38,059 nt of DNA. Origin: a virus. The stretch is from positions 1 to 38,059 of IMG/VR virus record IMGVR_UViG_3300043449_000473; one strand, 5' to 3'. This document shows, piece by piece, positions 1 through 38,059 of the stretch (positions within the stretch are counted from its first letter, which is position 1; every line of letters begins with the position of its first letter). The notes below the pieces were generated by a model. That model saw only the letters and a program-made list of their open reading frames with translations, was not told the origin of the DNA and did no database searches. The translations under genes were made by a program, and so were the position numbers.

Positions 1-27
1 GTTAATGCAACAATCTTTGGAACTTAA
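1..27 (+). CDS. 3' end of a fibre-tip domain gene (partial)
   Basis: The last eight codons and TAA stop of a gene whose body lies before the window. They are identical to the end of the fibre-tip gene at 36933-37313 and sit at the same distance from the following assembly gene. This is either the same gene seen again because the genome or contig is circular, or a second copy. Confidence 0.6.
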   Translation, partial: VNATIFGT

Positions 28-120
28 AGGACTTAAAATGACACAAGTAATCATATTTTCAAACTCTAATGGTGGTGTATCTACTTGCATCCCTACTGGC
101 GAAATCAGCATTGAAGCTGT
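1..120. repeat. 120-bp exact repeat of 37287-37406
   Basis: Bases 1-120 match 37287-37406 without a mismatch, covering the end of a fibre-tip gene and the first 28 codons of the assembly gene. The two copies then diverge abruptly: here an HNH gene follows, at the right end the intact assembly gene continues. An exact match beginning at base 1 fits a circular genome or assembly overlap joined at a locus with two population variants; a recent duplication is the alternative. Confidence 0.8.
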
Positions 121-127
121 GCTCTAA
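38..127 (+). pseudogene. Truncated fibre-assembly chaperone-like gene (29 codons)
   Basis: This reading frame starts exactly like the 133-aa gene at 37324 and matches it through codon 28. It then reads GTG CTC TAA, so it stops after 29 residues. The break is where the HNH endonuclease gene begins, three bases after the stop. It looks like the 5' remnant of an assembly gene cut by insertion of the endonuclease gene, or by recombination between paralogues. Its stop may still allow translational coupling to the HNH gene, which lacks a good ribosome binding site of its own. Confidence 0.75.
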
Positions 128-129
128 AA

Positions 130-633
130 ATGAAACCACTGCCATCATATTTAAGACTTCACGAAGTGTTTGAATACAAAGACGGTTCGCTTTTTTGGAA
201 AGTGAAGCCACACCCCATGGCAAACAGAATTAAAATTGGTGATATTGCAGACAATAAAAAAACACTAAATTACAGAACTGTGTTTCTTGACCAACAATCT
301 TACTTGCTGCATAGAATTGTGTATAAGATGTTTAATGGTGAATGTAATGGCGTAATTGACCATATTGATGGAAACCCAGCAAACAACCGTATTGAAAATT
401 TACGATTAGCAACTATGGAACAAAACCAAAGAAATGCAAAATTGAGAAAAGATAATACATCTGGAATTAAAGGCGTTTCTTTTGATAAATCTAAAAATTT
501 ATGGCGTGTTCGTTTGCAGATAAATAAAAAATGTAAAATATTTGGCGACTTTGAAGATTTAGAGCTTGCCCAATTAGTTGCTGTTGAAGCTAGAAATAAA
601 TATCACGGCAGCTTTGCCAATCATGGACTTTAA
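130..633 (+). CDS. HNH homing endonuclease with AP2 DNA-binding domain
   Basis: A 167-aa free-standing homing endonuclease. Residues about 59-95 carry the HNH_3 core: His61, then Asp77-His78 and the Asn pair at 85-86 in the segment reading IDHIDGNPANNRIENLRL. Residues about 108-160 resemble the AP2-type module (GIKGVSFDKSKNLWRVRL) often fused to phage HNH enzymes. Such proteins nick or cut phage DNA at an unoccupied allele and spread by repair copying. The gene lies between a 29-codon stub and a full paralogue of the same fibre-assembly gene, and is richer in A+T than its neighbours, both consistent with mobility. No clear Shine-Dalgarno precedes it. Family assignment is confident; the cleavage site is inferred. 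Confidence 0.9.
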   Translation: MKPLPSYLRLHEVFEYKDGSLFWKVKPHPMANRIKIGDIADNKKTLNYRTVFLDQQSYLLHRIVYKMFNGECNGVIDHIDGNPANNRIENLRLATMEQNQRNAKLRKDNTSGIKGVSFDKSKNLWRVRLQINKKCKIFGDFEDLELAQLVAVEARNKYHGSFANHGL

Positions 634-643
634 GGAGATTTAA

Positions 644-1045
644 ATGACCCAATGTATCGTATTTTCTAATGACGCTGGCGGTGTTAGCGTATGTATTCCT
701 ACTGGTGAATTGTCTATTGAGGCGGTTCAAGCTAAAGACTGCCCTAAAGGTGCAATCATTGTAGATTCTTCAGCACTTCCAACCGCTAATGACTTCTACG
801 ATGCATGGGAACTAGCTGACGGAGTAGTAACTGTTAGCCTTCCCAAAGCCACAGAACTCACTAAGAAGCGTTTACGAGCAGAGCGTGAGCCTTTGTTAGC
901 TGCACAAGATGTAGCCTTCCAAAGAGCTTTAGAATCAGGTGCAGATACTACTGCTATCGTTGCTGAGAAACAGCGTTTACGTGATGTAACTAACTTTACT
1001 GCAACGACTTTAGAGCAATTGCGTAGCCTTAAAGCTGGAGTGTAA
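644..1045 (+). CDS. Tail fibre assembly chaperone-like protein, copy 2
   Basis: A 133-aa paralogue of the gene at 37324-37725, of equal length and clearly homologous throughout. The N-terminal 45 residues differ most; the C-terminal charged helix from about residue 72 is nearly the same in both. The overall pattern (short N-terminal sheet with VIFS/IVFS, then ELADGVVTV, then a long helix) resembles small phage fibre-assembly proteins, which help trimerise or mature fibres and are encoded next to them. A strong AAGGAG site precedes the ATG. Role is inferred from similarity and position between fibre genes. Confidence 0.6.
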   Translation: MTQCIVFSNDAGGVSVCIPTGELSIEAVQAKDCPKGAIIVDSSALPTANDFYDAWELADGVVTVSLPKATELTKKRLRAEREPLLAAQDVAFQRALESGADTTAIVAEKQRLRDVTNFTATTLEQLRSLKAGV

Positions 1046-1047
1046 TC

Positions 1048-1572
1048 ATGCCGTTAACTTTATCAGGCAGTTCAGGGGTTTTAGACAATAGCGGTGCGTT
1101 TATTGCTGGTACTGCCGTAGCTTCTACATCAGGTACAAGTATTGACTTTACTAGCATCCCTAGCTGGGTTAAGCGCATTACTGTTTGTTTTAGCGGAACA
1201 AGCGTAAGCGGTTCATCAATTCCACTTGTACAAATTGGTTCAGGAAGCCCAACCACTTCAGGATATTTAGGTTCTGCTGGCGGTAGTAACAGTGTAAGCG
1301 GTAACTCTGTCACAAACTTTACAACTGGATTTGGCGCTCTTGATACTGGTGGCTCTACTATTGTTTTACAAGGCGCAATGACAATTCGATTGATGAATTC
1401 ATCCACAAATTTATGGTGTGCTACAGGAACATTTGGCTCTCCAGTTACTACTACTGCATACTGGATGGGTGGAAATGTTGCATTATCAGGTGTTTTAGAC
1501 CGAGTTCGCATCACCACAGTAAATGGCACAGACACTTTTGACGCTGGTTCAATCAACATTCTTTACGAGTAA
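1048..1572 (+). CDS. Fibre-tip / receptor-binding candidate protein B2
   Basis: A 174-aa Ser/Thr/Gly-rich, predicted all-beta protein starting two bases after the preceding assembly gene. The N-terminal ~45 residues (GVLDNSGAFIAGTAVAST, then IPSWVKRITV) are shared with the partial protein at 37728, while the rest is largely different. A constant N terminus and a variable C terminus are expected of exchangeable receptor-binding or fibre-tip modules. No enzyme motif is visible. Its gene neighbourhood is entirely tail-fibre material. Function is inferred. Confidence 0.55.
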   Translation: MPLTLSGSSGVLDNSGAFIAGTAVASTSGTSIDFTSIPSWVKRITVCFSGTSVSGSSIPLVQIGSGSPTTSGYLGSAGGSNSVSGNSVTNFTTGFGALDTGGSTIVLQGAMTIRLMNSSTNLWCATGTFGSPVTTTAYWMGGNVALSGVLDRVRITTVNGTDTFDAGSINILYE

Positions 1573-1575
1573 ACC

Positions 1576-1746
1576 ATGAACAGAATAGAAATTGATGTGA
1601 TTACTGGTGAACGCAAAGTAGTTGAACTAACTGCCGAAGAAGTAACACAAGCACAAGCCCAGTACGCAGAATGGTTAGCTACTCAGCCAACTAAAGAAGA
1701 ACAAATTGCTAAGTTGCAAGAGCAGATTGATGCTTTGAAAGCGTGA
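1576..1746 (+). CDS. Small 56-aa protein with C-terminal coiled coil
   Basis: Not recognised as a named family. It begins three bases after the previous stop and ends one base before the next ATG. The sequence starts MNRIEIDVITGERKVVEL and ends in a charged, Gln/Glu/Lys-rich helix (EEQIAKLQEQIDALKA) typical of a short coiled coil. Similar tiny proteins commonly sit at the end of fibre modules in phages. Its size and tight packing between two credible genes support it as real. Confidence 0.6.
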   Translation: MNRIEIDVITGERKVVELTAEEVTQAQAQYAEWLATQPTKEEQIAKLQEQIDALKA

Positions 1747-1747
1747 T

Positions 1748-1954
1748 ATGACAGACCACTACGAACGCATAGCAGTTATCGAGACTAAGGTAGAAGACTT
1801 AGAAGATAACCATGCAGAGATGCTAAAGCTAATGCACGAGATTAAAGATGAGATGACTAGGTATAAAGGTTTCTTAGGTGGTGTTGCTTTTATTGCTAGT
1901 GGTATCGGTATCTTTATTACATTATTTAAAGACTGGATTATTAAACACCTATAG
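1748..1954 (+). CDS. XhlA-like membrane protein, possible lysis accessory
   Basis: 68 aa with a charged helical N terminus (about 1-40: [20 protein letters not shown]) followed by one hydrophobic segment at about 43-61 ([19 protein letters not shown]) and a short Lys-containing tail. This layout, an amphipathic coiled coil then a single membrane helix, is that of the XhlA/hemolysin-type proteins that act with holins in phage lysis. It starts one base after the upstream stop. The endolysin is far away at 11636, so a role in lysis is a family-based guess; another inner-membrane role is possible. Confidence 0.6.
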
Positions 1955-1962
1955 GAGTTGCA

Positions 1963-2103
1963 ATGCCGTTATACAAAGGTAAATCAGAGAAAACAGTAAG
2001 TAAAAACATCTCTAAGATGGTTAAAGAAGGTAAACCTCAAAAACAAGCAGTAGCTATTGCTCTTGCATCTGCTGGTAAAACTAAGAAGAAAGCTAAGAAA
2101 TGA
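1963..2103 (+). CDS. Small basic protein, 46 aa (DUF6496-like)
   Basis: A Lys-rich 46-aa protein with the core [26 protein letters not shown] and a KKKAKK tail. Proteins with this pattern are widespread in phage genomes and match what I recall of DUF6496; the function is unknown and the net charge suggests nucleic-acid binding. An AGGAG site precedes ATG. Its TGA overlaps the next ATG as ATGA. Confidence 0.7.
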
Positions 2104-2249
2104 AACAAGGACTCTATGCCAACATCGCAGCCAAGAAAGCACGTATCAAGGCAGGCTCAGGTGAGAAGATGCGTAAGGTAGGCTCTAAAGGTGCTCCTAC
2201 CGCTAAAGACTTCAAAGACTCAGCTAAGACAGCAAAGAAGAAGAAATAA
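2100..2249 (+). CDS. Small basic protein, 49 aa
   Basis: A Lys/Ala/Gly-rich 49-aa protein ([20 protein letters not shown] at the start, a KTAKKKK tail). It begins in an ATGA overlap with the previous gene and ends in a TAATG overlap with the next, so the three basic proteins are translationally coupled. Similar proteins occur in the same trio in other phages. Virion DNA condensation or a DNA-associated role is possible but unproven. Confidence 0.7.
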
Positions 2250-2497
2250 TGCCTAAGAAAGCGTTTCAGAACCCTGAAGGTGGTCTTAACCAAAAAGGTA
2301 GAGATCACTATAATAAGACTACTGGATCTAAGCTAAAGCCACCAGTGTCTGCTAAAGAGGCTGCAAAGTCTCCTAAGTCTGCAGCACGTCGTAAAAGCTT
2401 CTGTGCTCGTATGAGTGGTGTAGCTGGTCCTATGAAGGATGAAAAGGGTAAACCTACCAGGAAAGCCTTAGCACTCAGGAAGTGGGATTGTAAGTAA
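2249..2497 (+). CDS. Small basic protein, 82 aa (DUF6321-like)
   Basis: 82 aa, Lys/Arg-rich, with features I associate with DUF6321-type phage proteins: FQNPEGGLNQKGRDHYNK near the start, VSAKEAAKSPKSAARRKSFC in the middle and GPMKDEKGKPTRKALALRKW near the end. Function is unknown. It closes the coupled trio of basic proteins; a strong promoter follows eight bases after its stop. Confidence 0.7.
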   Translation: MPKKAFQNPEGGLNQKGRDHYNKTTGSKLKPPVSAKEAAKSPKSAARRKSFCARMSGVAGPMKDEKGKPTRKALALRKWDCK

Positions 2498-2504
2498 TAA
2501 ATGC

Positions 2505-2533
2505 TTGACTTTTAAGCAAAAGTATGTTATAAT
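2505..2533 (+). promoter_or_regulatory. Sigma70 promoter for the tail/ejection operon
   Basis: TTGACT at 2505-2510, exactly 17 bases, then TATAAT at 2528-2533 with an upstream TG (extended -10, TGT-TATAAT). Predicted start near 2540, ahead of the AAGGA site and ATG at 2556. It shares most of its bases with the promoter at 32422, including the TTTxAGxAAA stretch after the -35 box. Confidence 0.85.
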
Positions 2534-2555
2534 ATATTGATATTCCAAGGACTAC

Positions 2556-3203
2556 ATGAACTATATTCAACTTGTCAATAGCGTGTTACGTAGGCTGAGA
2601 GAGACTGAGGTTTCTTCTGTAGCTGATAATGCCTATTCTAAGATGATCGGTGAATTTGTTAATGATGCTAAGCGTCAAACAGAAGATGCCTATCCTTGGA
2701 ATGCCTTATCTGACACCCTTACTGCAGTAACTGCTACAGATATCTTCAATTATGTACTTGTTGGTTCTGGACAACGATTCAGGGTTATCGATGTATTAAA
2801 CGATACCAGCAATGCTACAGTCTTAAATGCCCCTACTAAGTGGATGGATGAAAGATTCCTCCTTACTGGTACTCAGAAGGGTTCTCCTCGTTACTATAAC
2901 TTCAACGGCACTAACTCCAATGGAGATACTCAGGTAGACTTATACCCTATCCCTGATGGTGTGTATGATGTTCGCTTTAACGTAATCAAACCACAAGTAC
3001 CTTTAGCTACTGACTCTGATGTATTGCTAGTTCCTCATGAGCCTGTAGTATTTAATGCCGTTGCAAGGGCTTTAGCGGAGCGTGGTGAGGATGGAGGCAT
3101 TCAGTCAGGGGAGATGTATACTCTTTACACTCAGTCGCTTGGAGACGCTATAGCAATCGAAACTGGACGTTATATTGAAGAGCAGTCATGGGATTGGGTT
3201 TAA
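2556..3203 (+). CDS. Head-to-tail adaptor (T7 gp11 / P22 gp4 type)
   Basis: 215 aa. The N-terminal helices (MNYIQLVNSVLRRLRE, then AYSKMIGEFVNDAKRQTEDAY) followed by a beta-rich middle and a C-terminal helix are those of podovirus adaptor/gatekeeper proteins that dock below the portal ring. Length agrees with T7 gp11 (about 196 aa) and relatives. It is the first gene after a promoter and is followed with no gap by the tail nozzle gene, the usual order in podoviruses. Assignment rests on pattern and order. Confidence 0.75.
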   Translation: MNYIQLVNSVLRRLRETEVSSVADNAYSKMIGEFVNDAKRQTEDAYPWNALSDTLTAVTATDIFNYVLVGSGQRFRVIDVLNDTSNATVLNAPTKWMDERFLLTGTQKGSPRYYNFNGTNSNGDTQVDLYPIPDGVYDVRFNVIKPQVPLATDSDVLLVPHEPVVFNAVARALAERGEDGGIQSGEMYTLYTQSLGDAIAIETGRYIEEQSWDWV

Positions 3204-5027
3204 ATGGCTGAGCAACTAGTCACTGGCTCGATTGCAGCTCCTGGCTTTTCTGGGTTAAACACTCAGGATAGCTCTATTCAATTAGATAGTGGATTTGCAT
3301 TAGAAGCTTACAACTGTGTGATCGATAAGTATGGTCGTATCGGTGCTCGTAAGGGATGGACTAAGGTTAATCCTACAGCGTTAGCGTCTTCTGCCCCTAT
3401 CCGTACTGTATTTGAATTTGTTAAGTCAGACAATAATTTAACCTTTGCTGCAGGTGGTAATAAGATATATGGTACACACCCTGTAACAGGTGCTTATGTT
3501 GAGTATCCTGTAGGTGGTACTTTATTCCATGCAGCATCTGCAGTAAGTTATAGTCAGACAGGTACTACAGTTTCTGTAACATGTTCTAGTCATGGATATT
3601 CTACTGGTAATAGGGTCTACTTTGGACCTACTTCAGGTACTGCAGATGAAGGTATTTATACTGTTACAGTAACAAGTGGAAGTGCTTTTACTTTTACTTC
3701 TCCTTCTTCAGAGACTACTTCAGGTGCAGCAAACCTTATTAACATTATTAGTTATACTATTAGTGATGATAACTGGCAGTGCTTGAACATGCCTTTAGGT
3801 ACAGGTAACTCTGCTTCTGCTCATGCTATTTGGTTACAAGCTAATCAGCCTCCTTTAGTGATGCACAAGCTAGGTACTCCTCCGCATACACACGTAGATG
3901 GTTATGGCTTTCAAAGACTAGGAGATATAGCTACATTCTCTAATGGATATACTGTATCTGACTTCATGCCTTCCTGTGGTATCTATGCTTTTGGTAGACT
4001 TTGGGTAGCTAACGTATCTGCTAATGATACACAGACTGTATACTTCAGTGACTTACAAGATCCTTCTAACTGGACTACAGGTACTGCAGGTAAGCTAGAC
4101 ATTAGTGCTGTAATCCCTACTGGTGATCCGATTGTAGCATTAGCTCAGCATAATGGCTTCTTGATTATCTTCTGTAAGAAGCATATTGTCATCTACTCTG
4201 GTGCTGGTACTCCTAGTACTATTACATTATCTGATACTATTACTGGTGTTGGTTGTATTGCTCGTGACTCAGTTCAATCAGTAGCAGGTACAGATATTCT
4301 ATTCTTATCTGAGACTGGTGTTCAATCCTTACAGAGACTAGTACAAGAGAAGTCATTACCTTTCAGAGATGTATCTAAGAATGTACGTGATGAACTAATC
4401 ACTTTAGTTAATAGTGAGACACTAGCTAACATTAAAGCTGTCTACTATCCTACTGATGCTTTCTATTTATTGTCTCTTCCTGGCACAGGGTTTGCTTATT
4501 GCTTCGATACTCGTGGAGTATTACAGAATGGTGCAGCAAGAACTACTATCTGGAAACAAATAGCTCCTACTGCATTCTGCATGACTTCTAACAGAGAACT
4601 ATATACAGGTCAAAAAGGATACATCGGTAAGTATGATGGGTATCAAGATAATACTTCTACATATCGTATGTCTTACTTTACTAACTACTTTGACTTTGGA
4701 TCTGCTACAACTAACAAGATCCTTAAGCGTATTAATGTAACTGCTATTGGTGGTTCTGCTCAGCCTATCGCTATTAAGTGGGGTTATGATTATACTCGTA
4801 ACTACTTCTCTCGTGGTATTGTACTACAGAGAGTAGAAGTATACGAATATGGTACAGCAGAATACAACAGAGCTACTTACACTAACGGTATTGCATTAGA
4901 TATTGCAAACATTCCAGCTTCAGGTTCAGGTACAGTACTGCAGTTAGGCTTTGAATCTGACATTAACGGTACTCCTTTATCCATTCAAAAGATTGACTTC
5001 TTCCTTAAACAAGGTAAAACATTATGA
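3204..5027 (+). CDS. Tail nozzle / tail tubular protein B-like
   Basis: 607 aa, predicted mostly beta. It opens with APGFSGLNTQDSSIQLDSGF and then NCVIDKYGRIGARKGW, an N-terminal signature recurring in podovirus nozzle proteins (T7 gp12 / P22 gp10 role) that form the lower tail tube. T7 gp12 is longer (about 794 aa); this size is common among relatives from other podoviruses. ATG follows the adaptor stop directly, and its stop overlaps the next ATG (ATGA). Confidence 0.75.
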   Translation: MAEQLVTGSIAAPGFSGLNTQDSSIQLDSGFALEAYNCVIDKYGRIGARKGWTKVNPTALASSAPIRTVFEFVKSDNNLTFAAGGNKIYGTHPVTGAYVEYPVGGTLFHAASAVSYSQTGTTVSVTCSSHGYSTGNRVYFGPTSGTADEGIYTVTVTSGSAFTFTSPSSETTSGAANLINIISYTISDDNWQCLNMPLGTGNSASAHAIWLQANQPPLVMHKLGTPPHTHVDGYGFQRLGDIATFSNGYTVSDFMPSCGIYAFGRLWVANVSANDTQTVYFSDLQDPSNWTTGTAGKLDISAVIPTGDPIVALAQHNGFLIIFCKKHIVIYSGAGTPSTITLSDTITGVGCIARDSVQSVAGTDILFLSETGVQSLQRLVQEKSLPFRDVSKNVRDELITLVNSETLANIKAVYYPTDAFYLLSLPGTGFAYCFDTRGVLQNGAARTTIWKQIAPTAFCMTSNRELYTGQKGYIGKYDGYQDNTSTYRMSYFTNYFDFGSATTNKILKRINVTAIGGSAQPIAIKWGYDYTRNYFSRGIVLQRVEVYEYGTAEYNRATYTNGIALDIANIPASGSGTVLQLGFESDINGTPLSIQKIDFFLKQGKTL

Positions 5028-5842
5028 GTTCATATACCAAGGCAACGAACTTTGCCACTAAAGATACACTACCTACAGGCGATGCAAACAAGATCGTCAA
5101 GGGTACAGAGATAGATAATGAGTTTAACGCTATCTCAGGTGCTATTAGTTCCAAAGCAGACATTGCATCTCCTACATTTACAGGTACTCCTGCAGCCCCT
5201 ACTGCAACTACTGGTTCTAATACTACTCAGTTAGCTAATACAGCATATGTTAAGCAAGAGATTACTGCTCTAGGCACTATTGGTACTATGGCTGCTCAAA
5301 ATAAAACTGCAGTAGACATTACTGGTGGAACTATCGTAGGTATTACTGACTTAGCTGTGGCTGATGGTGGTACTGGTGCTTCTTCTATTACTGCTAATAG
5401 TGTTGTTCTTGGTAACGGTGCTTCAGCTTTGAACGGTAACTTAGTAGCTCCTGGTACTAATGGTAATGTCCTTAAGTCTAATGGAAGTACATGGATTTCT
5501 GCAGCACCTGCTTCTTTATCGTCTTCTACTGGCAGTCTTAGTAATGGAAGTACATTTAATATCACTACAGGTAGTTCTGGTGTTGCTTTGATTACTGTTG
5601 AATTTCTAACATTGGCTCAAGTAGGTAACTTTGGTGGCGCTACTGGATACCTTGATATTGGCGGAGGTAATGTAGCTTCTAAATATACACAGACAATTGA
5701 ATATAGTAATCGTAACTCAGGATGTGGAGGAACAATACTCTATCGTTATACAGGTTCTGCTAATACAACAGTAACAGGAACATTTAGCTGGAGTGGTTCA
5801 GGTTCACTACACAGTGCTTCTTATATGGTTATTGGTATTTAA
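5024..5842 (+). CDS. Tail fibre protein with Phage_fiber_2-type repeat
   Basis: 272 aa. The N-terminal ~40 residues (GDANKIVKGTEIDNEFNAI) recur as a virion-attachment segment in phage fibres. Residues about 48-78 hold the SPTFTGTPAAPTATTGSNTT plus TQLANTAYV motif of the phage fibre repeat family, and residues about 118-160 hold the GGTGASS and NVLKSNGSTW segments of fibre shafts. The C-terminal ~100 residues are a beta-rich probable tip. It overlaps the nozzle gene by four bases. Confidence 0.8.
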   Translation: MSSYTKATNFATKDTLPTGDANKIVKGTEIDNEFNAISGAISSKADIASPTFTGTPAAPTATTGSNTTQLANTAYVKQEITALGTIGTMAAQNKTAVDITGGTIVGITDLAVADGGTGASSITANSVVLGNGASALNGNLVAPGTNGNVLKSNGSTWISAAPASLSSSTGSLSNGSTFNITTGSSGVALITVEFLTLAQVGNFGGATGYLDIGGGNVASKYTQTIEYSNRNSGCGGTILYRYTGSANTTVTGTFSWSGSGSLHSASYMVIGI

Positions 5843-5881
5843 TGATAAGATCTCACGACCAGAAGTACCAACTAAACCTTA

Positions 5882-6169
5882 ATGATTAAAGTACCAGTAG
5901 TCAACAGACAAGACTACACAATGTACTTAGAGTTATATGAAGGTATGTTGTGGTTTCACTCTGATGTACATAAGTGGACACAAGAAGTTAAGAAGAAGTA
6001 CCTAGAAGATTTAGATTTACTGCAGTACATAGTATCAGTACCTTTAGTAGCGTTAGTAGCAATAGACAATACTAAGCTTGCTAAGTTTGGTAAGGTTACA
6101 GGATGGAATAAGTTTAACAAAGTTACGTTTAATAATATAGAATACGATGTATTCACTAGGAGCAAATAA
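5882..6169 (+). CDS. T7 gp13-like small protein (possible GNAT remnant)
   Basis: 95 aa. The pattern MLWFHSDVHKW, a basic helix, then LVALVAIDNTKLAKFGKVTG and a final VTFNNIEYDVFTR resembles the layout of T7 gp13, where a WFVTSD strand, a long helix and a WVGNTSHIRFLKTIG segment lead to a last FxLFT strand. Position also matches: after the nozzle and before the first internal virion protein. gp13 is needed for proper T7 virion assembly. The acetyl-CoA-binding motif of active GNAT enzymes is not evident. Assignment combines weak similarity and gene order; confirm with a profile search. TAATG overlap with the next gene. Confidence 0.55.
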   Translation: MIKVPVVNRQDYTMYLELYEGMLWFHSDVHKWTQEVKKKYLEDLDLLQYIVSVPLVALVAIDNTKLAKFGKVTGWNKFNKVTFNNIEYDVFTRSK

Positions 6170-7227
6170 TGGGAAGTATTGTTAGTGCAATAGCAGATCC
6201 GTTCACAGGGGCGAGTAGTACTAAAGCAGCAGGTGCTGAAGCAGCAGCTAAGCAAGCTCAAGCAGCAAGAGACTCATCCGCAGCAGCAGCGTTTAGACCT
6301 GTAGGAATGACTACTGCTTTTGGTTCATCTCAGTTTACTCGTGAGATTGATCCAGCTACTGGCATGCCTTATGTGTCTAGTGCAGGATATACTGCTGCTC
6401 CTGAGTTAGCTGCTCTACAAAAGAGTTTAATGTCTCAGTATGGTGGTGGTTTTACATCTGCTGAACAACAAGCTCAACAACTACAAGCATTAGGTCCTGC
6501 TGCTCAGCAACTATTCCAATCAGGTCAAGGTTACTTAGCTACTTCTCCTGAGCAAGCTCGTGCAGATTACATGCGTACACAGCAAGCTGCTTTAGCTCCT
6601 GGACAAGAACAACAACTTGCTAATATTCGTAATCAGCTATTTCAGACTGGTCGCTCTGGTTTAGCTACTGGAGGGACTACTGCAGGCGGTATGCAGTCTT
6701 CTAATCCTGAACTACAAGCTTACTACAACTCATTAGCTCAGCAGAATTTACAGTTATCTGCAGGTGCTGAACAAGCTGCTCAACAGCGTCAAGCCTTTGG
6801 TGCTGGTTTGTTTGGTACTGGTGCTCAGTTACTTGGTACACAATCTGCTACTACTGCTCAGGCATATTCTCCATTACAAACTATTCTTGGTTTGTCTAGT
6901 AATACAGAACAACTAGCTCAACAACCATATCAACTAGGTTTACAACTAGGTCAGGCTCAACAGCCAGGACAGACTGCTGGTGCTCAAATGTATCAAGGCG
7001 GTATGAACCAATCTGCTCAGACTCAGTATGGTGCTACACAGGCTGCTAATGCAGCTAATGCTGGCTTCTTTAGTGGTCTAATAGGTGCTGCTGGAATGGC
7101 AGGTGCTGGTGGTGCATTCAGTGGTGCGGGAGCTGGAGGTTTCTCTACTAATGGTATGAGTCAGTTACAACCAGGCGGTGCTTTTAGTGCAGGATCTGGT
7201 GGTTTTGGTAACTTTAGACTCAACTGA
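6169..7227 (+). CDS. Ejection protein A (T7 gp14-like internal virion protein)
   Basis: 352 aa, extremely rich in Gln, Ala and Gly, with a Gln-rich central region of helices (QQAQQLQALGPAAQQLFQSG; AAQQRQAFGAGLFGTGAQLL) and a Gly/Ala-rich hydrophobic C terminus (GFFSGLIGAAGMAGAGGAF) that could insert in a membrane. This composition and the place directly after the gp13-like gene match the first of three internal virion proteins, which leave the capsid first and form an outer-membrane pore in T7. T7 gp14 is shorter (about 196 aa). Confidence 0.7.
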   Translation: MGSIVSAIADPFTGASSTKAAGAEAAAKQAQAARDSSAAAAFRPVGMTTAFGSSQFTREIDPATGMPYVSSAGYTAAPELAALQKSLMSQYGGGFTSAEQQAQQLQALGPAAQQLFQSGQGYLATSPEQARADYMRTQQAALAPGQEQQLANIRNQLFQTGRSGLATGGTTAGGMQSSNPELQAYYNSLAQQNLQLSAGAEQAAQQRQAFGAGLFGTGAQLLGTQSATTAQAYSPLQTILGLSSNTEQLAQQPYQLGLQLGQAQQPGQTAGAQMYQGGMNQSAQTQYGATQAANAANAGFFSGLIGAAGMAGAGGAFSGAGAGGFSTNGMSQLQPGGAFSAGSGGFGNFRLN

Positions 7228-7239
7228 TAAGGAATAGAT

Positions 7240-8343
7240 ATGGCTACAATACAACCAGGATTGTTTGGTTACGATCCTACAGAAATAAATCAAGCTAATC
7301 AACAACGCTTTGCTACTGCATTTGGTCAAGCTGGTTCTCCTTATGAGAAGATCGGGTTATCTTTAGGACAACTAGGTACTTCTGCTATCAGAGGATTGTT
7401 TGATATTCAAGATCCTGCATTAGTTGCTAATAAAGAAGCTACTGCAATTGCTGGTCAGTTTAACTTAAACACTGCTGCTGGACTAAAAGAATACACTGCT
7501 GCACTACAACAGAGAGCACAAGAGACTGGTAATCCTCAGTTAGCTGCTATTGTTCCTCGTGCTGCTGCGGAGTATCAGAAAGCTGCTTTGAATGAAGCTA
7601 CTATTGCAGACAAGTTAGAGAAGAAGACCCCTAATATTGGTGAACAAGTTAATCAACAATTGTTTGCTGGCTTTCAAAAGAAAGCTCAAGAAATGGGAGC
7701 TACTACTCCTGAGCAAATCAATGCGGTTGCTGCTCAGTTATACGATAAGTATGAGACTGAGAAGAAAGTAAGAGTTTCTGCTGCCAGTGCAACTCCTGCT
7801 CCTGGTCAAGTACCTTTAACTACAATTAAACAAGCTCAAGATATTGTAAGTGACTACACTAAAGAACCTCTTGATAAATTAAATAAAATTAAGATTATTG
7901 CAGGTACTGGTCAAGGTGTAAAAAATAATCCTTCACTACTGCCTACATTTCAAAAAGAAGTCGCAGGTTTTGTTGGTAAAGATAGTCAAATTAGTAATAA
8001 AGACTTTGAACGTGCTCTAGGTTCTTCTGGTATTGCTGCAGATGCTATTGATGGTGTAAATAAGTTCTTTACTGGTGCTCCAACTAATGCTAAAATTGAT
8101 GACATCTTAAAAGGATGGAAAGTAATAGAAGGGTTGTACGCAGAGCAATACAATACTGGTCTTAAGAAAGCTACTACAGTATTGGAACAAGGTAAGATTG
8201 CTCCTGAGACACAAAAATCTATACTGCCTCCTAGATACAATGTAAAACCTAAAGTAACTGCTCCTTCTGTTGGTGCTGTTGTAGATAATCATAAATTCTT
8301 GGGTGGAAACCCTTCAGATCCTAAAAACTGGAAGGCACTATAA
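7240..8343 (+). CDS. Ejection protein B (gp15-position internal virion protein)
   Basis: 367 aa, mainly helical, Gln/Ala/Lys-rich, with no enzyme motif. It begins MATIQPGLFGYDPTEINQAN, a start seen in other podovirus internal virion proteins. It occupies the T7 gp15 position between the Gln-rich protein and the largest virion protein, but is about half the length of T7 gp15. Its TAATG stop/start overlap couples it to the next gene. Expected role: DNA-ejection conduit component. Confidence 0.65.
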   Translation: MATIQPGLFGYDPTEINQANQQRFATAFGQAGSPYEKIGLSLGQLGTSAIRGLFDIQDPALVANKEATAIAGQFNLNTAAGLKEYTAALQQRAQETGNPQLAAIVPRAAAEYQKAALNEATIADKLEKKTPNIGEQVNQQLFAGFQKKAQEMGATTPEQINAVAAQLYDKYETEKKVRVSAASATPAPGQVPLTTIKQAQDIVSDYTKEPLDKLNKIKIIAGTGQGVKNNPSLLPTFQKEVAGFVGKDSQISNKDFERALGSSGIAADAIDGVNKFFTGAPTNAKIDDILKGWKVIEGLYAEQYNTGLKKATTVLEQGKIAPETQKSILPPRYNVKPKVTAPSVGAVVDNHKFLGGNPSDPKNWKAL

Positions 8344-11012
8344 TGGCTGGTCCTTGGGAAAAATATGCAGCAACTCCTGAAGCTGCTCCTACATCTTCTG
8401 TAACTGTCTCTGCAGGTCCTTGGAGTCAATACGCTGATGCTGAAGTAGTTCCTCAGAATCCACAACAAAAGCTCAGTAACTTTGGGTATATTGCTAACCA
8501 GGCTAAGCTAGGGTTAACTGATACTGCTGTATTGGGTCAAGCTATTATTGATACCTTCGTTACAGAGCCTATTAAATCGCTCGTAGGAAAGCCTACACAA
8601 GGTGGAATGGGTGAGAGGTTTACTAAGAATGTAAAACGTCTCCAAGAGGCTGCTGGTACTGTTACTGGGGCTGTTCCTGAGCAGGTTGCTCCTAGTGTTT
8701 TAGCTGAGGTAGTTGGTAGCGGTGCTCGTATGCTTTCAGATCCTTTAGGATATCTAGGTACTGGTGCTTTAAAGACTGGTGTAGCGACGGCTGAAAAAGT
8801 AGCTCCTGTAGTTGCTCGTGCAGGTGGGTTGTTTGGAATGGGCGCTACATCGGGTGCAGGTGGTGTTGTTGGTGAGCAAGTTGGTAAAGCTTATCCTGAA
8901 GTAATTTCCCCTGAAGAAGGTAAAGCAATAGGGCAACTGACTGGTATTGTTGCTGGTATACCTACATCTACTGCTATAGAGACTGGTGTTAAGTCTATGA
9001 CTAACATGGCTAGTCAATTGGTAGAGAAATATAAGATGGTTAAAGCAGACCCTGATGCAGCTAGTCAGGCTTATGCTTCTGGTGCAACTAAAAGATTCCT
9101 AGAGTTAATAGCTAAAGGTGTTCCTGAAGGTAGTATTGATGAGATAGTAACTGAATTTAATCGTATTGGAAACAAAGTAGGGACAGGGAATGTACCCCTA
9201 TTAGTTTCTATGAGTGAGAATCCGTTAGTAAAAGAAGAAGTTACTCGCTTAGTAAAAACCAATGCAGGAATGCGTAAGTCTTTTGAAGATACTCTTAAGA
9301 CTTTTATGGGCGACATTGATAACGCTGCTACTGATTTGTTTGGTAATCGGTATACTCCAGTTAAAGGGACTACTACTCCATTAACAACTCAGATCAACAA
9401 GAACATTAAGCTTCGTGAAGCAGTAGACACTAAGTTAGATGACTTAGCTCTAAAGTTCCCTGAGCCTGACAACGCTGCTATTGGACAAGCTACTGAGCGC
9501 CTATTAGAAGTACGCTCTAAAGCTGCCAAGGCAGAAATGACTCCTGTTTATGATAGCATCAAAGAAGGTGCTTCTAAGGCTGGTGCAGTGCTTCCTGATA
9601 CAGGTGTTCGTGATATCTACAGTTTTGTACAAGCTAATAACATGCAGGATATCTTTGGTCGCGGCACTCCAATGGATAAGCTTATTCAGAAGAACTTTGC
9701 TCCTGTAAACGGTGAGTTCTATCCTGCTTCATTTAAAGATGTAGTCTCCTTGAAAGAAGAGATTAATCGTGTTCAGCGTTCAGTACGTATGGACGACAAG
9801 ATGAAGATGCGTCTGAATGATCTAGAAGATGTAGTTGATGGTGCTCGTCAACAGATTCCTGGTAAATGGAACGATGCTCTAGTACAAGCCGACAGAGATT
9901 ACTATGAGAAGATTGGTATTCCTTTTGGATCACAAGGCATTAAAGACATTGATTCTAAGAAATATGCTGATCAAGTAGCTCCTCAGATTGTTAGGTCTGG
10001 TGAAACACTACGTCAGTTCCTTAAAGCTGGTGGAGCAGAGGGCGAAGTAATTGCCAGCAATGCGATTATGTCTGAAGCTTATAAGAAGGTTATTAAGAAT
10101 GATGCAGTAGATCCTAAAGCTTTAGCTCGTTTTATTAAAGACAAAGGTGCTGTATTAGACCAGCTTCCTGGCACTCGTGAAGAACTACAAAAAGTATTGT
10201 TTGACGACAGTGCTTTAAAACTACGTCGTTCTGAGTTAGACAACAAAGTTAAATTAGCCGAGAAAGATATTGCTGATAACTTTATCTTAGGTGTTAAAGA
10301 CTCTGATGGGTTCTCAGTGCCTAATTATACTGAAGTTTCCAATCGCTTGTTTACAGATCCTCGTTTCTTTGGAAAGATTACTAAAGATCTAGAGAATGTA
10401 GATAAGAGAACTTCTAAAGCTGTGTTGCGTAATATTCAAGCAGAAGTAGTAGAGAAGGCTCGTAACAGTACTGACGGTGGTATTGGTTTCTTAACAAGTC
10501 CTAAAAATTCTAGAGTTATTAATAAAATATTTGGACCAGGATACCAGCAAGAAGTTAAAGATTTAATGGTTATTTCTGATGCTCTCAACAGTGCAGATAT
10601 TTCTAAGATAGGTGCTGTTAACTCTCTCAAAGAAACAGATATGCTGGCTAAGTATGTACCTGGTCTTGATGTTCCTTATGTAGCTTCTACACTACGTGAC
10701 CGTATCTCAAGCACTACTCAAAAAGCAATTAGGTTGTTGTCTCGTGCTAAGACTGCTCAGTTAAAAACTGACACAGATCAGGCATTCTTTGAATTGCTTA
10801 ACGACAGAGATGGTTTAAAGAAACTACAAGCTGTAACAAAGACTATGGATTTTAAACTAAAAAACCCTGTAACCATGAAAGAAGTTTCTGATATTATTGG
10901 TTCAGTAGTTCCTCGTTATCTATATGGTGCAATCAAGGAAGAAGTATTATCTCCTCCAGCACCTGCACAAGTAGACGAGACTCCACAATTTGGTGATTTT
11001 GAAGAACAATAA
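8343..11012 (+). CDS. Ejection protein C, large internal virion protein
   Basis: 889 aa, the largest protein here. The N terminus carries two copies of a short motif, GPWEKYA at 3-9 and GPWSQYAD at 25-32, which recurs at the start of phage ejection proteins. A Gly/Ala-rich, weakly hydrophobic stretch at about 125-215 (GLFGMGATSGAGGVVGEQVG) could be membrane-active, and the remainder is long charged helices. It holds the position of T7 gp16 but is shorter (gp16 is about 1318 aa), and I see no lytic transglycosylase catalytic motif. The peptidoglycan-degrading step may be done by another protein. Confidence 0.7.
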   Translation: MAGPWEKYAATPEAAPTSSVTVSAGPWSQYADAEVVPQNPQQKLSNFGYIANQAKLGLTDTAVLGQAIIDTFVTEPIKSLVGKPTQGGMGERFTKNVKRLQEAAGTVTGAVPEQVAPSVLAEVVGSGARMLSDPLGYLGTGALKTGVATAEKVAPVVARAGGLFGMGATSGAGGVVGEQVGKAYPEVISPEEGKAIGQLTGIVAGIPTSTAIETGVKSMTNMASQLVEKYKMVKADPDAASQAYASGATKRFLELIAKGVPEGSIDEIVTEFNRIGNKVGTGNVPLLVSMSENPLVKEEVTRLVKTNAGMRKSFEDTLKTFMGDIDNAATDLFGNRYTPVKGTTTPLTTQINKNIKLREAVDTKLDDLALKFPEPDNAAIGQATERLLEVRSKAAKAEMTPVYDSIKEGASKAGAVLPDTGVRDIYSFVQANNMQDIFGRGTPMDKLIQKNFAPVNGEFYPASFKDVVSLKEEINRVQRSVRMDDKMKMRLNDLEDVVDGARQQIPGKWNDALVQADRDYYEKIGIPFGSQGIKDIDSKKYADQVAPQIVRSGETLRQFLKAGGAEGEVIASNAIMSEAYKKVIKNDAVDPKALARFIKDKGAVLDQLPGTREELQKVLFDDSALKLRRSELDNKVKLAEKDIADNFILGVKDSDGFSVPNYTEVSNRLFTDPRFFGKITKDLENVDKRTSKAVLRNIQAEVVEKARNSTDGGIGFLTSPKNSRVINKIFGPGYQQEVKDLMVISDALNSADISKIGAVNSLKETDMLAKYVPGLDVPYVASTLRDRISSTTQKAIRLLSRAKTAQLKTDTDQAFFELLNDRDGLKKLQAVTKTMDFKLKNPVTMKEVSDIIGSVVPRYLYGAIKEEVLSPPAPAQVDETPQFGDFEEQ

Positions 11013-11020
11013 GGAGTAAT

Positions 11021-11434
11021 ATCATCGATCCGATAAGCTTAATCCTAGGAGTAGGTTCTAAACTCATTGATAAGTTCTTCCCAGATCCTGAACAGAAAGC
11101 AAAGGCTCAGTTAGAGCTGCTGCAGATGCAACAGAATGGTGAGTTAGCTCAGATAAATGCTGACATTGCAGAGCAACAAGAACTGACTAAGCGTCAGCAG
11201 TCAGATATGACTAGCGATTCATGGCTGTCTAAGAACATTAGACCTATGACTTTGATTGCTATTCTTACTGGGTACTTTGTGTTTGCTTTAATGTCTGCCT
11301 TTGGTATGGATACCAACACCAAGTATGTCGAACTACTAGGTCAGTGGGGTATGTTGATTATGTCTTTCTACTTTGGTGGTCGTACACTAGAAAAGATTAT
11401 GGACATGAAGTCTAAAGAGAAAGAAACTAAATGA
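11021..11434 (+). CDS. Holin of the 3TM/GTA-holin-like type; possible ATC start
   Basis: About 137 aa if translation begins at ATC 11021. A charged coiled N-terminal part (FFPDPEQKAKAQLELLQMQQ) is followed by SWLSKNIRPMTLIAILTGYF and a second hydrophobic segment (LLGQWGMLIMSFYFGGRTLE), the signature of the 3TM holin family, in which RPM and the final GGRTLEK are typical. The first ATG in frame (11126) would remove about 35 conserved-looking residues and has no Shine-Dalgarno, whereas AGGAG at 11012-11016 sits just ahead of ATC ATC GAT. No ATG, GTG or TTG exists between. Stop overlaps the next ATG. Confidence 0.7.
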   Translation: MIDPISLILGVGSKLIDKFFPDPEQKAKAQLELLQMQQNGELAQINADIAEQQELTKRQQSDMTSDSWLSKNIRPMTLIAILTGYFVFALMSAFGMDTNTKYVELLGQWGMLIMSFYFGGRTLEKIMDMKSKEKETK

Positions 11435-11649
11435 CCCATTCGCAGAAGATGACTACGGTAGCTACTGTATCGTTAGCTATCATTCTTATGTCTATGGTTT
11501 TAGTAATGTTACTTGGTTTGTTTCACGATAAAGTAGATAACAACAAAGTGTTTGAACTCTTAGCTCCTGCTTTCCAGACTATAGTTGGTGGCTTCATTGG
11601 ATTGATTACTGGTATTAAGATTGGAGAAGCTGAGAATGAAACTAACTGA
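11431..11649 (+). CDS. Small two-helix membrane protein, holin/antiholin candidate
   Basis: 72 aa with two hydrophobic segments (about 8-30, VATVSLAIILMSMVLVMLLG; about 44-63, APAFQTIVGGFIGLITGIKI) separated by a short charged loop. It lies between a holin-like gene (ATGA overlap) and the endolysin gene (14-base overlap), so a role in timing membrane permeabilisation at lysis is likely. No specific family is recognised. Confidence 0.65.
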   Translation: MTHSQKMTTVATVSLAIILMSMVLVMLLGLFHDKVDNNKVFELLAPAFQTIVGGFIGLITGIKIGEAENETN

Positions 11650-12070
11650 TAACTTTACTCTAGAAGAGTTAACTGTCTCTGAAGTAGCTGTTCGTAAGAA
11701 CCTAGACAACACCCCTAATGCTACTGAATCTACTAATCTAATCCGTACAGCTTTGTTGCTAGAGCAGGTTCGTGAGCTTCTAAAGAAGCCTATTATGATT
11801 AATAGTGCCTTCAGGTCTAAACCAGTCAATGATGCGGTTGGTTCTAAGGACTCTAGTCAACATCGTATTGGATGTGCTGCAGATATAAGAGTTCCAGGAA
11901 TGACCCCTAAACAGGTCGTAGAGGCTATCATTGCTTCTGATATACCCTATGATCAAGTGATTAGAGAATTCGACTCCTGGACTCATATAAGCGTTCCTAA
12001 CACTACTACTGATAATCCAAGAAGACAAGCCCTCATTATTGATAAACAAGGGACTCGTCTTTATTCTTAG
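11636..12070 (+). CDS. Endolysin, M15-type D-Ala-D-Ala/L,D-peptidase
   Basis: 144 aa from ATG 11636, which is preceded by GGAG at the right distance; an upstream in-frame TTG at 11621 is less likely. The Peptidase_M15_3 zinc peptidase pattern is complete: NSAFRS at 56-61, His76 in SSQHRIGCAADI with Asp83, and His117 in SWTHIS. These residues bind zinc and cut peptidoglycan peptide bridges. No signal peptide, so it needs the holin upstream. It is the last + strand gene before the convergent early operon. Confidence 0.88.
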   Translation: MKLTDNFTLEELTVSEVAVRKNLDNTPNATESTNLIRTALLLEQVRELLKKPIMINSAFRSKPVNDAVGSKDSSQHRIGCAADIRVPGMTPKQVVEAIIASDIPYDQVIREFDSWTHISVPNTTTDNPRRQALIIDKQGTRLYS

Positions 12071-12216
12071 ATTTCAAACTCTGTATCACCTTTAGGGAAT
12101 GAACCCATCAAGCGTACAATCCCTAAGTCTAGGACTAAGTGGTTAGCGTCTTCATACTCGTTAACCCACTCAATACCAAACATAAACCCTGTAATAAAAT
12201 GTAGTTCTAGTAACAT
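12067..12216 (-). CDS. Hypothetical 49-aa protein
   Basis: Unrecognised. It starts MLLELHFITGFMFGIEWVNE and contains a weakly hydrophobic N-terminal half and an acidic middle. AAGGA sits seven bases before the ATG. It is the most distal gene of the long - strand operon and overlaps the convergent endolysin stop by four bases. Similar short proteins starting MLL-L-FITGF occur in other phages, but no function is known to me. Confidence 0.65.
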   Translation of the reverse strand: MLLELHFITGFMFGIEWVNEYEDANHLVLDLGIVRLMGSFPKGDTEFEI

Positions 12217-12228
12217 ATCTTTTCCTTA

Positions 12229-12717
12229 TTAGATTTCACAACCACCTGCTTTAATAATATCAACATCGCTTTCCTCGAGACAATACCATTCTCCTTCATG
12301 GTGTTTGTCTTTAAAATACTGATGCCAATATTCTTCCGTCTCACCTTTACCAAGCCCGTAATACATTATTTCTAACTCAAACGGATTTCCTGCCTTAATA
12401 GTTCTAACTCTTTCTGCGATATTCTTTGTTGTTCCTATTTTGTAATAGGTTTCACAGCGAATCACATACAATCCAGAGCCTTCATTCTGTGCATAGATAC
12501 CTCGTCTACCGTTCTGTTTTCCTGAGCAGGTTTTACACTGCTTAGAACCTCCAGTTCTGAGATTACTTGCGGAGACAGTAGACACGACACCACAACTACA
12601 CTTACAAGTATAGAACCAGTTTCCTGCTTTATTCTTATGGGAGAACGCCAGGACAAGCCACTTATTAAATGACTTGCCTATCATATCCTCGACTTTATAT
12701 TTAGTCGTGTCGCCCAT
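12229..12717 (-). CDS. GIY-YIG homing-type endonuclease with zinc finger (T5orf172/MUG113-like)
   Basis: 162 aa. Residues 38-64 form a Cys cluster (CKCSC at 38-42, CKTC at 61-64), a DNA-binding zinc finger common in phage mobile nucleases. Residues 82-147 match the GIY-YIG variant of the T5orf172/MUG113 group: GLYVI, YYKIGTTKN with Arg103, and the closing EGEWYCL. The gene lies two bases downstream of the ribonucleotide reductase stop, a favoured target for homing endonucleases. Its last six residues, AGGCEI, closely copy the reductase tail AGGCSI, which suggests insertion through the reductase 3' end. Activity is inferred. Confidence 0.8.
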   Translation of the reverse strand: MGDTTKYKVEDMIGKSFNKWLVLAFSHKNKAGNWFYTCKCSCGVVSTVSASNLRTGGSKQCKTCSGKQNGRRGIYAQNEGSGLYVIRCETYYKIGTTKNIAERVRTIKAGNPFELEIMYYGLGKGETEEYWHQYFKDKHHEGEWYCLEESDVDIIKAGGCEI

Positions 12718-12718
12718 A

Positions 12719-14629
12719 CTAAATACTACATCCGCCTGCAGCAGTACAGCTCAACATCTGAGCGCCTTCCACATTATCGTCATACTCCTTGAAGTTCTCC
12801 CAGTTTACTGTCTCTGGCACTAGTAACTTCAATCGGTTGTAGGCTTCTTCGTCTACTTCTTCATAAGGTGCTTGCTTGTATGTTCCACCATCCATCGGTA
12901 GGAATGACACACCAGTTACCTCATCAAAGTGCTTGAATGTCCAAGCCCCTACATCCATCCATTCATTCTCTTTAACAGAGATTGTTACTGAAGGTTTATG
13001 CTCACAGTAATGACGCTGGAATAGTAACCATAACTTCAAGTGTTGAATAGCAGATAAGTCTTCACGCAACAAACCACCTTCAGCAACTTCTACAGGAAAA
13101 CTAAATACTGTAGTTGACTCAGGTTTCATTACACAAGGCTCTGCTACAAACCCAGCTTGAATCATAAACTGTGTTAAAGGATCTTTATTGTCAGCTCGCA
13201 CACGTCTAATGTAGTACTTGCTATGCTGAGGATGAATCCCACTAGCAGTGCTACAGAGCTGAGAGACGGTTCCTTCAGGCTTAACCGCTGTAACTGCGAC
13301 AGATTGATTAATACCAATAGCGTTACTAAATTCAGCGTTAGTTGCAACAGCAAGATCACGTAAGTTCTCCAATCGTTTAGGTAAGTCTACATCGTCAGGA
13401 TTATTCAACAATACATTATCACAGATACCAGTCATCGATACACCAAGCAAAGCTTCTTCTTCTGTGTTCTTCTGCCAAATCTTACGCAAGTAAGGGAAGT
13501 CTGTTAACGAAGCTTGAAATGTTCCAAGGATCGTAGCAAGACGAATCTTATTGCTGATGTCATCGATACTATCAGTAGAACGAATGATGCAAGAAGACAG
13601 ATTACAGAATTGGTAAGGACGTAAAATGATTTCTGAACATGGATTGGTTCCGAAGTCATAGGTCGAATCACGTCGTCCATTCTTAGCAGCTTGCCTCTGA
13701 GAAGCATCACGATTGAAGATTCCACGCTCTCCACTATGTGACTCATAAATAGAACTCCACTCTCTCATGAACTGTCCAATAGATGGAGTCTCTAAATACG
13801 AAGCTGAGTTATTAGCTAACGCACGTTGAGCTTGTCCATCCCACCAATTACCTGCTTTAGCATGTGCCATCTTGTCATCTGATAGATCAGACAAGCTAAT
13901 CATTGCACTACGTCGGACTCCACCCACAACAACAACTTCCCCGATCTTACACAGAATATCATGACACTCGAGGGAAGTAAGACGACGACCTGCTGCTCCT
14001 TTAAACTTGGTGACACAAAACTTATAAAGTTCTTCCAAAGGTCCTGGTCCAGAAGCTCGTCCTCCAAAGGTCTTAAGTCTAGCTCCTGCTGGTCGAACTC
14101 GTGATACGTCGAACTTTGGAATCTCGCCAGCGTAAAGAAGAGCCAAGAGTTGTCGAAGTGATTTTGCCCATCCTTCTTTAGAATCCGACACCACAATAGA
14201 GCTCTTACTATCAAACAACTGCTCTGGGACTTCAGGTAACTTCTTAACATATTGTTGCTCCACTGAGAAACCAACACCAGTACCACAGAGAAGGATATAC
14301 ATCGCTTCATCAAAGGCTTTAGGGTCATCGATAGGAAGATAAGAACAATTGAATGCAGCCACATTCTGACGCTCTAACGCAGGACCTGCTGTCATAACTG
14401 CTCTCATACTAGGTACTACATCTAAGCCCACTACTGCTTGCTCTAGCTCTGCACGTAACTCTTTAGTCAAGGTATAGTTCTGTTTAGTAGCTAAGTGCTT
14501 CTCCATGAAATCAAAGTATCGTGCTACTGTTTCATTCCAATGTTCACGACGACCCTTATCATCTAGGTAACGACTGTATCGTGACTTAGCGATGAAGGTA
14601 TTGTAAGGTGTCATATTGTATGCTGTCAT
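12719..14629 (-). CDS. nrdJ: Class II (adenosylcobalamin-dependent) ribonucleotide reductase
   Basis: 636 aa, monomeric class II type, reducing ribonucleoside triphosphates to deoxy forms for phage DNA synthesis using coenzyme B12. Visible active-site residues: first redox Cys95 in AFNCSY, thiyl-radical Cys331 and Glu333 in NPCSEI, second redox Cys342 in FCNLSS, and the re-reducing C-terminal pair Cys628/Cys634 in CTAAGGCSI. The finger-like GTGVGFSVE lies at 116-124. Length is near the ~740-aa Lactobacillus enzyme but shorter. No separate small subunit or activase gene is present. Its ATG overlaps the preceding stop (ATGA). Host must make or import cobalamin. Confidence 0.93.
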   Translation of the reverse strand: MTAYNMTPYNTFIAKSRYSRYLDDKGRREHWNETVARYFDFMEKHLATKQNYTLTKELRAELEQAVVGLDVVPSMRAVMTAGPALERQNVAAFNCSYLPIDDPKAFDEAMYILLCGTGVGFSVEQQYVKKLPEVPEQLFDSKSSIVVSDSKEGWAKSLRQLLALLYAGEIPKFDVSRVRPAGARLKTFGGRASGPGPLEELYKFCVTKFKGAAGRRLTSLECHDILCKIGEVVVVGGVRRSAMISLSDLSDDKMAHAKAGNWWDGQAQRALANNSASYLETPSIGQFMREWSSIYESHSGERGIFNRDASQRQAAKNGRRDSTYDFGTNPCSEIILRPYQFCNLSSCIIRSTDSIDDISNKIRLATILGTFQASLTDFPYLRKIWQKNTEEEALLGVSMTGICDNVLLNNPDDVDLPKRLENLRDLAVATNAEFSNAIGINQSVAVTAVKPEGTVSQLCSTASGIHPQHSKYYIRRVRADNKDPLTQFMIQAGFVAEPCVMKPESTTVFSFPVEVAEGGLLREDLSAIQHLKLWLLFQRHYCEHKPSVTISVKENEWMDVGAWTFKHFDEVTGVSFLPMDGGTYKQAPYEEVDEEAYNRLKLLVPETVNWENFKEYDDNVEGAQMLSCTAAGGCSI

Positions 14630-14799
14630 TCGTCTTCATTCCAATCTACTTCTTTAAGAAGTCTTGTATAATTATTCTCTATAATATCACCGAAGGTTTC
14701 AACTAAATCTTCTGAAGCCACATCTAGCAGCTCCAGAAGAATCACTTCATCTAAACTCTTCAACCGTTCTTTTAACTCTGGCAGTGTAAGAGTAGTCAC
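14626..14799 (-). CDS. Hypothetical 57-aa acidic protein, GTG start
   Basis: A short acidic helical protein (VTTLTLPELKERLKSLDE, then LLELLDVASEDLVETFGDII). This pattern recurs in small proteins next to nucleotide-metabolism genes in phages, but the function is unknown. It fills the gap between two other genes and its TGA overlaps the nrdJ ATG, which supports it as real. The start is GTG at 14799; no ATG is available. Confidence 0.65.
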   Translation of the reverse strand: MTTLTLPELKERLKSLDEVILLELLDVASEDLVETFGDIIENNYTRLLKEVDWNEDE

Positions 14800-14802
14800 T
14801 GT

Positions 14803-15105
14803 TTACTTCTTTGGCTTCTTAGCTACTATGATTTTAGCTGGCTTAGAATCCATACACTTCTCAGCGAAGTCAATAGCTTTCTGAGTAGCTTCCAACAATG
14901 CACGTAGTTGCTTTAGTGAATCGCTTGGTTTGTAGTCTGATACCCACAACTGTGTAGACTCACGTAGTCCAGTTTGTAGTGTAAGATCTACCCACCAATC
15001 ATTAGCATCTTTAAATGCACCATCTACATTAACGAATGAGTTCTCACCAGGGAAGAACTTATTGAAGTTAACCTTGCTCTTTGCGTTTGCTTTATCACCA
15101 ATCAT
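14803..15105 (-). CDS. Hypothetical 100-aa basic-tailed protein
   Basis: Unrecognised. ATG 15105 (or 15108) follows AAAAAGGG and lies downstream of a consensus promoter whose predicted start site (~15153) excludes longer forms beginning near 15168. Visible features: FNKFFPGENSFVNVDGAFKD, then DWWVDLTLQTGLRESTQLWV, a helix and a KPAKIIVAKKPKK tail. It sits between the DUF3310 gene and nrdJ, so a link to nucleotide metabolism is possible. Confidence 0.7.
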   Translation of the reverse strand: MIGDKANAKSKVNFNKFFPGENSFVNVDGAFKDANDWWVDLTLQTGLRESTQLWVSDYKPSDSLKQLRALLEATQKAIDFAEKCMDSKPAKIIVAKKPKK

Positions 15106-15159
15106 CATAGCCCTTTTTAATTGTTTTAATAATCCGTCAGATACTTTCTGCTTACATAT

Positions 15160-15188
15160 ATTATACACTAGTTACTCCAAGTTGTCAA
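15160..15188 (-). promoter_or_regulatory. Perfect-consensus sigma70 promoter
   Basis: On the - strand: TTGACA (15183-15188), 17 bases, TATAAT (15160-15165), matching both consensus boxes fully. It overlaps the 3' end of the DUF3310 gene and would start RNA near 15153, driving the 100-aa gene, nrdJ and the GIY-YIG gene as a separately boosted sub-operon. Confidence 0.85.
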
Positions 15189-15609
15189 TCATACGCTGCA
15201 GATACCACTGTGCTTTCTTCAGATCTTCTACTCCGTTCTTGTGTTTCCATCGCCACAGGTACTTGATAGCGTTGCCAGTACACATAGCTTCCATTCCATC
15301 TAAATCTTTCACCACCTGTGCAATAGCATCGATACATTCTATGTCTCCTTGTGTATAGTGTGCAGGAGAGTTAACCATATCTTTATCGTCTGCCATCGTC
15401 ATTTGCTGTAATCTCTTAAAGTATTCTTCAAGAGTTATTTCTCCATCACATTCTACTGCTTGCCTTGCTTTGTGAAAAGGTTCAGCTTCTTCATGACTAC
15501 AAATTTTATATCCTTTTGAGTCATAATTTGCATCATATCCTCCATCAGATACATACTTAGGAGGAGGACATACTATAGTACCAGGAAAATCTCTGTAGCT
15601 CCAGTCCAT
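15172..15609 (-). CDS. DUF3310 protein with N-terminal extension
   Basis: 145 aa. Residues about 78-142 are a clear DUF3310 domain (NSPAHYTQGDIECIDAI, then GNAIKYLWRWKHKNGVEDLKKAQWYLQ split by a short loop), a family often labelled nucleotide kinase-like in phages but without proven activity. The N-terminal ~75 residues hold two Cys (14 and 37) and several Tyr/Asp and are not recognised. ATG overlaps the previous stop (TAATG). It precedes nrdJ, consistent with nucleotide metabolism. Confidence 0.8.
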   Translation of the reverse strand: MDWSYRDFPGTIVCPPPKYVSDGGYDANYDSKGYKICSHEEAEPFHKARQAVECDGEITLEEYFKRLQQMTMADDKDMVNSPAHYTQGDIECIDAIAQVVKDLDGMEAMCTGNAIKYLWRWKHKNGVEDLKKAQWYLQRMIDNLE

Positions 15610-16373
15610 TATAGATACCTCTTCTTAAGAAAGTCTAAAGACACAAACATCTCATCAAAGCAACCATCATTCACCTCATGCAACACTACAATACCTCGCC
15701 AGTAGTGGTTACCTTGAGGACCCATGTACCCTTCGTCATGTTCATAGCAACTACCAGCTATAATGCTCGTAAGAGTTTTGCCGTCTGCTCTAATAGCGTA
15801 AGCAACTTGTCTGCCTTGTTGATGACCCACGACGCAAGACTGATGCTTCTTCGAGATGATAGCTGCTGCCGATCCAACAGGACGATTAAGTGCTCCTGCA
15901 GTAACGTAATGGGCATATAGAACACCATCAACAATGATTGGACACTCAAACGGTAGCACTTCCCAACCAGCTTTAGCATATCCAAGATCCTCTATTGAGA
16001 TAGTGCCATCAAGCATTGAATCGTTCTCTATTGCACGATCTATTCTATGCTCATGGTTACCTAGTGTTAGTATCATACGTGGCTTGTAGACCTTATCCTT
16101 GTTCTTACGTTGTCGTTCCTGCAGATTACGTAGTGGCTTGAGTAAGGTATCCATTGCTGCTTGTGTTGCCTGTATGTCATGCTTATATCGTCTACCTTCA
16201 AATGATTTCTTTCCCTTATCATAACTGGAGAGACTTGGCATGTCCGCAAAATCACCAATGTTAATAATAACATCAGGACGTTTCTTAACAATGTAGTTTC
16301 CAATCGCTTCAAGGAATGAGTAATCATGATCTGGTTTTACTTGAACATCAGGAATTACTAGATGCGTCGTCAA
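15609..16373 (-). CDS. Calcineurin-like metallophosphoesterase, TTG start
   Basis: 254 aa from TTG 16373, chosen because GGAGGT at 16381-16386 lies seven bases upstream and the protein then begins with the first metal-binding strand (LVIPDVQVKPDHDY). The two-metal phosphoesterase motifs follow in order: IGDFADM, TLGNHEHR and VVGHQQGR. Family members cut phosphomonoesters, phosphodiesters or nucleic acid ends; the substrate is unknown, though its place among DNA-metabolism genes suggests DNA processing or nucleotide salvage. Confidence 0.85.
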   Translation of the reverse strand: MTTHLVIPDVQVKPDHDYSFLEAIGNYIVKKRPDVIINIGDFADMPSLSSYDKGKKSFEGRRYKHDIQATQAAMDTLLKPLRNLQERQRKNKDKVYKPRMILTLGNHEHRIDRAIENDSMLDGTISIEDLGYAKAGWEVLPFECPIIVDGVLYAHYVTAGALNRPVGSAAAIISKKHQSCVVGHQQGRQVAYAIRADGKTLTSIIAGSCYEHDEGYMGPQGNHYWRGIVVLHEVNDGCFDEMFVSLDFLKKRYL

Positions 16374-16536
16374 AGTAATCACCTCCGATTTGATATCCAT
16401 ATAATGCAGACAAAGCACGATTAAATACTGCAGTTACTTCACGATGATTAGAACCATCAGGTAGTGTTGTGTTTACTGAGACACTAGTACCATCAGGATC
16501 GTTCTCATACTCTGTTAATGTAATAAAGATTTTCAT
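16348..16536 (-). CDS. Hypothetical 62-aa protein
   Basis: Unrecognised. A beta-rich start (MKIFITLTEYENDPDGTSVS) and an acidic end. ATGA overlap with the nuclease gene upstream, and its 3' end overlaps the phosphoesterase start by 26 bases, where it also carries that gene's ribosome binding site. Packing supports it. Confidence 0.65.
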   Translation of the reverse strand: MKIFITLTEYENDPDGTSVSVNTTLPDGSNHREVTAVFNRALSALYGYQIGGDYFDDASSNS

Positions 16537-16919
16537 TTATTTCCTTTCACTAGTAGAAGCACATCTACCTGGTGTTTTAAATCGTTAACCTTCTGTATTA
16601 AATCAAAGAAGTGCTCTGCATCGACAAGGGCTAGTGGCTTACGGGTGTTCTGTTTTAAGATAACCAGTGGCTCAACTAGTCCATGTGTCTTCGCTTGCTC
16701 ATAGTCCTTATATACTGCAATAGCTGCACGATTCTTACACTCGATTGTGTAACAGACCAAGTTCCTAGCAACAGGACTAAGTTGAACATCCTCTCCAGAC
16801 GCTCCCATGCTCGTTGACCGTACATCATCAGGCTGCAGAGTAGGGAATCGGTTGAGTATCTGATCTCTTGTCCACTGCTGTAGCTTTCTTCCTTTTGCTT
16901 TTGCTGAGCTTGGCTTCAA
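16533..16919 (-). CDS. PD-(D/E)XK nuclease, TTG start
   Basis: 128 aa. The start is TTG 16919, preceded by AAAGG; phage homologues also begin with the KPSSAKAKGRKLQQW segment. A PD-(D/E)XK core is visible: ASGEDVQLS supplies the acidic residue, followed by YTIECKNRA (Glu-x-Lys). It probably cuts or resolves DNA during replication or host DNA breakdown, the job of T7 gp3 in this part of a T7-like genome, but is not obviously a gp3 homologue. It overlaps the upstream gene by 92 bases. Confidence 0.7.
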   Translation of the reverse strand: MKPSSAKAKGRKLQQWTRDQILNRFPTLQPDDVRSTSMGASGEDVQLSPVARNLVCYTIECKNRAAIAVYKDYEQAKTHGLVEPLVILKQNTRKPLALVDAEHFFDLIQKVNDLKHQVDVLLLVKGNK

Positions 16920-17124
16920 GTTTAATTACCTTTCTATTCTTAATCCATGCTTTAGGAATATGCATCCTTGCATTAGTAAAAGTACCTGACACGGTAGAAG
17001 CAATACAGATAGCATCCTTAGTTTCTGAGATAATGAATCCTGCTGTGACTACATGATGAATGTCAGGCTTCTCATCCTCTTCCCATCCACCATCAGAGAC
17101 AGCATCAACCCAATGTACTACCAC
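16828..17124 (-). CDS. Hypothetical 98-aa protein, GTG start
   Basis: Starts at GTG 17124 in a TAGTG overlap with the exonuclease stop; no Shine-Dalgarno, so translation is probably by coupling. Sequence: VVVHWVDAVSDGGW, an acidic loop, a beta region with IHHVVTAGFIISETKDAICI, and a strongly basic C terminus (KLSKSKRKKATAVDKR). Proteins beginning with a similar HWxDA motif are common in phage replication regions; function unknown. Confidence 0.65.
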   Translation of the reverse strand: MVVHWVDAVSDGGWEEDEKPDIHHVVTAGFIISETKDAICIASTVSGTFTNARMHIPKAWIKNRKVIKLEAKLSKSKRKKATAVDKRSDTQPIPYSAA

Positions 17125-17801
17125 TAGCTTGGAGGAGTCCACATCTGGTTTGATTCCCTTCGTATCCAAAGTAGTCTTCCGTTTTCCAGCACCCTCTCTG
17201 CGTTCCCTTCGTAGGCTTCCAGGACAGCAAGATACATCTCCTGTTCGTTTTTGCATTCTTTAAGTAGCCTTTCCGCTTTAACTGGTCCAATGCCTTTGAT
17301 ACCGATGATATTGTCAACTCGATCTCCCACTAGCATTTGTTTATAAAAGTTCTTGATGCCTTGTTCTTCAGTGATAAAGTAGCGTTCATTCTTTACAAAG
17401 TTATAGTGATCTCCTCGGAGCATATCTAAATCTTTATCAATAGAACAAATACAATACTCACCTACTTGATACTCATATGCTGCAATTCCAATAGCATCGT
17501 CAGCTTCTTGGTTTTCAATCATTACAAAGCCCCAGGCTTTCTGCATGTAGTCTCTGAGTCTCTCATAATGCTTAGGCTTGGCAGCTTTACGATTACCCTT
17601 ATAAGGTGCAGTAATAGCTATCTCATTCCTGAAGTTCTTCTTACCAGTTAAGTATCCTTGATAAGAATCAAACCCATTAAACATCAGCATGTCTTCTAAG
17701 AACTCACTACATCTAGCTATCGCAATAGCTTCTACCTCTTCTTCAGAGGAGAAACCAATGCGATAAACTAAAATGTCCCCATCAATCAGGGCATGTTGCA
17801 T
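17124..17801 (-). CDS. 5'-3' exonuclease / flap endonuclease (T7 gp6-like)
   Basis: 225 aa. FEN/PIN-like nuclease motifs are in place: DGD at 8-10, PYKGNR at about 66-71, EADDAIG at about 98-104, SIDKDLDML at about 118-126 and the helix-three-turn-helix GIKGIGPVKAERLL at about 167-180. The enzyme removes RNA primers and degrades DNA 5' ends. Shorter than T7 gp6 (about 300 aa). Its ATG overlaps the SSB stop (TAATG), placing it in the replication cluster. Confidence 0.88.
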   Translation of the reverse strand: MQHALIDGDILVYRIGFSSEEEVEAIAIARCSEFLEDMLMFNGFDSYQGYLTGKKNFRNEIAITAPYKGNRKAAKPKHYERLRDYMQKAWGFVMIENQEADDAIGIAAYEYQVGEYCICSIDKDLDMLRGDHYNFVKNERYFITEEQGIKNFYKQMLVGDRVDNIIGIKGIGPVKAERLLKECKNEQEMYLAVLEAYEGNAERVLENGRLLWIRRESNQMWTPPS

Positions 17802-18220
17802 TACAGAGCTTCTTCTTCCAAGTCAGCTAAGTTAACACCTTCAGGTTTGTACTCAATGAGTTCCTTGATGATGAGCTTGCTAACACCTACTCCAACACCC
17901 TTCTTACCCTGGAAGTTGTAGTCATATGGCTTGATCAAAGCTACTGCCTTAGAACCATTAGCAACCTTAGACTTAACAAAGTTACCTTGCTCATCTACTG
18001 CAGTGATAGGATAGAGCTTGCTCTTAGCAGTGATGTAGAATCCTTGATCTGGTTTCTTAGAATCATTCTTAACATTGATTCCCATATCCATCAAAGTCTT
18101 AACAGCATCCTTACTTAGATTGCTCAAGTCTACTTGATACTTTCCTGATAACTTGTTTGGCTCATCAAGAGCAGCCCAGAAAATGTCAGCTTGAATCGGT
18201 AAAGGTTTAGTTTGTTCCAT
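17801..18220 (-). CDS. Single-stranded DNA-binding protein (OB fold)
   Basis: 139 aa with a beta-rich core (GKYQVDLSNLSKDAVKTLMD; KLYPITAVDEQGNFVKSKVA) and a short acidic C terminus ending ADLEEEAL, typical of SSBs that dock replication partners through the tail. It is placed as T7 gp2.5 is, among helicase, polymerase and exonuclease genes. A strong AGGAG site and its own promoter with a 118-base leader suggest high, separately controlled expression. Confidence 0.75.
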   Translation of the reverse strand: MEQTKPLPIQADIFWAALDEPNKLSGKYQVDLSNLSKDAVKTLMDMGINVKNDSKKPDQGFYITAKSKLYPITAVDEQGNFVKSKVANGSKAVALIKPYDYNFQGKKGVGVGVSKLIIKELIEYKPEGVNLADLEEEAL

Positions 18221-18338
18221 TGTATTTCTCCTATTTAGTTTAAAAAGGTACTAAGCTGTGGCTAGGGATACCCCTACTTATCATGATTTTCACACTCCAC
18301 ATAAAGCATCACGTTAATACTTTATTTGCTTTTCCCAT
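18221..18338 (-). promoter_or_regulatory. Structured 5' leader of the SSB gene
   Basis: The ~118-base leader predicted from the promoter at 18345-18373 can form two hairpins: ATAAAG pairing with CTTTAT in its first half, and TAGGG-GTAT-CCCTA in the middle, before a U5 stretch and the AGGAG site. SSB leaders are sometimes autogenously repressed; that is inference here. Confidence 0.4.
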
Positions 18339-18344
18339 ACATAT

Positions 18345-18373
18345 ATTATACCACGATTTAATGCACTTGTCTA
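18345..18373 (-). promoter_or_regulatory. Sigma70 promoter for the SSB gene
   Basis: On the - strand: TAGACA (18368-18373), 17 bases, TATAAT (18345-18350) with TGG before it (extended -10). Predicted start near 18338. It begins inside the end of the 60-aa gene. Confidence 0.8.
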
Positions 18374-18540
18374 CTGCTTTCACTATCTAATTCTTGTTCA
18401 TACCTTAATACTTCCAAGGATCTTTCTAGTAATTCAATTGCTACCTCGTTACTTAGGTGTGTGTACACTACGAGGTGATCGTTATCATTACCTAGTACAA
18501 CCATTGGATCTACATTAGCAGGGATTCCTTCTACCTTCAT
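18358..18540 (-). CDS. Hypothetical 60-aa protein
   Basis: Unrecognised. MKVEGIPANVDPMVVLGNDN, then a strand and a helix (ATG at 18540 overlaps the previous stop as ATGA). Last gene before the SSB promoter; the promoter's -35 box lies within its final codons. Confidence 0.6.
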   Translation of the reverse strand: MKVEGIPANVDPMVVLGNDNDHLVVYTHLSNEVAIELLERSLEVLRYEQELDSESSRQVH

Positions 18541-18686
18541 GGTGCAAAGTCCGCATCTTTAAGTGCTTGTACATAATCCTTCATTGTTAACAACTCTTCC
18601 TTTAACTGTGTTTGCCACTCAAGGATTTGAGTAACTGATTCACCTTGTCGCAGTAGTTTAAATACTACCTTACGCATCTCATCCAT
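18537..18686 (-). CDS. Hypothetical 49-aa helical protein
   Basis: ATG 18686 forms a TGATG overlap with the polymerase stop and has AAGGA upstream, so I prefer it to the ATG at 18704. Sequence MDEMRKVVFKLLRQGESVTQ and a following helix; charged, probably a small helical bundle. Function unknown. Confidence 0.6.
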   Translation of the reverse strand: MDEMRKVVFKLLRQGESVTQILEWQTQLKEELLTMKDYVQALKDADFAP

Positions 18687-20335
18687 CAATGGGTTTCCTT
18701 CCATGAGTTACCTACTTTATATTCACCAGCCAGAGGACAACGCATCTGTAGCTTCTTACCTGCATCTTCAATTGCTAGGATACCTAAGATACCTGCCTCC
18801 TCTGCTCTGCTTTCTTCTACTTCAATCTGCCATTCGTCATGTACATTAGCTACAAACCTGTAGTCAATCTTAGCCCTGCGTAGTTCATCATTCAAGATAA
18901 CTAACGCTTGCTTCATGACAATCGCACCCGCACTCTGGAGTAGTGTGTTAAGTGCTGCGTGGTCAGACCTAACCTGTAACCTACGTCCATCAAGACCTGG
19001 TAGCGTTCCCGTGTTCTTAGCGACACGACTAACTTTTTCTCTAAGTTCTTTAAGCGACGGAATGTTCTTAAGAAAACGAGACTTGAGTTCTTGTCCTTCT
19101 TTCGCTGAACCACCCACAATCGTCCCGATCTTGGCATCCCCTGCACCATAGCAGAATGCATAAATAAAGACCTTCGCTTGATTCCTTGTCGCAAGTCCAG
19201 CAGCCTTTTGGTTTGCTGTGTGGATGTCACCTGAAACGACTTCACTTGTGTACGCATCATCCTTCATATAGTGAGCAAGCATTCTCAACTCCAATCCTGA
19301 AGCATCGATACCTACTAACTTATATCCTTTATCTACAGTCCATAAATCCCTACAGTCTTCACCATAGGGGCTTCCACTATTAGGCACTTGTGCCATGTTG
19401 GGTGACATGTGAGTCATACGCCCAGTTACTGCACCATTAGTTATCACCTTACCATGCACCCTGCCGTCACTGCCTAATGCCTTAAGCCACGATTCTATTT
19501 GAGCTACTCTCTTCTGGAGCATTAGATACTCATTGATCGCTTTAGCTTCAGGTATATCTAGCCCTTCGAGCGTCCCTTCGTCGACGATTGGTTGCCCTGT
19601 TTCTGTGAACTTGTCTGGCTTCCAGCCTTTCTCGATGAGCCTTTCTCCGATTTGCTTGCGACTGCCTGGGTTGAAGACTTCGACTTTGGCTTTGAGGGGC
19701 TTGCCTGTTTTCTCGGAGATTCTTTCAATGGTTTTGGTTGGAAAAATACTTTGCATCTCAACTTCAATAGCAGATAACTTACTTGTAAGTTCAGACAAAA
19801 GAATTGTAGCTTTCTTTTCATCCAACTTAAAACCGTTTCGTTCTTGCTTTGCGATAATCGCTTGGACTTTGTGCTCAAGATCAATACTCCTTTGTTCAAA
19901 CTTCTGTTGTTTTAATTCTGTTACTAAATGTTTATACAACTTCTCTGTTACTAGTGTATCCTGGATACAGTACTTCTCCATATCTGGTGTCAAGCCACCG
20001 TCCCAATCACTGAAGTTATCTTTAGGAAACCCTAGTCTTTGACCCCATGCTGCCAGGCTATGTCCTCCCTCTAGGCTTGGACTTAACAGTCTGCTTAGGA
20101 CGAGCGTATCGCACACTTGGCTCGGCTTCATCGAAACTTTCCAAGTCTCTCTCAGTACTGGGGCATCGAAGCAGATTCCGTTGTGCATGATAATCAAATC
20201 GCAATTGTCCAAATACTTTTGTAACCCGTTTGCTTCCTTCCATGATACGACTGCTCCTGTCTCAATGTCTCTAGTAACTGCTAACCATATCTTATCGTGT
20301 TTACTATTTGTTTCTATGTCTAGTACTATCTTCAT
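18686..20335 (-). CDS. Family A DNA polymerase (T7 gp5/PolA type) with 3'-5' exonuclease
   Basis: 549 aa. Proofreading motifs: Exo I Asp6/Glu8 in LDIETN, Exo II MHNGICFD at 50-57, Exo III Asp126 in YCIQDT. Polymerase motifs: A with Asp344 in GIDASGLELR, B/O-helix RNQAKVFIYAFCYG at 384-397, C with HDE at 499-501. The residue equivalent to E. coli Pol I position 762 is Tyr392, a variant that viral ecologists associate with virulent phages. About 150 residues shorter than T7 gp5 (704 aa), mostly in the thumb region, so a thioredoxin-binding loop may be absent. No 5' nuclease domain; that activity is encoded at 17124. Confidence 0.93.
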   Translation of the reverse strand: MKIVLDIETNSKHDKIWLAVTRDIETGAVVSWKEANGLQKYLDNCDLIIMHNGICFDAPVLRETWKVSMKPSQVCDTLVLSRLLSPSLEGGHSLAAWGQRLGFPKDNFSDWDGGLTPDMEKYCIQDTLVTEKLYKHLVTELKQQKFEQRSIDLEHKVQAIIAKQERNGFKLDEKKATILLSELTSKLSAIEVEMQSIFPTKTIERISEKTGKPLKAKVEVFNPGSRKQIGERLIEKGWKPDKFTETGQPIVDEGTLEGLDIPEAKAINEYLMLQKRVAQIESWLKALGSDGRVHGKVITNGAVTGRMTHMSPNMAQVPNSGSPYGEDCRDLWTVDKGYKLVGIDASGLELRMLAHYMKDDAYTSEVVSGDIHTANQKAAGLATRNQAKVFIYAFCYGAGDAKIGTIVGGSAKEGQELKSRFLKNIPSLKELREKVSRVAKNTGTLPGLDGRRLQVRSDHAALNTLLQSAGAIVMKQALVILNDELRRAKIDYRFVANVHDEWQIEVEESRAEEAGILGILAIEDAGKKLQMRCPLAGEYKVGNSWKETH

Positions 20336-20336
20336 A

Positions 20337-20552
20337 TTACTCCGTCAATCGTTCAAGTACTTTTAATTTCTCATCATCAGTCATTACATACCATGTACTG
20401 ATCTCTTGTTTAGTTCTACCACAATCGCTACAGATTTCTAATGCAGGATTATAATTACACTTACCAACACATGGAGATTTTATCATATCATGTTTCCATT
20501 TCCATACATTATTCCAATTCGGTAGGTGCAGTGGAGGACATTTCCAAACCAT
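20337..20552 (-). CDS. DUF1289 family small zinc/iron protein
   Basis: 71 aa from ATG 20552, which has GAGGAGG six bases upstream inside the previous gene. Residues 25-70 match DUF1289: SPCVGKC (Cys28, Cys32), CSDCGRT (Cys41, Cys44), then EISTWYVMTDDEKLKVLERL. The four Cys probably bind a metal. DUF1289 is mainly bacterial with no established function; here it directly precedes DNA polymerase, overlapping the previous gene by 44 bases. Confidence 0.8.
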   Translation of the reverse strand: MVWKCPPLHLPNWNNVWKWKHDMIKSPCVGKCNYNPALEICSDCGRTKQEISTWYVMTDDEKLKVLERLTE

Positions 20553-20871
20553 CGATAGCCTCCTCAATACTAATTACCCTCATCATACCTAAGCCACCTT
20601 CTTCAAGCTGTGTAGCCATGTTGTTCATTACCATATTAGTGTAGGCACTCATGCCTCGTTTACCTTTGTAGCATTTATACACACTGCCAGAGTAGCCGTG
20701 AATATCGTAGTGTTTCTCATGCTCTACAATCTTCTTAATACCACTATTCATTCGCCACTCGTTTGAACCGCCAAAACCTCCGTACCAAGACCCCACTAAT
20801 TTATCAATACTTGGATTGTCGGGGCTGGTGATGCGTACAATCGTCCACAAGTCAGGTGTGTATTCACTCAT
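20509..20871 (-). CDS. Hypothetical 120-aa phage protein
   Basis: ATG 20871 overlaps the preceding stop (ATGA); the longer reading from 20904 is rejected. The centre (LVGSWYGGFGGSNEWRMNSG, then HYDIHGYSGSVYKCYKGKRG) is rich in aromatic and Gly residues and looks like a compact beta fold. Similar proteins occur near phage polymerase genes, but I know no function. Confidence 0.7.
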   Translation of the reverse strand: MSEYTPDLWTIVRITSPDNPSIDKLVGSWYGGFGGSNEWRMNSGIKKIVEHEKHYDIHGYSGSVYKCYKGKRGMSAYTNMVMNNMATQLEEGGLGMMRVISIEEAIDGLEMSSTAPTELE

Positions 20872-21089
20872 AGCTCTTGTAGCTCCTTGATGTGTTGATA
20901 GCATGCTTTAATTTCATCGTTCAACGCTTCTATTTCAATCTGTTGTTGCTTGATAATACTTTCTGCAAGACCAAACTGACGTAGCATAGTTGCAGCATTG
21001 TCATAAAGAATCTCAAAGTTACCCCAAGGTCTTTCTTCAGCTTCTTTAAGAATGTCCTCAAACTCCTGTGCTATTTCATCTGCGTTCAT
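20868..21089 (-). CDS. Hypothetical 73-aa coiled-coil protein
   Basis: Acidic and helical throughout (MNADEIAQEFEDILKEAEER; a C-terminal coiled coil with IEALNDEIKACYQHIKELQ). ATGA overlaps at both ends. Function unknown. Confidence 0.65.
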   Translation of the reverse strand: MNADEIAQEFEDILKEAEERPWGNFEILYDNAATMLRQFGLAESIIKQQQIEIEALNDEIKACYQHIKELQEL

Positions 21090-21226
21090 TTGTCAATCAC
21101 TGGTTTGTTAATCATATCATTCAACTCTTGTAATCGTTTGGTTGCTTCCTGAATTAGCTCACAGTCTTTTGCTAACGAATTACCATAGCGTTGGTCTAGT
21201 GCATAAATCAATTCTTCTGTTGTCAT
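21086..21226 (-). CDS. Hypothetical 46-aa helical protein
   Basis: MTTEELIYALDQRYGNSLAK followed by a helix ending LQELNDMINKPVIDK. ATGA overlaps with both neighbours make this short frame credible. Function unknown. Confidence 0.6.
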   Translation of the reverse strand: MTTEELIYALDQRYGNSLAKDCELIQEATKRLQELNDMINKPVIDK

Positions 21227-21453
21227 TCTACTGGGACTCCTTGTCTAGTTCTCCAAGGGTATCTATCTTCTAGCCAGAAACACCTTACGTCTCCGTTCTT
21301 AGTAGAGATAAAACCCTGCCACATTGCATGCTTAGTACTGTAGTCAGCACATGTAAGTTGTTGAATATCAAGGGAAATTCCCTTAGCAGTCCACCCAACA
21401 ACGAACATGAGTAACAGACTAATCAGGTTTCTTGCTGGTTTTAGGTGTTGCAT
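21223..21453 (-). CDS. Small membrane-anchored or exported protein, 76 aa
   Basis: A hydrophobic N-terminal segment at about 10-25 (NLISLLLMFVVGWTAKG) is preceded by Lys/Arg and followed by a polar region with two Cys (in LTCADY and VRCFWL), suggesting an anchored or secreted domain. AGGG six bases before ATG 21453. Role unknown. Confidence 0.6.
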   Translation of the reverse strand: MQHLKPARNLISLLLMFVVGWTAKGISLDIQQLTCADYSTKHAMWQGFISTKNGDVRCFWLEDRYPWRTRQGVPVE

Positions 21454-21562
21454 TCTTAACCCTATCTTGTAGCAAAGATTGTACCTGGATCTCTAGCTTT
21501 TGTACCTTCAAGGCTAATTCGTTTACTGCGTCGATTACTTTTGGTAGTTGAATCAAACTCAT
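21419..21562 (-). CDS. Hypothetical 47-aa coiled-coil protein
   Basis: ATG 21562 overlaps the previous stop (ATGA) and has GGGGA upstream; a longer frame to 21688 is a shadow of the membrane protein gene. Helix with heptads (VNELALKVQKLEIQVQSLLQ) and a basic tail. Function unknown. Confidence 0.6.
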   Translation of the reverse strand: MSLIQLPKVIDAVNELALKVQKLEIQVQSLLQDRVKNATPKTSKKPD

Positions 21563-21825
21563 AAAATTCCCCATGATGTTAATGCGTGAATGATGTATAC
21601 GATAATACCAAATAAATATAGTATTGTTGCTACTGCTTCTACTAATACTAGTGGCGAATCGTTCTGTACTACTCCTGCGTATGTCCACAATCCTGAACCA
21701 ATCAGACCAAACACAATGTTAGCTGGATAGATATTAAAGCTAGTCAAAGCAATACCTATCAAGCATAACAAAGTGCCTGACCATTTGATTAGTAACAGAC
21801 TGTGCTTGTTGGGCATATCGTGCAT
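21559..21825 (-). CDS. Small integral membrane protein, 88 aa
   Basis: Three predicted membrane helices (about 10-30, LLLIKWSGTLLCLIGIALTS; about 33-52, NIVFGLIGSGLWTYAGVV; about 59-80, VLVEAVATILYLFGIIVYII). The KWSGTLLCLIGIALTSFNIYP opening recurs in small phage and bacterial membrane proteins (I recall DUF6552-like). It overlaps the upstream secreted-protein gene by 37 bases; ATG 21816 is an alternative start. Role unknown. Confidence 0.65.
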   Translation of the reverse strand: MHDMPNKHSLLLIKWSGTLLCLIGIALTSFNIYPANIVFGLIGSGLWTYAGVVQNDSPLVLVEAVATILYLFGIIVYIIHALTSWGIL

Positions 21826-21923
21826 GTAACTATCTTTGTTCCGTTAACAATTGTTGTAGTGGTGCAAGCCATACTAATATTATACACCATTACTAGTGTT
21901 ACTGCAAGTAAAATCTTCTTCAT
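21789..21923 (-). CDS. Secreted Cys-containing microprotein, 44 aa
   Basis: Begins in an ATGA overlap with the helicase stop, with GGAG upstream. Residues 1-19 are a textbook signal peptide (MKKILLAVTLVMVYNISMA) with small residues at -3 and -1; the mature part would be 25 residues with four Cys, starting at the Cys after the cleavage site. The site is a weak lipobox, so either plain secretion or lipidation is possible. Disulphide-stabilised periplasmic action, for example on the envelope or on superinfecting phage, is only a guess. Confidence 0.65.
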   Translation of the reverse strand: MKKILLAVTLVMVYNISMACTTTTIVNGTKIVTCTICPTSTVCY

Positions 21924-23560
21924 AAACTATTCTCCTCTGGTGGTAACTCATTCATCCTACCACTGTTGCGTGAATACAATAACCTACATGCTAACCCAGT
22001 CAGTCCACTGAATCGATTCTTCAGCACACGAACATAAGTAGTGTTACGCTCATTAGGATCTTCATGCTGTCCGTTACGTTCTAGACCTATCACCATGTCA
22101 CTTAACTGTGCGATACTACCTGACCCACGCAGTTGTGCTAATGAAGTCGCTGCACCCTCCTCATGCCCCCTAGATTCAGGACGCTTAAGGTGTGACACCA
22201 CAAACAAACTAATGCCAGTCTCTTGTACCAACATACGAAGCTTAGTCATGATCTCGTCAATTGCTTTACGTTCGTCGCCAGACTCCTGAGCAGATACGAT
22301 AATACTTACGTGATCCACGAATACATACTTGCAAGCCAAGCCCCTAGCCATGAACCGAACCCGATTGATAATGTTATCAACAGAAGTACTACCGAAATGA
22401 TCAAAAAGAAACAGTCTATCAGTACCAAGAGTACGATTAAACGAGTCCAAAAGTTCTTCATCTGTAACCTCACAATCAGGTAAGTGTAACGGTTTATTCG
22501 CAGCCAATGCCATCAAACTTTTAGCAGTTTTCTTTACTGATTCTTCTAAGAACATTAGACCAATGTTATCCTCTGTCTTAGATAGGATCTGCCACACAAT
22601 CTCTCGTAGGAATTGAGACTTACCTAGTCCTGAGCCAGCCGTTACTGTAACAAGTTCTCCGAAACGGATTCCGTATGTCAGATCATTGATACCATGATAA
22701 GGATACATTACCTCTGCCTTCTCCTCCGCTTGATTCACCATGTCCCACAAGCTAGACCCTGAGACAATACCGTCTGGTACATACTTCTCTGCATCCCACC
22801 ATGTCTCTACGAATTCCTTGTTCAATCCCTTAGCAAGGTAATCGCATGCGTCCTTCAGTCCTTCCTTCTTAGGCTTGAAAATGTGTGCCTTAGCTCCGAA
22901 GAGTTCAGCCACTTCCTTAGAAGCTTCCTTGCCAGGCTCATCATTATCAAAGCAGATAACAATCTTCTCGAACGAATCAAGATACTCATAGCTTGCTCGA
23001 CAATCCTTGAGTGCAGCTTGTGCTCCGTTACGTATAGACACTACTGGAAACCTAGAACCTGTTAACTGGAATACTGCCAAGGCATCAAACTCACCTTCAG
23101 TAATCGTGATAGCACGTCCGCCAGGTGTAAACTTAGACTGCCCGAATAACGTAGCATGCTTCCAGTCACCTTGGATACTGAATGTCTTTTCCTCTATTGC
23201 TCGTACCTTGGCTGCAATTACCTTGCCATCTGCATCAGCATAGGGAAAGTAGTAGTTCTTACCATCAGAACCTGCCCCAAAGTGGTGCATAGTAGACAAT
23301 GAGATACCACGGTCTACTACATGTACTGCTTCAACATCTCGTAATGCCTCTGTAAAGCTCATAGAACCTTCCTGTTGCGTTTGTTTAAAGGAGGTGATAC
23401 CTAGCCCTTCCAAATCCTCTAGCGTTGCTCTAGGGGCTTTCTCGTAGGTCTTACAGACATAACAATAAGTATGCCCGTCATCAAATAGACCATTCCCGTT
23501 AGAAGAGCCACACTTAGGGCATCCAATATGCTTTAAGAATACTGAATCATTGGTCTTCAA
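21920..23560 (-). CDS. Replicative primase-helicase (T7 gp4-like)
   Basis: 546 aa from TTG 23560, with AAGGAG seven bases upstream. Domain order: zinc-binding (Cys14, Cys17, Cys33, Cys36), TOPRIM primase (TEGEFDALA at 154-162, FDNDEPGKE at 204-212), then a RecA/DnaB helicase with Walker A AGSGLGKSQ at 308-316, LEES, Walker B YVFVDHVSI, VVSHLKRP and an RGSGSIAQL DNA-binding loop. Length is close to T7 gp4 (566 aa). It unwinds the fork and makes primers for the PolA at 18686. It overlaps the 62-aa gene by 14 bases. Confidence 0.93.
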   Translation of the reverse strand: MKTNDSVFLKHIGCPKCGSSNGNGLFDDGHTYCYVCKTYEKAPRATLEDLEGLGITSFKQTQQEGSMSFTEALRDVEAVHVVDRGISLSTMHHFGAGSDGKNYYFPYADADGKVIAAKVRAIEEKTFSIQGDWKHATLFGQSKFTPGGRAITITEGEFDALAVFQLTGSRFPVVSIRNGAQAALKDCRASYEYLDSFEKIVICFDNDEPGKEASKEVAELFGAKAHIFKPKKEGLKDACDYLAKGLNKEFVETWWDAEKYVPDGIVSGSSLWDMVNQAEEKAEVMYPYHGINDLTYGIRFGELVTVTAGSGLGKSQFLREIVWQILSKTEDNIGLMFLEESVKKTAKSLMALAANKPLHLPDCEVTDEELLDSFNRTLGTDRLFLFDHFGSTSVDNIINRVRFMARGLACKYVFVDHVSIIVSAQESGDERKAIDEIMTKLRMLVQETGISLFVVSHLKRPESRGHEEGAATSLAQLRGSGSIAQLSDMVIGLERNGQHEDPNERNTTYVRVLKNRFSGLTGLACRLLYSRNSGRMNELPPEENSL

Positions 23561-23735
23561 GGCATAGCTCCTTGTTCTTTTCCTTTAGGTGCTTCTGCTT
23601 CTCTACCTCTAGGTAGTCATAGATATCTGTCATCACTGCATCGATACCATACTGCGAGATGTAATAGACAATCTCACCTAGTGCAAAGTGGTAGTGTGCC
23701 TGCTCCTGGTCGTGGTCATAATCTAAACATGCCAT
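23547..23735 (-). CDS. Hypothetical 62-aa protein upstream of helicase
   Basis: MACLDYDHDQEQAHYHFALG then an acidic, Tyr-rich helix and a charged Lys/Glu tail. First gene after the repeat-containing leader; it carries the helicase ribosome binding site in its last codons. Function unknown; a role at the adjacent candidate origin is possible. Confidence 0.65.
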   Translation of the reverse strand: MACLDYDHDQEQAHYHFALGEIVYYISQYGIDAVMTDIYDYLEVEKQKHLKEKNKELCLEDQ

Positions 23736-23790
23736 CTTCTTAATTCCTTATTAGTTAACTATATAGAAAACATAAATATATAAATACTAC

Positions 23791-23850
23791 TTAAGACTAC
23801 TTAAGACTACTTAAGACTACTTAAGACTACTTAAGACTACTTAAGACTAC
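23791..23850. repeat. Six perfect tandem 10-bp repeats (iteron-like)
   Basis: TTAAGACTAC is repeated six times without a mismatch, with a partial copy on the left (ATACTAC) and a degenerate one on the right (TTAGTATAAC). The 10-bp period places each copy on nearly the same helix face, as in protein-binding iterons. The tract lies in an AT-rich stretch between a strong - strand promoter and the first replication gene, so it is also in that transcript's 5' leader. Candidate replication origin or operator. Confidence 0.9.
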
Positions 23851-23935
23851 TTAGTATAACTCTATAGAGAGTATACAGTATGCTTACTTCTTTGTCAATA
23901 GCTTTTACTTTTTCTTTTACGTTTATTTTAGTCAT
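23837..23935 (-). CDS. Possible 32-aa basic peptide
   Basis: A short frame beginning with an ATG 8 bases inside the previous gene and with AGGA at a good distance: MTKINVKEKVKAIDKEVSIL and a hydrophobic/basic end. It runs through the promoter and stops in the repeats. It may be a real leader peptide, but chance cannot be excluded. Confidence 0.3.
   Translation of the reverse strand: MTKINVKEKVKAIDKEVSILYTLYRVILSSLK
23854..23876. repeat. 23-bp imperfect palindrome at the transcription start
   Basis: GTATA-a-CTCTATAGAG-a-GTATAC reads nearly the same on both strands, centred on a perfect CTCTATAGAG. It overlaps the -10 box of the promoter at 23870 and contains the predicted start site, so it could be an operator or give a hairpin at the RNA 5' end. 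Confidence 0.7.
23870..23898 (-). promoter_or_regulatory. Sigma70 promoter for the replication operon
   Basis: On the - strand: TTGACA (23893-23898), 17 bases, TATACT (23870-23875). Predicted start near 23863 inside the palindrome; the leader crosses all six 10-bp repeats before the gene at 23735 and the helicase gene. Confidence 0.85.
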
Positions 23936-24125
23936 AGTTTTCTTCCTCTTCTGTTGTCTCTTCGGCTTCGTCACCGTCGTACAAATCGTATCGCTCTTCG
24001 GACAATAGATCATCCTTGATTGTGCTATAGCACTTGTTGCACATGTCCAAGAATTCCCCTGTAGTCACACTCTTACGGGTAGACTCAAAATCACTTAACG
24101 CTCTATCGCAACAATAACATCTCAT
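23928..24125 (-). CDS. Zinc-ribbon protein with acidic tail, 65 aa
   Basis: Two Cys pairs, C3-x2-C6 and C29-x2-C32 (MRCYCCDRALSDFES; MCNKCYSTIKDD), form a probable zinc ribbon, followed by a run of Asp/Glu (DGDEAEETTEEEE). AGGAG precedes the ATG. Small zinc-ribbon plus acidic-tail proteins in early phage operons often bind host proteins or mimic DNA; function here is unknown. Confidence 0.7.
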   Translation of the reverse strand: MRCYCCDRALSDFESTRKSVTTGEFLDMCNKCYSTIKDDLLSEERYDLYDGDEAEETTEEEENYD

Positions 24126-24152
24126 TTTAACACTCCTAATATTGTACCACGT

Positions 24153-24344
24153 TTAGACGATTCCGTCACCTAAAATCTTATATGCCCAAGTATATCTATT
24201 ATCCTTCTTCTTCTCTCTAATCATCTTAATTGTCTCTATCCGTAGCGATCTATCAAGATTAGCAAACTTCTCTGCCTCTTCCTTATAACCAAATATTCTA
24301 ACAACTGAGCCGTCTATATCCATAATCTTATAAAGCTTTTTCAC
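24153..24344 (-). CDS. Hypothetical 63-aa protein, GTG start
   Basis: GTG 24344 overlaps the stop of the upstream hydrophobic peptide (GTGA), with GGAGG nine bases before. Compact, basic: MKKLYKIMDIDGSVVRIFGY and a helix with REKKKDNRYTWAYKIL. Function unknown. Confidence 0.6.
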   Translation of the reverse strand: MKKLYKIMDIDGSVVRIFGYKEEAEKFANLDRSLRIETIKMIREKKKDNRYTWAYKILGDGIV

Positions 24345-24436
24345 AAATAACCTCCAAAGTAAGCAATTAGCACCTGTATTGTAAAGTAAATCAACGTGAA
24401 TGTCAATACACCTACAGTAAATAAATCAGTCCTCAT
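24341..24436 (-). CDS. 31-aa single-helix membrane peptide
   Basis: ATG 24436 to TGA 24341, bridging the gap between two genes and overlapping both. After MRTD the peptide is a continuous hydrophobic helix (LFTVGVLTFTLIYFTIQVLI) ending AYFGGYL. GAGG lies nine bases upstream, and its last codons hold the next gene's GGAGG site. A membrane-active early microprotein, if real. Confidence 0.45.
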   Translation of the reverse strand: MRTDLFTVGVLTFTLIYFTIQVLIAYFGGYL

Positions 24437-24569
24437 GCCATTCATCCTCATCAATAAAATCTGATTCATCAAGAGCACACTCCAGCTCTTCTAGCTCCTC
24501 CTCTGTTAACTCCTCATCTTCAGGTTCGTAATAAGCGTCGTTATTGTATCCTGCTGTATATCTATTCAT
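24426..24569 (-). CDS. Very acidic 47-aa protein
   Basis: MNRYTAGYNNDAYYEPEDEE and then a helix mostly of Glu, Asp and Leu; over 40% acidic residues overall. GGAGG six bases before the ATG is one of the best ribosome sites here. Possible DNA mimic or inhibitor of a host DNA- or RNA-binding protein; this is inference from charge. Confidence 0.6.
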   Translation of the reverse strand: MNRYTAGYNNDAYYEPEDEELTEEELEELECALDESDFIDEDEWHED

Positions 24570-24752
24570 TTATGCCTCCACTAGTGGTTTATTGACACGT
24601 TTATAGTACTTACGTATCAGTCTATTAGCTTCTTTAATCTCTGCATGCATTACGTCTACTCCGTCCCATCTATCGTCTTCTACGTACGTCTCTATCGATT
24701 CAGTTAACCTGCTTAGCAGGTCTACAGTATAGGCTAAGTCTAAGCTATTCAT
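24570..24752 (-). CDS. Hypothetical 60-aa helical protein
   Basis: ATG 24752 overlaps the previous stop (ATGA); a GTG nine bases earlier is less likely. MNSLDLAYTVDLLSRLTESI and a basic C-terminal helix with RLIRKYYKRVNK. Function unknown. Confidence 0.6.
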   Translation of the reverse strand: MNSLDLAYTVDLLSRLTESIETYVEDDRWDGVDVMHAEIKEANRLIRKYYKRVNKPLVEA

Positions 24753-24934
24753 TTTCCACACTCCAATTCATGATTGATTATAGAATTTACCATCTCTCTT
24801 ACTTGAGAATCCATCTCAGATCGAGTATAAACTGCGTAATACTTACCCTCCGTTTTAAGTACGTGATCAGCATACATCAGGGCTTGAGCATGACTATAAA
24901 ACCATACCTCATTACAATAATAATTCTTATCCAT
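24749..24934 (-). CDS. Hypothetical 61-aa protein
   Basis: MDKNYYCNEVWFYSHAQALM, aromatic-rich, then a helix. AAGGTGG before the ATG. The sequence resembles small alpha/beta proteins with no recognised family. Confidence 0.6.
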   Translation of the reverse strand: MDKNYYCNEVWFYSHAQALMYADHVLKTEGKYYAVYTRSEMDSQVREMVNSIINHELECGK

Positions 24935-25327
24935 TTAATCCACCTTAAAAAAGTATTTAACATAAGACCTGGGATTAGGTACTTGGTTATCATGCCACAC
25001 TCCATCAATTAAAGCAAGTGCATGACGTGATTTTATTACATAATATTTACCCTTCGGATACATCTTAGCAAACTTAGACAATGACACCTTCAATTTTGTA
25101 GGCATTTGATAATTGTTCATGGCTTGCTCAGGTGTACCATGTTTTAAGACGTTTAGAGCCGTCGTAATGACTCGAACGCTAGTACCCTTACCCCTTACCC
25201 TACCATGCTCTTCGAACGTCTTAGAGACGATGTAATACGGCTTAGCTAGGACAATACTCATTGCATTGAGAGCACAATTATTGCGATCTGATCCGCTTGG
25301 ATCTGCTAACAGTTTTATATGTTCCAT
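24935..25327 (-). CDS. Papain-like cysteine-peptidase-fold protein (catalysis unproven)
   Basis: 130 aa. Residues 12-23 (GSDRNNCALNAM) place Cys18 at the start of a helix, and residues 96-114 (YVIKSRHALALIDGVWHD) supply His102 in a strand followed by Asp/Asn, the arrangement of papain/C39-like peptidases. Similar small phage proteins carry D-C-A-hydrophobic-R/N-A near the N terminus and GHALAVVDG near the end. Not linked to capsid genes, so an early action on a host protein is more likely than virion maturation. Fold assignment is from motif reading only. Confidence 0.55.
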   Translation of the reverse strand: MEHIKLLADPSGSDRNNCALNAMSIVLAKPYYIVSKTFEEHGRVRGKGTSVRVITTALNVLKHGTPEQAMNNYQMPTKLKVSLSKFAKMYPKGKYYVIKSRHALALIDGVWHDNQVPNPRSYVKYFFKVD

Positions 25328-25330
25328 GAT

Positions 25331-25492
25331 CTATCCTTTAAAGGCATTTATATAATCTTCTACGGCCTCGGCTTCAGTCTCTTCCCATTTAGCCCAAGAG
25401 GGGAAAGTATCAATAACGTCCTGAGCATCTTCTAAAGTAAATTCTCTGCCTAGTTTTCTCGCCTCTTCAATAATCTTATTAAGATCTAACAT
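25331..25492 (-). CDS. Hypothetical 53-aa acidic protein
   Basis: MLDLNKIIEEARKLGREFTL, then EDAQDVIDTFPSWAKWEE and an acidic helix. GGGAG upstream overlaps the end of the previous gene. Function unknown. Confidence 0.6.
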   Translation of the reverse strand: MLDLNKIIEEARKLGREFTLEDAQDVIDTFPSWAKWEETEAEAVEDYINAFKG

Positions 25493-25494
25493 GA

Positions 25495-25692
25495 TCATGC
25501 TCCCATATGTTTGATGTAGTGAAAGAATTCTGCTTCACTTATACCATGCTTAAGGATTCCCCCTCTAAGCTTCTGCAACATGCTTCGCTCTGCTTTACCT
25601 ATAGTACGCTGATTAAGCCCTAGCAATGCTCCCGCTTCAGCTTGTGACATTAAATAGCCCTCCTGCATTCCTGCACGTTTAATATCTCTCAT
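25495..25692 (-). CDS. Sigma region 4-like HTH DNA-binding protein, 65 aa
   Basis: Residues about 14-43 (LMSQAEAGALLGLNQRTIGK, then AERSMLQKLRGG) read as a helix-turn-helix of the sigma-70 region 4 type: helix, Gly-Leu turn, recognition helix, then the A/E-R-x-M-x-K-L-R ending. No other sigma region is present. It is an obvious candidate early transcription regulator, either directing host RNA polymerase or binding operators. ATG 25692 is preferred to TTG 25707. Confidence 0.7.
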   Translation of the reverse strand: MRDIKRAGMQEGYLMSQAEAGALLGLNQRTIGKAERSMLQKLRGGILKHGISEAEFFHYIKHMGA

Positions 25693-25694
25693 AA

Positions 25695-25952
25695 TTAAGT
25701 ATTCCAAAGGTTTAGGGTTTGCTTGTGCTCATGACGGATAAAGGCATTCTTACCTTCTGCAATGCCCTGCCCTGATATATCCTTAATCCAACCCCATCCA
25801 AGCCATAAGCCATTAGTTAATTCTAAGGTAATACTGTTTTCACCCCAATATATCTCGATTAAATTTTCCCCGTTGTTTTGGGCTTCTCTTACTTTAGCAA
25901 GTACTTGCTTAACAGATGGCTTCCGCCCTGTAAATTGATATGCATATGACAT
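25695..25952 (-). CDS. Hypothetical 85-aa protein
   Basis: MSYAYQFTGRKPSVKQVLAK begins a helix; a Trp/Gly-rich strand region follows (NGLWLGWGWIKDISG). AAGGA seven bases before the ATG. Unrecognised. Confidence 0.6.
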   Translation of the reverse strand: MSYAYQFTGRKPSVKQVLAKVREAQNNGENLIEIYWGENSITLELTNGLWLGWGWIKDISGQGIAEGKNAFIRHEHKQTLNLWNT

Positions 25953-25955
25953 AAT

Positions 25956-26105
25956 TTATCCTTTAATATAGTAATCACAAAAATAACTGTTATCTCTAAA
26001 CACTAACACTTTACCCCGTAAGGCTTTATTGAGAATGTATATTGCCTTCTCAATGCTTACACCTTGCGACAATATAACCCCATCACTAGATCGTAAACTA
26101 AACAT
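25956..26105 (-). CDS. Hypothetical 49-aa protein
   Basis: MFSLRSSDGVILSQGVSIEK, then a helix and strands ending YFCDYYIKG. AAGGG six bases before the ATG; spacing with both neighbours is tight. Function unknown. Confidence 0.55.
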   Translation of the reverse strand: MFSLRSSDGVILSQGVSIEKAIYILNKALRGKVLVFRDNSYFCDYYIKG

Positions 26106-26106
26106 A

Positions 26107-26250
26107 TCAACCCTTAACTAACTTACAATTCCAACAATATAAAACCCCTGAGCCGTATAGAATAGCTCTCTTTTGGGTGCAGTGTAAGCACCTTATAGCA
26201 TTGCCCAGAGGTTTGCCCATGTTATGAGCACCTGAATAAATATAACCCAT
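26107..26250 (-). CDS. 47-aa zinc-ribbon protein
   Basis: Two knuckles, CLHC at 21-24 and CWNC at 39-42, joined by a short beta hairpin, predict a single zinc ribbon. AGAGG lies six bases before the ATG. Likely nucleic-acid or protein binding; partner unknown. Confidence 0.6.
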   Translation of the reverse strand: MGYIYSGAHNMGKPLGNAIRCLHCTQKRAILYGSGVLYCWNCKLVKG

Positions 26251-26252
26251 AA

Positions 26253-26897
26253 TTAACCTCTTACCGCTAGAATCTTGATAACTTTCGCCATCTTGACCCC
26301 ATGCGCTTTATATCCAATGACTGATACGTCCTTACTATAGCATGCTCTACACCCGTTGCACTTACCATCATGTTGATAAGCTTGGCATTCTGTCACCCCT
26401 GCAGGTACGTCACCTGAGAATATAGTACTAGTGGTTACACCTGGAATAATAGAACCATCAACGCTATCGCTTGAAAATCTTACAACTACATTTGGTAAGG
26501 CCTGCATTTTAGCAATGACTGATTCAAACTTCTTAAATTTATGCATGCGTGTAGGCATCCAATGTTTAACCCATGGAGTTGATTCCATAACTACTAAAAT
26601 CTTCTCTGCTAATTCTAAACTAAACATATCGCCCGAATCAAACCAACGAAAATATCTGCTAGAATCCAATGCCTTGATCATATCTTGATCCCAATCATGC
26701 CTAGTAAAATCTTCTCTATTGAATGCCCTGGGCGCTTTTACATTGGGAAAATTATAATTCCCTGTTGTGGCATAGCATCCCTTGCATGCATCTACTAATC
26801 CTCCCTTACCATCTGAAGATCCTGGGCAGGTGTCAATAGCTTGTAATGACCATGAGAGAATGCCATCAAGCTTACTAGTTTTAGATAATTTGATCAT
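26253..26897 (-). CDS. GP88-like Cys-rich protein, radical-SAM-like features
   Basis: 214 aa from ATG 26897 with AAGGGG upstream. The opening (SWSLQAIDTCPGSSDG, then ACKGCYATTGNYNFPNVKAP) matches the phage gene-product-88 family as I remember it, with Cys24, Cys38 and Cys41 as probable metal ligands. A second cluster near the C terminus, C-x8-C-x2-C-x2-C, is separate. The central SGDMFSLELAEKI region resembles a TIM-barrel segment of radical-SAM-like proteins, but no canonical CxxxCxxC is present. Function unknown; iron-sulphur binding is plausible. Confidence 0.65.
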   Translation of the reverse strand: MIKLSKTSKLDGILSWSLQAIDTCPGSSDGKGGLVDACKGCYATTGNYNFPNVKAPRAFNREDFTRHDWDQDMIKALDSSRYFRWFDSGDMFSLELAEKILVVMESTPWVKHWMPTRMHKFKKFESVIAKMQALPNVVVRFSSDSVDGSIIPGVTTSTIFSGDVPAGVTECQAYQHDGKCNGCRACYSKDVSVIGYKAHGVKMAKVIKILAVRG

Positions 26898-26908
26898 GAT
26901 AAAACCCC

Positions 26909-26986
26909 TTATAGATAAAATGTAACTTGGATAACTAACAGAATTATAGCGGATATTGTAATGCATGTATTTAATAAACTTTTCAT
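26909..26986 (-). CDS. 25-aa membrane peptide
   Basis: ATG overlaps the previous stop (ATGA), with AAGG seven bases upstream. The peptide is one hydrophobic helix (NTCITISAIILLVIQVTFYL) after MKSLL. Too short for most gene finders. Could be an early membrane-acting toxin-like or exclusion peptide; unproven. Confidence 0.45.
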   Translation of the reverse strand: MKSLLNTCITISAIILLVIQVTFYL

Positions 26987-27096
26987 TTTTTTACCTTGCT
27001 AATAATTGTAGTACCAACGTTAAACATAGCATAAAATCTAGCTTCTTTTAATGTTTTAAATTTATATACTTTATTGTTGATAGTGAATTGATACAT
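26983..27096 (-). CDS. Hypothetical 37-aa basic protein
   Basis: MYQFTINNKVYKFKTLKEAR, then FYAMFNVGTTIISKVKK. AAGGGG six bases before the ATG, the same strong site used by its neighbours. Function unknown. Confidence 0.55.
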   Translation of the reverse strand: MYQFTINNKVYKFKTLKEARFYAMFNVGTTIISKVKK

Positions 27097-27106
27097 TATA
27101 AACCCC

Positions 27107-27256
27107 TTAAATAGTAAAGCCGTTAGACTTCAAATAAATCTGATCTTCTAATGGAGCGCAGCATATTGCCATCATATGCTTACTAATATACTTTTGCAAC
27201 TTAATTCTGTTTGCTTCAGTTGGATCATTCTTAAAGCTTACTAGTAGTTTATTCAT
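27107..27256 (-). CDS. First early gene, hypothetical 49-aa protein
   Basis: MNKLLVSFKNDPTEANRIKL, a helix, then an unusual CC pair (AICCAPLED). AGGAG precedes the ATG, and a consensus-like promoter lies about 50 bp upstream. It would be the first phage protein made from this operon; such genes often target the host. Function unknown. Confidence 0.6.
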   Translation of the reverse strand: MNKLLVSFKNDPTEANRIKLQKYISKHMMAICCAPLEDQIYLKSNGFTI

Positions 27257-27302
27257 TTTGTATTGCTCCTATTAAGTGTTGATTATTTCCTGCTATGTAG
27301 TA

Positions 27303-27330
27303 ACTATATACTAATCTATAGCAATGTCAA
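27303..27330 (-). promoter_or_regulatory. Early promoter, leftward
   Basis: On the - strand: TTGACA (27325-27330), 16 bases, TATAGT (27303-27308). Predicted start near 27296, 40 bases before the first early gene. Confidence 0.7.
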
Positions 27331-27346
27331 CAATTATTTAGTAGGT

Positions 27347-27368
27347 GTTTACCCTTAAGGGTTTACCC
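27347..27368. repeat. Palindrome flanked by GTTTACCC direct repeats
   Basis: GTTTACCC at 27347-27354 and 27361-27368 overlap a perfect 12-bp palindrome ACCCTTAAGGGT at 27351-27362. A third TTTACCCT occurs at 27682. It lies just upstream of the early promoter, an operator-like position. Confidence 0.7.
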
Positions 27369-27705
27369 TGTAAAATCGAGATCGTCCTATGGTTGATAGT
27401 AAGGTATAGAAATAGACTAAAACGTCTATAAATGCCCTTAAAATCGTTTTAAATAGATCTGCTTAATTATTAGGCATATGACTACTGATATCTGAATAAC
27501 CCTAATTAGATTGTGGTTATTAGTGATCTATTGCTTATCTTGGTAGATTGTGGTAGATCTCAATAGTAGTCTATAGTGACTATCATAATCTCATCTACTT
27601 GTCAATATAAATCTGTAATACCCTACTAAAATACTCAAGTATTATTGCTTAGCATATTTTGCATATCCTTGTCAATAGGTATTTACCCTAATTCATGCCA
27701 TATAA

Positions 27706-27748
27706 TGAAATGCTATTTCATATTGTGAAATTGACAGGGGGGGTGGGG
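27706..27748. other. TGAAAT half-sites and G7TG4 tract: candidate cos/pac site
   Basis: TGAAAT occurs at 27706-27711, inverted at 27715-27720 and direct again at 27726-27731; 5 bp later G7-T-G4 runs from 27737 to 27748. Long G-runs are striking in this AT-rich genome. The element lies about 0.5 kb before the small terminase gene, where packaging sites are often found. Terminase recognition is inferred. Confidence 0.4.
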
Positions 27749-27828
27749 CTAATTAGCTTTTAGATTTTTGACTCAGGCTCCTAAATTCACGAGAAGGAGA
27801 ATTAAACTTTACAATTAATTAAGAAAAC

Positions 27829-27857
27829 TTGACAATAACTACTAAGTACTTTACAAT
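27829..27857 (+). promoter_or_regulatory. Sigma70 promoter, rightward
   Basis: TTGACA (27829-27834), 17 bases, TACAAT (27852-27857). Start near 27865. It would transcribe the structured element and the terminase genes. Confidence 0.75.
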
Positions 27858-27935
27858 AAAGAATATCCTTATAAATCAAAGACTTAGTTATATATTATAC
27901 ATAGTTGTATAGTGTATAATAACAACACTTAAAAG

Positions 27936-28031
27936 GGACAGAGTAGACTACTGCGGAATACGTGCAAGCATAGCTCCCCAGACCCGCATAGACTCCCTAT
28001 AGAGGGGTTCATAAGATGTGCAACGTAGTCC
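27936..28031 (+). ncRNA. Candidate structured RNA between late promoters
   Basis: A GC-richer island that can close on itself: GACTAC (27946-27951) with GTAGTC (28025-28030), TGCGG (27952-27956) with CCGCA (27984-27988), and CCCT-ATAG-AGGG (27995-28006). A TATAAT at 27915-27920 lies just upstream, although its -35 is poor. No open frame covers it. It may be a leader structure or a small RNA. Confidence 0.35.
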
Positions 28032-28057
28032 ACAATGTAAGATAAGTAAAATAAAGC

Positions 28058-28086
28058 TTGACAAATCAAAGAAGTTATGGTATAAT
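28058..28086 (+). promoter_or_regulatory. Consensus promoter for the terminase operon
   Basis: TTGACA (28058-28063), 17 bases, TATAAT (28081-28086) with TGG before it (extended -10). Predicted start near 28094, giving a 157-base leader before the small terminase gene. Confidence 0.85.
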
Positions 28087-28250
28087 AGTTATACTAAGAA
28101 GATGCTAAGTTGAAAAAACAACAATAAAAGACAACTAAACCTCTGAAGAGTGCAGTAAAACTAAGTTACAAACTAAGTAGTAACTATATAGTGTATTGAA
28201 TTCTATTTGTTTTTTGTTCTCTGCGATAGCAGGTAAAGAAAAGGTTCTTA

Positions 28251-28682
28251 ATGTCTGAAGATGATGTCTCTCTTAAAGAGGTGGAGTTGTCTCCCACAGT
28301 CCCTCGTAGGAGAGGTCGTCCTCCTAAGTCTCTTGTGGAGAGCAAGAAGAAGCCAGGCAAAGTAGGTAGACCTGCAGGAGATGCACAGAGAATACAAGAA
28401 TTCAAAGCTAGACTACTTAGTTCTAGTGGTACTAAGATTATAGATACTGTTATTCGTAAAGCATTAGATGACGATGACAAAGATCAGATAGCAGCTTTAA
28501 AGATGTGTATGGATAGATTATTACCTACATCATTATTTGAAAAGGATGCTAAGGGACAACGTAATGCAGTAACTATTAATATTACTGGATTAGGTGAAAC
28601 TAAGATTGAAGCAGTAGAAGAGATTGAAGCAGAGATTGTAGATTATACTGAGGTTGATAATGAACAGGATTCATTAACATGA
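28251..28682 (+). CDS. Probable small terminase subunit
   Basis: 143 aa, first gene of the late operon. Two AT-hook-like basic motifs (RRRGRPPK at about 19-26, VGRPAGD at about 38-44) precede a helical middle (FKARLLSSSGTKIIDTVIRK, then QIAALKMCMDRLLP) and an acidic tail. Small size, DNA-binding character and an ATGA overlap with the large terminase gene point to TerS, which recognises the packaging site. TerS proteins are too divergent for certainty. Confidence 0.7.
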   Translation: MSEDDVSLKEVELSPTVPRRRGRPPKSLVESKKKPGKVGRPAGDAQRIQEFKARLLSSSGTKIIDTVIRKALDDDDKDQIAALKMCMDRLLPTSLFEKDAKGQRNAVTINITGLGETKIEAVEEIEAEIVDYTEVDNEQDSLT

Positions 28683-29932
28683 ACCTGAGTTTTGAGTTAC
28701 TGCCTTGGCAAAAAGAAGTATTTCAGAATAAAACCAGATTTAAAGTTATTGTTGCTGGACGACGATGCGGTAAATCAAGATTATCTGCTGTAGCATTATT
28801 AGTAGAAGGACTTCGTTGTCCACAAGGTTCTGCTGTAATGTATGTAGCACCCACCCAGGGACAAGCAAGACAGATTATCTGGGATGTATTAATGGAACTA
28901 GGTAGAGATGTTATTCAGAGTAGTCATGTGAATAATATGGATATCACATTAATCAATGGAGCAAAGATATATGTTAGAGGATCAGATCGTCCAGACACTT
29001 TGCGTGGTGTCAGTCTTACTTATTTGGTGCTTGATGAAGTAGCTGACATTAAATCAGAAACCTGGGAGAAAGTATTAAGAGCTTCTCTTTCTGATAAAAA
29101 AGGTTCTGCATTATTTATTGGGACACCTAAAGGACGTAACTGGTTCTACGATATGTATAACCTTGGTCTTGATGGTACAGATGAAGAGTGGAAGTCTTGG
29201 CACTTTACTACCAAAGATAATCCACTGATTGATCCTAAAGAGATTGAAGGTGCTAAGAAGACTTTAAGTAGCTTCTCCTTCAAGCAGGAGTATGAGGCTT
29301 CCTTTGATAACGCTGGTACAGACCTCTTCAAAGAGAAGTGGATTAAGTTTGGGGAAGAGCCTGATGATGGTGTCTGGTATCTAGCAATCGACTTAGCTGG
29401 ATTTACTAATACCAACTACTCTGAGACTCGCAAGAAAAGATTAGACGAATCAGCAATCGCAGTAGTTAAAGTAACTGATGATGGTGTTTGGTTTGTTAAA
29501 AAAATTGAACATGGTAGGTGGGATGTTAAAGACGCTGCCAATCGCATTTTAAAGAACATACAGGAGTTTGAACCTGTAGGTGTAGGGATGGAGCGAGGCA
29601 CTGTTAGAAACGCTGTGTTGCCCTATCTAAGCGATCTGATGAGGTCTAAGAATACCTATGCTACTATTCAGGATTTAACTCACGGTGGTAAGCAAAAGAC
29701 TGAGCGTATTGTCTGGGCATTACAAGGTAGGTTTGAGCATGGTAAGGTTATCCTTAACGAAGAGGAAGACTGGAAAGAGTTCCAAGACCAGTTACTAATG
29801 TTCCCTACTCCTCAAGTACATGATGACTTGATTGATGCCCTGTCCTATGTAGATCAATTAGCTGTAACTTCGTACTTCTCAGATGATGATGAAGATGAAT
29901 ATGAACCGATGGACTTTGTAGCAGGATACTAA
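28679..29932 (+). CDS. Large terminase subunit (packaging ATPase-nuclease)
   Basis: 417 aa. ATPase part: Walker A variant AGRRCGKS at 26-33, Walker B LTYLVLDE at 113-120, coupling motif FIGTPKGRNWFY at about 147-158. Nuclease part, RNase H-like: WYLAIDLAG at about 232-240, GVGMERGT at about 301-308 and HDDLIDALSYVD near 381-392 supply the acidic triad. It pumps DNA into the prohead through the portal and cuts it. Normal length for this group. Confidence 0.92.
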   Translation: MNLSFELLPWQKEVFQNKTRFKVIVAGRRCGKSRLSAVALLVEGLRCPQGSAVMYVAPTQGQARQIIWDVLMELGRDVIQSSHVNNMDITLINGAKIYVRGSDRPDTLRGVSLTYLVLDEVADIKSETWEKVLRASLSDKKGSALFIGTPKGRNWFYDMYNLGLDGTDEEWKSWHFTTKDNPLIDPKEIEGAKKTLSSFSFKQEYEASFDNAGTDLFKEKWIKFGEEPDDGVWYLAIDLAGFTNTNYSETRKKRLDESAIAVVKVTDDGVWFVKKIEHGRWDVKDAANRILKNIQEFEPVGVGMERGTVRNAVLPYLSDLMRSKNTYATIQDLTHGGKQKTERIVWALQGRFEHGKVILNEEEDWKEFQDQLLMFPTPQVHDDLIDALSYVDQLAVTSYFSDDDEDEYEPMDFVAGY

Positions 29933-30426
29933 TGAACGAACTAGATAATTGCCCTCTCGCTCTACAGAGCAACTCCCTTAACATTAAGAACCACCTAAGC
30001 ACTATTGAAGAATACAACTTAGGTCCTGCAGATCCTCGTCAGCCTAACAACGAGTTCTGGGCAGCTAAAGGAGTTCTATGGGGTGTACCTGAAGGCGATG
30101 CTCGTGGTCGTCTATGTGCTAACTGTGAGTACTACTACAACACTTCTGAGATTGAAGACTGTATCGATGCTGGTCCTGCAAAGAACTTAAAAGCTTCTGC
30201 TCTGCCCCTAGAACCTAAGTGGGCTGACATTGAATCTAAACCAGTAGCTTACTGCGAGAAATTTGATATTACTTGTTCCCCTGTACGTACCTGCGATGCT
30301 CAAGAGATGGGCGGTCCAATGGACGATGAACGAGTAGATGCTGAAGAAGAAAGCAAACCAGCAGTCAATATCTATATTAATTTAAACAAGTCGTCTATCG
30401 ATGATACCACAGAGGAATTGAAATAA
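29932..30426 (+). CDS. Cys-rich metal-binding candidate between terminase and portal
   Basis: 164 aa. Six Cys are spaced C62-x2-C65, C77, C108, C115 and C121, in LCANCEYYY, EDCIDAG, VAYCEKFDITCSPVRTC. The arrangement recalls small iron-sulphur or zinc proteins, and the CxxxFxxxCSPVRTC ending is one I have seen in phage proteins at this locus. The rest is acidic with a low-complexity tail. It overlaps neighbours by one base at each end. Function unknown; a head-assembly role is suggested by place. Confidence 0.65.
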   Translation: MNELDNCPLALQSNSLNIKNHLSTIEEYNLGPADPRQPNNEFWAAKGVLWGVPEGDARGRLCANCEYYYNTSEIEDCIDAGPAKNLKASALPLEPKWADIESKPVAYCEKFDITCSPVRTCDAQEMGGPMDDERVDAEEESKPAVNIYINLNKSSIDDTTEELK

Positions 30427-32414
30427 TGGCTGAATTTAAAGAAGACGAAGTAACGACTGAAGATAAAGACCTAGTATCCTTTGTTGTTGACCATTGTAAT
30501 GGCTGGAGAGATCATCGTAATGTTAACTACCTAGACAAGTGGGAAGAGTATGAGCGTCTATGGAGAGGTATATGGGATGCTGCAGATAAGACTCGTGATT
30601 CAGAGCGTAGTCGTCTAATTACTCCAGCTCTTCAGCAAGCAGTAGAATCTAAGCAAGCTGAGATCTCTGAAGCTGTGTTTGGTCGTGGTGAATGGTTTGA
30701 TATCATTGATGACCAACAAGATCCTGAGAAAGCTGATATGCAGCTTGTACGTACTCAGATGCATGAAGACTTTAAGTTTTCTAAGGTTAAGAAGTCTTTA
30801 GACCAGATTATTCTTCTAGGTGAACTCTATGGTACTGGTATCGGTGAGATCATCGTAGCAGAGAAGACTGTAATGACTCCAGCTACTCAGCCTATCCCTG
30901 GCTCTAACATGGCTGCTATTGGTGTCAACGAGAAGCAGAAGTTCATGGTAGAGTTAAATCCTATCAACCCACGTAACTTCCTTATTGAACCTAATGCTAA
31001 AGATGTAGAAAGCTCACTAGGTGTAGCTATTGAAGAGTATGTAGCTTATCACACTATCATTCAAGGCATGGTTGACGGTACATATCGTAAAGTAGGTATT
31101 ACTCCTGCTTATGACGACATGAAGCTAGAGCCTACACAAGAAACAACACAGCGTCAAGACGACAAAGTACGAGTTGTTCGCTACTACGGTAAAGTCCCTA
31201 AAAGCTTACTTAAAGGTCTTCAGAAGAAAGACGGAGAAGAAGTAATTGATTTGTTCCCTGAAGGCTCTGAAGCTAAGGACTATGAGGATCTAGTAGAGGC
31301 TATCGTTGTTATTGCTGACGATACTTGGCTTCTCAAAGCTGAAGAATCACCTTACATGATGAACGATAGACCTATTGTTGCCTATCAAGCAGACTCAATG
31401 CCAGGTCGTTTCTGGGGTCGTGGTACTGCAGAGAAGGGCTACAACATGCAGAAGGCTATCGATGCTCAGGTACGTAGCCACTTAGACTCACTAGCCCTTA
31501 CAACAGCTCCTATGATGGCTATGGACGCTACACGTCTACCTCGTGGTGCTAAATATGAAGTACGTCCTGGTAAGAACATGTTGGTTAATGGTAATCCTAA
31601 CGAGATTATGATGCCATTCAAGTTTGGTTCTACAGATCCACAGAACTTCCAAACAGCACAGAACTTCCAAGCAATGCTCCTACAAGCTACAGGAACGATT
31701 GACAGCTCTTCTATGCCAGGTCAGGTAGCGGGGGGTGAGGCAAGTGGTGCAGGACTCTCTATGGCTCTCTCAGGGCTTATGAAGAAGAATAAAAGAACCC
31801 TTATCAACTTCCAAGAAGACTTCCTAGTTCCATTCATTACTAAAGCTGCTTGGAGATTCATGCAGTTTGATCCTGAGCGTTATCCAGTTAAGGATTATGT
31901 ATTCCTCCCAGTATCTAGCTTAGGAATGGTAGCTCGTGAGTACGAACAACAGCAGATGATGGGCTTGATGTCTACTTTAGGCGACTCTCCTATTACTCCA
32001 GTATTGTTACAAGGTGTAATCCAAGGCTCTAGTTTGTCTAATCGTGAAGAAATCATCGCTGGATTGAAGCAAATGAGCGAACCTAACCCTGAACAAGCAC
32101 AAGTACAGCAGGTAATGCAGCAGTTACAGATCCAACAACTACAAGCTAACCTGCAAAAGACTCAAGCAGAAGCTGCTCTTGCACAAGCTAACGCACAACA
32201 AGCTGGTGTAGAGACTCAGTTGATGCCAACAGAGCTACAAATCAAGGCTGCAGAGGCTCAATCTAAAGCTAATGGACCTGATGCCTTCACTCAAGCTGAG
32301 AAGATAGCTAATATCAACCTTAAACAAGCTGATATCCTATCTAATGAGCGTATTGCTCAGATGCAGATGGCTAACAAACAGTTTGAAAAGCAAGCAAAAC
32401 TGTTAAAAATGTAA
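30426..32414 (+). CDS. Portal protein
   Basis: 662 aa, in the portal position after terminase and before scaffold and capsid. The start (VVDHCNGWRDHRNVNYLDKW), the middle (YQADSMPGRFWGRGTAEKGY), the ASGAGLSMALSGLMKK segment and a long Gln/Ala-rich C-terminal coiled region are typical of large podovirus portals (P22-like barrel). Twelve copies form the DNA channel and bind terminase, then the adaptor at 2556. Confidence 0.85.
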   Translation: MAEFKEDEVTTEDKDLVSFVVDHCNGWRDHRNVNYLDKWEEYERLWRGIWDAADKTRDSERSRLITPALQQAVESKQAEISEAVFGRGEWFDIIDDQQDPEKADMQLVRTQMHEDFKFSKVKKSLDQIILLGELYGTGIGEIIVAEKTVMTPATQPIPGSNMAAIGVNEKQKFMVELNPINPRNFLIEPNAKDVESSLGVAIEEYVAYHTIIQGMVDGTYRKVGITPAYDDMKLEPTQETTQRQDDKVRVVRYYGKVPKSLLKGLQKKDGEEVIDLFPEGSEAKDYEDLVEAIVVIADDTWLLKAEESPYMMNDRPIVAYQADSMPGRFWGRGTAEKGYNMQKAIDAQVRSHLDSLALTTAPMMAMDATRLPRGAKYEVRPGKNMLVNGNPNEIMMPFKFGSTDPQNFQTAQNFQAMLLQATGTIDSSSMPGQVAGGEASGAGLSMALSGLMKKNKRTLINFQEDFLVPFITKAAWRFMQFDPERYPVKDYVFLPVSSLGMVAREYEQQQMMGLMSTLGDSPITPVLLQGVIQGSSLSNREEIIAGLKQMSEPNPEQAQVQQVMQQLQIQQLQANLQKTQAEAALAQANAQQAGVETQLMPTELQIKAAEAQSKANGPDAFTQAEKIANINLKQADILSNERIAQMQMANKQFEKQAKLLKM

Positions 32415-32421
32415 AAAGTAC

Positions 32422-32450
32422 TTGACTTTTGAGTAAATCTGTGTTATAAT
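32422..32450 (+). promoter_or_regulatory. Sigma70 promoter ahead of scaffold/capsid genes
   Basis: TTGACT (32422-32427), 17 bases, TATAAT (32445-32450), with TGT before the -10 box. Nearly the same sequence as the promoter at 2505. Predicted start near 32458, which rules out a start at 32471 having a leader and supports ATG 32498. Confidence 0.85.
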
Positions 32451-32497
32451 ATTAACATACTAACACACATTTGCTCCCTTGTCAAGGAAAAAGTAAA

Positions 32498-32746
32498 ATG
32501 AATCGAGAGCTGCAGACCTATTACGAGAATCGCTTTGAGATGATGGCTACCAAAGGGTGGCAGGATCTCTTAGAAGACTTAGAATTAATGATTTCTACTA
32601 CTGATACAGTAAGAGGAATCGATACAGAACAACAACTCCACTTCAGGAAGGGCGAAATGTCCATCATGAATTGGATTAAGACACTTAGAGAGTCTAGTAC
32701 AGAAGTATACGAACAGTTACAGGAAGAGATTTCAAGTGACTCGTAG
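32498..32746 (+). CDS. Hypothetical 82-aa protein
   Basis: ATG 32498 with AAGGA upstream. MNRELQTYYENRFEMMATKG and WQDLLEDLELMISTTDTVRG, then a helix with IMNWIKTLRE. Small proteins with this opening recur between portal and scaffold genes in podoviruses. Function unknown. Overlaps the next gene by 11 bases. Confidence 0.7.
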   Translation: MNRELQTYYENRFEMMATKGWQDLLEDLELMISTTDTVRGIDTEQQLHFRKGEMSIMNWIKTLRESSTEVYEQLQEEISSDS

Positions 32747-32969
32747 GCTTTACGACTTTCAGTGTGAAAAGAATCATCTAATGGAGTCTTTCGTCGATGA
32801 GACGGTTAAAGAGACTACATGTGATGTGTGTGGCGAGAAAACAACTCGCATCATCTCCCCTGCTAAGATATCTTTAGATCCTCTTAGTGGGCAGTTCCCT
32901 GGAGCAACAGCAAAGTGGAGCAGAATGAGAGCTGAGAAGCTGGCATTGGAGAGGAAAACAAATAGTTAA
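32736..32969 (+). CDS. FmdB-type zinc-ribbon protein, GTG start
   Basis: 77 aa from GTG 32736. YDFQCEKNH followed by TTCDVCGEKTTRIISPAKIS is the regulatory-protein FmdB zinc-ribbon pattern: Cys10 with His14 nearby, then the CxxC pair at 29-32. A basic C-terminal helix follows. Such ribbons are frequent near phage capsid genes; role unknown. Confidence 0.75.
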   Translation: MTRRLYDFQCEKNHLMESFVDETVKETTCDVCGEKTTRIISPAKISLDPLSGQFPGATAKWSRMRAEKLALERKTNS

Positions 32970-32971
32970 TC

Positions 32972-33009
32972 GATTCATAAGTGGACTCTTGACCACCGAA
33001 TCATTTTTT
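32972..33009 (+). terminator. Hairpin with T6 run, weak terminator or attenuator
   Basis: GATTC...GTGG, an 8-base loop, CCAC...GAATC (32972-33002) with an asymmetric internal loop, then A and T6 to 33009. It could partly terminate transcripts before the scaffold gene. A TTGACC box overlaps it, but no good -10 follows. Confidence 0.4.
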
Positions 33010-33047
33010 AAATTATCCTAAAATCGCATTGCGACAGGAGTATATAC

Positions 33048-33878
33048 ATGGCTGCTAATTTTATCGAACTGCAACAAGAAGAATCAACTGAAGTTTATGC
33101 TGACCCAACAGCACACCAAGAAACAACTAGTTTAGAACCTACTCAAGAAGTAGTAAATACTGAGCAAGTTACAGAACCTGAAGTACCTGAAAAGTACAAA
33201 GGCAAAAGTCTTGATGAGATTGTCAAGATGCACCAAGAAGCTGAAAAGCTAATAGGTCGTCAAGCACAAGAAGTTGGGGAAGTACGCAAGCTGGCTGATT
33301 CCCTTTTAAAGCAACAACTCGAATCCAAGCACGACTCACAGCCAGTACAAGCACAAGAGATTGATTGGTATGAAGACCCTGCCAAAGCAGTGAATCAGGC
33401 AGTAGAGAATAACCCAATTCTAAAGCAGTTAGCTCAACAGCAAGCTTTAAATGCTCAGCAAGCTACACTACAGCAGATTGAAAAAGCTCATCCTGATTAT
33501 TTAAGTGTAGCGCAGTCGGAAGACTTTCTGAACTGGGTTAAAGATTCTAAGATTCGTACTAACATGTTAATACAAGCTGAGAATTATGACGCAGATGCAG
33601 CATTAGAACTTTTAGGGACTTACAAGTCTATTAAAGGTATTAAAGACCAACAACAGCAAACAACCCAAGCTGCTGATGAGTCGTTGAAGAAGTCTGATGG
33701 TGAAGCTAGAAGTAAAGCACTTAAAACTGCAGCCGTTCAACAAGGTGGTACAGGCGAGTCAACTAAACCCATTTATCGTCGTGCAGACTTAATTCGCTTA
33801 AGAATGCAAGATCCTAGACGTTACGAAAGTATGGCAGATGATATTCTGAATGCTTACGCAGAAGGTCGGGTTCGTTAA
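33048..33878 (+). CDS. Scaffolding protein
   Basis: 276 aa, acidic N terminus, Gln/Glu/Ala-rich helices, no aromatic core, and a basic C-terminal end (IYRRADLIRLRMQDPRRYES) as in podovirus scaffolds that bind the inside of the capsid shell. EKYKGKSLDEIVKMHQEAEK at about 49-68 is a widespread scaffold motif. It sits directly before the capsid gene with AGGAG at the start. Confidence 0.82.
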   Translation: MAANFIELQQEESTEVYADPTAHQETTSLEPTQEVVNTEQVTEPEVPEKYKGKSLDEIVKMHQEAEKLIGRQAQEVGEVRKLADSLLKQQLESKHDSQPVQAQEIDWYEDPAKAVNQAVENNPILKQLAQQQALNAQQATLQQIEKAHPDYLSVAQSEDFLNWVKDSKIRTNMLIQAENYDADAALELLGTYKSIKGIKDQQQQTTQAADESLKKSDGEARSKALKTAAVQQGGTGESTKPIYRRADLIRLRMQDPRRYESMADDILNAYAEGRVR

Positions 33879-33907
33879 TTTTAATTTATATTTAGGAGAT
33901 TTACAAA

Positions 33908-34864
33908 ATGGCTTCAATCGCATATCCAGGTGGTAGTGGTACAATCGTAGCAAAGACTCAAGCAGACAAGTTCATTCCAGAAATTTGGTCTGATGAAGTT
34001 ATCGCTGCTTATCAAAAGAACTTGGTTCTCGCTAACCTAGTTAACAAGATGACCATGAAGGGCAAGAAAGGTGATGTACTTCACATTCCTAAGCCAACTC
34101 GTGGTTCTGCTTTCGCTAAAGCAGCAAACACAGCAGTAACTATCCAAGCTGATACAGAGACAGAAGTTCTAGTTTCTGTAGACCAGCACTTCGAATACTC
34201 ACGTTTCATTGAGGACATCGTTGAAGTTCAAGCTTTAGCATCACTCCGTCGCTTCTACACAGAAGATGCTGGTTATGCTTTGTCTAAGAAAGTTGATGAC
34301 ACATTGTTTGCTTTAGGTAAATCCTTTGGTGATGGTGATGGCTCTGACTGGACTAACAGTGCAACATTCTACTCAAACGCTGGTACAGCCTTGGGTGCAT
34401 ACGCTGAAGACACAGTAGCTTCTACTTCTACTTTCACTGATGCGGTTTTCCGTGCTTTGATCAAGAAGATGGATGACGCTGATGTTCCTATGGATGGTCG
34501 TTTCTTCGTTGTTCCTCCTTCAGTTCGTCAAGCTATTCTCGGTATCGATCGTTACAATAGCTCTGACTTCGTTGATGGTCGTGGTGTTAACAATGGTATG
34601 ATCGGTAGCTTGTATGGTATCGACATCTATGTATCAAGCAACTGCCCAACCATCGAAACTGATGCTAACAACACTGCTGGTGGTGATGTTAAAGCAGCCG
34701 TATTAGCTCATAAAGATACTATGGTATTGGCTGAGCAATTAGGTGTTCGTTCACAGATTCAATACAAACAAGAATACTTGTCTACTCTTTATACTGCAGA
34801 TACACTCTACGGTGTTAAAGTTGTACGTCCAGAAGCTGGTTTCGTATTAGCTGTTAACGGTTAA
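33908..34864 (+). CDS. Major capsid protein
   Basis: 318 aa, the likely HK97-fold shell protein: N-terminal arm, a long helix with EVIAAYQKNLVLANLVNKM, the IEDIVEVQALASLRRFYTED spine helix and a C-terminal domain with FFVVPPSVRQAILGIDRY. AGGAG lies eight bases before the ATG, and codon choice is even and frequent, as expected of the most abundant virion protein. A strong terminator follows it. Confidence 0.9.
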   Translation: MASIAYPGGSGTIVAKTQADKFIPEIWSDEVIAAYQKNLVLANLVNKMTMKGKKGDVLHIPKPTRGSAFAKAANTAVTIQADTETEVLVSVDQHFEYSRFIEDIVEVQALASLRRFYTEDAGYALSKKVDDTLFALGKSFGDGDGSDWTNSATFYSNAGTALGAYAEDTVASTSTFTDAVFRALIKKMDDADVPMDGRFFVVPPSVRQAILGIDRYNSSDFVDGRGVNNGMIGSLYGIDIYVSSNCPTIETDANNTAGGDVKAAVLAHKDTMVLAEQLGVRSQIQYKQEYLSTLYTADTLYGVKVVRPEAGFVLAVNG

Positions 34865-34874
34865 GAAGTAACTC

Positions 34875-34904
34875 AAGATCACCTCTTCGGAGGTGGTTTT
34901 GTTT
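34875..34904 (+). terminator. Rho-independent terminator with UUCG tetraloop
   Basis: CACCTC (34880-34885), TTCG, GAGGTG (34890-34895), extended by A-U pairs, then TTTTGTTT. An exceptionally stable hairpin right after the capsid gene, likely limiting expression of the fibre genes relative to capsid. Confidence 0.92.
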
Positions 34905-34948
34905 AAGTATTCTTTAATTGTATATTCTATATTAAAGAGTCTTTAAAC
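34901..34948. repeat. 18-bp inverted repeat after the terminator
   Basis: 34901-34918 and 34931-34948 are inverted copies (15 of 18 matching) around a 12-base spacer. It follows the terminator's T-run at once. It may be a second hairpin or an mRNA 5' end structure. A weak promoter (TTGTTT, 16 bases, TATATT at 34921-34926) lies inside it. Confidence 0.6.
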
Positions 34949-34970
34949 AAAATAAACACAAGGAGTTTGA

Positions 34971-36509
34971 ATGTCCATTTATAGGGGTGCAGGTGGCTCA
35001 GGAGATGCTACAGCAGACTCATCTAGTGAAGCCTTACTAGTTCGTGAACTAGCTGTTGAGGTACAAGCCGATGCAGACGCTGCTGCTGCCTCTGCAACTG
35101 CTGCTTCAACTTCAGCAAGTAATGCATCAACTTCAGCAACTAACGCAGCTAGTTCTGCAACCAATGCCAGTAACTCTGCTTCTTCAGCAAGCACATCAGC
35201 GACTAACGCATCTAACAGTGCGTCTACAGCTACTACTAAAGCCTCTGAAGCATCTACGTCAGCAACTGCTGCTGCAGCTTCAGCAACAAGTGCATCCAAT
35301 TCTGCTACTACAGCAACTACTCAGGCAACTAATGCTTCCACTTCCGCATCTGGAGCAAGCACTTCAGCAACTAACGCAGCCAACTCAGCCACTACAGCAA
35401 GCACTCAAGCATCAAACGCTTCAAGCAGTGCATCGGCTGCTTCCACTTCTGCAACCAATGCAGCAAGCTCAGCTACATCCGCAGCAGGAAGTGCTACTTC
35501 AGCAACTTCTTCAGCCTCTAGTGCCAGCACTTCTGCAACTAATGCAGCAGCCAGCGCTACAAGTGCAGGAACATCAGCAAGCACAGCAACTACTCAAGCA
35601 GGCATAGCAACTACACAGGCTTCTAACGCTGCTACGAGTGCCACTACAGCGTCTACACAAGCTAGTAATGCTAGTACCTCAGCTACGAACGCTGCAGCCT
35701 CTGCGACTTCTGCAAGCACTTCTGCATCGACTGCTACAACACAAGCTACTAATGCAAGTAACTCAGCTAGTAATGCTGCTACTTCAGCAACTAACGCTGC
35801 TAATTCAGCAACACTTGCAGCATCCTATACACCAAGTCAAACAGGTAACTCTGGTAAGTTTTTAACTACTAACGGTACTACTACCTCTTGGGGTTCTGCA
35901 GTTACTTCTGTTACTGGAACTGCTCCAATAGTTTCAAGTGGCGGAACAACTCCTGCACTTTCTCTAGCAAATACTACTGTAACTCCAGCAGCATATACTA
36001 ATGCTAATATTACTGTTGACGCACAAGGTCGTATTACTGCTGCTTCTAATGGCTCTGCTGGCGGAGTAACTACTTTCTCTGCAGGTACAACAGGGTTTAC
36101 ACCCAGCACAGCATCTACAGGAGCAATTACTCTTGCGGGTACTTTAGCAATTGCCAATGGCGGTACAGGACAAACAACTGCTGTAAATGCTTTCAATGCA
36201 CTTAGCCCACTCACTACACTAGGTGATATTCTTTACGAGGAAACAGGCGGTTTAGCAGCAAGACTTCCAATTGGTACTACTAGTCAAGTATTAAGTGTTG
36301 TGTCTGGTAAACCAGCGTGGACTACAGCTAGTGGAGGCGGTCAATACTTTGGTACTGCTGCTACTAAAGCTATTGCTTATAACTCAAACACTATTGCAGA
36401 GAATGTCACAGTTACTGCTGGTAACAACGGACTCTCTGCTGGTCCAATCACAATTAATACAGGATTCACAGTCACAGTAGAAACTGGTGCTGGTTGGGTC
36501 ATCGTCTAA
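34971..36509 (+). CDS. Long tail fibre with alanine-heptad shaft
   Basis: 512 aa, three parts. Residues 1-35 (YRGAGGSGDATADSS) recur as the virion-binding start of phage fibres. Residues about 36-288 are some 36 heptads of the form S/Q-A-S/T-x-A-x-x with almost only Ala, Ser, Thr and Asn; Ala at two positions per heptad suggests a tight Ala-based coiled coil, as in lambda Stf-type fibres. Residues about 289-512 are beta shaft and head (SGKFLTTNGTTTSWG, GGTGQTTAVNAFNAL). AAGGAG before the ATG. The host-binding tip is probably supplied by this C terminus and the following genes. Confidence 0.85.
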   Translation: MSIYRGAGGSGDATADSSSEALLVRELAVEVQADADAAAASATAASTSASNASTSATNAASSATNASNSASSASTSATNASNSASTATTKASEASTSATAAAASATSASNSATTATTQATNASTSASGASTSATNAANSATTASTQASNASSSASAASTSATNAASSATSAAGSATSATSSASSASTSATNAAASATSAGTSASTATTQAGIATTQASNAATSATTASTQASNASTSATNAAASATSASTSASTATTQATNASNSASNAATSATNAANSATLAASYTPSQTGNSGKFLTTNGTTTSWGSAVTSVTGTAPIVSSGGTTPALSLANTTVTPAAYTNANITVDAQGRITAASNGSAGGVTTFSAGTTGFTPSTASTGAITLAGTLAIANGGTGQTTAVNAFNALSPLTTLGDILYEETGGLAARLPIGTTSQVLSVVSGKPAWTTASGGGQYFGTAATKAIAYNSNTIAENVTVTAGNNGLSAGPITINTGFTVTVETGAGWVIV

Positions 36510-36518
36510 GGATAAATT

Positions 36519-36923
36519 ATGGCTGGCAAAATTACAATCAGCACACTTAATAACGATACAGGAGTATTAGCTACTCAGAATGGCATGACTGGTATTGCTA
36601 AAGCATGGGTAAACTTTACTGGTGGCGATGGTAATACTGCTGGCACAATAGTTACTTCTTACAATGTATCTAGCATTACAGTCAATGGCACAGGCGATTA
36701 CACAGTTACTTTTACCACTTCTATGCCTAGTGCAAACTATGTGATTGCTGGTACTGCATCAAGAAGCGACCCTGGAAATGGACCATTTTCGCTATGCGTA
36801 ACTCCTTCAACAGCACCAACATCTTCAGCGGTTCGAGTAATTACTGGTTATGGTGGCTCAAGAGCATCTGCTGGTTCTCCTAATAACTGCGTAAATGCTT
36901 GCGTTGCAATATTAAGTTCATAA
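36519..36923 (+). CDS. Fibre-tip domain protein C1
   Basis: 134 aa, beta-rich. AKAWVNFTG, SYNVSSITVNGTGDYTVTFT and a MPSANYVIAGTA strand are the signature of a domain also found at the C terminus of many aquatic phage fibres. Encoded here as a separate small gene just after the main fibre, and homologous to the next gene. Likely a receptor-contacting or fibre-capping subunit. Confidence 0.65.
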   Translation: MAGKITISTLNNDTGVLATQNGMTGIAKAWVNFTGGDGNTAGTIVTSYNVSSITVNGTGDYTVTFTTSMPSANYVIAGTASRSDPGNGPFSLCVTPSTAPTSSAVRVITGYGGSRASAGSPNNCVNACVAILSS

Positions 36924-36932
36924 GGATAAATC

Positions 36933-37313
36933 ATGGCTGGCACACTAACAATATCAACGCTATCAGACGGCACTAATAGCACTTCTTCTACTAACTGTAT
37001 TCAAGGTTCTGCAAAAGCATGGGTAAGATTTAACGGAACTGCATCAACAATAACAAATTCTTACAATGTAAGTTCTTTGACAAAAAACACTACTGGCGAT
37101 TACACAATTACATTTACCAATGCTTTAGCCAATGCTAACTACAACACAGTTTTAGGTTGTAGAAACGATTATCAAGGCACAAATGCTGATATGGCAATTA
37201 ACATAAAATTTGGTACAAGCCCTACAACAACAACTGTAAGTATTACTTGCGCTAGGTCAGGGGTAGGTAATATTGACTCAGGCATTGTTAATGCAACAAT
37301 CTTTGGAACTTAA
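36933..37313 (+). CDS. Fibre-tip domain protein C2
   Basis: 126-aa paralogue of the previous protein: same MAG(K/T)xTISTL start, AKAWVRFNG, SYNVSSLTKNTTGDYTITFT and ANYN, with a different C-terminal half. The pair is a tandem duplication with divergence in the part expected to face the receptor. Its last 27 bases are repeated at the window start. Confidence 0.65.
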   Translation: MAGTLTISTLSDGTNSTSSTNCIQGSAKAWVRFNGTASTITNSYNVSSLTKNTTGDYTITFTNALANANYNTVLGCRNDYQGTNADMAINIKFGTSPTTTTVSITCARSGVGNIDSGIVNATIFGT

Positions 37314-37323
37314 AGGACTTAAA

Positions 37324-37725
37324 ATGACACAAGTAATCATATTTTCAAACTCTAATGGTGGTGTATCTACTTGCATCCCTACTGGCGAAATCAGCATTGA
37401 AGCTGTATTAGCTAAAGACTGCCCTAAAGGTGCAATCATTGTTGATTCTTCAGCACTTCCAACCGCTAATGATTTTTACAATGCTTGGGAACTAGCTGAC
37501 GGAGTAGTAACTGTTGGCCTAGCCAAAGCCGTAGAAATTACTAAGAAGCGTCTAAGAGCAGAGCGTGAGCCTTTGTTGCAAGCACAAGATGTAGCGTTCC
37601 AAAGAGCCTTAGAATCAGGTGCAGATACTACTGCTATCGTTGCTGAAAAACAAAGATTGCGTGATATTACTAATTTCTCTGCAACGACTTTAGAGCAATT
37701 GCGTAGCCTTAAAGCTGGAGTGTAA
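37324..37725 (+). CDS. Tail fibre assembly chaperone-like protein, copy 1 (intact)
   Basis: 133 aa from ATG 37324. It is the uninterrupted version of the stub at 38-127 and a paralogue of the gene at 644. N-terminal beta part (MTQVIIFSNSNGGVSTC), NAWELADGVVTV, then a charged helix with RLRAEREPLLQAQDVAFQRA. The last ~50 bases and the junction to the next gene are identical to those at 996-1050. Role inferred from family resemblance and place. Confidence 0.65.
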   Translation: MTQVIIFSNSNGGVSTCIPTGEISIEAVLAKDCPKGAIIVDSSALPTANDFYNAWELADGVVTVGLAKAVEITKKRLRAEREPLLQAQDVAFQRALESGADTTAIVAEKQRLRDITNFSATTLEQLRSLKAGV

Positions 37726-37727
37726 TC

Positions 37728-38059
37728 ATGCCATTACAACTTTCTGGCACTTCGGGTGTTTTAGACAATAGCGGTGCGTTTATTGCTGGTACTGCCGTAG
37801 CTTCTACAAGTGGTACAAGCATTACTTTTACTTCTATCCCTAGCTGGGTAAAGCGTATTACTGTAATGCTTCAAGGTATTAGCGGTAATGGTTCTAGTGA
37901 TTTTTTAATTAGGCTTGGTACAAGCGGTGGATTTGTTTCTAGCGGATATTTAAGTGCGGCTAGTGCATTTGGTAATACTGTTGGCACAAATAATTACACA
38001 AATGGATTTGGCATATATTTAACTGGTCAAAGCGGTGCTGGAGTAATTTTTCATGGCTT
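37728..38059 (+). CDS. Fibre-tip / receptor-binding candidate B1 (partial, runs off window)
   Basis: 110 codons open to the window end. Residues 1-45 are nearly those of the 1048 gene, including a 51-base block of identical DNA, but the rest differs (ITVMLQGISGNGSSDFLIRL instead of ITVCFSGTSVSG). It is thus a different allele or paralogue of the exchangeable tip gene. Confidence 0.55.
   Translation, partial: MPLQLSGTSGVLDNSGAFIAGTAVASTSGTSITFTSIPSWVKRITVMLQGISGNGSSDFLIRLGTSGGFVSSGYLSAASAFGNTVGTNNYTNGFGIYLTGQSGAGVIFHG

Follow-up and report, generated by a model that had tools for sequence, protein, structure and literature searches.

Organization of the tail fiber tip locus

The window analyzed here is an entire virus contig of 38,059 bases that was classed as linear, so both sites of its long repeat are contig ends. 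Its genes include a terminase, a portal, a DNA polymerase, a primase-helicase, and a ribonucleotide reductase. As the original prediction had stated, bases 1-120 match 37287-37406 exactly, with zero mismatches, and the two copies part at base 121. The repeat opens at contig base 1 and closes where the copies part, a pattern that is expected at a fork in a de Bruijn assembly graph, whose branches share k-1 bases; a fork of this kind would imply k = 121. The features found at the two ends are listed in Table 1.

Table 1. Features of the tail fiber tip locus at the two ends of the contig
Feature	Position	Strand	Basis or remark
Last 27 bases of the A2 tail fiber tip gene	1..27	+	Identical to 37287-37313; contig start
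Assembly gene, native 5' remnant (displaced), 29 codons + TAA	38..127	+	Sequence comparison
HNH-AP2 endonuclease gene, intact ORF, 167 aa	130..633	+	PF13392 and phrog_99 matches
Assembly gene, substitute 5' end (codons 1-29)	644..730	+	62% nt identity to native; groups with the L045 HNH-linked copy
Assembly gene, native 3' part (codons 30-133 + stop)	731..1045	+	90% identical to the intact copy
Tip gene B, HNH-bearing allele	1048..1572	+	
Tip gene A1	36519..36923	+	
Tip gene A2	36933..37313	+	phrog_11355 tail fiber, E 4e-18
Intact (HNH-free) assembly gene allele	37324..37725	+	
Tip gene B, HNH-free allele, truncated by the contig end	37728..38059	+	98% identical over 110 aa to L005

The native fragment at the left end begins with an ATG at position 38, differs from the intact copy at three nucleotides (nt 84, 85, and 87), and ends after 29 codons in a TAA at 125-127, followed by the HNH-AP2 gene (ORF 130-633). 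At the right end the same gene is intact (37324-37725) and is followed by a different tip gene that runs off the contig. Both arrangements had been read correctly in the original prediction.

The HNH domain of ORF 130-633 matched PF13392 (HNH_3) with an E value of 5e-17 and 61.6 bits against a cut-off of 24.8, and the ORF matched phrog_99 in PHROG at an E value of 1e-59. An AP2 domain (PF00847; E 1.5e-4) scored 22.4 bits, which is below its cut-off of 33.3. Because the HNH ATG sits 2 bases past the stop of the fragment and is preceded by no clear ribosome-binding site, ribosomes likely re-initiate at the HNH gene once they have translated the 29-codon leader.

The putative name of the interrupted gene is supported by its place in the tip array, and its links to tail assembly chaperones are weak. 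PF16778 matched 16 of 26 family members (best E 0.0018), with the window copy falling below the cut-off, and phrog_4912 matched in PHROG (E 0.004). The predicted structure (pLDDT 86.7) was matched by Foldseek to tail fiber assembly proteins, including protein U of Erwinia phage Hena1 (prob 0.99, E 0.013), while a fold search of the PDB returned no significant match. The insertion point falls within a predicted helix at residues 25-32. Five other loci (L041:5046-5437, L043, L052:3127-3536, L128, and L130) encode residues 1-57 and 61-133 of the assembly protein in separate ORFs that overlap but differ in frame, which may reflect a frameshift or a real split gene.

Several repeats were observed elsewhere in the contig. 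The tail fiber gene at 35073-35842 carries about 19 registered copies of a 21-base (7-residue) repeat rich in Ala, Ser, and Thr. Seven registered copies of the 10-base direct repeat AAGACTACTT lie at 23773-23863, in a gap between minus-strand genes, and are possible origin or regulatory iterons. Two 37-base copies at 15130-15166 and 18315-18351, which are 73% identical, both contain TACATATATTATAC and lie upstream of minus-strand genes, where they may act as phage promoters.

Probable alleles of one site

Most relatives carry a single array in the order A1, A2, assembly gene, and tip gene, and close relatives of the window's type have one assembly gene. Two assembly-like ORFs were found only at a few more distant loci (L041, L043, and L052). 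Locus L005 is 88% identical to 37310-38059 and, 140 bases further on, 91% identical to 1522-2501, so that a single molecule in the HNH-free state extends from the window's right end into its left part. Because L005 passes from the right-end state into the genes downstream of the left-end state, the window ends most likely represent alternative alleles of a single site, the map being circular or permuted. This agrees with the original prediction of one locus in an HNH-bearing and an HNH-free state; the intact allele in the same contig and the HNH-free relatives indicate that HNH presence is polymorphic at this site. A tandem duplication is very unlikely, since close relatives lack a second copy and L005 joins the ends.

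A foreign front end on a native gene

The assembly ORF behind the HNH gene (ORF 644-1045) matches the intact gene in length, and its identity to the intact allele is divided sharply in two, with 62% nucleotide identity over codons 1-29 and 90.4% over codons 30-133. The best change-point lies at nt 86 (0 of 5000 permutations) and coincides with the insertion point, where the left fragment departs from the native sequence at nt 83-87, although the actual break could sit anywhere along the identical run at nt 87-119. Of 87 allele pairs with 3' identity of 85% or more, none shows a lower 5' identity than this one; ORF 644-1045 also has the largest 5' deficit of the alleles compared, and the closest 5' segment found among them reaches only 74% identity. 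From the difference in identity on the two sides of a change-point located at the insertion, the HNH gene sits within a single gene, and the native 3' part of that gene continues downstream, headed by a substitute 5' end. This end differs from the native one by 33 nucleotide changes that cause 7 amino acid changes, against 18.8 expected (0/5000), and it is under protein constraint. The motif TAAGGAG precedes the ATG of the restored gene.

These results modify how the ORF had been described. It was originally called a complete, clearly diverged paralogue, and while it is full length and diverged in its first 29 codons, the remainder is nearly native; an evenly diverged paralogue is ruled out by the change-point at nt 86. 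The 3' half of the interrupted gene, which had been thought missing behind the HNH, is present there as codons 30-133, and in a tree of 3' parts it is sister to the intact copy in the same contig (99/94).

The original prediction further proposed that the HNH element replaced an assembly-tip segment between tandem assembly paralogues, so that homing would also swap the receptor-binding tip. This would be compatible with the full length of the ORF that follows the HNH, with the difference in tip genes between the two ends, and with the paired assembly-like ORFs of L041, L043, and L052, but only the first 29 codons are foreign, the 3' 104 codons being sister to the intact gene where the first 29 are not. 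Close relatives have the single-copy array, and L005 connects the window ends without a second copy. Tip genes also differ just as strongly among HNH-free phages that share 86-95% identity in the assembly gene; because tips vary as much without an HNH, homing is not needed to explain why the window ends carry different tips, and an HNH-driven tip swap is not supported as a specific effect. We therefore consider replacement between tandem paralogues very unlikely. As a separate observation across L004-L083, the tip gene behind the assembly gene changes rapidly, often keeping about 45 N-terminal residues while the rest is replaced.

A second HNH-bearing lineage

Among the assembly gene loci compared, a directly adjacent HNH gene was found in only two lineages, the window and the pair L045/L046, whose members come from two datasets and are identical across the compared stretch. 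The L045/L046 HNH is 48-49% identical to that of the window and is fused in frame to the first 7 codons of the assembly gene. It is followed by a complete assembly gene whose 5' end is reworded, in L045 over codons 2-19 relative to its nearest relatives. Eight of 10 rare nucleotide states in the window's 5' segment are common to L045 (P 4e-8), the last of them in codon 26. Cys4 occurs in the window and L045 copies and in none of 91 other alleles, and Ala11 in these two copies and 3 others.

Trees built from the two portions of the gene differ. The HNH-linked copies of the window and L045 are sisters in the tree of 5' segments (97/96), which was built from 87 nt and places the window copy on a long branch, while the 3' part of the window copy groups with its intact allele as described above. 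A constraint joining the two HNH-linked 3' parts was rejected (p 0.0005). Placing the window 5' segment with the intact allele was rejected marginally (p 0.043), and a wider-clade constraint for this segment was not rejected (p 0.18). These sequence comparisons show common descent of the substitute 5' ends in the two HNH lineages and separate descent of their 3' parts. Because the two 5' segments share rare states and group together while the 3' parts show no such link, the HNH gene appears to form a single mobile unit with the substitute 5' end, and the two most likely share descent.

The original prediction had suggested searching other phages for HNH genes at the same codon. The same gene is indeed hit in L045/L046, but there the HNH is joined after codon 7 rather than codon 28-29, yet the reworded stretch extends to codon 19-26. 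Since the left junctions differ, a later deletion must be assumed, in which L045 would have lost codons 8-29 of its left fragment.

Neither the HNH protein of the window nor its junction was found in the other viral contigs searched, and a search of a genome collection with the HNH gave a single poor match. No clear flanking duplication of a downstream gene start was seen at 74 other HNH genes in viral loci or at 12 phage loci, and the best-scoring candidate for the same arrangement, L107, failed on inspection. The arrangement must then be rare, or the left-over fragment is quickly lost. In phage records L249-L258, HNH genes of the window's family end -59 to 0 bases from the start of the next gene at 10 of the 12 phage loci, and the HNH gene often contains the start codon of its downstream neighbor.

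Other origins for the arrangement can be weighed against this second lineage. An ordinary free-standing HNH gene might have settled in the gap between A2 and the assembly gene, with a chance illegitimate duplication of 29 codons and a 5' end drawn from unrelated mosaic recombination. The frequency with which this HNH family abuts the next gene at the 12 phage loci would favor such an origin, as would the common mosaicism of assembly gene alleles. It would nonetheless leave to coincidence that the 5' divergence stops where the native fragment stops and that two HNH-linked 5' ends share rare states absent from HNH-free alleles, and the nearest 5' segment is only 74% identical; we regard this account as unlikely.

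An assembly chimera, in which an HNH branch from another phage was misjoined at the shared 120-mer, appears highly improbable. In its favor, the repeat opens precisely at the first base of the contig, the pattern expected from a de Bruijn fork, the HNH branch is terminal in the contig, and no other contig has its junction. De Bruijn assembly, however, would need the k-mers spanning bases 120 to 121 and beyond to be present in the reads, which would confine a misjoin to the region upstream of base 1. The 3' part of the interrupted gene, moreover, has as its sister the intact allele that this contig also carries, and L045/L046 have the same arrangement in two other datasets.

It is scarcely credible that the HNH resides in a self-splicing intron or an intein whose removal rejoins native codons 1-29 with codons 30-133. 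Excising approximately 125-730 would join native codons 29 and 30 in frame, but bases 644-730 are protein-coding with conserved amino acids, and L045 does not fit such a scheme. No Rfam intron was detected around the HNH ORF at the gathering score or at E <1. An intein is excluded by the TAA stop at 125-127; in-frame fusion on both sides is absent, and a separate ATG stands at 644.

A model for a self-repairing insertion

Judged from sequence, it is fairly probable that an HNH-AP2 gene and a diverged 5' end of its target form a mobile unit that inserted into the tail fiber assembly gene and restored it. The unit would be about 0.6 kb long, comprising the homing endonuclease gene and the diverged first ~29 codons of the invaded gene, and would have entered after codon 28-29. 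The native 5' fragment would then stay upstream as a dead 29-codon leader, and downstream of the HNH the gene would begin anew from a ribosome-binding site and start codon supplied by the unit, with a substitute N terminus in frame with native codons 30-133. Because of this in-frame restart, the assembly protein could still be made. The sampled population would have held both unit-bearing and HNH-free alleles, with the contig starting on one branch of the assembly fork and ending on the other. In HNH-free alleles the endonuclease would cut near codon 29, and repair from a unit-bearing phage would copy in both the HNH and the substitute 5' end. The reworded end would also shield the donor; being 38% different from the native sequence, it probably escapes cutting.

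Whether this represents a broader class of phage HNH insertions, in which the nuclease and a reworded target 5' end move together and leave the gene restored and uncuttable, is in our judgment evenly balanced. If true, HNH elements would require neither an intron nor an intein to invade phage genes that are needed, and a homing gene inside such a gene would be tolerable without splicing since the invader provides the missing front end. The model suggests an origin for free-standing HNH genes that abut gene starts, with the left-over fragment trimmed later, as L045 may show, and it predicts the position of the HNH cut site.

Comparison with known systems

The HNH of the window belongs to the same family as other HNH-AP2 endonucleases of PHROG 99 and Pfam HNH_3, and differs from them in that the flanking duplication of the downstream start was clear only here across the 74 genes and 12 phage loci tested. 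HNH families occur at phage exchange boundaries (PMC10448857). Like free-standing phage endonucleases, this HNH family is found sporadically beside a structural gene and would be expected to spread via break repair in mixed infection. The free-standing endonucleases of T4 (seg and mob genes), however, are described as intergenic, with cut sites at distances of hundreds or thousands of bases (PMC2988022), whereas the window HNH is intragenic and supplies a replacement for the end it displaces. No phage precedent for a brought-in gene end was found in the open-access literature searched.

Closer parallels come from fungal mitochondria. In Glomus atp6, atp9, cox2, and nad3, endonuclease ORFs have inserted together with a foreign 3' end for the invaded gene, and the native and brought-in ends of atp6 share 63.5% nucleotide identity (PMC3630166); a mobile ORF carrying a gene end in atp6 of Allomyces macrogynus is cited in the same source. 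The window resembles these elements in having an endonuclease ORF within a protein gene, a diverged foreign copy of the displaced part, an open hybrid gene, a left-over native part, and a similar degree of divergence. The fungal elements, however, replace the 3' end and encode LAGLIDADG or GIY-YIG enzymes in mitochondria, whereas the putative phage unit replaces the 5' end with a new start codon and encodes an HNH-AP2 protein in a tailed phage. By analogy, the phage case is a mirror image of the fungal mitochondrial mobile ORFs, the nearest precedent found, and would connect phage HNH genes with them.
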